This document shows, piece by piece, positions 1 through 39,422 of a stretch of DNA of 39,422 bases. Under the pieces are notes generated by a model. The model ran no database searches. It was not told the origin of the DNA and worked only from the letters and a program-made list of their open reading frames with translations. The DNA lies in NCBI GenBank assembly GCA_009912575.1, contig WNDP01000023.1:1-39422 (forward strand), read 5' to 3'. Both the position numbers and the translations under genes were made by a program. The stretch is from Acinetobacter bereziniae (GTDB taxonomy: Bacteria > Pseudomonadota > Gammaproteobacteria > Pseudomonadales > Moraxellaceae). Numbering within the stretch: position 1 is the stretch's first letter; every line of letters starts with the position of its first letter.

Positions 1-72
1 GGTCGCACACCACTGGAAACAGTACTTGATGGGAAGCGAATTTGGGCTGAGAAGAATTTAGCTCAAATTTAA
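1..72 (+). mobile_element. IS481-family transposase, 3' end only
   Basis: The first 23 codons read as the C-terminus of an IS481-type DDE transposase, with a GRTPLETVLDGKRIW motif ending AEKNLAQI and TAA at 70-72. I recognise this tail from transposases common in Acinetobacter; the assignment is from memory, not a search. The rest of the gene lies before the window. The reading frame enters at base 1 without a start. Beyond the stop lies a candidate right terminal repeat around 75-105. The same element appears to begin again at the far right end of the window in the same orientation. Confidence 0.8.
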
Positions 73-74
73 CC

Positions 75-105
75 TGACAGGCACACTAAAAAATGGGTAA
101 CTGTC
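75..105. repeat. Candidate right terminal inverted repeat of the IS481 element
   Basis: Read on the minus strand this segment starts GACAGTTACCCATTTTTTAG. The left end of the right-hand IS copy, from 39263, starts GAAAGTTACCCGTTTTGATA. They share GA-N-AGTTACCC-N-TTTT, so they look like the two ends of one element. The exact tip cannot be fixed by eye. An internal CTGACAG (74-80) also pairs with CTGTCAG (101-107). Confidence 0.5.
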
Positions 106-215
106 AGATCTGGTTTGAGCTAGTACAAATTAATCAAATATTTTATTTTTATAACGATCGCTAATGAATTAAAAATCAGCTCCCATTGTCGCGCTTTCAT
201 CAGGAATATATTTTC

Positions 216-1464
216 ATGAACATGATGCAATCAGAAGTTTCGCAACAACCTCCTACCGAGGTCCCCCCCAGTACGTACACAAGGCAGTTGGCTGGCATTG
301 CTCACCGTCGCAGTGACTGCTTTTGCTTTGGTCACCAGCGAATTTCTTCCTATTGGTGTTCTCAATAGTATTTCTGCGGATTTACATGTTTCTGTAGGTA
401 CCGCTGGGTTGGTCATCACACTGCCAGGAATCATGGCAGCTTTGGCAGCACCACTCTTGCCTGTACTTGTAAAAAACTTAGATCGACGTTATTTGTTACT
501 TGCCCTTGCAGCAACCATGGTAGTTGCCAATGCGATTACCGCCATTGCACCGAATTTTGAAGTTTTATTGCTGAGCCGTTTCATTCTTGGTTTTGCAATT
601 GGTGGCTTCTGGGCAATAGCAATTGCCTTAAGTGGTCGTTTAGCACCTAGCCAACTGCCTATTGCCAAGGCAACTGCAACAGTTATGGCTGGTGTAACCT
701 TAGCAACAGTTCTTGGCGTACCGATTGGTACATGGCTCAGTGATGCTTATGGCTGGCGTACCTCATTTGCCATCACATCGGTTATTGGGTTTATTGTGTT
801 ATTGTTAGGCGTCAAATTTATTCCCAGCCTTAAACCTGAATCTGCAATTCATTTTAAAGATTTGCCTGCTTTATTAAGAATCAATAAAGCCAGACAAGGT
901 CTTATTATCATCTTATTGATTGGTTTGGCTCATTTTTCTTCATATAGTTATCTCACACCATTCTTTAAAAATTCAGCAGGTTTTGACAATCCAACCATCA
1001 GTTCGTTATTGCTGCTGTTCGGTGTTGCAGGAATTTTTGGCAACGCTTTTGCAGGCTATAGTGGTAACTTAAATGTACGTTATACCTTTGCCTTTGTTGC
1101 TATCTGTTTTGCGATTGTATTCTTTGGCTTTCCACTGTTTGCGATTCAACCAATTGGTGCATTTATTTTGACCGCACTGTGGGGTTTTGCATTTGGTGCG
1201 TTTCCAACAACAGCCAATATATGGATGTTTTTACATGCGCCTCATGCAGTTGAAAAAGGCATGCCTTTATTTGTTGGTTTTTTCCAAGTGATGATTGCAA
1301 CAGGTGCATTAATTGGTGGTTATGTCGTCGACCATTTTAATGCCAATATTTTATTGTATAGTGTACTCAGCTTTATCCTTTTGGCCTTTATTTCTATCTT
1401 CACACTTAGTCGAGGATTAAATAATCCCAAGGCAGAGTCCAACGCCATACAATGCGAGAGTTAA
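216..1464 (+). CDS. MFS drug/sugar exporter (DHA1 type), 5' end frameshifted
   Basis: This is a 12-helix major facilitator of the DHA1/AraJ-YdhP exporter type that likely pumps out drugs or sugars; the substrate is unknown. The first helix carries the family's TSEFLPIGVL motif, and a basic NLDRRY loop sits between helices 2 and 3 (motif A position). The open frame runs from about 271 to 1464, with TTG at 298 as its first start-like codon. The natural start is probably ATG 216, preceded by CAGGA, but that frame is offset by one base. A C7 run at 263-269 separates the two frames. Removing one C gives 416 codons (415 residues) and restores the first helix from SWLALLTVAV. It overlaps the downstream AraC gene, suggesting one transcript. 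Family is sure; the functional state is uncertain. Confidence 0.8.
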
Positions 1465-1475
1465 ATCATTCAACC

Positions 1476-2222
1476 ATGTACTCAGATCTGATTTCCGTAG
1501 AAGAGTTTTTCTACCAGAAACATGATGTCGTCACACCCCATTCTAACTTATGGGGTGACTTCAATTTAAGTCTAAACGGCATTTTGGAACTCACTGTCGC
1601 GGATCAAACATATCTGTCACCGCCCAGTTACGGTTTATGGATGCCACCGCAAACTGAACATTGCTGTACCGCAGTCGATGATTTATTGACCCATTATATT
1701 TGTATACGTATTCATCCTCAGCTATGTCAAAAACTGTCGAGCACTACACAAACATTAAGTGTACGACCATTTTTACGTCATACCATTGAAGAAATTTTAG
1801 AACAGCAGAAACAAGGAATTCCCTCCCCAACATACCACCAACATCTGTTACAACTGTTGCTAGATCAAATTCAAAATAGCTCGTGTTATGAGCACTATTT
1901 ACCCCAAACCGATCATCCAACCTTGAAACCCATTCTTGAACAACTCGCTGACAGCTCACAGTTTAACCGTGGCATACAAGAGATCTTAGAAACCTTCCAA
2001 ATTACTGAACGCCATGCACTTCGGCTTAGTCAAGAATTGCTGAAACTGTCCCTATCTGAATGGCGCAATCGTGCCAAGATTATTCATGCTATTGCCTTGA
2101 TTCAACAAGGCTTTTCCGTTAAGAAAATTAGCTTAGAATTAGGCTATCAACACACATCGAGCTTTATTGAGTTTTTTAAACGCTATACTCAGCAAACTCC
2201 AGCACAGATGCGTAATATCTAA
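1476..2222 (+). CDS. AraC-family transcriptional regulator
   Basis: This cytoplasmic DNA-binding regulator has an N-terminal cupin-like sensor domain (about residues 10-110, with PPSYGLWMPPQTEH typical of the AraC cupin) and a C-terminal double helix-turn-helix. The second helix region, FSVKKISLELGYQHTSSFIEFF followed by Y..TPAQMR, is the classic AraC signature. I favour ATG 1476, giving MYSDLISVEE and 248 residues; an in-frame ATG at 1452 would add eight residues inside the end of the exporter gene. Because it overlaps or abuts the MFS exporter on the same strand, it probably controls that exporter. The ligand is unknown. Confidence 0.85.
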   Translation: MYSDLISVEEFFYQKHDVVTPHSNLWGDFNLSLNGILELTVADQTYLSPPSYGLWMPPQTEHCCTAVDDLLTHYICIRIHPQLCQKLSSTTQTLSVRPFLRHTIEEILEQQKQGIPSPTYHQHLLQLLLDQIQNSSCYEHYLPQTDHPTLKPILEQLADSSQFNRGIQEILETFQITERHALRLSQELLKLSLSEWRNRAKIIHAIALIQQGFSVKKISLELGYQHTSSFIEFFKRYTQQTPAQMRNI

Positions 2223-2408
2223 AAATTAGGATGCCTTTTCAGTGATAATTTTCACTTTATTGCTAAGCTTATGTACAAAAATACTATAGAAAATTGCCTT
2301 AAAATTGTGCATTTTGCATCTTATGCTCAAAATTAAGCATATAACTTTTTGAATTTGTATGACTTAGACTCAAATTCTTAAGAATTTTAAATAATGAAGG
2401 GTTTTATA

Positions 2409-2923
2409 ATGAAAAAATTACTACTTGCTACGCTATGTGCTTCAGCATTCGCTTTAACTGCGTGTGATAAAAACCTGCAGATGCGTCTGGCACAGACACT
2501 AAGCCTGCTGCTGCTTCACTAAGTACAAACAATGCTGCGGATATCAAAAGTGACTTAACTGCACTTCAAACAATGTCTACAGCAAAAGCAAAAGAAGCAT
2601 TAAACTTCCAGACTGAAGTTATGCAAGCTGCTCAAAAAGGTGACAAAGATGCGCTGAAAGGCGTTGTTGATAAAATGAAAACTTATGTTGATGGTTTCAA
2701 CAAAGATCTTGATGGTTTAGCACTTAAGAGTACTGAAGTTGCATCGGTACGTGACAAAATGAAAGAATCTAACAACCTAGGTGTTGAAATGTCTGAAGCA
2801 GGTTTGGCAAGTTCACCTGATCCACAAAAAATCATGGAGCTTCAAAAGAAAGGAACTGATTTACAACAAAGCCTTTTAACTGAAATGCAAGCGCTTCAAA
2901 CTAAAGCCAATGCTGCACCATAA
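2409..2923 (+). pseudogene. Small lipoprotein, one-base frameshift after the lipobox
   Basis: ATG 2409 opens a lipoprotein signal peptide, MKKLLLATLCASAFALTAC, with lipobox LTAC, then the frame runs into an early TAA. The rest of the protein continues in another frame up to TAA at 2921-2923. Adding one A to the A5 run at 2469-2473 joins the two parts into 171 residues. The mature part would be helical and charged, probably an outer-membrane-anchored periplasmic protein of unknown function. Its C-terminal half aligns by eye with the second lipoprotein at 4318-4927. A strong terminator follows. The deletion may be a sequencing error rather than a real lesion. Confidence 0.7.
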
Positions 2924-2946
2924 TGAATTAAATTTTATTCATTCGA

Positions 2947-2975
2947 AAGGCAGATCTAAAGATCTGCCTTTTTTA
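2947..2975 (+). terminator. Intrinsic terminator after the first lipoprotein gene
   Basis: A perfect 10-bp stem, AAGGCAGATC / GATCTGCCTT, has a TAAA loop and a T run directly after it. It lies 24 bases after the lipoprotein stop and ends that transcript. Confidence 0.85.
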
Positions 2976-3077
2976 TTTGCACTTAGATACAAATGCAACT
3001 TGCCGAAATCGTGCAAGATCGTTAAAACATTAAACATATTTTCTCTACTTTACGATTGAATAGTTAAGGATAAAACA

Positions 3078-3623
3078 ATGAGTAATTCTATTTACGATAT
3101 TCCAGTGGATACCATCAAAGGTGATTCAACGACCTTGAATCAATATCAAGGAAAAGTCCTTTTGGTGGTGAATGTTGCTTCTAAATGTGGACTCACACCA
3201 CAATATGAAGGCCTTGAAAAACTCTATACAGAAAAGAAGGCACAAGGTTTAGAAATTCTAGGCTTTCCTGCAAATAACTTTCTTGCACAAGAGCCTGGTA
3301 GCAATGATGAAATTGAGCAATTTTGCTCTCTAACTTACAATGTCGACTTCCCACTTTTTGCAAAAATTTCAGTGGCTGGTGATGATAAACATCCTTTATA
3401 TGACACTTTAATTCACGCAATACCTGAACGTATTGGTGAAGGCCCATGGTGGAAAGATTTGGTTGATTATGGTTTAACTCCAAATGCAAAACCGGAAGTG
3501 CTTTGGAACTTTGAAAAATTCCTCATTGCTAAAAATGGTGAAATTGTGGCACGTTTTGCTCCTGATATTACCGCAGATGATCCACGCCTTACTTCAGCAA
3601 TTGAAGCTGAATTGGCTAAATAA
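3078..3623 (+). CDS. Glutathione peroxidase family (thiol peroxidase)
   Basis: This 181-residue enzyme reduces hydrogen peroxide and organic hydroperoxides in the cytoplasm, usually with thioredoxin in bacteria. The peroxidatic cysteine is Cys37 in VASKCGLT, and the Trp-Asn pair is W143-N144 in LWNFEKF. The usual FPCNQF motif is FPANNF (63-68), so the conserved tetrad Gln is replaced by Asn67. Cys83 (QFCSL) is a candidate resolving cysteine. No signal peptide is present. ATG 3078 follows an AAGGA ribosome site. It is a single gene between terminator-like hairpins. The family is certain; electron donor and exact substrate are not visible. Confidence 0.93.
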   Translation: MSNSIYDIPVDTIKGDSTTLNQYQGKVLLVVNVASKCGLTPQYEGLEKLYTEKKAQGLEILGFPANNFLAQEPGSNDEIEQFCSLTYNVDFPLFAKISVAGDDKHPLYDTLIHAIPERIGEGPWWKDLVDYGLTPNAKPEVLWNFEKFLIAKNGEIVARFAPDITADDPRLTSAIEAELAK

Positions 3624-3651
3624 TTCAGGGACTTTATCGAATTATTAGGCT

Positions 3652-3721
3652 TTGTTGATATTTCATCAATGGTTTGTGTCCTAAGCTAAAATTAAGCAAA
3701 CAAGCGATGAAATCTCAACAA
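3652..3721. repeat. 70-bp imperfect inverted repeat
   Basis: TTGTTGATATTTCATC (3652-3667) is the reverse complement of GATGAAATCTCAACAA (3706-3721) with one mismatch. A second 9-base pair, AATGGTTTG and CAAACCATT, straddles the right arm. There is no U tract suited to a simple terminator. It may be a hairpin RNA end or the paired ends of a small mobile remnant. Confidence 0.55.
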
Positions 3722-3857
3722 CCCTCCAAACCATTTCATTAATAAAACTCTATTTTTATTCATATTTTTAATATTCTGACAACAGAGTATTCATCTTTAA
3801 GCTCAGCATTTGATGTTTAATTTAATCATCGAAATATCTATAGATTAAGGATTAAAT

Positions 3858-4088
3858 ATGCGTAACTTTGTAAAAACGATTTTATTCTCACTTTCCACTG
3901 CAATCATTGCCGTTCCTGCGATGGCAGCAAGTCCACATCAAAATTCAGCACATCGTGTCGCACCACATCAAGTAGCTCATCATAATGTGCATAAACAATC
4001 TGCAAAACATGCACCAAAAAAAGTGATGAAGAAAAAGCATCATGCTACTGCACATCATCTTACAAAGCATGATGTTAAACATCGTTAA
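3858..4088 (+). CDS. Small His/Lys-rich secreted peptide
   Basis: This 76-residue protein has a clear signal peptide ending VPAMAA (about residue 24). The mature part of about 52 residues is very basic and holds about thirteen histidines, many in pairs (HH) or as H-x-x-H. Such a composition suits metal binding or a nucleic-acid or surface interaction in the periplasm, but I recognise no named domain. ATG 3858 follows TAAGGAT. It stands alone between non-coding stretches. Confidence 0.75.
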   Translation: MRNFVKTILFSLSTAIIAVPAMAASPHQNSAHRVAPHQVAHHNVHKQSAKHAPKKVMKKKHHATAHHLTKHDVKHR

Positions 4089-4163
4089 TAGATGATCTAA
4101 AGTAGACTGGCATCATCTTATAGATCAATCGAAGCATACGATTTAAATAGAAATGATTTAAAT

Positions 4164-4192
4164 GAACAGAGTGCAATATTTGCACGCTGTTC
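4164..4192. repeat. Stable hairpin upstream of second lipoprotein
   Basis: GAACAG and CTGTTC enclose GTGCAA-TAT-TTGCAC, making a 12-bp stem with one internal mismatch. No clear T run follows. It could end the transcript of the His-rich peptide gene weakly or lie in the leader of the next gene. Confidence 0.5.
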
Positions 4193-4317
4193 ATGACTAT
4201 TTTAAGCAATTGAATGGTTCAAGTTACAGTCTGTATACCCTTTGCAACAATCCTCAATCTCTACATTTTTGCATACTATATTCACTGCATTGCCAATCAA
4301 ATGAATTTTGGATCTCA

Positions 4318-4927
4318 ATGAAAAAGTTGCTAAAAGGCGCTGCTTTACCTTTTATTATTTTTACTTCAGGCATTTTACTTTTAGGCTGTAATCAAGCAGC
4401 TGAACAATCACGTCAGCAACAAGACACTCAACAGACTGAATCAACTCAAGCATCTGATTCAGCACTTGAGCAAAAAACAGAAGTGATCAATAAATCATCT
4501 GATGATTTAAAATCTGGCAATTTGTTTTATATTGCTCGTGATGTCGCCGATGTTCAATTAAAAACGGGTGATTATATTGAGAAACTGCAACAGACCCAGT
4601 CCGATTTGCAACAGGCCGTTCAATCTAAAGATCATGTTGTCTTACAACAAACTGTTAAAGATTTGGACCCAAGAGCTACAGGGCTTTAACACTGCTTTAA
4701 TTTCTCTAGAGCTAAAAAGTCAGGAAATAGATGGCTTACGCCAACAGGTATTACAAAGTAATCAACAGCTTCTTAATTCATCACTTTTAAATGGTGACTT
4801 GGACATTTCAAAAGTCGATTTTAAGAAAATTGAACAACAAATGAATAATATTCAAATGGATATGCTTAAACTTGCCAGTATGATGATTCCCAACTCAAAA
4901 AACACGGCATCATCTGAACAAAGTTGA
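4318..4927 (+). pseudogene. Second small lipoprotein, one-base frameshift
   Basis: ATG 4318 opens MKKLLKGAALPFIIF with lipobox LLLGC, so it is a lipoprotein; an upstream in-frame ATG at 4162 would bury this signal and is unlikely. The frame stops at 4689 after LDPRATGL, while homologous-looking sequence continues in the next frame to 4927. Dropping one C from the CCC at 4668-4670 gives a continuous 202-residue protein with an uninterrupted helical, Gln-rich domain. The corrected C-terminal half resembles the first lipoprotein (shared pattern L-x-L-K-S-x-E-(I/V)). Function is unknown. The indel may be a sequencing artefact. Confidence 0.65.
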
Positions 4928-4948
4928 TCTGACGTTGTTTGGATTCAT

Positions 4949-5413
4949 TTAAATAGGCTTTGCAACATTACATGTTGGATCTTGTCCTAATGCTCGTTTT
5001 GCATCAAGTTTAAAGCGTGCTTGAGCAGATTTATAACCTACTGGTAAGAATAGGGTTAATCGGGTTTTGTTGTTGCCTATAGATTCCACCAAAGTTTTTG
5101 ATAAATAAGCTCCTCCTTCTGTACGTGCAAATAAAGTTCCCATTTCCAAATCTTGTTCTAATTTATTGTCTGTAAATACAAAATCATGCTCCCCAGTAAA
5201 TGCAACACATTGACCATAAGCCATTTTCAAGTTTTTAAAAGCAACCACATAATCAATATCCAACTCAGTTTCTAAACCATTATTGACTGAATTTGCCACC
5301 AAATTAGCTTCAGTAGGTAAATTTGGCGTTGTAACAAACTGACTTTGACATGCACTCAGACTGACGAATATAAATACAGCACATAGAGCGCGATATTGAA
5401 TATATTTTTTCAT
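4949..5413 (-). CDS. Putative lipoprotein of unknown function
   Basis: This is a 154-residue protein with lipobox LSAC (Cys22) and a short mature domain of about 130 residues. It holds two further cysteines (YGQCVAF and DPTCN) that could form a disulfide. The mature part looks like alternating beta strands. I do not recognise a family. It is divergent from the P-loop kinase gene at 5509 and convergent with the second lipoprotein gene. Confidence 0.75.
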   Translation of the reverse strand: MKKYIQYRALCAVFIFVSLSACQSQFVTTPNLPTEANLVANSVNNGLETELDIDYVVAFKNLKMAYGQCVAFTGEHDFVFTDNKLEQDLEMGTLFARTEGGAYLSKTLVESIGNNKTRLTLFLPVGYKSAQARFKLDAKRALGQDPTCNVAKPI

Positions 5414-5508
5414 TTTAGATTTATAAGATTTTTACAACATTGAATTGATTGTAGCAAAATTCATAATCATGGTTTAATACTGAATTCATCGTATTTTTGT
5501 AGTGTTTC

Positions 5509-5955
5509 ATGCAACTGATTCTATTCACAGGTGTACAAGCTTCTGGTAAATCAACATTTTATCAACACTATTTCTACCATACGCATTTACGTATCAACTT
5601 AGATATGCTGAAAACAAGGCATCGTGAGAATATGATCTTTGAAGCAGCTTTAGCTTCAAAAACCAAAATTGTGATCGACAATACCAACATGACCCGAGTA
5701 GATCGTGCCCGCTATATTCAACGTGCCAAAGCTGTAGGTTTTCAAGTTATTTCTTATTATTTTGAAACAGACCTCGACAGTACTTTACAGCGTAATGCAC
5801 AACGTTCAGATAAAGCCAATATTCCAGAAAAGGGGATAAAAGCCACCTTTTTTAAACTTGAAATTCCCAAAATTTCTGAAGGCTTTGATGCATTATTTAA
5901 AGTAAAACTCATCACAAATGATGGGTTTGCCATTCAATCTCTTGATCATCCATAA
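5509..5955 (+). CDS. Small P-loop kinase (AAA_33 / polynucleotide-kinase-like)
   Basis: This 148-residue cytoplasmic ATPase has Walker A GVQASGKST at residues 8-16, and a DNTNMTRVDRARY motif typical of the T4 polynucleotide kinase-like AAA_33 group. The later RN..R motif (LQRNAQRS) matches the lid arginines that bind ATP in that group. The substrate cannot be read from the sequence. It ends three bases before the convergent gene at 5959, so no room is left for a terminator. The Thg1-type tRNA enzyme lies shortly downstream, hinting at nucleic-acid end processing, but this link is only proximity. Confidence 0.8.
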   Translation: MQLILFTGVQASGKSTFYQHYFYHTHLRINLDMLKTRHRENMIFEAALASKTKIVIDNTNMTRVDRARYIQRAKAVGFQVISYYFETDLDSTLQRNAQRSDKANIPEKGIKATFFKLEIPKISEGFDALFKVKLITNDGFAIQSLDHP

Positions 5956-5958
5956 AGT

Positions 5959-6261
5959 TTAGCTTTGCGCTGTTTTCCACACTTTAAAAGCCGTGTACAT
6001 CTGTTGTTGGATGTGATCTGTAACTTTATGGCGTTCTAAATTGGAAAAATCACCACGGTAGGTTTCAGCCACAATTGAGTTTGCCAAATCTTCGATCGCA
6101 ATCCGTCCTTTATGCTGATATTGAGCAATATCCTTCTCATTCAGTGCGATATCCCAGCAAGATACAACCGAACTCATATCGACAGCGATACTGAGATAAT
6201 ATTGGTCTTGAGCTTGGTAGAGTTCCCAAAAGTGTGCTTGTTGGTCAATAAGTTGCATCAT
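5959..6261 (-). CDS. Hypothetical 100-residue protein
   Basis: This is a small soluble protein with no signal peptide or membrane segment and mixed alpha-beta character. It begins MMQLIDQQAHFWELY and ends KVWKTAQS. I do not recognise a domain. It is convergent with the P-loop kinase gene and divergent from the Thg1-type gene at 6355. Confidence 0.65.
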   Translation of the reverse strand: MMQLIDQQAHFWELYQAQDQYYLSIAVDMSSVVSCWDIALNEKDIAQYQHKGRIAIEDLANSIVAETYRGDFSNLERHKVTDHIQQQMYTAFKVWKTAQS

Positions 6262-6354
6262 TTACTAAAATTCCATTTTTATTGTTCAGATTATGCTAAA
6301 ACTAATCAGTGATGAAATATAACTTTAGCATGAGATTTGAATAGCAGTATAACC

Positions 6355-7131
6355 ATGAGATTTGATGATTTAGATCGTACATTACGAGTGTTTGAAACAG
6401 CATACGACTTTTGTGTTCCACCTGAACAGTATATTGTGGTTCGCTTGGATGGGCGTGGCTTTACTAAACTCACTAAAGAAGTTTGGCGATTTGAAGCGCC
6501 TTTTGACATCCGCTTTCGAGACCTGATGGTCGAAACAACAGCTCATTTAATGCAGTGTGGTTTCAACATCATTTATGGTTATACACAAAGTGATGAAATC
6601 TCCTTATTGTTTCATTTCAAAGATGACAGCTTTAATCGTAAAACACGGAAAATCATTTCTATCCTCGCCGCAGAAGCCAGTGCAAAGTTCAGCGTCTTAC
6701 ATGGTGCTATGGCAACTTTTGACACTCGAATTTGTATACTACCCAATGCAAAAATTACTGAAGATTATTTTCGTTGGCGCCATGAAGATGCTCATCGCAA
6801 CGCACTCAATGCACATTGCTATTGGATGTTACGCAAAGAAGGTAATACAGTTAAAAAAGCGACCAATGAAGTTAAGGGCTTAAATCGTCAAGAAAAGCAT
6901 GATTTACTCTTTAGCCGTGAAATTAACTTCAATGAATTACCGTCATGGCAAAAGCGTGGTACAGGTTTATATTGGATAGAAATTGAAAAAACTGGTTTTA
7001 ATCCAAAAACAAAACAACCGACAGTATCAATGCGTCGGCAAATTTTTAAAGATTATGAATTACCTTTAGGTGATGATTATAGTCAATTTATACAACAGCA
7101 ATTTTTATTGAATCAAAAACAAACATTTTAG
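6355..7131 (+). CDS. tRNA-His guanylyltransferase (Thg1 family)
   Basis: This is a 258-residue Thg1-type 3'-5' nucleotidyltransferase, which adds a nucleotide to tRNA 5' ends. The two metal-binding motifs are present: VVRLDGRGF with Asp32, and YTQSDEIS with Asp80. They correspond to the two catalytic carboxylates of the polymerase-like palm. An H-x-N-x-x-x-N-like motif (HRNALNAHCYW) resembles the conserved HINNLYNT of full-length Thg1. ATG 6355 matches the family's N-terminus; a TTG at 6337 is less likely. Bacterial tRNA-His normally has its G-1 encoded, so a repair role is plausible. It is a single gene. Confidence 0.9.
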   Translation: MRFDDLDRTLRVFETAYDFCVPPEQYIVVRLDGRGFTKLTKEVWRFEAPFDIRFRDLMVETTAHLMQCGFNIIYGYTQSDEISLLFHFKDDSFNRKTRKIISILAAEASAKFSVLHGAMATFDTRICILPNAKITEDYFRWRHEDAHRNALNAHCYWMLRKEGNTVKKATNEVKGLNRQEKHDLLFSREINFNELPSWQKRGTGLYWIEIEKTGFNPKTKQPTVSMRRQIFKDYELPLGDDYSQFIQQQFLLNQKQTF

Positions 7132-7270
7132 AATATATTTATTCGAGTAAGCCTTATATAGCTCCTTGTTTGTACCACTCATGTGTAAATAAATTGGATA
7201 TTGTTAAACTCAATGCATATTCACCGCTAAAGCCCAAGTTTTCGTAAACCCATTTGTTTTGCAATAGCGT

Positions 7271-7295
7271 AAAAAAACCACCCTCTCGGGTGGTT
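7271..7295 (-). terminator. Terminator of the atp operon
   Basis: On the minus strand AACCACCC-GAGA-GGGTGGTT is followed by a run of T. It lies just after atpC and closes the ATP synthase operon. Confidence 0.9.
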
Positions 7296-7315
7296 CTTTA
7301 ATCGCCAACTGCGTC

Positions 7316-7735
7316 TTATTGAGCGCGGTTTTTGATTTTGCGGATGGTTTCCAACTGAGCAGCAGTTTCTGCAAGTGCAGCCAAAGCAGCAGCAGAGTCC
7401 AAATCGCTCTTTTGATTTGCAAGCAATTGCTCAGCATTTTTACGTGCTTCAAGAATTGCAGCTTCATCTAAGTTGTCAGCACGAACTGCAGTATCTGCAA
7501 GAACAGTAACAACATGCGGTTGAACTTCTAGAACACCACCAGATACATAGATTAACTCTTCTGTACCGTTTTCAAGCAGAACACGAATTGCGCCCGGCTT
7601 GAGTAAAGTGACTAACGGAGCGTGACCAGGCATAATACCCAATTCACCGCCAGCACCTTTTGCGATAAGCATTGTCACAGTGCCTGAGTACAAAGACTCT
7701 TTAACACTTACAACATCACATTGCATAGTCGACAT
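7316..7735 (-). CDS. atpC: F1 ATP synthase epsilon subunit
   Basis: This 139-residue central-stalk subunit couples the rotor to the catalytic head and inhibits ATP hydrolysis. The N-terminal beta sandwich carries GELGIMPGHAPLVTLLKPG, the hallmark of the family. A two-helix C-terminal domain follows, rich in Ala and Glu. ATG 7735 follows an AGGAG ribosome site. It is the last gene of the atp operon, 27 bases after atpD, with a terminator behind it. Confidence 0.97.
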   Translation of the reverse strand: MSTMQCDVVSVKESLYSGTVTMLIAKGAGGELGIMPGHAPLVTLLKPGAIRVLLENGTEELIYVSGGVLEVQPHVVTVLADTAVRADNLDEAAILEARKNAEQLLANQKSDLDSAAALAALAETAAQLETIRKIKNRAQ

Positions 7736-7762
7736 GTGAATCTCCTAAATTAGAGTTGCTAA

Positions 7763-9172
<1,410 letters not shown>

Positions 9173-9183
9173 TCAAAATAATG

Positions 9184-10053
9184 TTAAACGGCAGCGGCAC
9201 CACCAACGATCTCAGAAATTTCCTGAGTAATCGCGGCTTGACGCAGCTTGTTATAAATGAGTTGTAGGCTCTTGATAAGATCACCCGCATTGTCAGTTGC
9301 AGCTTTCATTGCAACCATACGTGCAGATTGCTCACATGCGATGTTTTCAATCACGCCTTGATAAACCATAGACTCAATGTAACGAACCAATAAACCATTT
9401 AATAGCTCTTCAGCTTCTGGTTCATAGCGGTAATCCCAACCATATTGACGGTTAAGATCTTCGTTCGTATCAGCCGCAGCCAAAGGAACGAGTTGTTCGA
9501 TTTTTTGGTTTTGAGTCATGGCATTGACAAAGCCGTTTGACACAAGATAAATACGATCTAATTCGCCTTTATCGAATGCATCTAACATCACCTGTACAGA
9601 ACCAGTTAACTGTTCAAGACTTGGTGCATCACCTACGTTTGTAGTTGCTCCAAGTACTTTACCGCCGTAGTTTTTAAAAAACGAAACCGCTTTTTGACCA
9701 ATCAAAGCAAATTGAACTTCAATTGACTGCTCTTGTTGCTGTTGGACGTGTTTAACCACTTTTTTGAACAAGTTAATGTTCAAACCACCAGCAAGGCCAC
9801 GATCTGAAGAAACAATGATATAGCCAACGCGTTTTACTGGGCGTTCAACCATATAACGATGTTTGTATTCAGGATTCGCTTGTACCAAATGAGCAATTAC
9901 ACGGTGCATATTTTCGGCATACGGACGGCCCTGAGCCATGCGCTCTTGCGCACGACGCATCTTAGAAGCTGCTACCATTTGCATCGCGCGAGTAATTTTC
10001 TGCGTGCTTTTGATACTAGCTACTTTGGCGCGAATTTCTTTTAAATTTGCCAT
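9184..10053 (-). CDS. atpG: F1 ATP synthase gamma subunit
   Basis: This 289-residue subunit is the rotating shaft inside the alpha3-beta3 head. Its N-terminus ([27 protein letters not shown]) and C-terminus ([27 protein letters not shown]) form the coiled coil typical of gamma. The central [11 protein letters not shown] motif is intact. Length is normal. Confidence 0.97.
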
Positions 10054-10141
10054 ACGCTTAACCTAGTATTCGAAAGCCCTTTCGAGCTTCCGAAGGTTGA
10101 TCCGTGAACCAAACCATAACTAGATTCAACATCGTTGAATC

Positions 10142-11686
10142 TTAGTAAGTTTGAGTCGCTTTAAAGCTTTCAATACCTGCTTTAATTGCAGCTTCGATGT
10201 CTTTGTCGTAGTTACCAGTTGCATCGATGTTTTGCATTAACGCAGCATGCTCTGAACGGAAGTAAGAGATTAACGCAGTATCAAAGTCTACGATTTTCTT
10301 CACTTCAACGTCAGCCATATAGCCTTCGTTAGATGCATAAATTGAAACTGCTTGGTCAGCAATTGAATATGGAGCATATTGTTTTTGCTTCATTAATTCA
10401 GTTACACGTTGACCATGTTCAAGTTGCTTACGAGTTGCTTCGTCAAGGTCAGAAGCGAACTGAGCAAACGCAGCCAATTCACGGTATTGTGCAAGAGCAG
10501 TACGGATACCACCTGACAATTTCTTGATGATCTTAGTCTGAGCAGAACCACCAACACGCGATACAGAGATACCCGCGTTCACAGCAGGACGAATACCTGC
10601 GTTGAATAATGATGTTTCTAAGAAGATCTGACCATCCGTAATCGAAATTACGTTTGTTGGTACGAATGCAGATACATCACCCGCTTGAGTTTCAATAATT
10701 GGCAATGCAGTTAATGAACCAGTTTGGCCTTTAACTTCACCATTAGTGAATTTCTCAACATAGTCAGCAGATACACGAGAAGCACGTTCAAGTAGACGTG
10801 AATGAAGATAGAACACGTCACCTGGGTAAGCTTCACGACCTGGTGGACGACGAAGAAGCAATGAAATTTGACGGTAAGCAACAGCTTGCTTAGACAAGTC
10901 ATCATAAATGATAAGCGCGTCTTCACCGCGGTCACGGAAGTACTCGCCCATTGTACAACCAGCATAAGGTGCTAGATACTGCATCGCTGCAGGATCAGCA
11001 GCAGCTGCTGCTACAACAGTGGTGTACGCCATAGCGCCAGTTTCTTCAAGCTTACGTACTACGTTTGCAATTGTTGATTGTTTTTGACCAATCGCAACGT
11101 ATACACATTTAATGCCTGACTGTTTTTGAGCAATGATCGCATCGATCGCCATTGCTGTTTTACCAGTTTGACGGTCACCGATGATCAACTCACGCTGACC
11201 ACGACCAACAGGGATCATTGTATCTACTGATTTATAACCAGTTTGTACAGGTTGATCCACTGATTGACGCCAAATTACACCTGGTGCTACTTTTTCAACA
11301 GCATCAGTAAGTTTTGCATCAATAGGGCCTTTACCATCAATCGGGTTACCCAAAGCATCTACTACACGGCCTAAAAGTTCTGGACCAACCGGAACTTTTA
11401 ATACACGACCTGTGCAACGAGCTTTTTGACCTTCTTGAAGGCTTAAGTAGTTACCTAAGACAACGGCACCCACTGAATCCTGTTCTAGGTTCAGTGCCAT
11501 ACCAAATAAGCCGCCGTCGAATTCGATCATTTCACCGTACATTGCATCAGCAAGGCCGTGAATACGCACAATACCGTCGGAAACCATAACAATGGTCCCT
11601 TCGTTCTTAGCGGTCGCGCTGGTGTCCAGATCGCCGATACGCTGTTTAATGAGCGCACTGATCTCGGATGGATTCAGTTGTTGCAT
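10142..11686 (-). CDS. atpA: F1 ATP synthase alpha subunit
   Basis: This 514-residue regulatory nucleotide-binding subunit alternates with beta in the F1 head. Walker A is GDRQTGKTA, and the family signature [17 protein letters not shown] is present. I start it at ATG 11686 ([10 protein letters not shown]), which follows GAGG with nine-base spacing; the in-frame TTG at 11701 overlaps that ribosome site and is unlikely. It lies between atpH and atpG. Confidence 0.98.
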
Positions 11687-11743
11687 TGCGCTATACCTCA
11701 ATCTTTTTAAAGTTCAGTCTTCTTTACGCAGTTATTTTAACAA

Positions 11744-12280
11744 TTACGCTAGAAGACGAGTCCGCATTTTTTCAAGCTTGCTAAGCGCAGAATCATCTAT
11801 CACTTGGTCGCCTGCACGAATAACAACACCAGCAATCAATGCTGGATTTACTTCAACTGTAACTTTCACAGCGCTGTTCAAACGTTTTTCCAACGCATGA
11901 GCCAGCTTCTGTTCTTGTACTGAGTCCAGCGGAAAAGCTGACTCAATCACAACATCTACAGTGTTGTTATTTTGCGATTTGAGTTGTTCAAATTCTGTGT
12001 CGATTTCAGGTAACAATGCTAAACGGTCATTGTCTGCAAGAAGTGTCAAAAAGTTTGACACAGCTTCAGTTTGTTCATTACCTAAAACTTTCGCAAAAAG
12101 ATCAACCTGCTCAGCAGGTGTCAACTCAGGGCGATTTAAATAAGCGGAAAATGCTTCATCTTGCACCGCAGCACTGAGCAGTTGTAATGCATTTGACCAA
12201 GCGTCAGTTGCATTTTGCTCAGATGCATAAGCAAATGCTGCTTTAGCGTATGGGCGTGCCAACGTCAAGAATTCAGCCAT
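11744..12280 (-). CDS. atpH: ATP synthase delta subunit
   Basis: This 178-residue stator subunit joins the b dimer to the top of F1. The N-terminal [12 protein letters not shown] and C-terminal [21 protein letters not shown] motifs are typical of delta/OSCP proteins. Length is normal and it sits between atpF and atpA. Confidence 0.97.
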
Positions 12281-12291
12281 ATTCGCCTCTC

Positions 12292-12762
12292 TTAAAGTTT
12301 AGCAGCCAGCTGATTCAGCATGGCATTATGAGCTTCTGCGTCAACTTGTTGGTTCAGAATTTTCTCTGCACCAGCAACTGCAAGAGCAGCAACTTGTTGA
12401 CGTAATTCTTCACGAGCAGAATTGATGTCTTGGTCAACAGCATCTTTCGCTTGTTGACGAATACGCTCACCTTCAGCAGATGCTTGAGTACGCGCTTCTT
12501 CGACCAATTGTGCCGCACGACGGTTCGCTTGTTCAATTAATTGAGCCGCTTGTGCTTTCGCCGCATCAATTTCTTGCTTAACTTGTGCTTGCGCATCAGC
12601 AAGATCAGCTTTCGCTTTCTCCGCAGCGTTTAAGCCATCAGCGATTTTACGCTGACGCTCACTAATCGCATTGATTAGTGGTGGCCATACAAACTTCATG
12701 CAGAATGCGACAAATATCGCAAATGCAATCGCTTGGCCAAACAATGTGAGGTTGATATTCAT
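12292..12762 (-). CDS. atpF: ATP synthase b subunit
   Basis: This 156-residue stator stalk protein has one N-terminal membrane helix (about residues 5-27, [20 protein letters not shown]) and a long Ala/Glu/Gln-rich coiled coil. It dimerises and links the membrane part to delta. Length is typical of gammaproteobacteria. Confidence 0.97.
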
Positions 12763-12801
12763 TGCAAATTCCTCAAATAGTGAATTTCGGAATTAAGCTG
12801 A

Positions 12802-13056
<255 letters not shown>

Positions 13057-13131
13057 TCAGAGGTTAGGTTTATACCAAATTAAATTAAAAAAAATTATAC
13101 CTAACCACCTGATGACAGTTAGGCAATACCA

Positions 13132-14010
<879 letters not shown>

Positions 14011-14110
14011 TCACACCTGGTCAATGTCAAATAATAAATAGGGTTAACGAATATCGCGTGCTGCATGATATCTCGTTAATCCCCAAAAAAATTTTCAATT
14101 TCTGCTGCGC

Positions 14111-14509
14111 TTATACTCGTTTTTGTTGTCGTGCTACCCAAAAAGGAGCAACCCACGACATCGCCTGAACGAGAATAAAACCACAAAACAATGCTACCGG
14201 GGATAACGGTTTAACATTGCTTAAAATTAAAATGAAACCAACGATCACAATTGCAAATTTGCCCATCAAGCCTCTATACATGTTCGAAAGAACCTGTTTT
14301 GAAGCACGTGCACCTGCGGCTCGAAACGACTGCCAAGAAAAATAACAACTGGCAAGCCAACATAACAGTGCACCTAAAGCTGCACTTAAAGCCGCAGTCG
14401 AGTCTTTCAAGACCCACGCTACCAAGGCTGAAACAGGTATCATTAATGCTTGTAAATAGACCAAAGCTTTTGCTAATCGTCGGTCAATCAAGCGACTAGT
14501 TTGGCTCAT
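14111..14509 (-). CDS. atpI: ATP synthase assembly protein I
   Basis: This 132-residue protein has four hydrophobic segments and a basic N-terminus, as in AtpI, the non-structural protein that helps c-ring assembly. It is the first gene of the operon, about 100 bases before atpB, and lies directly after the operon promoter. Identification rests on position and membrane pattern as much as on sequence. Confidence 0.9.
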   Translation of the reverse strand: MSQTSRLIDRRLAKALVYLQALMIPVSALVAWVLKDSTAALSAALGALLCWLASCYFSWQSFRAAGARASKQVLSNMYRGLMGKFAIVIVGFILILSNVKPLSPVALFCGFILVQAMSWVAPFWVARQQKRV

Positions 14510-14573
14510 TTTTTATCCACTCACAGCATAAATGCTTGTCAAGTTTAGCTGATGATCGTTTTTAATCGCAGGC

Positions 14574-14602
14574 ATTATAGAGTTACACCCCTGAACATGC
14601 AA
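14574..14602 (-). promoter_or_regulatory. Sigma-70 promoter of the atp operon
   Basis: Read on the minus strand, TTGCAT (14602-14597) and TATAAT (14579-14574) are 17 bases apart, a near-consensus pair 65 bases upstream of the atpI start. A TTGACA closer to the gene is a weaker alternative. Confidence 0.75.
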
Positions 14603-14680
14603 TCTTTTCCCGACCTTAGTCGTGTTTTTTTCGACATACAGCCTGCTTTTCATATGAGCAATTGTTGATTATTTTTTGCA

Positions 14681-15523
14681 TCATTTTCGTGCATTAAGTA
14701 CGCATGCTTGTGTCTGTTGTGCCAAAGTTTGCCATGCAACCACAAAATCTTGTTGTTTTGCCAAAGTCTCATCAACAGATTGAAATGAAATTTCACCTAA
14801 TTTTCGATACTGACTTGGGCTTGCGCTGCCCTCAGCAAGCAAGCACATTTTTTTGTAAGGGCGAGTATCGTTTAAAAACTTGATTTGTGTAACAGTTGGT
14901 GCTACATGCGGATCATCTGTCATCGCACCTGCAAATTTTAAATTGAGCGAACGTTCTAAGTATTGATAAGCATCATGATATGCCCAGTAAGGACGAGCAG
15001 CACCTGCGGAGGTAATTTTTTGTGAGGCTTGCAACATTTCATTGGCAAACTTTTTCGCATTGTTCCAGTAAAGGACTTTATTTTCTGGATGCTGTTGTGA
15101 ACGTAGTGCTGCAATAAAGAAACCTATTCGTACCGCATTATTCGGATCCAACCAAACATGGGTATCTATCATGTCTTTGAGCGCTACGCCTTTAGGGCTT
15201 CTCAAGGGAAGTGCTTGAATAATCCCTGAGTTAAGAATTGAGATGGCTTTAGCATTGCCCCCAAGGACTTTTTCCAAAGGTGCTTCATGCTCTTTTCCTA
15301 ACCAAACCACCAATGAAGCATCCATAATCGTCTTTCGATTATCTGGGGTCAGCTGTACATCATGCCCTGTCTGATTCCCTAACAGCAAAATCGGCTCTTC
15401 CACACCTTGAGTAATTTCTTTTGCAATCAGATAAATAGGATGTGTTGATACCACTAAAGGCGCTTGAGCCCAAGTGACACTAGCAAATAATGCACATAAG
15501 CAAAAGGCGATCATGCGATTCAT
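14681..15523 (-). CDS. znuA: Zinc ABC transporter substrate-binding protein
   Basis: This 280-residue periplasmic protein captures Zn2+ and delivers it to ZnuBC. A signal peptide ends VTWAQA (about residue 21). Candidate metal-ligand histidines lie in STHPIY (His28), DTHVWLDP and WAYHDAYQY, as in cluster A-I binding proteins. It lacks the long His-rich loop of some ZnuA proteins. It is transcribed away from zur-znuC-znuB with a Zur palindrome 27 bases before the start, so it should be zinc-repressed. ATG 15523 is chosen; ATG 15514 is an in-frame alternative. Confidence 0.92.
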   Translation of the reverse strand: MNRMIAFCLCALFASVTWAQAPLVVSTHPIYLIAKEITQGVEEPILLLGNQTGHDVQLTPDNRKTIMDASLVVWLGKEHEAPLEKVLGGNAKAISILNSGIIQALPLRSPKGVALKDMIDTHVWLDPNNAVRIGFFIAALRSQQHPENKVLYWNNAKKFANEMLQASQKITSAGAARPYWAYHDAYQYLERSLNLKFAGAMTDDPHVAPTVTQIKFLNDTRPYKKMCLLAEGSASPSQYRKLGEISFQSVDETLAKQQDFVVAWQTLAQQTQACVLNARK

Positions 15524-15549
15524 GGGAGTGTATTACCAAAAAAGATTTA

Positions 15550-15564
15550 TGTTATAGTATAACA
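15550..15564. promoter_or_regulatory. Zur-binding palindrome between znuA and zur
   Basis: TGTTATAGTATAACA is a perfect 15-base palindrome around one central G. It matches the gammaproteobacterial Zur core GTTATANTATAAC. It sits between divergent znuA and zur, overlapping the likely -10 of znuA. Confidence 0.85.
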
Positions 15565-15660
15565 AAAGTTAAAAAATGCCTACGCTATTCGTAAGTTGAT
15601 AGAGCTTCATGTTAATATTTATGATTCTCTTCATTCAAATAAGAAGTTTTGAGGTCTGAT

Positions 15661-16158
15661 ATGAGCTTATGTTCACACGAACACCATGATACTTTGCATG
15701 GTGTACACGATCATCTCAATGTACAAGAGCGTTTATCAGAAGCAGAAAACCTTTGTGCAACCTCAGGCGCACGTCTTACACCTTTACGTAAAGAAGTGTT
15801 GGAACTGATTTTGAATGCAACAGGTCCTGTAGGCGCTTATGATCTTTTAGCCAAAATGAAAGGTGCTGCAGAACGACCAGCAGCGCCTCCGACTGTGTAT
15901 AGAACACTCGACTTTCTTTTGGAAAAAGGTTTTATTCACCGTTTGACATCTATCAATGCCTATATTCCTTGCTGCCATCCACGTGAAGGACATCAAGCCG
16001 CATTTCTGATCTGTACTGAATGTCATACTGTAAAAGAAGCATCAGCAAAAGGCTTACTTGAACAATTGAACCATTTGGCTAAGTCGGATCAGTTTAAAGC
16101 ACATCATAGTATTATTGAGATTTCAGGAATATGTCAGCAGTGCTCCAGCAAAGCGTGA
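15661..16158 (+). CDS. zur: Zinc uptake regulator (Fur family)
   Basis: This 165-residue Fur-family repressor binds DNA when loaded with Zn2+. It has a winged helix (TPLRKEVLELI and PPTVYRTLDFLLEKGF), and two CxxC motifs (CTEC and CQQC) for the structural zinc. The N-terminus is His-rich (HEHHDTLHGVHDH). ATG 15661 follows GAGGT with good spacing; an earlier TTG at 15649 overlaps that site. It overlaps znuC by 28 bases, so the genes form one operon. The Zur box upstream suggests control of znuA and probably of its own operon. Confidence 0.93.
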   Translation: MSLCSHEHHDTLHGVHDHLNVQERLSEAENLCATSGARLTPLRKEVLELILNATGPVGAYDLLAKMKGAAERPAAPPTVYRTLDFLLEKGFIHRLTSINAYIPCCHPREGHQAAFLICTECHTVKEASAKGLLEQLNHLAKSDQFKAHHSIIEISGICQQCSSKA

Positions 16159-16931
16159 ACACACCCCTTGTTCAGCTACAGCAGATCAATGTCAAAATTG
16201 ATGACCGTGACATTTTAAAAAATGTAGATTTTTCGATACAAGAGAAAGAAATTGTCACGCTCATTGGTCCCAATGGCGCAGGAAAATCGACACTGATCAA
16301 AGTACTGTTGGGAATTTTAAAACCCAACTCAGGTAAAGTGCTTAGCCCACAAAAATTAAAACTGGCCTACGTCCCCCAAAAATTCAACCCTTCTCACAGT
16401 CTACCATTGAGAGTGAAAGATCTGCTCGATCTGGAAAAATGTGATCAAGCAATTAAAGCAGAAATCATCCGTGATACTGGTATTGCCAGACTTGAACAAT
16501 CTAAAGTTCAACAATTATCTGGAGGCGAACGGCAACGTGTTTTATTAGCACGGGCATTATTACGCCAACCTGACATTTTAGTCTTAGATGAGCCTATGCA
16601 AGGTTTAGACATCCAATCTGAAGCAGAATTGTATGGCTATGTTCGTAGTTTACCTGAGCGTTATGGATGCGCCATATTAATTGTTTCGCATGACTTACAA
16701 TGGGTGATGCAAGGGACACAACGTGTTATCTGCTTAAACAAGCATATTTGTTGCAGTGGCTTACCAGACAGTATTCAGCAACATCCTGAGTATCAGGCTT
16801 TATTTGGTGACACCTTTGGCAAGCAACATGCCTTTTATCAACATCACCATGATCATTGTGCACATGGTGACTCTGCCAAAACTTGTGAACATGGTTCACA
16901 TCCTCATATTCACCCTGAACCGGAAGCTTAA
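16131..16931 (+). CDS. znuC: Zinc ABC transporter ATP-binding protein
   Basis: This 266-residue ATPase powers zinc import. It has Walker A GPNGAGKST, signature LSGGERQR, and Walker B ILVLDEPMQGLD followed by the H-loop VSHD. The last 35 residues are His-rich (HHHDHCAHGD then HGSHPHIH), likely metal-binding. ATG 16131 follows AGGAAT and lies within the end of zur. Confidence 0.95.
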   Translation: MSAVLQQSVNTPLVQLQQINVKIDDRDILKNVDFSIQEKEIVTLIGPNGAGKSTLIKVLLGILKPNSGKVLSPQKLKLAYVPQKFNPSHSLPLRVKDLLDLEKCDQAIKAEIIRDTGIARLEQSKVQQLSGGERQRVLLARALLRQPDILVLDEPMQGLDIQSEAELYGYVRSLPERYGCAILIVSHDLQWVMQGTQRVICLNKHICCSGLPDSIQQHPEYQALFGDTFGKQHAFYQHHHDHCAHGDSAKTCEHGSHPHIHPEPEA

Positions 16932-16934
16932 ACC

Positions 16935-17732
16935 ATGATGGAATGGTTAGAATTACTCTTACCTGCTTGGATCATGGGGACACTGTTGGTGTTTCTAACT
17001 GCACCACTGGGTTGTTTGATGTTATGGCGCAGAATGTCATTCTTTGCAGATACCATGGCTCATGGTACTTTGCTGGGTGTGGCTTTGGCAGCAGTGTTAA
17101 GTTTACCGCTCTGGGTTGGTGTTACTTTTACCGCTGTACTTTTGGTTGCTGTGCTCTGGGTTCTACACGACCCTCGCCTGCCTAATGACGCTTTACTCGC
17201 TCTGTGCGCAGCCACCCTACTCTGTTCTGGTTTATTGCTGATCCAGCACTTACCTGCCTTACGTCCAGAACTCTTGAGCTATTTATTCGGTGACTTACTG
17301 ACGATTGAATGGTCTGACTTAGCTGTTTTTGCTGCTGTTATTCTTGGCGCTTTGGCAATTTTGTATTATCACTGGCAAGCGCAAATTCAAATTGCAATTG
17401 ATCCTGATATTGCAGTCAGTGAAGGTGTAAATGCCAAATGGCAACGTTTAATTTTTATGTTGTTATTGGCCTTATTCACAGTACTGGCTTTACGTGCGGT
17501 CGGTTCGTTGCTGATGGGCGCCCTTCTTGTTATTCCAGCCTTAGCTGCTCGTTTAATTTCACACTCACCTAAACAAATGGTAATCGGTGCTTTTGTGATT
17601 GCACAAATTGGTGTCACTGTAGGCTTATGGTCTAGTGCAGCATTAAATATTTCAACAGGCTTAAGCATTGTTTTGACCATGTCATTATTATTTACGCTGA
17701 TCTTTTGCACCATGAAAGTCAAAAAAGCATAG
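16935..17732 (+). CDS. znuB: Zinc ABC transporter permease
   Basis: This 265-residue membrane protein of the ABC-3 family forms the zinc channel. It has about eight hydrophobic segments, with the early DTMAHGTLLGVAL stretch and a later LRAVGSLLMGALLVIPALAA typical of the family. It starts three bases after znuC, so the genes are coupled, and a terminator follows. Confidence 0.94.
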   Translation: MMEWLELLLPAWIMGTLLVFLTAPLGCLMLWRRMSFFADTMAHGTLLGVALAAVLSLPLWVGVTFTAVLLVAVLWVLHDPRLPNDALLALCAATLLCSGLLLIQHLPALRPELLSYLFGDLLTIEWSDLAVFAAVILGALAILYYHWQAQIQIAIDPDIAVSEGVNAKWQRLIFMLLLALFTVLALRAVGSLLMGALLVIPALAARLISHSPKQMVIGAFVIAQIGVTVGLWSSAALNISTGLSIVLTMSLLFTLIFCTMKVKKA

Positions 17733-17740
17733 TCTCAACT

Positions 17741-17770
17741 AAACCCTAGCACCACTTATAGGGTTTATTG
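17741..17770 (+). terminator. Terminator of zur-znuC-znuB
   Basis: TAAACCCTA and TAGGGTTTA form a 9-bp stem with a 10-base loop right after znuB. It lies between convergent genes and could serve both. Confidence 0.65.
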
Positions 17771-17774
17771 GATA

Positions 17775-18401
17775 TTAAATGCTGAATAAGCTATAGGCTG
17801 AAATAGATAATCCATAAACAGCAATCGTGACCAAAATTAAACCACAAAGCCCTAATATTTTGGGATAAATTCGACTTTTAGACAATCGATTAAAAGACAA
17901 ATAAACCATAGATAAGGTGAGGAAATCCAAGATAATCCATGTGATCACAAGGAAGACTAAACTCACATTCAGATCTGAATGAACATGAATAAATTGTGGA
18001 AAAAACGAAGAGAAAAAAATAATATCTTTGGGGTTTGAAATACCAACTAGGAAACCTTTTGTTAAACCACCCTCTACTGGCGAAAGTACAGTAGTTAACT
18101 GCTGGTCTTGCTGAAACCACACCTCTTTGAGAATGCCATAACCCAAATAAGCAATATAAAGACATCCAAGAATTTTGATGATCAGAAAAAGTGTTTCATT
18201 TACACTCAGCATGCCTTTCAGAATTAAAATGGAAATCGCAATCAATACCAAAGAAGCGAGGTTTGTTCCTACGATGGTTTGTAATGATTTGCGATAACCC
18301 CCTTTTAAACCCGCACTTGCCACCAAAATCATGACTGGCCCTGGTGTTGCAATCATAATAATTACACTAATGGCATACAGGTAAAATTCTAAATAATTCA
18401 A
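17775..18401 (-). CDS. LysE/RhtB-family amino-acid exporter
   Basis: This 208-residue membrane protein has about six hydrophobic helices. The LysE family marker PGPVMILVASAGLKGGYRKS lies near the N-terminus, and a GISNPKDIIFF motif in the middle. Such proteins export amino acids or related compounds. TTG 18401 is the start I favour: GAGGG lies five bases ahead and no ATG is in frame nearby. A second LysE-type gene lies just upstream on the same strand. Substrate unknown. Confidence 0.88.
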   Translation of the reverse strand: MNYLEFYLYAISVIIMIATPGPVMILVASAGLKGGYRKSLQTIVGTNLASLVLIAISILILKGMLSVNETLFLIIKILGCLYIAYLGYGILKEVWFQQDQQLTTVLSPVEGGLTKGFLVGISNPKDIIFFSSFFPQFIHVHSDLNVSLVFLVITWIILDFLTLSMVYLSFNRLSKSRIYPKILGLCGLILVTIAVYGLSISAYSLFSI

Positions 18402-18472
18402 GCGACCCTCGGCATAACAGATGTTCTATTGGATTTATTTTTAATCGTTCAATAACGCAAACCATGACGCTT

Positions 18473-19093
18473 TCATTGATGTACTAAACTCAACAAGCCA
18501 GCAGCACAACTAAATAACACTGCGAAAGTACGATTCATATACTTTTGCTGTTTGGGAGATTTAAGCAATCTTAAGACTTTGGCTGCTAACCCGGTATAGC
18601 CAGCCATTACAATTAAATCAACGCTGATCATGGTGATGGCCATGATTAGATATTGAATCCATTGTGGTTTAGAAAGATCTAAAAATTGCGGTAATACTGC
18701 AAGTAAAAATACGATTGCTTTAGGATTACTGATATTGACCACGAAGCCATACAGAATCAACTTGGGAATTGATTTGTTGGGTTGTTCAGTTGGGATATCT
18801 ATAGACTGTGTCTGAGCAGTCCATTGCATATAGGCTAAGTACAGTAAATAGCAAACTCCAAACCATTTCACAGCAAGAAAAGCCATCGGTGTAGTCGCAA
18901 ATAATACACCTACCCCCGCAGCAACTATTGCGATTTGAACCAACAGTGCCAGTTGCAGCCCTATTGCATTCCAATAACCGTGGCGGAAACCATAGTTCAA
19001 ACCACTCGACATTGATGCAATAGCGCCTGCACCTGGAGAGATACTAATCACCCAACAGGCCAACATATAGGCAAACCAAACTTGATAGGACAT
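18473..19093 (-). CDS. LysE/RhtB-family exporter, second copy
   Basis: This 206-residue protein has the same fold, with SPGAGAIASMSSGLNYGFRHG near the N-terminus and VNISNPKAIVFLLAVLPQFL in the middle. It is clearly related to the gene beside it but has diverged, so it may have a different substrate. It reads away from the DyP peroxidase gene. The ribosome site is weak. Confidence 0.88.
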   Translation of the reverse strand: MSYQVWFAYMLACWVISISPGAGAIASMSSGLNYGFRHGYWNAIGLQLALLVQIAIVAAGVGVLFATTPMAFLAVKWFGVCYLLYLAYMQWTAQTQSIDIPTEQPNKSIPKLILYGFVVNISNPKAIVFLLAVLPQFLDLSKPQWIQYLIMAITMISVDLIVMAGYTGLAAKVLRLLKSPKQQKYMNRTFAVLFSCAAGLLSLVHQ

Positions 19094-19254
19094 AACAAAA
19101 AATAAAATATTTTGAACAAGGCATTATAGCGGTTTTAAAACAACACATTTCGATTAATTTAATTGGTAAAAAGTATAAGACTTTACTATCCAGCTGTTGC
19201 CAGTTCATGCACAATAAGCAGATTGATAAATAAAAATTGAGGAGCCATCACGAT

Positions 19255-20175
19255 ATGACAGCCCAATCTGTAATTTTACCGTTACCCTCTGACCATGCGC
19301 GTTTCATCGTTTTAAATTTAAAAAATCTGTCTATTGATGGCTTAAAAAAGCGTCTCAATGCCTTATTGAGCACACGTGACCGCCTAATCACTCAACATCC
19401 TGAAGCTGAGATTAAAACCTCAATCGCTTTTGGTCCAGAACTTTGGACAAAGCTTTATCATACTTCGCCTGACGGTTTTAAACAGTTAGAACCGATTCAG
19501 GGCGCATTTGAAATGCCCGTTGTTCCTGCGGATGTTCTGATTCATATTGCTTCTGCTCGTACTGACATTTGTTTTGCACTGAGCCAATCCTTTTTTGATG
19601 GTATCCAAGATCAAGTTGAAGTTTTAGACGAGCGTGTATGTTTCCGTTATCTCGATGGTCGTGATCTAACGGGATTTATTGATGGTACCGAAAACCCTCA
19701 ATTTCCAGATGATCGTGCAGAAACCGCTTTATTGGGTGAAGATTCAGGTATTTTTGAAGATGGATCTTTTATTTTTGCACAGCGTTATGTCCATGAGCTT
19801 GAAAAATGGAAACGTTTAAAAGTAGATGCACAGGAAAATGTGATTGGTCGTTCTAAATTAGAAAGTATTGAGATGGACGATGAACACAAACCTGAAAATG
19901 CACATATTGCGCGTGTTGTTATCGAAGACAATGAAGGTGAAGAGTTAGAAATTCTGCGCCACTCTCTTCCTTATGGCGATGGGCAAGGTGAACAAGGCTT
20001 ATTCTTCATTGCTTATACCAAAGATTTAACCCGTATTGATCGGATGTTAGTCAATATGTTTGGTCTGCAAGGTGATGGGATTCATGACCGTTTATTGCAC
20101 TTTGTAACCCCTATGGATGGCGCTTATTTCTTTGCACCGAATGAAGAAGTGCTGGAAGAAATTTTGGAAGATTGA
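19255..20175 (+). CDS. DyP-type heme peroxidase
   Basis: This 306-residue heme enzyme oxidises dyes and other substrates with peroxide. It has the catalytic GFIDGTENP motif (Asp), a candidate proximal heme His in NAHIARV, and the distal arginine in LRHSLPYG. There is no signal peptide, so it is probably cytoplasmic or cargo of a compartment; I see no encapsulin gene nearby. ATG 19255 follows GAGGAG; an earlier TTG at 19237 overlaps that site. A strong terminator follows. Confidence 0.93.
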   Translation: MTAQSVILPLPSDHARFIVLNLKNLSIDGLKKRLNALLSTRDRLITQHPEAEIKTSIAFGPELWTKLYHTSPDGFKQLEPIQGAFEMPVVPADVLIHIASARTDICFALSQSFFDGIQDQVEVLDERVCFRYLDGRDLTGFIDGTENPQFPDDRAETALLGEDSGIFEDGSFIFAQRYVHELEKWKRLKVDAQENVIGRSKLESIEMDDEHKPENAHIARVVIEDNEGEELEILRHSLPYGDGQGEQGLFFIAYTKDLTRIDRMLVNMFGLQGDGIHDRLLHFVTPMDGAYFFAPNEEVLEEILED

Positions 20176-20186
20176 TAAAAACTTAT

Positions 20187-20216
20187 AAACAAGCAGCTTT
20201 ATAAAGCTGCTTGTTT
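20187..20216. terminator. Bidirectional terminator
   Basis: A perfect 30-base palindrome, AAACAAGCAGCTTTA and its reverse complement, lies between the convergent DyP gene and the lipoprotein gene at 20239. It probably ends both transcripts. Confidence 0.8.
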
Positions 20217-20238
20217 ATTTCGAAGCCCAACCATAAAA

Positions 20239-21114
20239 TTAATTTAATTTTATATTTTTATTATTCCCCTCAGAGCCTTTATAGCTTAAGTTATATTTAC
20301 TATCGATCGCATAGCTTTCTCCAAGATTATAAACTTCAATCTTTGGCTTTATTTTAATCAAATAGAAATAAGCCGTCGATCCATCATCTGTGTCATGATA
20401 TTTTTCACCAATCATAAACTGTGAACTTCCGATTTCAGGGATAAATTTAACTCCATCTAAATTTAAATTATTAATTTTATTTTGGCTTAAAATCGCATAA
20501 ATTTCTGGTGATCTATTTTTCACATCTTTCAAACTATATACATGATTTTCCAAATCACTTAACTTCTCACACTTGCTTTGAGAATTACTTCTTAAACACT
20601 TTGAAAAGTAACTTGAGGCATTAGGAATTAATATCTTTTTTAAGTTGCTTTCTTTATTAATTTTGGATAAATTTTCAGAAATATTTCTTTTTACAAAACT
20701 TCCATTTATCATCTTGAAACATAACTTTGAATTACTGTAATCATCTCTATATGCATAAAAATCGCCTGTAACACACAAGCTATCATTATTCACCGAATAA
20801 TCAAATTTAGACTTATAATCTATTTGATACTTTAAAGGGTAGACCTTTAAATCCTTCTGATTAAGTGCAACTATTCGATAATACTTTCCATCATTGATTT
20901 TAATTATCGTATAATTCTTATTGAAATCCACTTTATTTCCAACATTTTTCTTATATAAGTCTAATTTATCCGCTTTGCAATAATAATTACCTATATCATA
21001 ATCGAAACCACAAGGTTCAACTTTTAATACCGCATCCTTTCCAACTGATTTTGCACTACAACCTGTAATACCAATTAAACTTAAAAATACTAATATACAA
21101 AACTGTTTTTTCAC
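20239..21114 (-). CDS. Lipoprotein, candidate T6SS immunity protein
   Basis: This 291-residue protein has a lipoprotein signal (KKQFCILVFLSLIGITGC). No ATG is available: GTG 21114 precedes KKQFC, and GTG 21126 is an alternative. The mature part has several cysteines and an AT-rich codon use unlike the housekeeping genes. Two segments resemble the protein at 21466: an N-KxYxII...YRI stretch and a PEIYAILS-like stretch. Its position at the end of a VgrG-effector cluster and its periplasmic location suggest immunity to a wall- or membrane-targeting effector. That role is inference. The GTG at 21126 overlaps the stop of a 35-codon remnant. Confidence 0.65.
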   Translation of the reverse strand: MKKQFCILVFLSLIGITGCSAKSVGKDAVLKVEPCGFDYDIGNYYCKADKLDLYKKNVGNKVDFNKNYTIIKINDGKYYRIVALNQKDLKVYPLKYQIDYKSKFDYSVNNDSLCVTGDFYAYRDDYSNSKLCFKMINGSFVKRNISENLSKINKESNLKKILIPNASSYFSKCLRSNSQSKCEKLSDLENHVYSLKDVKNRSPEIYAILSQNKINNLNLDGVKFIPEIGSSQFMIGEKYHDTDDGSTAYFYLIKIKPKIEVYNLGESYAIDSKYNLSYKGSEGNNKNIKLN

Positions 21115-21122
21115 TCGCCATC

Positions 21123-21230
21123 TCACTTTTTTTGCTGTTGATGATATTGATAGGTTTTTTCTAGAATTTGCTTAACTTTTTTCGTAGAATCTGGATTTTC
21201 ATGATTAGCTGTACTTTCATAATATAACAC
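21123..21230 (-). pseudogene. 35-codon C-terminal remnant of an unknown gene
   Basis: On the minus strand a frame from GTG 21230 to TGA 21125-21123 encodes a hydrophilic peptide (YESTANHENPDSTKK, then KQILEKTYQYHQQQKK). An in-frame TAG lies just before the GTG. It looks like the end of a longer protein whose front was lost, and its stop overlaps the possible GTG start of the lipoprotein gene. It could also be a small real gene. The rest of the 340-base gap up to 21465 is very AT-rich and holds no other frame I can support apart from the terminator at 21426. Confidence 0.45.
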
Positions 21231-21425
21231 CTATTCATAGTGCTTATTTTTACAATAAACGAATATAAATTATGAATGACCGATAAAAACCTTTAATATG
21301 AAGTTGATTAATTAAAGAGTTTAAAAATAATGTATTAAAAATCTGAATATCTTAATAAAAAATCGATACAAAAACATAAATCTTAAATTCATAAACTCTC
21401 AATTCATTAGTTTCATATTTTATTA

Positions 21426-21458
21426 AAAATCGCAGTCTAAAAATTAGACTGCGATTTT
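21426..21458 (-). terminator. Terminator after the 246-residue secreted protein
   Basis: AAAATCGCAGTCTAA and TTAGACTGCGATTTT form a perfect 15-bp stem with an AAA loop, 8 bases after the minus-strand stop at 21466. Confidence 0.85.
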
Positions 21459-21465
21459 AAAATTC

Positions 21466-22206
21466 TCACTTTATTTGTTGAATTTGCATAAAACCTTCAT
21501 TACATTCAAGAATTGAACCCTTTAAATCCTCACATTTAATTTTATTATTTTTCATTAGCTTGAATCTAAATCCATTGTTAATTTTATGTCCTGGCTTAAA
21601 TTCTTTTGATAAAACCGCCCAAATAGTAGGATTATTCTGCTCATATATGGAATCTACATTATACGTATTTAAAGAATCATCTAAAATAATTTTCTTTATA
21701 TAATTTTGATCAAGAGAATTATAATCGTACTGACAATTTTTATTACGAGACACATTTGTGTCATTTATTTTAACAACAGCAATTTCTTTTGCTTTCTTAT
21801 TGAAAATATAAAATTTCTTTATAATATGAAAATCCCCTCTTAAAATATTTTCCGTATACTCTACAAAACCGATAAAATTTTCATCAGAAAAGTAAGGTGA
21901 AATAATGTATCTATTCAAACCATATATTTTGTTTTTATCTAAAGTATATGAAATATCTCCTTTTCTCAAAATAATTCTGTAAGAATTAACACCATTATCT
22001 TCAAAATTCAAAGCATTTTCTTTAGTAATAATTTCATAGTCTTTATCTATTTTTACAGACTGACCAAGTCCATTAATATTTTTATAGTCTTGAGAAATAC
22101 CAATATTAGAATCATCATAAAGAATAATATTTTTCGCCTGCAAAAGGCTTGGTATCAACAGAGCTAATATTAAAAATATCCTCCTAAAATACATATCTAC
22201 TCTCAT
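21466..22206 (-). CDS. Secreted protein, candidate T6SS immunity protein
   Basis: This 246-residue protein starts near 22206 (MRVDMYFRR) or at an in-frame ATG at 22194 (MYFRR). A signal peptide ends LLQAKN. The mature part is Lys/Asn/Ile-rich, beta-like, with three cysteines. It shares a DKDYEII...YRI segment and an (I/P)xIxAVLS segment with the lipoprotein at 20239, so the two look like distant paralogs. Its own terminator follows. Periplasmic location beside a peptidoglycan-targeting effector suggests immunity, but no family is recognised. Confidence 0.65.
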   Translation of the reverse strand: MRVDMYFRRIFLILALLIPSLLQAKNIILYDDSNIGISQDYKNINGLGQSVKIDKDYEIITKENALNFEDNGVNSYRIILRKGDISYTLDKNKIYGLNRYIISPYFSDENFIGFVEYTENILRGDFHIIKKFYIFNKKAKEIAVVKINDTNVSRNKNCQYDYNSLDQNYIKKIILDDSLNTYNVDSIYEQNNPTIWAVLSKEFKPGHKINNGFRFKLMKNNKIKCEDLKGSILECNEGFMQIQQIK

Positions 22207-22347
22207 CGTTTTTCTTTAGTTAGGGATTATACATTATTAAGTAATATAATAAATTTACCAATCTGAGTATTTTAATCAAAATTCTCTATGAATAGGGTAC
22301 TTCTCTTACCATTAAATTTTGATATCTTTAAGGTTTTTTAATCTAAT

Positions 22348-22388
22348 GAAGTATAAAAAAGCTAACAAAGCCAGCTTTTTTATACTTC
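22348..22388 (-). terminator. Terminator after the vgrG-effector-lipoprotein cluster
   Basis: GAAGTATAAAAAAGCT and its exact reverse complement form a 16-bp stem with a 9-base loop, about 100 bases after the stop of the lipoprotein gene at 22487. On the minus strand it has a T-rich descending arm. Confidence 0.75.
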
Positions 22389-22486
22389 AAAATTGCTTAC
22401 ATTAGAAATAAAAAACATAAATATTATTAGTGCTAAATACATAACTTTTATCTTACAAGATCAAAAAATATATTTAAAAACCAATT

Positions 22487-22951
22487 TTATGGAGCGTTAG
22501 AATTACGTATTTCTAACATTTCATTGCAACTCTTAGAATCTGAATAAACAAAAATCCTCTGGTCTTGGTTTTCTAATAAAATAGCATCCTTATCAGCACC
22601 AAAGGCATTTTTAGAGACATCACACTTATAGGATTGCAGCTTAAAATTTTTGACCACTTTACATTTCGGCTCAGCAACAGCTTCATCAAAACCATACCAT
22701 TCTGTAATATTTTGATTCGAGCAAGAAATTTGACTTGTTTGAACACTATCTTTTGTCAGAGCCACATTATCTGCTACTACTTTTGATTCATTTACAGGTA
22801 AAACGTCATTTGTAGTTGAAGATTGTTGTTCATGCACATCTGCTTGCATTACTTTTGGTTCGTTGTTTGAACTACTTTGTGGTTTATCTTGGTTTTTATC
22901 GCTACATGCAATTAAAGCACTTATAAAAATTAGGATATAAATATTCTTCAT
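22487..22951 (-). CDS. Lipoprotein next to the effector, candidate immunity
   Basis: This 154-residue protein has lipobox LIAC (Cys16), then a low-complexity Ser/Gln/Asn/Val linker to about residue 75, and a compact C-terminal domain with cysteines in ISCSNQ, EPKCKV, YKCDVS and SKSCNEM that could form disulfides. It starts 10 bases after the effector stop, so it is almost surely co-transcribed. A tethered small Cys-rich domain in the periplasm is a plausible inhibitor of the effector's wall hydrolase. No family is recognised; function is inferred from position. Confidence 0.7.
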   Translation of the reverse strand: MKNIYILIFISALIACSDKNQDKPQSSSNNEPKVMQADVHEQQSSTTNDVLPVNESKVVADNVALTKDSVQTSQISCSNQNITEWYGFDEAVAEPKCKVVKNFKLQSYKCDVSKNAFGADKDAILLENQDQRIFVYSDSKSCNEMLEIRNSNAP

Positions 22952-22961
22952 GGCTGAATGC

Positions 22962-25352
22962 TCATAATGATGCGCTATCTAAAAATGGTGTTGGATCAAT
23001 TAAATCCGAACGCCGTTTATATACACTTGTTCCGCTTAAAGTGCCTTTATTATTTGGATTTGAGTACATTTCCAAATGCAACATCATACTTGGAATACCT
23101 TTTGTTGTTAAGCTACCAACATGAGCAATTACCTGACCTTTTACAACTTTATCTCCAGCTTTTACTAAAGCCTTACCTTTTTTGACTTCGCCATAGCGAA
23201 TGATATGCTTTTGATGGACTATCTCAATGGCATCAGTATTGTCATAAAAGTAGTAAACATTTTTTACAACACCATCTGCCATTGCTCTAATTTCTGTTCC
23301 GGCAGAAGCATAAAGATCACATCCAGCATGTTTTCGTTTTCCCCCACTTCGATTAGAACCAAATCGAGCAAAGCCTTTTTTATAAGAATTTGTTCGAGCT
23401 TTTAGCGGGAATAAATATGACCCATCATCTTTTGGCTTATCTATTCTTATTTCAATGACTGGCATAGGATTTTTTAGAGTGGCGGTATAGAGAATTTGAT
23501 CTTTTCCATTTATATCTACAAGAATTTCTATTTTCTTTCCATCCTCTCCTCTATGTTTTTTTAACCCAACACCATCTTGCCCTGTATAGTGCGTTCTTTT
23601 TGCTCCATTGTAATTTATAGAATACGGAAGGTTCTCTTCCTTTCCTGTTCCTTTATTTATTGTTTTTATAGTGAATGAAACATCACTACCATATTGTTTT
23701 GTTAATGGATTACCATTTTTCTCTGTATGGACATCCTCTGATTTTCCGAGTGAAGGAATAAAATCAATTAAATAATCAACAAAGCTCTCTTCATTCTTAG
23801 CTGGTGTTTCTTTCGCTGGTGCTGTTTTTGCTGGTACTGTCTTCGGAGTATTTGAAGCCACTGGAGGCATCTGTATTATCGTAGCAGCAGAATTTAAGTT
23901 CACATTGATTACTGAAATACTTGGATCATTTCTTAATATCAAAACAGGTTTTTTATTTGAAAGCAACAACTTATACACAAATGCATTTAACATTTTTAAC
24001 TGAATAAAGCCATTAGAATCTGTTGATTTTTCTATCTCTCTACCTCTATATGAGACAAAAAATTTATTATTTTTTACAACTTTACCATTACTATCATGTA
24101 TCTTCAATTTTACGCTTACAAGCCCTAATGGGACTGATATACAACTATTTTCTATTCCTTTAGTTATAGGTATTGTTTTTAATTTTTGATAACCTTTACT
24201 ACCATTTACTAATATATCTAAACTCTCACCCTCTTCCGCAATCAGACCAGTTTTTATTCCTGAACCATCAGAAGTATGTTCTTTGATTTTACCTTTATAT
24301 CTTACAAAAAACTTCATATTCGTGATTTTTCTATTTGTGTCACTTTCTATTATAGATATATCAAATTTTATAGCTTTAGAAGCCTCTGTTTTCACCTCAT
24401 CTTTCTTAGAATCACCTGTTTTCTGTTCAACAACGACTACTTTTTCTTGTTTTAGTTCTGGTTCAGCAGGTTTTTGCAACACAGATTGAACTTTAATATC
24501 TTCACTTACACTTAACTCAATAGATTGCTTTTTATCAGGGGCCTGTGTGATAACTGTCGATTGCTTACCATCTGCTTTAATGACAATTTTACTGCCTGGA
24601 TGTCTAATAATAACAGGCAATAATCCTTGCTCATCTGACTCTGCATTTACAATAAACTTAGATTGTTTAAACTTACCACTGTATTCAGATTCAATAGTTA
24701 CTTTTTTATTTTTTGCTATTTGCCCTATTTGATTTTTTAATGATATATATATTTTCCTGCTACAACAGCTTTCTAAGTCATAATGGTTGAACATATCAAT
24801 ATATTTACTAATATGAACTTTATTCCCATCTGATTCTTTATAGTTTCCCTTAAAACCTGGTACACCTAAAAAAGAACCTAACCCTCCTTCACCAACTAAA
24901 TGAGCCCCTGCAATAGCGCCCGATTCAGTAATTTCAATTCCATTTATAATTTTTCCATAATATTCATTAAAGCTTCTATTTCTTAATCGTTTGCAAAGAA
25001 GATCTATCCATTCTCCAATGATCTGAATTTGCTTAGCAGGGGATTTCAAAAAATCTGACAAAGAATTAACGCCATTGTGCCCAACCCAACCCCCAGTCCA
25101 ATCATTTGCTTTAGTTTTATCAGAATTATTATCCCAATGCTTATAATAGCCAAGATCGATAAGTGCCGCTTCACCAAACTGAAAAAAGCCAATATAACCC
25201 AGAGAGTTTTTTATTTTACTTGCGTCAATGTTTACAGATGCTGTTAAAGGTAGACTTAAATCTGATGAAGATTCTTTTCTTGAAACGGCACAAATAAATC
25301 CATATCGGGTTAATGGATAAGATTTTTGATTTATAGATTTACCATTTTTCAT
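22962..25352 (-). CDS. Putative T6SS peptidoglycan-hydrolase effector (SLT-like plus M23-like)
   Basis: This 796-residue protein has no signal peptide. Residues 15-190 resemble a lytic-transglycosylase/lysozyme-like domain: SRKESSSD with Glu27 as candidate catalytic acid, GYIGFFQF (52-59), and a later AGAHLVGEGGLGSFL. Residues 200-500 and 555-630 hold beta-rich repeats with a recurring F-x-V-x-Y-(K/R)-G-(K/R) pattern, joined by a Lys/Pro/Ala/Thr linker at 502-520. Residues 640-790 form an M23-like (LytM) metallopeptidase domain with HAGCD (His675, Asp679) and LHLEM (His759). It would attack the cell wall of rival bacteria after delivery by VgrG. It overlaps the upstream gene by four bases. 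Domain calls are by eye; the VgrG link is from order. Confidence 0.8.
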   Translation of the reverse strand: MKNGKSINQKSYPLTRYGFICAVSRKESSSDLSLPLTASVNIDASKIKNSLGYIGFFQFGEAALIDLGYYKHWDNNSDKTKANDWTGGWVGHNGVNSLSDFLKSPAKQIQIIGEWIDLLCKRLRNRSFNEYYGKIINGIEITESGAIAGAHLVGEGGLGSFLGVPGFKGNYKESDGNKVHISKYIDMFNHYDLESCCSRKIYISLKNQIGQIAKNKKVTIESEYSGKFKQSKFIVNAESDEQGLLPVIIRHPGSKIVIKADGKQSTVITQAPDKKQSIELSVSEDIKVQSVLQKPAEPELKQEKVVVVEQKTGDSKKDEVKTEASKAIKFDISIIESDTNRKITNMKFFVRYKGKIKEHTSDGSGIKTGLIAEEGESLDILVNGSKGYQKLKTIPITKGIENSCISVPLGLVSVKLKIHDSNGKVVKNNKFFVSYRGREIEKSTDSNGFIQLKMLNAFVYKLLLSNKKPVLILRNDPSISVINVNLNSAATIIQMPPVASNTPKTVPAKTAPAKETPAKNEESFVDYLIDFIPSLGKSEDVHTEKNGNPLTKQYGSDVSFTIKTINKGTGKEENLPYSINYNGAKRTHYTGQDGVGLKKHRGEDGKKIEILVDINGKDQILYTATLKNPMPVIEIRIDKPKDDGSYLFPLKARTNSYKKGFARFGSNRSGGKRKHAGCDLYASAGTEIRAMADGVVKNVYYFYDNTDAIEIVHQKHIIRYGEVKKGKALVKAGDKVVKGQVIAHVGSLTTKGIPSMMLHLEMYSNPNNKGTLSGTSVYKRRSDLIDPTPFLDSASL

Positions 25353-25885
25353 TTATTTAAGTCCTCAAAACTAAATCTCTTAATATCAATTTTTTTATTA
25401 TTGATATATGAGCTTAAAATAGGTTTTAATTTCTCAAAATTACCCAATCCTGGACAACTCAACTCAACACCATTTTTATTTGATTTTTTTGTTGGAGAAA
25501 ACTTATCTTCAAACATATCATAACGACCTAAATTCCTAAAATATGAAAAGTAATTTCCACTGGCATCATTAATGATTCTTATATCACTATGATCATTTTT
25601 CAAATATGCGTAATAAACTTGATATTTATTTTTATCAACTTCAATTACTTCGCACTCTCCTGTTGACATCCATTGATCATCTTTTGGGTTTAAGCCAATA
25701 GTCTTTACAAGTTTTGCTTTATTGGTATCTTCCCAAATTTGTTTACATGGGACTTTAATTTTATTAGTTTTGATACTTTCATTCTTATTTTTGAAGATAT
25801 CCCAAATTTTTTCACAAGCATTTTCTTCAGCAAAAGCTTGGATTGAAATAAATGTGCTCAATACTAATATTAGGCTTCGTTTCAT
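25349..25885 (-). CDS. Secreted protein between vgrG and the effector
   Basis: This 178-residue protein has a signal peptide ending SIQAFA before EENACEK. The mature part has four cysteines (NACEK, VPCKQ, GECEV, LSCPG) and no family that I recognise. It starts five bases after the vgrG stop and overlaps the effector start by four bases (ATGA), so all three are translated together. A signal peptide argues against a cytoplasmic adaptor; a periplasmic immunity protein fits better, though one placed before its effector is unusual. Confidence 0.7.
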   Translation of the reverse strand: MKRSLILVLSTFISIQAFAEENACEKIWDIFKNKNESIKTNKIKVPCKQIWEDTNKAKLVKTIGLNPKDDQWMSTGECEVIEVDKNKYQVYYAYLKNDHSDIRIINDASGNYFSYFRNLGRYDMFEDKFSPTKKSNKNGVELSCPGLGNFEKLKPILSSYINNKKIDIKRFSFEDLNK

Positions 25886-25890
25886 CTCTC

Positions 25891-28800
25891 TTATACTCCA
25901 AATTTATTAAAATCATCTTCTAAGTCATCTTTATATTCATCGTCTAAAGCTTCTTCAAGCTGGCTATGAATTCCATCATCTACTAAATCCCCAGTATCAT
26001 GATTATAAAGATCTTCATCTAATTCCTTTGTAGGTATAATACTTTCATCTTCATTACTACTAATAAATTGAATTTCAACATTATCTGACGAATCACTAAA
26101 TATTCTTGGTGTTCGGCCCATTTCATCCAATATCCCAATATATTCTGTATTCTTTGTTTTGTTTATGACTTTGAATCTAATTTCATCTTTCAAATCTTCT
26201 AAATTAAAAATATCGCCAAAATCAAATCTTCGACTAAATATTCCACTTTCAGGCATTTTTGGCAATTGCGCATTCACTGTTGCCCCACTGGTAAACAAAT
26301 GTTGTCCAGATTTCACCTCAAACTTCCCGCCCGTCTTGATAAAAACACCACTACCATTAACAACCAACTGAGTACCACCAGCTTTTAGATCAATCTCTTT
26401 AGAACTGGTTAACTCGATCTTGTCTTCAGTTGCAATCAGCTTAATCACTTTCTTCGCAATAATTTCAATCAAATCGTCCTGAGCCTGAACTTTGATCGGA
26501 CCCTTTGCAGCATACGCACTTAAACCTTTCTGTGCGGCAAACAAACTAATTTTATCCTGCGCATGACCAACAATATTCTTCTGAGCGCTCATGTTAATCG
26601 AACCATTTGCACTTTCAGCAATATCTTGTGAAGCTTGAAGAATAATGTCTTCTGGTGTGGTTAATGCAATCCCATTTGGCGAAGCCAATAACATCAATGC
26701 TTGACGGAAAATCTTACCTTGTTCTTGTTTGGCGTTGTCGTTGCTTTCTTCCAGACCTTGAGTATAACCCTCCATAAAGCCCTGCAAACTCCCTAAAGCC
26801 TGCAACGGTTTAATTTCAAGTTTGTTCCCCTTATTGAATGTTCCACAAGTACTCATAATGTCAAAGTCTTTAATTTCGACATTGGATAAAACCTTACTCA
26901 CATTACTAATGGATTCAAAAGGATTCGATTTAATATCGTCTTTTAAGCTCGCAAGTTTACCTTTAATGATGTCTGTACCGTGCTCTTCAACGTTTTCAAT
27001 AAATTCTTTTAAGTTTTCAACCGCTTCTTTCGCATCAGAAAAATATTCATTAAATTCATCCACAATGCCTTTTGCATTACCACCCAAAGCACCAATGTCT
27101 TTAATAAACCCACCACAATCTTTTAAAGCATTCAAGGGATCATTACTCACCCCTTCTTTAAATAGATTTAGAGTCGTATTCAATGCCTGTCCTGCACTTT
27201 TTAACTCAAGTGATTGAATGAACTTAGGCAAGCGATTGATAACATTCAATGCATCGGTTTGTTGCTTAACGGCGATCTCACTCAGTACCTTCATGCTTTC
27301 AGCTCCTTGATTCAACAAGGATTGTGCTTGTGCTGCTTCCAAATGGTCTGCAATCGCATTTTCTTGGGCATAAGTTGTAATAAGCATCCCTTTGCCTGCA
27401 CGCATCGCTCCATAAGCATCGGTTCTTAACTCAAAACCTTCGCCACGCCCATTACTGGTTTCTTTATCTTTTGGATGGCTTAAGTTCCCAAGGTTCAGTT
27501 GAGTTGCTGCATGACTACTCTGTAGCTGTGTGCTGATTTGACCTGTTGTGTCATCAAAACGAAGTTGGTTAAACCCTGTTCCTCCCACTTCAGATGAACG
27601 TATACCACTGAGTTTCTTGGTATCAGGAAGTTGTCCTTTGATGTCAAACATCGTTTGATGGCGTTCTGCTTCATGTAAACGTCCCATCACAAAAGGACGA
27701 TCTACGTTGCCATCAAAGAAATCAATCACGACGATTTCACCAATCCTCGGATGAAAACGTGTTCCATAGCCCTCTCCAGCCCATGAGGTTAAAACATCCA
27801 CCCATGCTGAGTCGGTATCGTTATCATTGGAGCCTGCACCACCATCATGACTATTATCATCAGTGCGGGTAAATAGGAATCGAACTTTGATTCGCCCCCA
27901 TTGATCGACATAAATCGTTTCGCCTTGCGGGCCTACCACTTTAGCGCGCTGTGGGAATGCAGATGGTCGATCAGTTAATGGATTGTATTCTGGAACGACA
28001 GGAATTCTACGTCGTACCAAAGATAGCTCATTGGCTTGACGTTGATCTTTAATTAAATGATTCCAGTAATTTAAATTCAGCAATTTAGAAAGCTGATCTT
28101 GCAGTTCTTTCGGTAAATTATTCTGATTGTAGAACGTTTTACCGAGAATCAAGAACTCGCGATCGGAACCTTCATGCTGATCAATTTCTGGATGTTCTCT
28201 CAGCTCAAACCAATAGCCAACCTGAGCATCTCGTACTGAACTGATTGCGGTAAAATATTTGGCTTGTAATTCTTGATATTGAGAAAGCTGTGTATTAAGT
28301 TTATCGACTTGAGCGGAGCTAGAAGCTGTGGTTTGATCTTCACCCTTGAGATCACTGGTCCACGCTGGACTAATGGTCCAAGCTTGTTCTAAACTCAAAG
28401 TCTCATTATCTTGTTGTTCACTATGCTGATGATTGCTAAGTTGACTATCACCCTGATCTTGTGCAAGGTTGTCAGATTGCCAACGTTGCACTTGTACAGC
28501 TGTTGATTGGATTGATCGTTGAGCGATCAAACTGGTAATGGTATCAAATCGTTCAGTTGCATGACTGCGATGAAAACGAATACTGCGTCTAGGCATTGCC
28601 TCATATTGACTATTTTCATCAATCAGTCTTAATTTTTGGGTCTGAATTTGTACAGCGGAAACTGGAACTACACGGTCAGATTCATCAACCAACCAGTTTA
28701 TGCCTTCACTGCGCCATAATCTGGTTAAAAACTCGTAATCCGTTTCGTTTGATTGCATCACAAAAGGACGCACATCATATTGTTTTTTTAAACCGCGGCT

Positions 28801-29265
28801 ATCCAAACTCAGACTAGAAGCAAATAATGCACTTTTAGTTTGCCATTCCTTGAATAAAATTTCAGATATTTCCAAAATACTTTTATTCATGAACACTCGA
28901 CTGTTACGGCGTTTATGCCAAAGGCTCGTCGCATCTTCAAGCGTGAGTTTATAAATACTCAATGCACCGTCACTTTGACCTTGACTTGCACCAGTAATGA
29001 TTCCTGTCGTTCGGTAAAGCTCACCAAAGTCAGTGACTTGGTCAACAGAAACCTGACAACCTATAAATTGTTTTAAAGCGATATGCGCATTGGTTGAAAG
29101 GCAAAGTAATTCTGCTTTCAATCCTTGATTAATATATTGTTGCCCCTGAATGCACTGTAAGAATACACTGCCATTTAAGGCTTGATTTGAGAATTGGACA
29201 TGGATAGCCCTTGTCTGCAACCCTAAACCAAAACTTTCAAGTAAGGTATTAATATTTTTCAACAT
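25891..29265 (-). CDS. vgrG: T6SS spike protein VgrG with C-terminal DUF2345
   Basis: This 1124-residue trimeric spike tip delivers effectors through the type VI secretion tube. Residues 1-430 form the gp27-like hub, 440-540 the gp5-like OB fold (YVDQWGRIKVRF and WAGEGYGTRFHPRIGEIVVIDF), and about 860-1000 a DUF2345 beta region rich in short repeats. An unusually long helical stretch lies at about 640-855, and an acidic tail at 1005-1124. No core T6SS structural genes are in the window, so this is an orphan vgrG cluster. It is the first gene of the minus-strand cluster with the secreted protein and effector behind it. Confidence 0.93.
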   Translation of the reverse strand: MLKNINTLLESFGLGLQTRAIHVQFSNQALNGSVFLQCIQGQQYINQGLKAELLCLSTNAHIALKQFIGCQVSVDQVTDFGELYRTTGIITGASQGQSDGALSIYKLTLEDATSLWHKRRNSRVFMNKSILEISEILFKEWQTKSALFASSLSLDSRGLKKQYDVRPFVMQSNETDYEFLTRLWRSEGINWLVDESDRVVPVSAVQIQTQKLRLIDENSQYEAMPRRSIRFHRSHATERFDTITSLIAQRSIQSTAVQVQRWQSDNLAQDQGDSQLSNHQHSEQQDNETLSLEQAWTISPAWTSDLKGEDQTTASSSAQVDKLNTQLSQYQELQAKYFTAISSVRDAQVGYWFELREHPEIDQHEGSDREFLILGKTFYNQNNLPKELQDQLSKLLNLNYWNHLIKDQRQANELSLVRRRIPVVPEYNPLTDRPSAFPQRAKVVGPQGETIYVDQWGRIKVRFLFTRTDDNSHDGGAGSNDNDTDSAWVDVLTSWAGEGYGTRFHPRIGEIVVIDFFDGNVDRPFVMGRLHEAERHQTMFDIKGQLPDTKKLSGIRSSEVGGTGFNQLRFDDTTGQISTQLQSSHAATQLNLGNLSHPKDKETSNGRGEGFELRTDAYGAMRAGKGMLITTYAQENAIADHLEAAQAQSLLNQGAESMKVLSEIAVKQQTDALNVINRLPKFIQSLELKSAGQALNTTLNLFKEGVSNDPLNALKDCGGFIKDIGALGGNAKGIVDEFNEYFSDAKEAVENLKEFIENVEEHGTDIIKGKLASLKDDIKSNPFESISNVSKVLSNVEIKDFDIMSTCGTFNKGNKLEIKPLQALGSLQGFMEGYTQGLEESNDNAKQEQGKIFRQALMLLASPNGIALTTPEDIILQASQDIAESANGSINMSAQKNIVGHAQDKISLFAAQKGLSAYAAKGPIKVQAQDDLIEIIAKKVIKLIATEDKIELTSSKEIDLKAGGTQLVVNGSGVFIKTGGKFEVKSGQHLFTSGATVNAQLPKMPESGIFSRRFDFGDIFNLEDLKDEIRFKVINKTKNTEYIGILDEMGRTPRIFSDSSDNVEIQFISSNEDESIIPTKELDEDLYNHDTGDLVDDGIHSQLEEALDDEYKDDLEDDFNKFGV

Positions 29266-29445
29266 TTTAGTTATTGATATTCAATGACATGTTGGCTTAT
29301 TGTAAATAAAAACTCACAGAAAGACACAATCAAATTGTTAAAATTTTTATTTTTGTAACTGAAAAACTCGAAGTTATTCTTATTAGATGAGAAAAGCACA
29401 GATATTTACATCGAAACAAGCAGGCGTGTAATGATCTTATTCGTT

Positions 29446-29470
29446 ACAAAAAAGGAGCACATGGCTCCTT
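29446..29470 (-). terminator. Terminator of the malic enzyme gene
   Basis: On the minus strand AAGGAGC-CATGT-GCTCCTT is followed by T6, 23 bases after the malic enzyme stop. The rest of the 29266-29492 gap shows only the vgrG upstream region. Confidence 0.8.
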
Positions 29471-29492
29471 CCTTATAGCGATTCAAAAAACT

Positions 29493-31214
29493 CTAGAACG
29501 GTACGCGCTTATAATCACGATAAGCAGGTTTCCAGAAATTCTGTTCAATACTTTCGAGTAATTGCTCATCACTCATTACAGTTGCAACACCATCTTGCAT
29601 TGCTGCTTGAGCAACTTTAAATGCAATGATTTTAGATACTTTCTGCAATTCGTTTAGATCAGGTAATAAGTCCGCATGGATATCGTTTAACTTCGGTGAG
29701 CAATCTGCCAAAGCGGAACTTGATGCCATCAGCATATTGTCTGTCACACGAGTTGCTTGAACAGCCACAACACCTAAACCAATACCTGGGAAAATATAAG
29801 AGTTATTGCATTGTGAAATATTAAAGGTCTCACCATGATAATTCACTGGCGCAAACGGGCTACCTGTTGCAATTAATGCTTTACCTTCAGTCCATTGGAT
29901 AATATCAGCAGGCACAGCTTCAACACGTGAAGTTGGGTTCGATAAAGGCAATACGATTGGATATTCACAATTTTCAGCCATTGTTTTAATGATTTCTTCT
30001 GTAAACAAGCCCGGTTGACCCGATACACCGATTAATACAGTCGGTTTGGCATTTTTAACAACATCATGAAGAGAAATTATTTCTTCTGCATTGCCCCAAT
30101 GTGCAACATCATCAGGTTTTTGCGCCAGCTTACGTTGGAAATCAAGTAGGTTTGGCTGATTTTCAGTGATTAGACCAAAACGATCGACCATAAATACTTG
30201 TGCACGCGCCTCAGCATCAGTTAAACCTTCAGCCACCATTTGCGCAATGATCTGTTCTGCAATACCACAACCTGCTGAACCTGCACCCAAGAACGTAACT
30301 TTCTGATCTTTCAGTTGTTTACCTGCCGCACGGCTTGCCGCAATCAGTGTCCCCACACAAACTGCTGCTGTGCCTTGAATATCATCATTAAAACAGCAAA
30401 TCTTATCACGATATTTTTCCAACAATGGCATCGCATTCTTTTGTGCAAAATCTTCAAACTGAATCAAAGCTTTTGGCCAACGACGTTTTACCGCAGCAAT
30501 GACTTCATCGACAAACTCATAGTATTCGTCACCACTGACACGTGGTTGTGACCATCCCATATAGATTGGATCATTGAGTAACTGCTGGTTATTGGTTCCT
30601 ACATCAATCGTTATTGGCAAAGTATAGGCCGGACTAATACCACCACAAGCGGTATAAAGTGATAATTTTCCGATTGGAATACCCATACCACCGATACCTT
30701 GGTCACCTAAACCCAAAATACGTTCACCGTCTGTAATCACAATCACTTTGACATTCTTACGATTGACGTTATGGATAATTTCATCAATATATTTACGATC
30801 AGGGTAAGAAATAAATACCCCTCGATGACGACGATAAATATCTGAGAAACGTTGACAAGCTTCACCTACCGTTGGGGTATAAATGATTGGCATCATTTCA
30901 CTCAAATGATTTTCAATCAGGTGGTAAAAAAGCGTTTCATTGGTGTCTTGGATATTTCGTAAATAAATATGCTTATTGATTGCTTCACTGAAAGAACAAT
31001 ACTGCTGATAAGAACGTTGACTTTGTTCCTCGATACTTTCAATCACATGAGGAATCAAACCATGTAAGTTAAACTGGGTTCTTTCTTCCTCTGTGAAGGC
31101 TGAACCTTTGTTGAGTAATGGCAGTTCTAGTAAGGCATTGCCTGCGTAATGAATATATAGAGGATATTTTTTCAAGGTTTCCGTTGGCATTTCCATTCTC
31201 ATTGAAGCAGTCAT
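29493..31214 (-). CDS. maeA: NAD-dependent malic enzyme
   Basis: This enzyme converts malate to pyruvate and CO2 with NAD+, linking the TCA cycle to pyruvate. Sequence from [23 protein letters not shown] to the end parallels E. coli MaeA closely, with the [14 protein letters not shown] region, the FNDDIQGTA metal site, and the [14 protein letters not shown]-binding motif. The open frame extends to 31313, but family length suggests a start at ATG 31214 ([10 protein letters not shown]), giving 573 residues; ATG 31202, 31196 and 31190 are alternatives. Confidence 0.93.
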
Positions 31215-31515
31215 TCTGCTTCTATCTTTTGCTAAGCTACGACTTTGGTCGCATACAAGCTTAAGCCTATTTTTCACTAAATGGGTATTTAGATACGTGA
31301 TAGTGATATTCAAAGTATTTTACAGAATGATAAATTATTCTCATTTTTTACAAACTCTTTAAATATTTAATACAATCTATTGTTTTTTATATCAATAACA
31401 AAGAATTAATCCAAATTTTAAAATCTATCAATTTCCAGTGTCACTGAGCTACGATTGATTTTTTTCGCATTTCAATTTATGTTGTGTTTAATTGAATGAA
31501 GCAAAACCAATAACA

Positions 31516-32109
31516 ATGAACTCAAAAATTTTTATACTTCTTATAAGCAGTGCAGTACTTTGTACAGGTTGCCAAACAGCCAAAAAAGTTTCTTCTGGTG
31601 TTTCCAAAACCACTGAAAAAGTGAAAAGCTTGGTCGGTCTAGGCGAAGCAAAAGTTCCAGAAGTTGATAAACAAGGCGTAGTCGATGTCAGTAAAGCAAC
31701 ATTAGAAAAGCTTGAACAAATGAAACTCAATATGCCCACTGGACAATGGGTATATATTGAAAATGATTTACAAGGGATTTATACCCTACAAAACAAATCT
31801 ACTGACGGCAATATTTTGTATTTACGTCTGAACTGTAAAATTCCTTCGCAAAAATCTGGATTTAGTATTGAAGACAAAGATGCTAAGGAATTACTCAAAG
31901 CACATGACCCTCAAGCAGGACAAGTTCAGTTTTTAATCGACAATAAAAACTATGGTAACCCTTTTGATCTGGTCAATGCGAAAAAAATGCCAAGTTTTCA
32001 AACCGCACTCAGTAAGGCTAAAGTGATTAAGATTTTTAATAATTCTAAACTATACAGCTTTAACAATGGTCATGCTGAATTGCTGAGTAAACCTGTTAGT
32101 TGCATGTAA
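31516..32109 (+). CDS. Putative lipoprotein
   Basis: This 197-residue protein has lipobox LCTGC (Cys19). The next segment (TAKKVSSGVSKTTEKVKSLVGLG) is likely an amphipathic linker, and a globular domain follows with two more cysteines (LNCKI and PVSCM). I recognise no family. ATG 31516 is chosen over the TTG at 31492. It is divergent from the malic enzyme and convergent with the DUF2798 gene. Confidence 0.75.
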   Translation: MNSKIFILLISSAVLCTGCQTAKKVSSGVSKTTEKVKSLVGLGEAKVPEVDKQGVVDVSKATLEKLEQMKLNMPTGQWVYIENDLQGIYTLQNKSTDGNILYLRLNCKIPSQKSGFSIEDKDAKELLKAHDPQAGQVQFLIDNKNYGNPFDLVNAKKMPSFQTALSKAKVIKIFNNSKLYSFNNGHAELLSKPVSCM

Positions 32110-32122
32110 GCACCCTACTGAA

Positions 32123-32392
32123 TTATTTAGGCATATCCACAAACACAGCTGTGAGTCGACGCACTAACGGCAAAACAACCAATACAACTGGATATGCCAC
32201 GGCCCACGAAACCATCCATGCCGAAAACCATTTTGCCAAAAAACCATCCACGAGACCCACATTGATGAACATATTGATCAATGACACCATGCCACTCATT
32301 AAACAGGATAAGAAAAAAGGCATAATCCATGCAGCGAATTTTGCAGGGAGTTTCGGAATATTTCCGATAATCGTGGGAGGAATATTTGACAT
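32123..32392 (-). CDS. DUF2798 family membrane protein
   Basis: This 89-residue protein has two hydrophobic helices (about 20-45 and 60-80). The pattern LPAKFAAWIMPFFLSCLMSG, then NVGLVDGFLAKWF, then WAVAYPVVLVVLPLVRRL matches DUF2798 from memory. Function is unknown; the family are small inner-membrane proteins. Plus-strand ORFs over the same bases lack family features. Confidence 0.8.
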   Translation of the reverse strand: MSNIPPTIIGNIPKLPAKFAAWIMPFFLSCLMSGMVSLINMFINVGLVDGFLAKWFSAWMVSWAVAYPVVLVVLPLVRRLTAVFVDMPK

Positions 32393-32449
32393 GAGGACTC
32401 AAAATTGAATATGCACGGCAATTTTATGCTTTTCAGCTGAGCGAAACAA

Positions 32450-32869
32450 TCAATCATTCCACATCACATCCAACACATTTTGCCACTTAGTGTCATTAGG
32501 TAAAAGCATTGGTTCATCGTAGAACATGGCTATGCTATTTAAAGCAAGCTCCAATGAAATGATTGCATTTAAAGGCAGCCAAGTATCGTCGCCAATATCA
32601 AAAAGTTTCGAATTCATTTGTTCATTACAAGTTAACCAAGATTCGCCTTGTTGTGCGGTAGGGACATTTTTGTCATAGCGCAAGATTAAGTGCTTGCTGT
32701 CAACAAACCAAAATAACAGAATGATTTGTCCTTGATTTGGAATATCCAGTGCAAAATAGCCTGAATTTGAAAATTCAAGATCTTGCGCTTGGACTTGACT
32801 AAACAATCGAATAATTTGCTCTTTTTTCATTTTCTGATGATCAAATTGATCCAAAAAGCTCACGAACAT
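32450..32869 (-). CDS. Hypothetical 139-residue protein
   Basis: This is a soluble protein with no signal peptide, with acidic and aromatic-rich beta pattern (GYFALDIPNQGQIILLFWFVD). ATG 32869 or 32830 could start it. I recognise no family. It is divergent from argS across about 195 bases that hold a likely argS promoter but nothing else I can support. Confidence 0.65.
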   Translation of the reverse strand: MFVSFLDQFDHQKMKKEQIIRLFSQVQAQDLEFSNSGYFALDIPNQGQIILLFWFVDSKHLILRYDKNVPTAQQGESWLTCNEQMNSKLFDIGDDTWLPLNAIISLELALNSIAMFYDEPMLLPNDTKWQNVLDVMWND

Positions 32870-33064
32870 CTTTTGTTATCCTTTTTTGAAAGAAGATCTA
32901 TCTAGGCTGTCAGTTGATCATATAAAGCTCGAGAATAGATCAAAGATCTCAGACTACGATCTTTCTGCTTGAATAAGTTTTATTCTATACAAATGCATTC
33001 ACCTAAAAGGCTCAAAATTTGCTATATTTAGCGTTTTTCTGCGACATTTATTTCTCTATAGATT

Positions 33065-34858
33065 ATGAATACGGCCATACAAGCAGCTCTTGATCATGCA
33101 GTGCAATCCCTACAAGCTGAAGGGACTCTTCCATCTGACTGGAAAAACACAAGTGTTTTAACGCGAACCAAGGACCGAAGCCACGGTGATTTCGCATCAA
33201 ACATTGCCATGATGGGTGCAAAAGTTGCGGGTATGAAACCACGTGATCTTGCTGAGAAAATTTTAGAAAATCTCCCAGAAGTGGTAGATATAGCAAAAGC
33301 TGAAATTGCAGGACCTGGTTTTATCAACTTCTTCCTCAATGCAGACCAACGCTTTGCTGTACTTGATCAAATTCAAGCACAAAAAGATCTGTTTGGTAAA
33401 ACCCAAGCCAATGCAGCTAAAAAGATTCAAGTTGAATTTGTTTCTGCCAACCCAACGTCTAGCCTGCATGTGGGGCATGGTCGTGGTGCAGCTTACGGGA
33501 TGACTGTTGCTACATTACTCGAAGCAACAGGTGCTAAAGTTGATCGTGAATATTATGTCAACGATGCAGGACGTCAAATGAACATCCTTGCGACCTCTAC
33601 TTATTTACGTTACTTAGAATTGACTGGGCAAACTTTAGTTTTCCCAAAAAATGCCTACCAAGGTGACTACGTTAAAGAAATTGCTCAAAGCATTATCGAT
33701 AAAGATGGTGATGCTTATGTGCGTGCTGTTGCTGATATCTATAAAGATGTTCCAGAAGACGTTCAATACGCTGAGGAATTGGATGCAGATGGCAATAAAG
33801 TTGTGCTTTCAGGCGATAAAGAAAAGCATATTGATGGCTTGATTCATAATTCACAAACATTGGTTGGTGAAGGCTATCGTGTGTTCCATCAAGCTGCATT
33901 ACATGCCATTTTAGATGATATTAAAGATGACCTTGGTGAGTTCGGTGTAACTTTCAACCAGTGGTTTAGTGAAGCATCGTTGACTGATAAAATTGACGAA
34001 GCTCTTCAAACTTTAGATCAACGTGGTTATTTGTACGAAAAAGATGGCAACATCTGGTTTAAATCGACTGAATTTGGTGATGAAAAAGATCGTGTTGTAA
34101 AACGTCGTAATGGGCAAACCACGTATTTTGCCTCTGACATTGCTTATCATTTGAATAAATTACAACGTGGTTATACTGACCTGATTGATATTTGGGGCTC
34201 AGACCACCATGGTTACATTTCACGTGTAAAAGCAGCCATTGATGCCATGGGTTATGACTCATCAAAACTCACCGTGTTATTGGTACAGTTTGTAAGCTTA
34301 TGGCGCGGTGGTGATGAGATGGTACAAATGTCATCTCGCTCTGGTCAATTTGTGACTTTACGAGATCTTCGTAAAGAAGTTGGAAATGATGCAGCACGTT
34401 TCTATTATGTTATGCGCAAATCTGAACAACACATTGATTTTGACTTAGATTTGGCTGTATCACAAAGCAAAGACAATGCCGTGTATTATATTCAATATGC
34501 GCATGCACGTATTTGCCGTATGTTAGAAAAAGCGGCAACAACAAATATTCAATTTGATACTGAAAATGCACGTCAATTTGCTGCAAAATTAGAGCTTGAG
34601 GCTGAAGCTGAGATTTTAGCAAAACTCGCAGCTTACCCAGAAGTGATTATTCGTGCTGCAAACAACTATGAACCGCACCAAGTAGGTAACTACTTGAAAG
34701 AACTTGCTGCTTTATTCCATGGTTGGTACAACGAGAATAAAGTTCTGGGTGATGATGCTGAATTGACGCAAGCACGTTTATTGCTTTCTGCAAATGTCCA
34801 GCAAGTCCTTCGCAATGGTCTTGAGTTGCTTGGTGTTTCTGCACCTGAAAGCATGTAA
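33065..34858 (+). CDS. argS: Arginyl-tRNA synthetase
   Basis: This 597-residue enzyme charges tRNA-Arg. It has a class I HVGH motif (in PTSSLHVGHGR), an N-terminal additional domain, the MSSRSG variant of KMSKS, and the C-terminal anticodon-binding helices with FHGWYNENKVL. Length is normal. A SPOR-domain protein follows, as is common in gammaproteobacteria. Confidence 0.98.
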   Translation: MNTAIQAALDHAVQSLQAEGTLPSDWKNTSVLTRTKDRSHGDFASNIAMMGAKVAGMKPRDLAEKILENLPEVVDIAKAEIAGPGFINFFLNADQRFAVLDQIQAQKDLFGKTQANAAKKIQVEFVSANPTSSLHVGHGRGAAYGMTVATLLEATGAKVDREYYVNDAGRQMNILATSTYLRYLELTGQTLVFPKNAYQGDYVKEIAQSIIDKDGDAYVRAVADIYKDVPEDVQYAEELDADGNKVVLSGDKEKHIDGLIHNSQTLVGEGYRVFHQAALHAILDDIKDDLGEFGVTFNQWFSEASLTDKIDEALQTLDQRGYLYEKDGNIWFKSTEFGDEKDRVVKRRNGQTTYFASDIAYHLNKLQRGYTDLIDIWGSDHHGYISRVKAAIDAMGYDSSKLTVLLVQFVSLWRGGDEMVQMSSRSGQFVTLRDLRKEVGNDAARFYYVMRKSEQHIDFDLDLAVSQSKDNAVYYIQYAHARICRMLEKAATTNIQFDTENARQFAAKLELEAEAEILAKLAAYPEVIIRAANNYEPHQVGNYLKELAALFHGWYNENKVLGDDAELTQARLLLSANVQQVLRNGLELLGVSAPESM

Positions 34859-34877
34859 GCCAGTAATAAATCATTAC

Positions 34878-34921
34878 TTTACATCATGCCCAAGCAAAAT
34901 TATGCTTGAGCATGATGTAAA
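34878..34921 (+). repeat. Strong hairpin between argS and the SPOR gene
   Basis: TTTACATCATGC and GCATGATGTAAA enclose CAAGCA-AAATTA-TGCTTG with one mismatch, an 18-bp stem. It lies about 20 bases after argS and ends just before the ribosome site of the next gene. No U tract follows, so it may be an RNA-processing, stability or attenuation element rather than a terminator. Confidence 0.65.
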
Positions 34922-34945
34922 CAATAAATAATAAGAGGGTTTCAC

Positions 34946-35545
34946 GTGTTTGGAAAAACGCAACGCGGTGTGTCTGAACGACCAACCAAACCTAAACAAC
35001 CATTGATTCCTAAATGGTTAGGGATGCTTGTGGTCATTTTAATCGTGTTAAGTTTTGGTGTCGCACTGCTGCTCTGGAAACCTTGGGCACCTGTTCAACC
35101 TAGAAATGAAATCACGTCTGAACATTATCAAGAAGATACCAACAAAGACTATCGTTTTTATGATTTGTTGCCTCAGCAACAAGTAACCCCAATTCCTGAA
35201 CAAGCTGTTCCTGAAAGTAAAAATCAGCAACAACCTGTTATCGTGGAAGCACCCTCTCAAACCACTACAGACAATGTCGATGTCGGCGTAAACGCTGAAC
35301 GAACAGCACCTGCTCAACCTGAATTCATCCTACAAGTACGTAGTTATGATGATCCAGATGCGGCTGATGCTCGTCGTGCCGAAATTATTTTAAATGGCTT
35401 ATCAGCGGATGTAGTGCAAAGTACGGAAGGTGGAAAAACATGGTATCGCGTCATTTCAGGGCCTTATGAATCACAAAATGCTGCGGTCATTGCACAGCAA
35501 ACCCTACAACATAGTGGAATTGATTCGATTGTGGTTAAACGTTAA
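34946..35545 (+). CDS. SPOR-domain cell division protein (FtsN-like)
   Basis: This 199-residue protein has one membrane helix (about residues 25-45, WLGMLVVILIVLSFGVALLLW region), a Gln/Pro/Glu-rich periplasmic linker, and a C-terminal SPOR domain (about 127-199) ending GPYESQNAAVIAQQTL. SPOR domains bind denuded peptidoglycan at the division site. GTG 34946 is the start, with AAGAGGG ahead. The position after argS matches ftsN-like genes elsewhere. Confidence 0.9.
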   Translation: MFGKTQRGVSERPTKPKQPLIPKWLGMLVVILIVLSFGVALLLWKPWAPVQPRNEITSEHYQEDTNKDYRFYDLLPQQQVTPIPEQAVPESKNQQQPVIVEAPSQTTTDNVDVGVNAERTAPAQPEFILQVRSYDDPDAADARRAEIILNGLSADVVQSTEGGKTWYRVISGPYESQNAAVIAQQTLQHSGIDSIVVKR

Positions 35546-35579
35546 TTGTTTTTCTATCATTGTAGTAATCTAGCTATTT

Positions 35580-35606
35580 AAACAGGATGCTTTGGCATCC
35601 TGTTTT
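35580..35606 (+). terminator. Terminator after the SPOR gene
   Basis: AAACAGGATGC-TTTG-GCATCCTGTTT is followed by a T run, 35 bases after the stop. Confidence 0.9.
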
Positions 35607-35711
35607 TAATTCAAATTTTACCCATTCAATCTGTTTAAATTATTCGTCTATTTTTTACTCAAAAAAATATAATTCGACTAAATATTTGCCCAAGTTGATC
35701 AAAATTAGAGT

Positions 35712-35860
35712 AATCTAGTCCCCGCAATACATTACCCATGTATCCGCAGAGAGATCAAAAGTCACCAATACTTTTGATTTGCTGTCCTGTAGTTGGCGTG
35801 ACGATCAAATCCGAATATTACAGGGCGCTCCGAGCTTAACATGGGTAAACGTCTATTTTT
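35712..35860 (+). ncRNA. ssrS: Structured RNA candidate, possibly 6S RNA
   Basis: A 450-base gap between the SPOR gene and creB holds a well-structured, more GC-rich segment. TTACCCATGT (35732-35741) pairs with ACATGGGTAA (35839-35848) to close it. Inside, ATCAAAAGT pairs with ACTTTTGAT (35754-35778), and CCTGTA with TACAGG (35786-35824). The segment includes AGTCCCCGC and GGGCGCTCC, which echo the conserved CCCC and GGCGCUCC parts of enteric 6S RNA, and the length is near 150-180. I infer 6S RNA from these, without a covariance search; the ends and strand are approximate. Confidence 0.45.
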
Positions 35861-35909
35861 CTCGTGAACTTATCTAACGACCATCATTCCTCTCTTTTCA
35901 TAAAAAATC

Positions 35910-35936
35910 TTCATTTAAACTTCACTTAAAATTCAT
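35910..35936 (+). promoter_or_regulatory. CreB-box-like direct repeats before creB
   Basis: TTCAT, TTCAC and TTCAT follow one another with 6-base gaps, an 11-base period, about 60 bases upstream of creB. This resembles the E. coli cre-tag TTCAC-N6-TTCAC with one mismatch in each outer copy. It suggests feedback control of creBC. Confidence 0.55.
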
Positions 35937-35994
35937 TCGCCTAAATATTTCAATTTCAGTACACTCAACACGAGATGATAAATATTTAATTGCA

Positions 35995-36714
35995 ATGAAT
36001 CATAAAAAGCAGATTTTATGCGTTGAAGATGATGCGGCGATACTTATGCCATTACGCTATGCACTTGAGCGTGAAGAGTGGCAAGTCACCTGGGCAAACT
36101 CTGGTCTCCAAGCTATTGATTATATTCAACAACAATCCTTCGACTTTATTATTTTAGATATTGGTTTACCTGATTTAAACGGCTTTGATGTGTGTAAAAG
36201 AATTCGCCATTTCAACCACACACCACTGTTGTTTTTGACAGCACGTGATGACGAAATTGATCGTATTATTGGTTTAGAGATTGGCGCAGATGACTATTGC
36301 ACTAAACCTTTTAGCTCAAGAGAAATTGTCTCCAGAATTAAAGCCATTTGGCGCAGAATGGAGATTCAAAATCAACTCCAACAAAACACGCAAATCAATC
36401 CTCACTCACTATCACAACATTGTCAAACATGGCAATGCAATGATGATTCTTTGCAAATCCAATACTTAGGCACGACACTACAATTAACACGTTATGAATA
36501 TCGTTTACTCAAACTGTTGATTCAACATCCTGAACAAGTGTTTAGTCGTCAGCAGTTGATGGATCAAGTTTGGGAACATCCTGAGCATAGCTTAGATCGA
36601 ACTGTTGACACTCATATCAAGAGTATACGCAACAAACTCAAACAAATATCTGCTGAACAGGATCCGATTGAAACTCACCGTGGCTTCGGTTATAGCCTGA
36701 AAAGGCTGGACTAA
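35995..36714 (+). CDS. creB: CreB response regulator
   Basis: This 239-residue OmpR-type regulator has a receiver domain with acidic pocket EDD (11-13), phospho-acceptor Asp55 in ILDIGLPD, and KPF near residue 103. A winged-helix output domain at the C-terminus has LTRYEYRLLKLL and RTVDTHIKSIRNKL. The order creB-creC-creD and the CreB-type repeats support the name. It responds to CreC and in E. coli to carbon and fermentation signals. Confidence 0.9.
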   Translation: MNHKKQILCVEDDAAILMPLRYALEREEWQVTWANSGLQAIDYIQQQSFDFIILDIGLPDLNGFDVCKRIRHFNHTPLLFLTARDDEIDRIIGLEIGADDYCTKPFSSREIVSRIKAIWRRMEIQNQLQQNTQINPHSLSQHCQTWQCNDDSLQIQYLGTTLQLTRYEYRLLKLLIQHPEQVFSRQQLMDQVWEHPEHSLDRTVDTHIKSIRNKLKQISAEQDPIETHRGFGYSLKRLD

Positions 36715-36717
36715 AGC

Positions 36718-38177
36718 ATGTCGATATTTATCCGTATTTGGTTCTTCTTCGGGTTAATTATCTTGCTCGGTTTATGGTTTATGTCTTATACCTTCAATCA
36801 ACAAGTAAAGCCCAATGTACGACAGGTTGTCGAAGATACACTTGCGGAAAATGCCAATATTATTGCCATGCTGGTTGCTGAAGATGTCTATGAGAACAAG
36901 GTTGGAACCATACAGTTTGATGAAAAAATCCAAAATGCGCTCAATCGAAAAATCAATGCCAATATCTGGCAGCACAATAAAAATGAAATCAATCAACAAA
37001 TTTATATTACTGATCAAAAAGGCATTGTAATTTATGATTCGCAAGGCATTGCAACAGGACAAGACTTTTCCAAATGGAATGATGTCTACCTAATATTAAA
37101 AGGACAATACGGCGTTCGCTCTACACGTAGTGATGAAAAGGAAAGCAATAGCAGCACGATGTTTATTGCTGCACCTATCTATTATCAAATTGATCAACAA
37201 CAAAAGTTGATTGGTGTCGTCAGTATAGGCAAGCCCAATATATCCGTACAACCTTACATTCAACGTGCTGAAAATCAACTGATCCGCCAAGCCATATGGA
37301 TTACGCTGTTGAGTTTATTTTTAGCCAGCCTAGTGGCTTATTGGCTCAAACATAGTATCGATCGCGTGCGTAAGTATGCTCAAGCGCTGGCACCTGTCAA
37401 CCAAACTCCGCATTTTCGATCCGCCAAAGAACTCAATCAAGTTGCTCAAGCTGTGGAAGATATGCGCGAGAAACTGGAAGATCGAGCTTATGTCGAACAC
37501 TACGTCAACACCCTGACACATGAACTTAAAAGCCCTTTGACCGCCATTCAAGCTAGTGCTGAGTTGTTAAAAGAAGATTTGCCGATAAGTGATCAACAAA
37601 ATTTTGCAACACATATTCATGAACAAAGTCAGCGTTTGCAAAGCTTGATTGACCGTATGCTGTTACTGACTCGCTTAGAAAAATCAAGACACTCTATTGA
37701 TATTCAAAATTTTAATTTGTCTGAATTAATCCACCAGACTTTAGATCGGCACGCCAGTCAAATGCAGGCTAAAAAATTCAATGTTTATTAGATATTGAAG
37801 CCGATTGTATGATTCATGCAGATCGTTTTTGGCTTCAACAAACGCTTGGCAATATTTTAGACAATGCTTTGGATTTCTCTCAGGATTCGGCAAAGATTCT
37901 GATTCAGCTACATCGGCAAGCACATCAACATATTGAATTAAATATATTTAATGAAGGTGTATGGATTCCTGACTATGCGCTTACACAGGTCTTTGATACA
38001 TATTTTTCACTTCCTCGTCCAATCAGCCAACAACGTAGTTCAGGCATTGGACTCAGTATTGTTCAGCAAGTCATTGAACAACATCATGGTCAGATTAAAA
38101 TTTTAAATATCGAGCAAAACCAAATTTCTATCCTACAAACCCATCAACAAGGAGTACTGGTTAAGATTTTGCTTTAA
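36718..38177 (+). pseudogene. creC: CreC sensor kinase, one-base frameshift
   Basis: The kinase has two N-terminal membrane helices around a periplasmic sensor domain, then HAMP-like linker, H-box LTHELKSPL, N-box NILDNALDFS and G-box GIGLSIVQQV. The first frame stops at 37791 after KKFNVY; the C-terminal ATPase domain resumes in the next frame, the first ATG being 37809. Adding one A to the A6 run at 37771-37776 gives a continuous 486-residue kinase. As read, the ATPase domain is cut off and the kinase would be inactive. A sequencing error is possible. creB ends three bases before. Confidence 0.85.
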
Positions 38178-38209
38178 TCACGATGATTTCATTGTTTAGT
38201 CTTAAACAT

Positions 38210-38225
38210 TTCACCTAAATTTCAC
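38210..38225 (+). promoter_or_regulatory. Perfect cre-tag upstream of creD
   Basis: TTCAC-CTAAAT-TTCAC matches the CreB target TTCAC-N6-TTCAC exactly, 82 bases before creD. In E. coli creD is strongly activated by CreB through this kind of site. Confidence 0.8.
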
Positions 38226-38306
38226 ATAAAACACCATCTCAACTCAGACAAAACACATCTCGGCATCACACACTTAGCTCAACAAAAACAACGGCTCAGG
38301 TACACC

Positions 38307-39239
38307 GTGATGCGATCCAATTTTCTCACCTTTAAAATTATTGCAATAACCATTTTGGTTGCGCTGTTTTGGATAGGTCTACTATTCATTAGCACTTTGG
38401 TGTCAGAACGACAAGGATACCAACAAGCTTTTCTCAGAGAAATCTCACAAAACAACATCAGCCCGCAAACTGTTATTTCACCTTATATTCGTGTGCCCTA
38501 TACTGAAATCAAAACCTGTTTGGACGACAAAAAAGTCGCATATTCCTGTACAGAAGAACAATGGGTATACATCAGTGCAGATAGCACACAATGGACTGCT
38601 GATTTTAAGGTTTCTGATGATACCTATAAACGCACCATCTACCGAGCAATTAGCTATACTGCAAATTTGACAGCCAAAGGGATTTTTCAAAAACCCACAC
38701 TGGAGAATAAAGATTATCAATGGAATCGTGCTGAGATCATGTTTCCTGTGCATGATCCACGAGGTTTAGACACTCAACCCACGTTAAAAATACTCAATAA
38801 GAATTATACTTTTGAAATGAGTCCCAAAGGCAGTGATGCTTCTGGTTTTGACTTTATGCGTATTTCTACAAAAAATTATCCTGAACTAATCAACGCAATT
38901 CAAAATGGTTTTTCTTTTGATTTAGCCACCAATATCACAGGTCTTGGCAAGTTTAGCTTGGTTCCCACCAGCCGTAGTGTCAGTTATCAAGCCAAAGGCA
39001 ACTGGGCGGACATCAAGTATTCAGGACAAAATTTACCCTTTGCCAAAACCAGTACCCATCAACAATTTACAGCACAATGGAAAAACATCGCACTGGGTCA
39101 TCAAAACATCAGCAAACTGATTGACTGTGACACCAGTGATTGCATTCGTCAATTCAGCCAAGGCTATTACACTCAAGAAAATGCCTATGACGTTGAGCAA
39201 AGTCAACGTATTGGCTTATCTGTATTAGTTCAGATCTGA
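38307..39239 (+). pseudogene. creD: CreD inner-membrane protein, C-terminus lost at IS
   Basis: The open frame covers the N-terminal membrane helix and the large periplasmic domain, 310 residues. E. coli CreD is 450 residues and has a set of C-terminal helices. Here the protein ends at IGLSVLVQI, just where the sequence of the family leads into the helices. The right-hand IS begins within about 25 bases of the stop, so the gene was most likely cut by that insertion. GTG 38307 or ATG 38310 starts it. CreD affects envelope integrity and colicin tolerance in E. coli. Confidence 0.85.
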
Positions 39240-39261
39240 TCAGACATTGATCTTGAAAAAG

Positions 39262-39319
39262 AGAAAGTTACCCGTTTTGATAAAGGTGTCGAATCTTAAT
39301 CAAACAAAGGTAACTTTCT
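39262..39319 (+). repeat. Left IS end with hairpin over the transposase start
   Basis: AGAAAGTTACC (39262-39272) is the exact reverse complement of GGTAACTTTCT (39309-39319), which lies directly before the transposase ATG and includes part of the AAAGG ribosome site. The outer arm also matches the candidate terminal repeat at 75-105. Confidence 0.6.
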
Positions 39320-39320
39320 T

Positions 39321-39422
39321 ATGTTGCATACTAACAATCAAATCATTAAACACAAAGTAGGCTTACTCAATTTAGCTGAAGAACTTCAGAATGTATCCAG
39401 AGCTTGTAAAGTCATGGGTGTC
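39321..39422 (+). mobile_element. IS481-family transposase, 5' end only
   Basis: ATG 39321 opens a frame with NNQIIKHKVGLLNLAEELQN and RACKVMGV, the N-terminal helix-turn-helix region of IS481-type transposases, cut by the window edge after 34 codons. It matches the same type as the fragment at the left edge and is in the same orientation. The sequence to join them is outside the window. Confidence 0.75.

What the first reader, a model, noticed from the sequence alone, without database searches (positions are those of the whole stretch)
22962..25352. One T6SS-linked protein with two different wall-hydrolase-like domains and a repeat stalk
The protein joins an SLT/lysozyme-like N-terminus (Glu27, GYIGFFQF), several beta-rich repeats and an M23-like C-terminus. 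Cutting both glycan and peptide from one polypeptide is known for a few T6SS effectors (TseP of Aeromonas, as I recall, with the opposite domain order). I have not seen this order with repeats described.
Basis: partly seen in the sequence, partly recalled or inferred. Interest (0 to 1): 0.75.

Follow-up and report, generated by a model that had tools for sequence, protein, structure and literature searches.

The report
Double-ended wall-cutting secreted toxin
A bacterial weapon protein appears to carry two different cell-wall-cutting ends on one stalk, and comparison with related genomes suggests that each end comes with its own antidote gene and can be exchanged, antidote included, independently of the other end.

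Summary
The 796-aa minus-strand ORF 22962-25352 lies in a vgrG operon of an Acinetobacter genome that encodes a T6SS sheath protein. Residues 1-200 are a divergent SLT/phage-tail-lysozyme-type domain (Glu27, GYxGxFQ conserved); about 201-640 is Ig-like stalk with linkers; 674-765 is peptidase M23 (Pfam 7.5e-14), with E722 and M757 where two histidines are usual.

Cutting glycan and peptide from one effector is already published (Tse4, Tae17, TseP, WHIX double-blade effectors), and Tpe24AB (798 aa, M23; Lewis 2019) is probably this protein in A. baumannii.

What was missed is the system around it. The stalk is a chassis matched in 37 of 176 Acinetobacter genomes, carrying at least three N-blade and five C-blade families. 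In 36 of 36 complete loci each upstream-gene family goes with one N-blade family and each downstream-gene family with one C-blade family, while the two ends are shuffled against each other. DNA mosaics show blade and neighbour gene replaced together. I infer a WHIX-independent double-blade effector with one immunity gene per blade. No activity was tested. Verdict: new variant of a known kind.

The parts
22962..25352 (-). Double-blade effector ORF, 796 aa
   Evidence: relatives
24753..25352 (-). N blade (residues 1-200): SLT/tail-lysozyme-type domain, candidate catalytic Glu27, GYIGFFQ at 52-58
   Evidence: PHROG 27932; stand-alone relatives over the Pfam SLT cut-off, three of four scanned; conservation; 27 of 176 Acinetobacter genomes
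23433..24752 (-). Ig-like chassis/stalk (about residues 201-640), with low-confidence stretches at 284-324 and 489-559
   Evidence: AlphaFold2 strands and pLDDT; Foldseek to Ig-like proteins; chassis profile in 37 of 176 genomes
22965..23417 (-). C blade (residues 646-796): M23 metallopeptidase; H675, D679, H759 kept; E722 and M757 in place of two usual histidines
   Evidence: Pfam PF01551; motif positions; viral-contig relatives 45-47% identical
25349..25885 (-). U gene, 178 aa, exported-type start; proposed immunity protein to the N blade; overlaps the effector start by 4 bases
   Evidence: family nesting with N blade; partial correlation 0.78; hydrophobic N-terminus; copies without effector
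22487..22951 (-). D gene, 154 aa, lipoprotein-like; proposed immunity protein to the M23 blade
   Evidence: family nesting with C blade; partial correlation 0.73; stays with M23 when the N blade differs (L114); lipobox-like Cys16
25891..29265 (-). vgrG, 1124 aa, proposed carrier; its last 110 residues (25894-26223) vary with the chassis
   Evidence: Pfam/NCBIfam; regression over 27 loci: chassis 0.75, N 0.20, C 0.01

Best explanation
It is a cargo effector of the Acinetobacter T6SS built as a double blade. The VgrG encoded two genes upstream carries it, most likely by its C-terminal tail binding the Ig-like chassis. In the target periplasm the N blade cuts the glycan strand as a lytic transglycosylase or muramidase and the M23 C blade cuts peptide cross-links. 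The exported U protein neutralises the N blade and the lipoprotein D neutralises the C blade in the producer and its kin. Each blade is encoded next to its own antidote, so exchange between the conserved vgrG/U-signal region, the chassis and the downstream flank replaces a blade together with its antidote, independently at either end. Shown here: architecture, homologies, co-occurrence, mosaics, antidote-like genes without effectors. Inferred: enzyme activities, T6SS delivery, VgrG binding site, immunity function.
For: M23 over cut-off; SLT-type by PHROG and by stand-alone relatives; VgrG; T6SS sheath protein VipB in the same genome. In 36 of 36 complete loci each U family sits with one N-blade family and each D family with one C-blade family, while D2 and D4 occur with two N families each, U1 and U4 with two C families each and U3 with three. 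On the 14 distinct combinations, shuffled labels nested this perfectly in 3 of 20,000 trials for U in N and 3 of 20,000 for D in C. Partial correlations over 31 loci: N-U given C 0.78, C-D given N 0.73, N-D given C 0.03, C-U given N 0.14. Of 35 locus pairs with strongly unequal N and C identity, U follows N and D follows C in 35. Mosaics L094/L102 and L097/L105; D009-type gene kept in L106. Strongly hydrophobic N-terminus in 34 of 36 U, 36 of 36 D, 1 of 36 effectors. U present in 8 genomes without a detected N blade, one of these copies with stops; six lie in effector-free islands at the same chromosomal site.
Against: U lies next to N and D next to C, so part of the co-variation could be plain linkage. 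All simple correlations, N-D (0.34) and C-U (0.42) included, reached the smallest p the Mantel test could give; the contrast rests on the partial values. At looser thresholds concordance drops: 119 of 122, 159 of 170 and 202 of 240 pairs at |N-C| above 0.3, 0.2 and 0.1. The U model (pLDDT 78) has no PDB match at E<=0.001, so it is not shown to be a lysozyme inhibitor. Neither the N-blade profile nor a stand-alone relative matched a solved lysozyme by sequence; three viral N-blade relatives had no Pfam SLT match; no PDB lysozyme is among the 50 shown fold matches, where the stalk dominates. The M23 domain was not modelled (pLDDT below 50 for 626-796) and lacks two usual histidines. No biochemical data.
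Confidence: 0.75

Rival explanations
1. U is not an immunity protein but an adaptor or chaperone that loads the effector through its N-terminal domain onto VgrG; only D is immunity.
For: U lies between vgrG and the effector, the usual place of adaptors (established knowledge), and co-varies with the N-terminal domain.
Against: U has a strongly hydrophobic, export-type N-terminus in 34 of 36 loci. U genes occur without vgrG or effector in six islands (L084-L089), two of which also hold a D gene and one a U018-type gene. The VgrG tail follows the chassis (0.75) rather than the N blade (0.20). In WHIX loci an upstream immunity gene had been misread as an adaptor (PMC12135965 passage).
Confidence: 0.12
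2. Only one blade is a live weapon: the M23 domain, with E722 and M757 in place of two usual histidines, is a degenerate wall-binding or regulatory domain (as in EnvC), and the lytic transglycosylase does the killing.
For: Motifs YGEV and MMLHLE instead of YAHL and HLHFE; some PDB and NCBIfam matches are to EnvC, a regulator.
Against: The best PDB match is to lysostaphin, an active M23 enzyme (activity is established knowledge). The same variant motif is conserved in all five distinct C-blade copies of this type fetched here and in stand-alone M23 proteins of 156-160 aa on viral contigs, so it is a maintained subfamily. The blade keeps its D gene when the N blade differs (L114) and as an orphan C blade (L115), which an inactive domain would hardly need.
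Confidence: 0.15
3. The U-N and C-D associations reflect only physical linkage in a recombining locus and say nothing about cognate immunity.
For: Genes are adjacent; exchanged tracts are contiguous.
Against: No U-N or C-D separation at family level in 36 loci although N and C are shuffled. In the clearest mosaic one breakpoint is inside U after the signal-peptide part, so mature U moves with the blade while vgrG stays. A D009-type gene is retained beside a different blade (L106), and U and D families persist without effectors.
Confidence: 0.12

Closest known systems
WHIX double-blade effectors (Awe1, Aeromonas jandaei; PMC12135965: abstract, section 6 and passages seen)
   Same: Two wall-targeting domains on either side of a central loading module; immunity genes upstream and downstream matched to N and C domain; VgrG C-terminus needed; polymorphic.
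   Different: No WHxxxH motif, nor even WH, in 23 of 23 effectors checked; chassis is Ig-like; found here in Acinetobacter, Psychrobacter and Neisseria; in Awe1 the M23-type domain is N-terminal, here M23 is C-terminal.
Tse4/Tpe4AB of A. baumannii ATCC 17978 (Le et al. 2021; paper not held, seen only through citing papers)
   Same: Lytic transglycosylase plus endopeptidase in one vgrG-linked effector with an M23 domain.
   Different: Group 4 has LysM and ASG repeats (PMC6833914 passages); no LysM found here by Pfam. Sequences and domain order could not be compared.
Tpe24AB (Lewis et al. 2019 Table 1, PMC6833914; passages and section 18 seen)
   Same: 798 aa, peptidase M23, NlpD, PRK11649, no LysM listed: fits this protein (796 aa; weak PRK11649 match), and probably is its A. 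baumannii form.
   Different: No lytic transglycosylase domain, second immunity gene or modular exchange reported in the passages I read; sequence not available to me.
Tae17 of A. baumannii AB307-0294 (PMC11796386: abstract, passages, section 8 seen)
   Same: Bifunctional, contains lytic transglycosylase and an Ig-like domain predicted to meet the VgrG C-terminal region with its transthyretin-like domain.
   Different: Order Ig-like, LysM, transglycosylase, amidase; Tae3/CHAP-type amidase rather than M23.
TseP of Aeromonas dhakensis (PMC11893102: listing, abstract part and passages seen)
   Same: Peptide- and glycan-cutting domains in one effector.
   Different: N amidase, C lysozyme; one immunity protein, TsiP, known to neutralise the lysozyme, is reported to inhibit the amidase as well.
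Effector displacement and immunity arrays in Vibrio cholerae (PMC5361080: title and abstract start in a listing only)
   Same: Effector genes displaced in succession, leaving arrays of immunity genes.
   Different: Here exchange is per blade within one protein and possible at both ends.

Membership tests
WHIX double-blade effector | WHxxxH motif in a bipartite WHIX domain | tested here: not met
   0 of 23 family effectors checked contain WH
WHIX double-blade effector | Toxic domains on both sides of a central module | tested here: met
   By sequence only:
WHIX double-blade effector | Two cognate immunity proteins required | tested here: inconclusive
   Co-occurrence and partial correlations support it; no protection assay
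SLT/GH23 lytic transglycosylase | Recognisable SLT profile | tested here: inconclusive
   No direct Pfam hit; stand-alone relatives, 38-41% identical over the matched N-blade segment: three of four scanned pass the SLT cut-off (30.8, 32.5, 25.9 against 21.3 bits), the fourth has 18.1; three viral relatives none
SLT/GH23 lytic transglycosylase | Catalytic glutamate in an ES motif | tested here: met
   E27 invariant in 25 family sequences; ES in 5 of 5 stand-alone relatives
Peptidase M23 | Pfam M23 over cut-off | tested here: met
   52.1 bits against 28.7
Peptidase M23 | Canonical YxH and HxH histidines (recalled pattern) | tested here: not met
   YGE and MLH instead; a variant shared with M23 proteins on viral contigs
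Tse4/Tpe4AB | LysM domain | tested here: not met
   No LysM at E up to 1
VgrG cargo effector | Encoded in a vgrG operon and delivered by that VgrG | tested here: inconclusive
   Gene order fits; VgrG tail follows chassis; delivery not testable
Polymorphic toxin | Conserved carrier with exchangeable toxin domain and co-exchanged neighbour gene | tested here: met
   at both ends; that the neighbour confers immunity is inferred

The most novel reading that the evidence does not exclude
A WHIX-independent class of two-sided polymorphic T6SS effectors: an Ig-like chassis bound by a co-varying VgrG tail carries any of at least three N blades (glycan-cutting type) and five C blades (peptidase or amidase type). 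The gene order antidote-blade-chassis-blade-antidote lets one exchanged tract swap a toxin with its antidote at either end without exposing the cell to an unmatched blade, leaving orphan antidotes behind as defence.
Probability: 0.6. Interest if true: 0.72.

Novelty: new variant of a known kind. Interest (0 to 1): 0.6.

Why it matters
If true, it shows that double-blade effectors exist on a chassis without the WHIX motif, and it explains how two toxin-immunity pairs in one protein can evolve separately: each blade sits beside its antidote with conserved arms on both sides. It predicts which immunity protein blocks which blade and which VgrG tail carries which chassis, and it gives natural chimeras (for example L114 and L200) that test those predictions. 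It may also turn some effectors listed as having no conserved domain into candidate wall hydrolases.

Tried and rejected
WHIX membership was tested by motif and rejected. A known inhibitor fold for U was sought with AlphaFold2 plus Foldseek and not found. A PDB sequence match for the N blade was sought and not found (best E 0.051, to a protein of no evident relation; none for one stand-alone relative). Whole-protein fold searches were dominated by the Ig stalk; in the viral library a 225-aa "Peptidoglycan-binding" protein of Tenacibaculum phage pT24 matched over 197 columns at 28% identity (E 1.8e-7, TM 0.50 on the target), a size that fits the N blade, though the answer does not say which residues it covers. 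Anti-phage defence was considered: no PADLOC match at E up to 0.01 for effector, U or D. Le et al. 2021 (Tse4) is not held, so its domain order stays unchecked.

Rows dropped before counts: of 37 chassis-bearing Acinetobacter genomes four were left out of the 36-locus table: two effectors split by insertions (G203/L093, G093/L116) and two weak matches (G213/L201, G008/L202). The other 33, plus two Psychrobacter loci and one Neisseria locus, make the 36; I matched A. bouvetii L155 to genome G200 by position only. The second Neisseria locus (L146, contig too short to hold a D gene) was left out. The correlation test used 31 of these 36 (not L119 and L197-L200), the VgrG-tail regression 27 (four VgrG ORFs were fragments). 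The Pfam pass over stand-alone relatives took four of five, over viral N-blade relatives three of ten, over viral M23 relatives two of five; the M23 alignment took four of the five viral loci.

Full report
What is there. The reported interval is one intact ORF on the minus strand, 796 aa. The genes read vgrG (25891-29265), a 178-aa protein with an exported-type start, here called U (25349-25885), the effector (22962-25352) and a 154-aa lipoprotein-like protein here called D (22487-22951); U and the effector overlap by four bases, so they look like one operon. The genome is an Acinetobacter by its nearest named relatives, A. rongchengensis (92%) and A. pittii (90%) over the full length. It encodes a VipB sheath protein. 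The locus lies between an oxaloacetate-decarboxylating malate dehydrogenase gene and a Dyp-type peroxidase gene. Repizo et al. list malate dehydrogenase as an anchor of one vgrG neighbourhood (PMC6838775 passages).

N blade. Pfam does not recognise residues 1-200. PHROG 27932, "baseplate hub subunit and tail lysozyme", matches the three members of this N type that I scanned (E 1.7e-12, 8.3e-14, 2.4e-8). Stand-alone proteins of Aromatoleum and a Burkholderiales bacterium are 38-41% identical to the N blade over the matched segment; of four scanned, three pass the Pfam SLT cut-off and the fourth reaches 18.1 against 21.3 bits. All five stand-alone proteins have a Glu-Ser motif before the GYxGxFQ motif, as Glu27-Ser28 here. 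Ten viral contigs hold further relatives; three of them scanned with Pfam gave no SLT match. AlphaFold2 models the domain as mainly helical, pLDDT 84-95 in 17 of its 20 ten-residue blocks. I conclude SLT/lysozyme-type; the exact reaction is inferred.

Stalk. The model shows beta-sandwich-like strand sets at about 200-283, 327-410 and 411-485 with good confidence and a weaker one at 550-626, with linkers of low confidence. Foldseek's best PDB matches are Ig-like pilins, adhesins and macroglobulins.

C blade. Pfam M23 at 674-765; best PDB sequence match lysostaphin, then EnvC. The same variant, with 45-47% identity over the blade, is found in 156-160-aa stand-alone M23 proteins on viral contigs; the two scanned pass Pfam M23. 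So it is a maintained subfamily rather than a decaying copy; activity remains to be shown. AlphaFold2 did not model this domain.

A chassis with exchangeable ends. A profile of the stalk matches 37 of 176 Acinetobacter genomes, two of them weakly; Psychrobacter and Neisseria also carry it. N-blade families are the SLT type, a second type without a Pfam hit to a wall hydrolase (N018, by eye SleB-like), and Pfam glucosaminidase. C-blade families are M23, a family with the histidine/aspartate pattern of M15/MepA-type peptidases (by eye), a VanY/M15-like type (Pfam below cut-off), a further M15-like type (by eye), and CHAP (Pfam below cut-off). In all 36 complete loci each upstream-gene family occurs with one N-blade family and each downstream-gene family with one C-blade family (families by single linkage at phmmer E 1e-4). 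The ends are shuffled: D2 sits with M23 under both N1 and N2 (window and L114), D4 under N2 and N3 (L197-L199 and L200), U1 with C1 and C2, U3 with C2, C3 and C4, U4 with C3 and C5. With labels shuffled among the 14 distinct combinations, such nesting arose in 3 of 20,000 trials for each side; combinations are not fully independent, so this is a guide only.

Within families the same holds by distance (31 loci): N-U 0.82, C-D 0.77, N-D 0.34, C-U 0.42. All of these reached the smallest p of the permutation test; the contrast is in the partial correlations, N-U given C 0.78, C-D given N 0.73, N-D given C 0.03, C-U given N 0.14. In 35 of 35 strongly contrasting pairs U follows N and D follows C; at looser thresholds 119 of 122, 159 of 170 and 202 of 240. 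DNA comparisons show the tracts (100-base windows). L094 and L102 are 86-100% identical in the part of vgrG shown and 94-98% in the start of U, drop to 42-63% from about U codon 60 to effector residue 238, and return to 94-100% from residue 272 through the C blade and D. L097 and L105 are 92-100% identical from the part of vgrG shown to residue 627, then 35-61% from residue 661 through C blade and D. In L106 relative to L095 a different C blade with a D010-type gene is present, and the D009-type gene is still found downstream of it.

Antidotes without weapons. U occurs in 29 of 176 genomes and the N blade in 27; 21 have both, eight have U only (one of these copies with internal stops), six have the N blade only; of these, five fit loci with the divergent U2 family and one is split by an insertion. 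Six U-only regions (L084-L089) lie between genes whose protein starts match the same malate dehydrogenase and peroxidase genes, with no vgrG or effector between them; two of the six also hold a D gene and one a U018-type gene. D occurs in 24 of 176 genomes; in the 14 regions fetched for D alone (L121-L134) none carried this M23 blade. An orphan M23 blade with a D gene follows a vgrG fragment in L115.

Loading. Over the 27 loci with a long VgrG ORF, the last 110 residues of VgrG follow the chassis (standardised weight 0.75), weakly the N blade (0.20) and not the C blade (0.01). In Tae17, an Ig-like domain is predicted to meet the C-terminal region of VgrG17 with its transthyretin-like domain (PMC11796386 section 8). 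I infer that the chassis is the loading platform here.

Comparison with what is known. Bifunctional wall-cutting effectors are known: Tse4 and Tae17 in A. baumannii, TseP in Aeromonas, and the WHIX double-blade class with two immunity proteins. This family lacks the WHIX motif (0 of 23 effectors checked), and the window protein lacks LysM. Lewis et al. list Tpe24AB (798 aa, M23) and the domain-less groups 11 and 25 (787 and 825 aa) at vgrG loci of the wall-targeting cluster; size and domains make Tpe24AB the likely A. baumannii form, and groups 11 and 25 possible sister chimeras, but I could not compare sequences. In the listings of my literature searches and the passages I opened, I saw no description of an Ig-like double-blade chassis or of two blade-specific immunity genes in Acinetobacter; most subscription papers and all preprints are outside the library.

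Limits. No activity, delivery or protection was tested. Co-variation of adjacent genes can come partly from linkage. The signal-peptide and lipobox calls are simple heuristics (34 of 36 U and 36 of 36 D with a strongly hydrophobic N-terminus, 1 of 36 effectors; lipobox-like motif in 27 of 36 D). U has no recognised fold relative.

Noticed in passing
window 21466-22206 and 20239-21126 (minus strand): Two more proteins with exported-type starts by eye (246 and 295 aa) follow D before the next conserved gene; no family match above a curated cut-off where searched. They may be further orphan immunity genes.
   Followed up: partly
G000, 18 matches on 15 contigs: The window's genome has 18 Phage_GPD (VgrG-type) matches, some of them fragments; Repizo et al. 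give an average of 2.79 vgrG genes per Acinetobacter genome.
   Followed up: no
L120:6865-8769: A different Acinetobacter vgrG-linked protein with LysM, then M23, then a Pfam phage lysozyme at the C-terminus: peptide cutter before glycan cutter, without a match to this chassis.
   Followed up: no
L093 and L116: Effector genes of this family interrupted, with transposase-like ORFs (by eye) between the pieces; described only.
   Followed up: no
L085-L089, for example L086:8510-8959: A similar exported-type protein of 143-155 aa accompanies U in five of the six effector-free islands (by eye); no NCBIfam match for the L086 copy and no Pfam match for the L085 copy. Possibly a third immunity type.
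   Followed up: partly
L162-L166: Stand-alone relatives of the N blade in beta-proteobacteria; the four scanned carry a C-terminal DUF3262-like segment (two over, two under the cut-off), and no VgrG match was seen around the five.
   Followed up: partly
L106 (6112-7175): A D009-type gene remains downstream of a different C blade and its D010-type gene, probably a record of a displaced antidote.
   Followed up: yes
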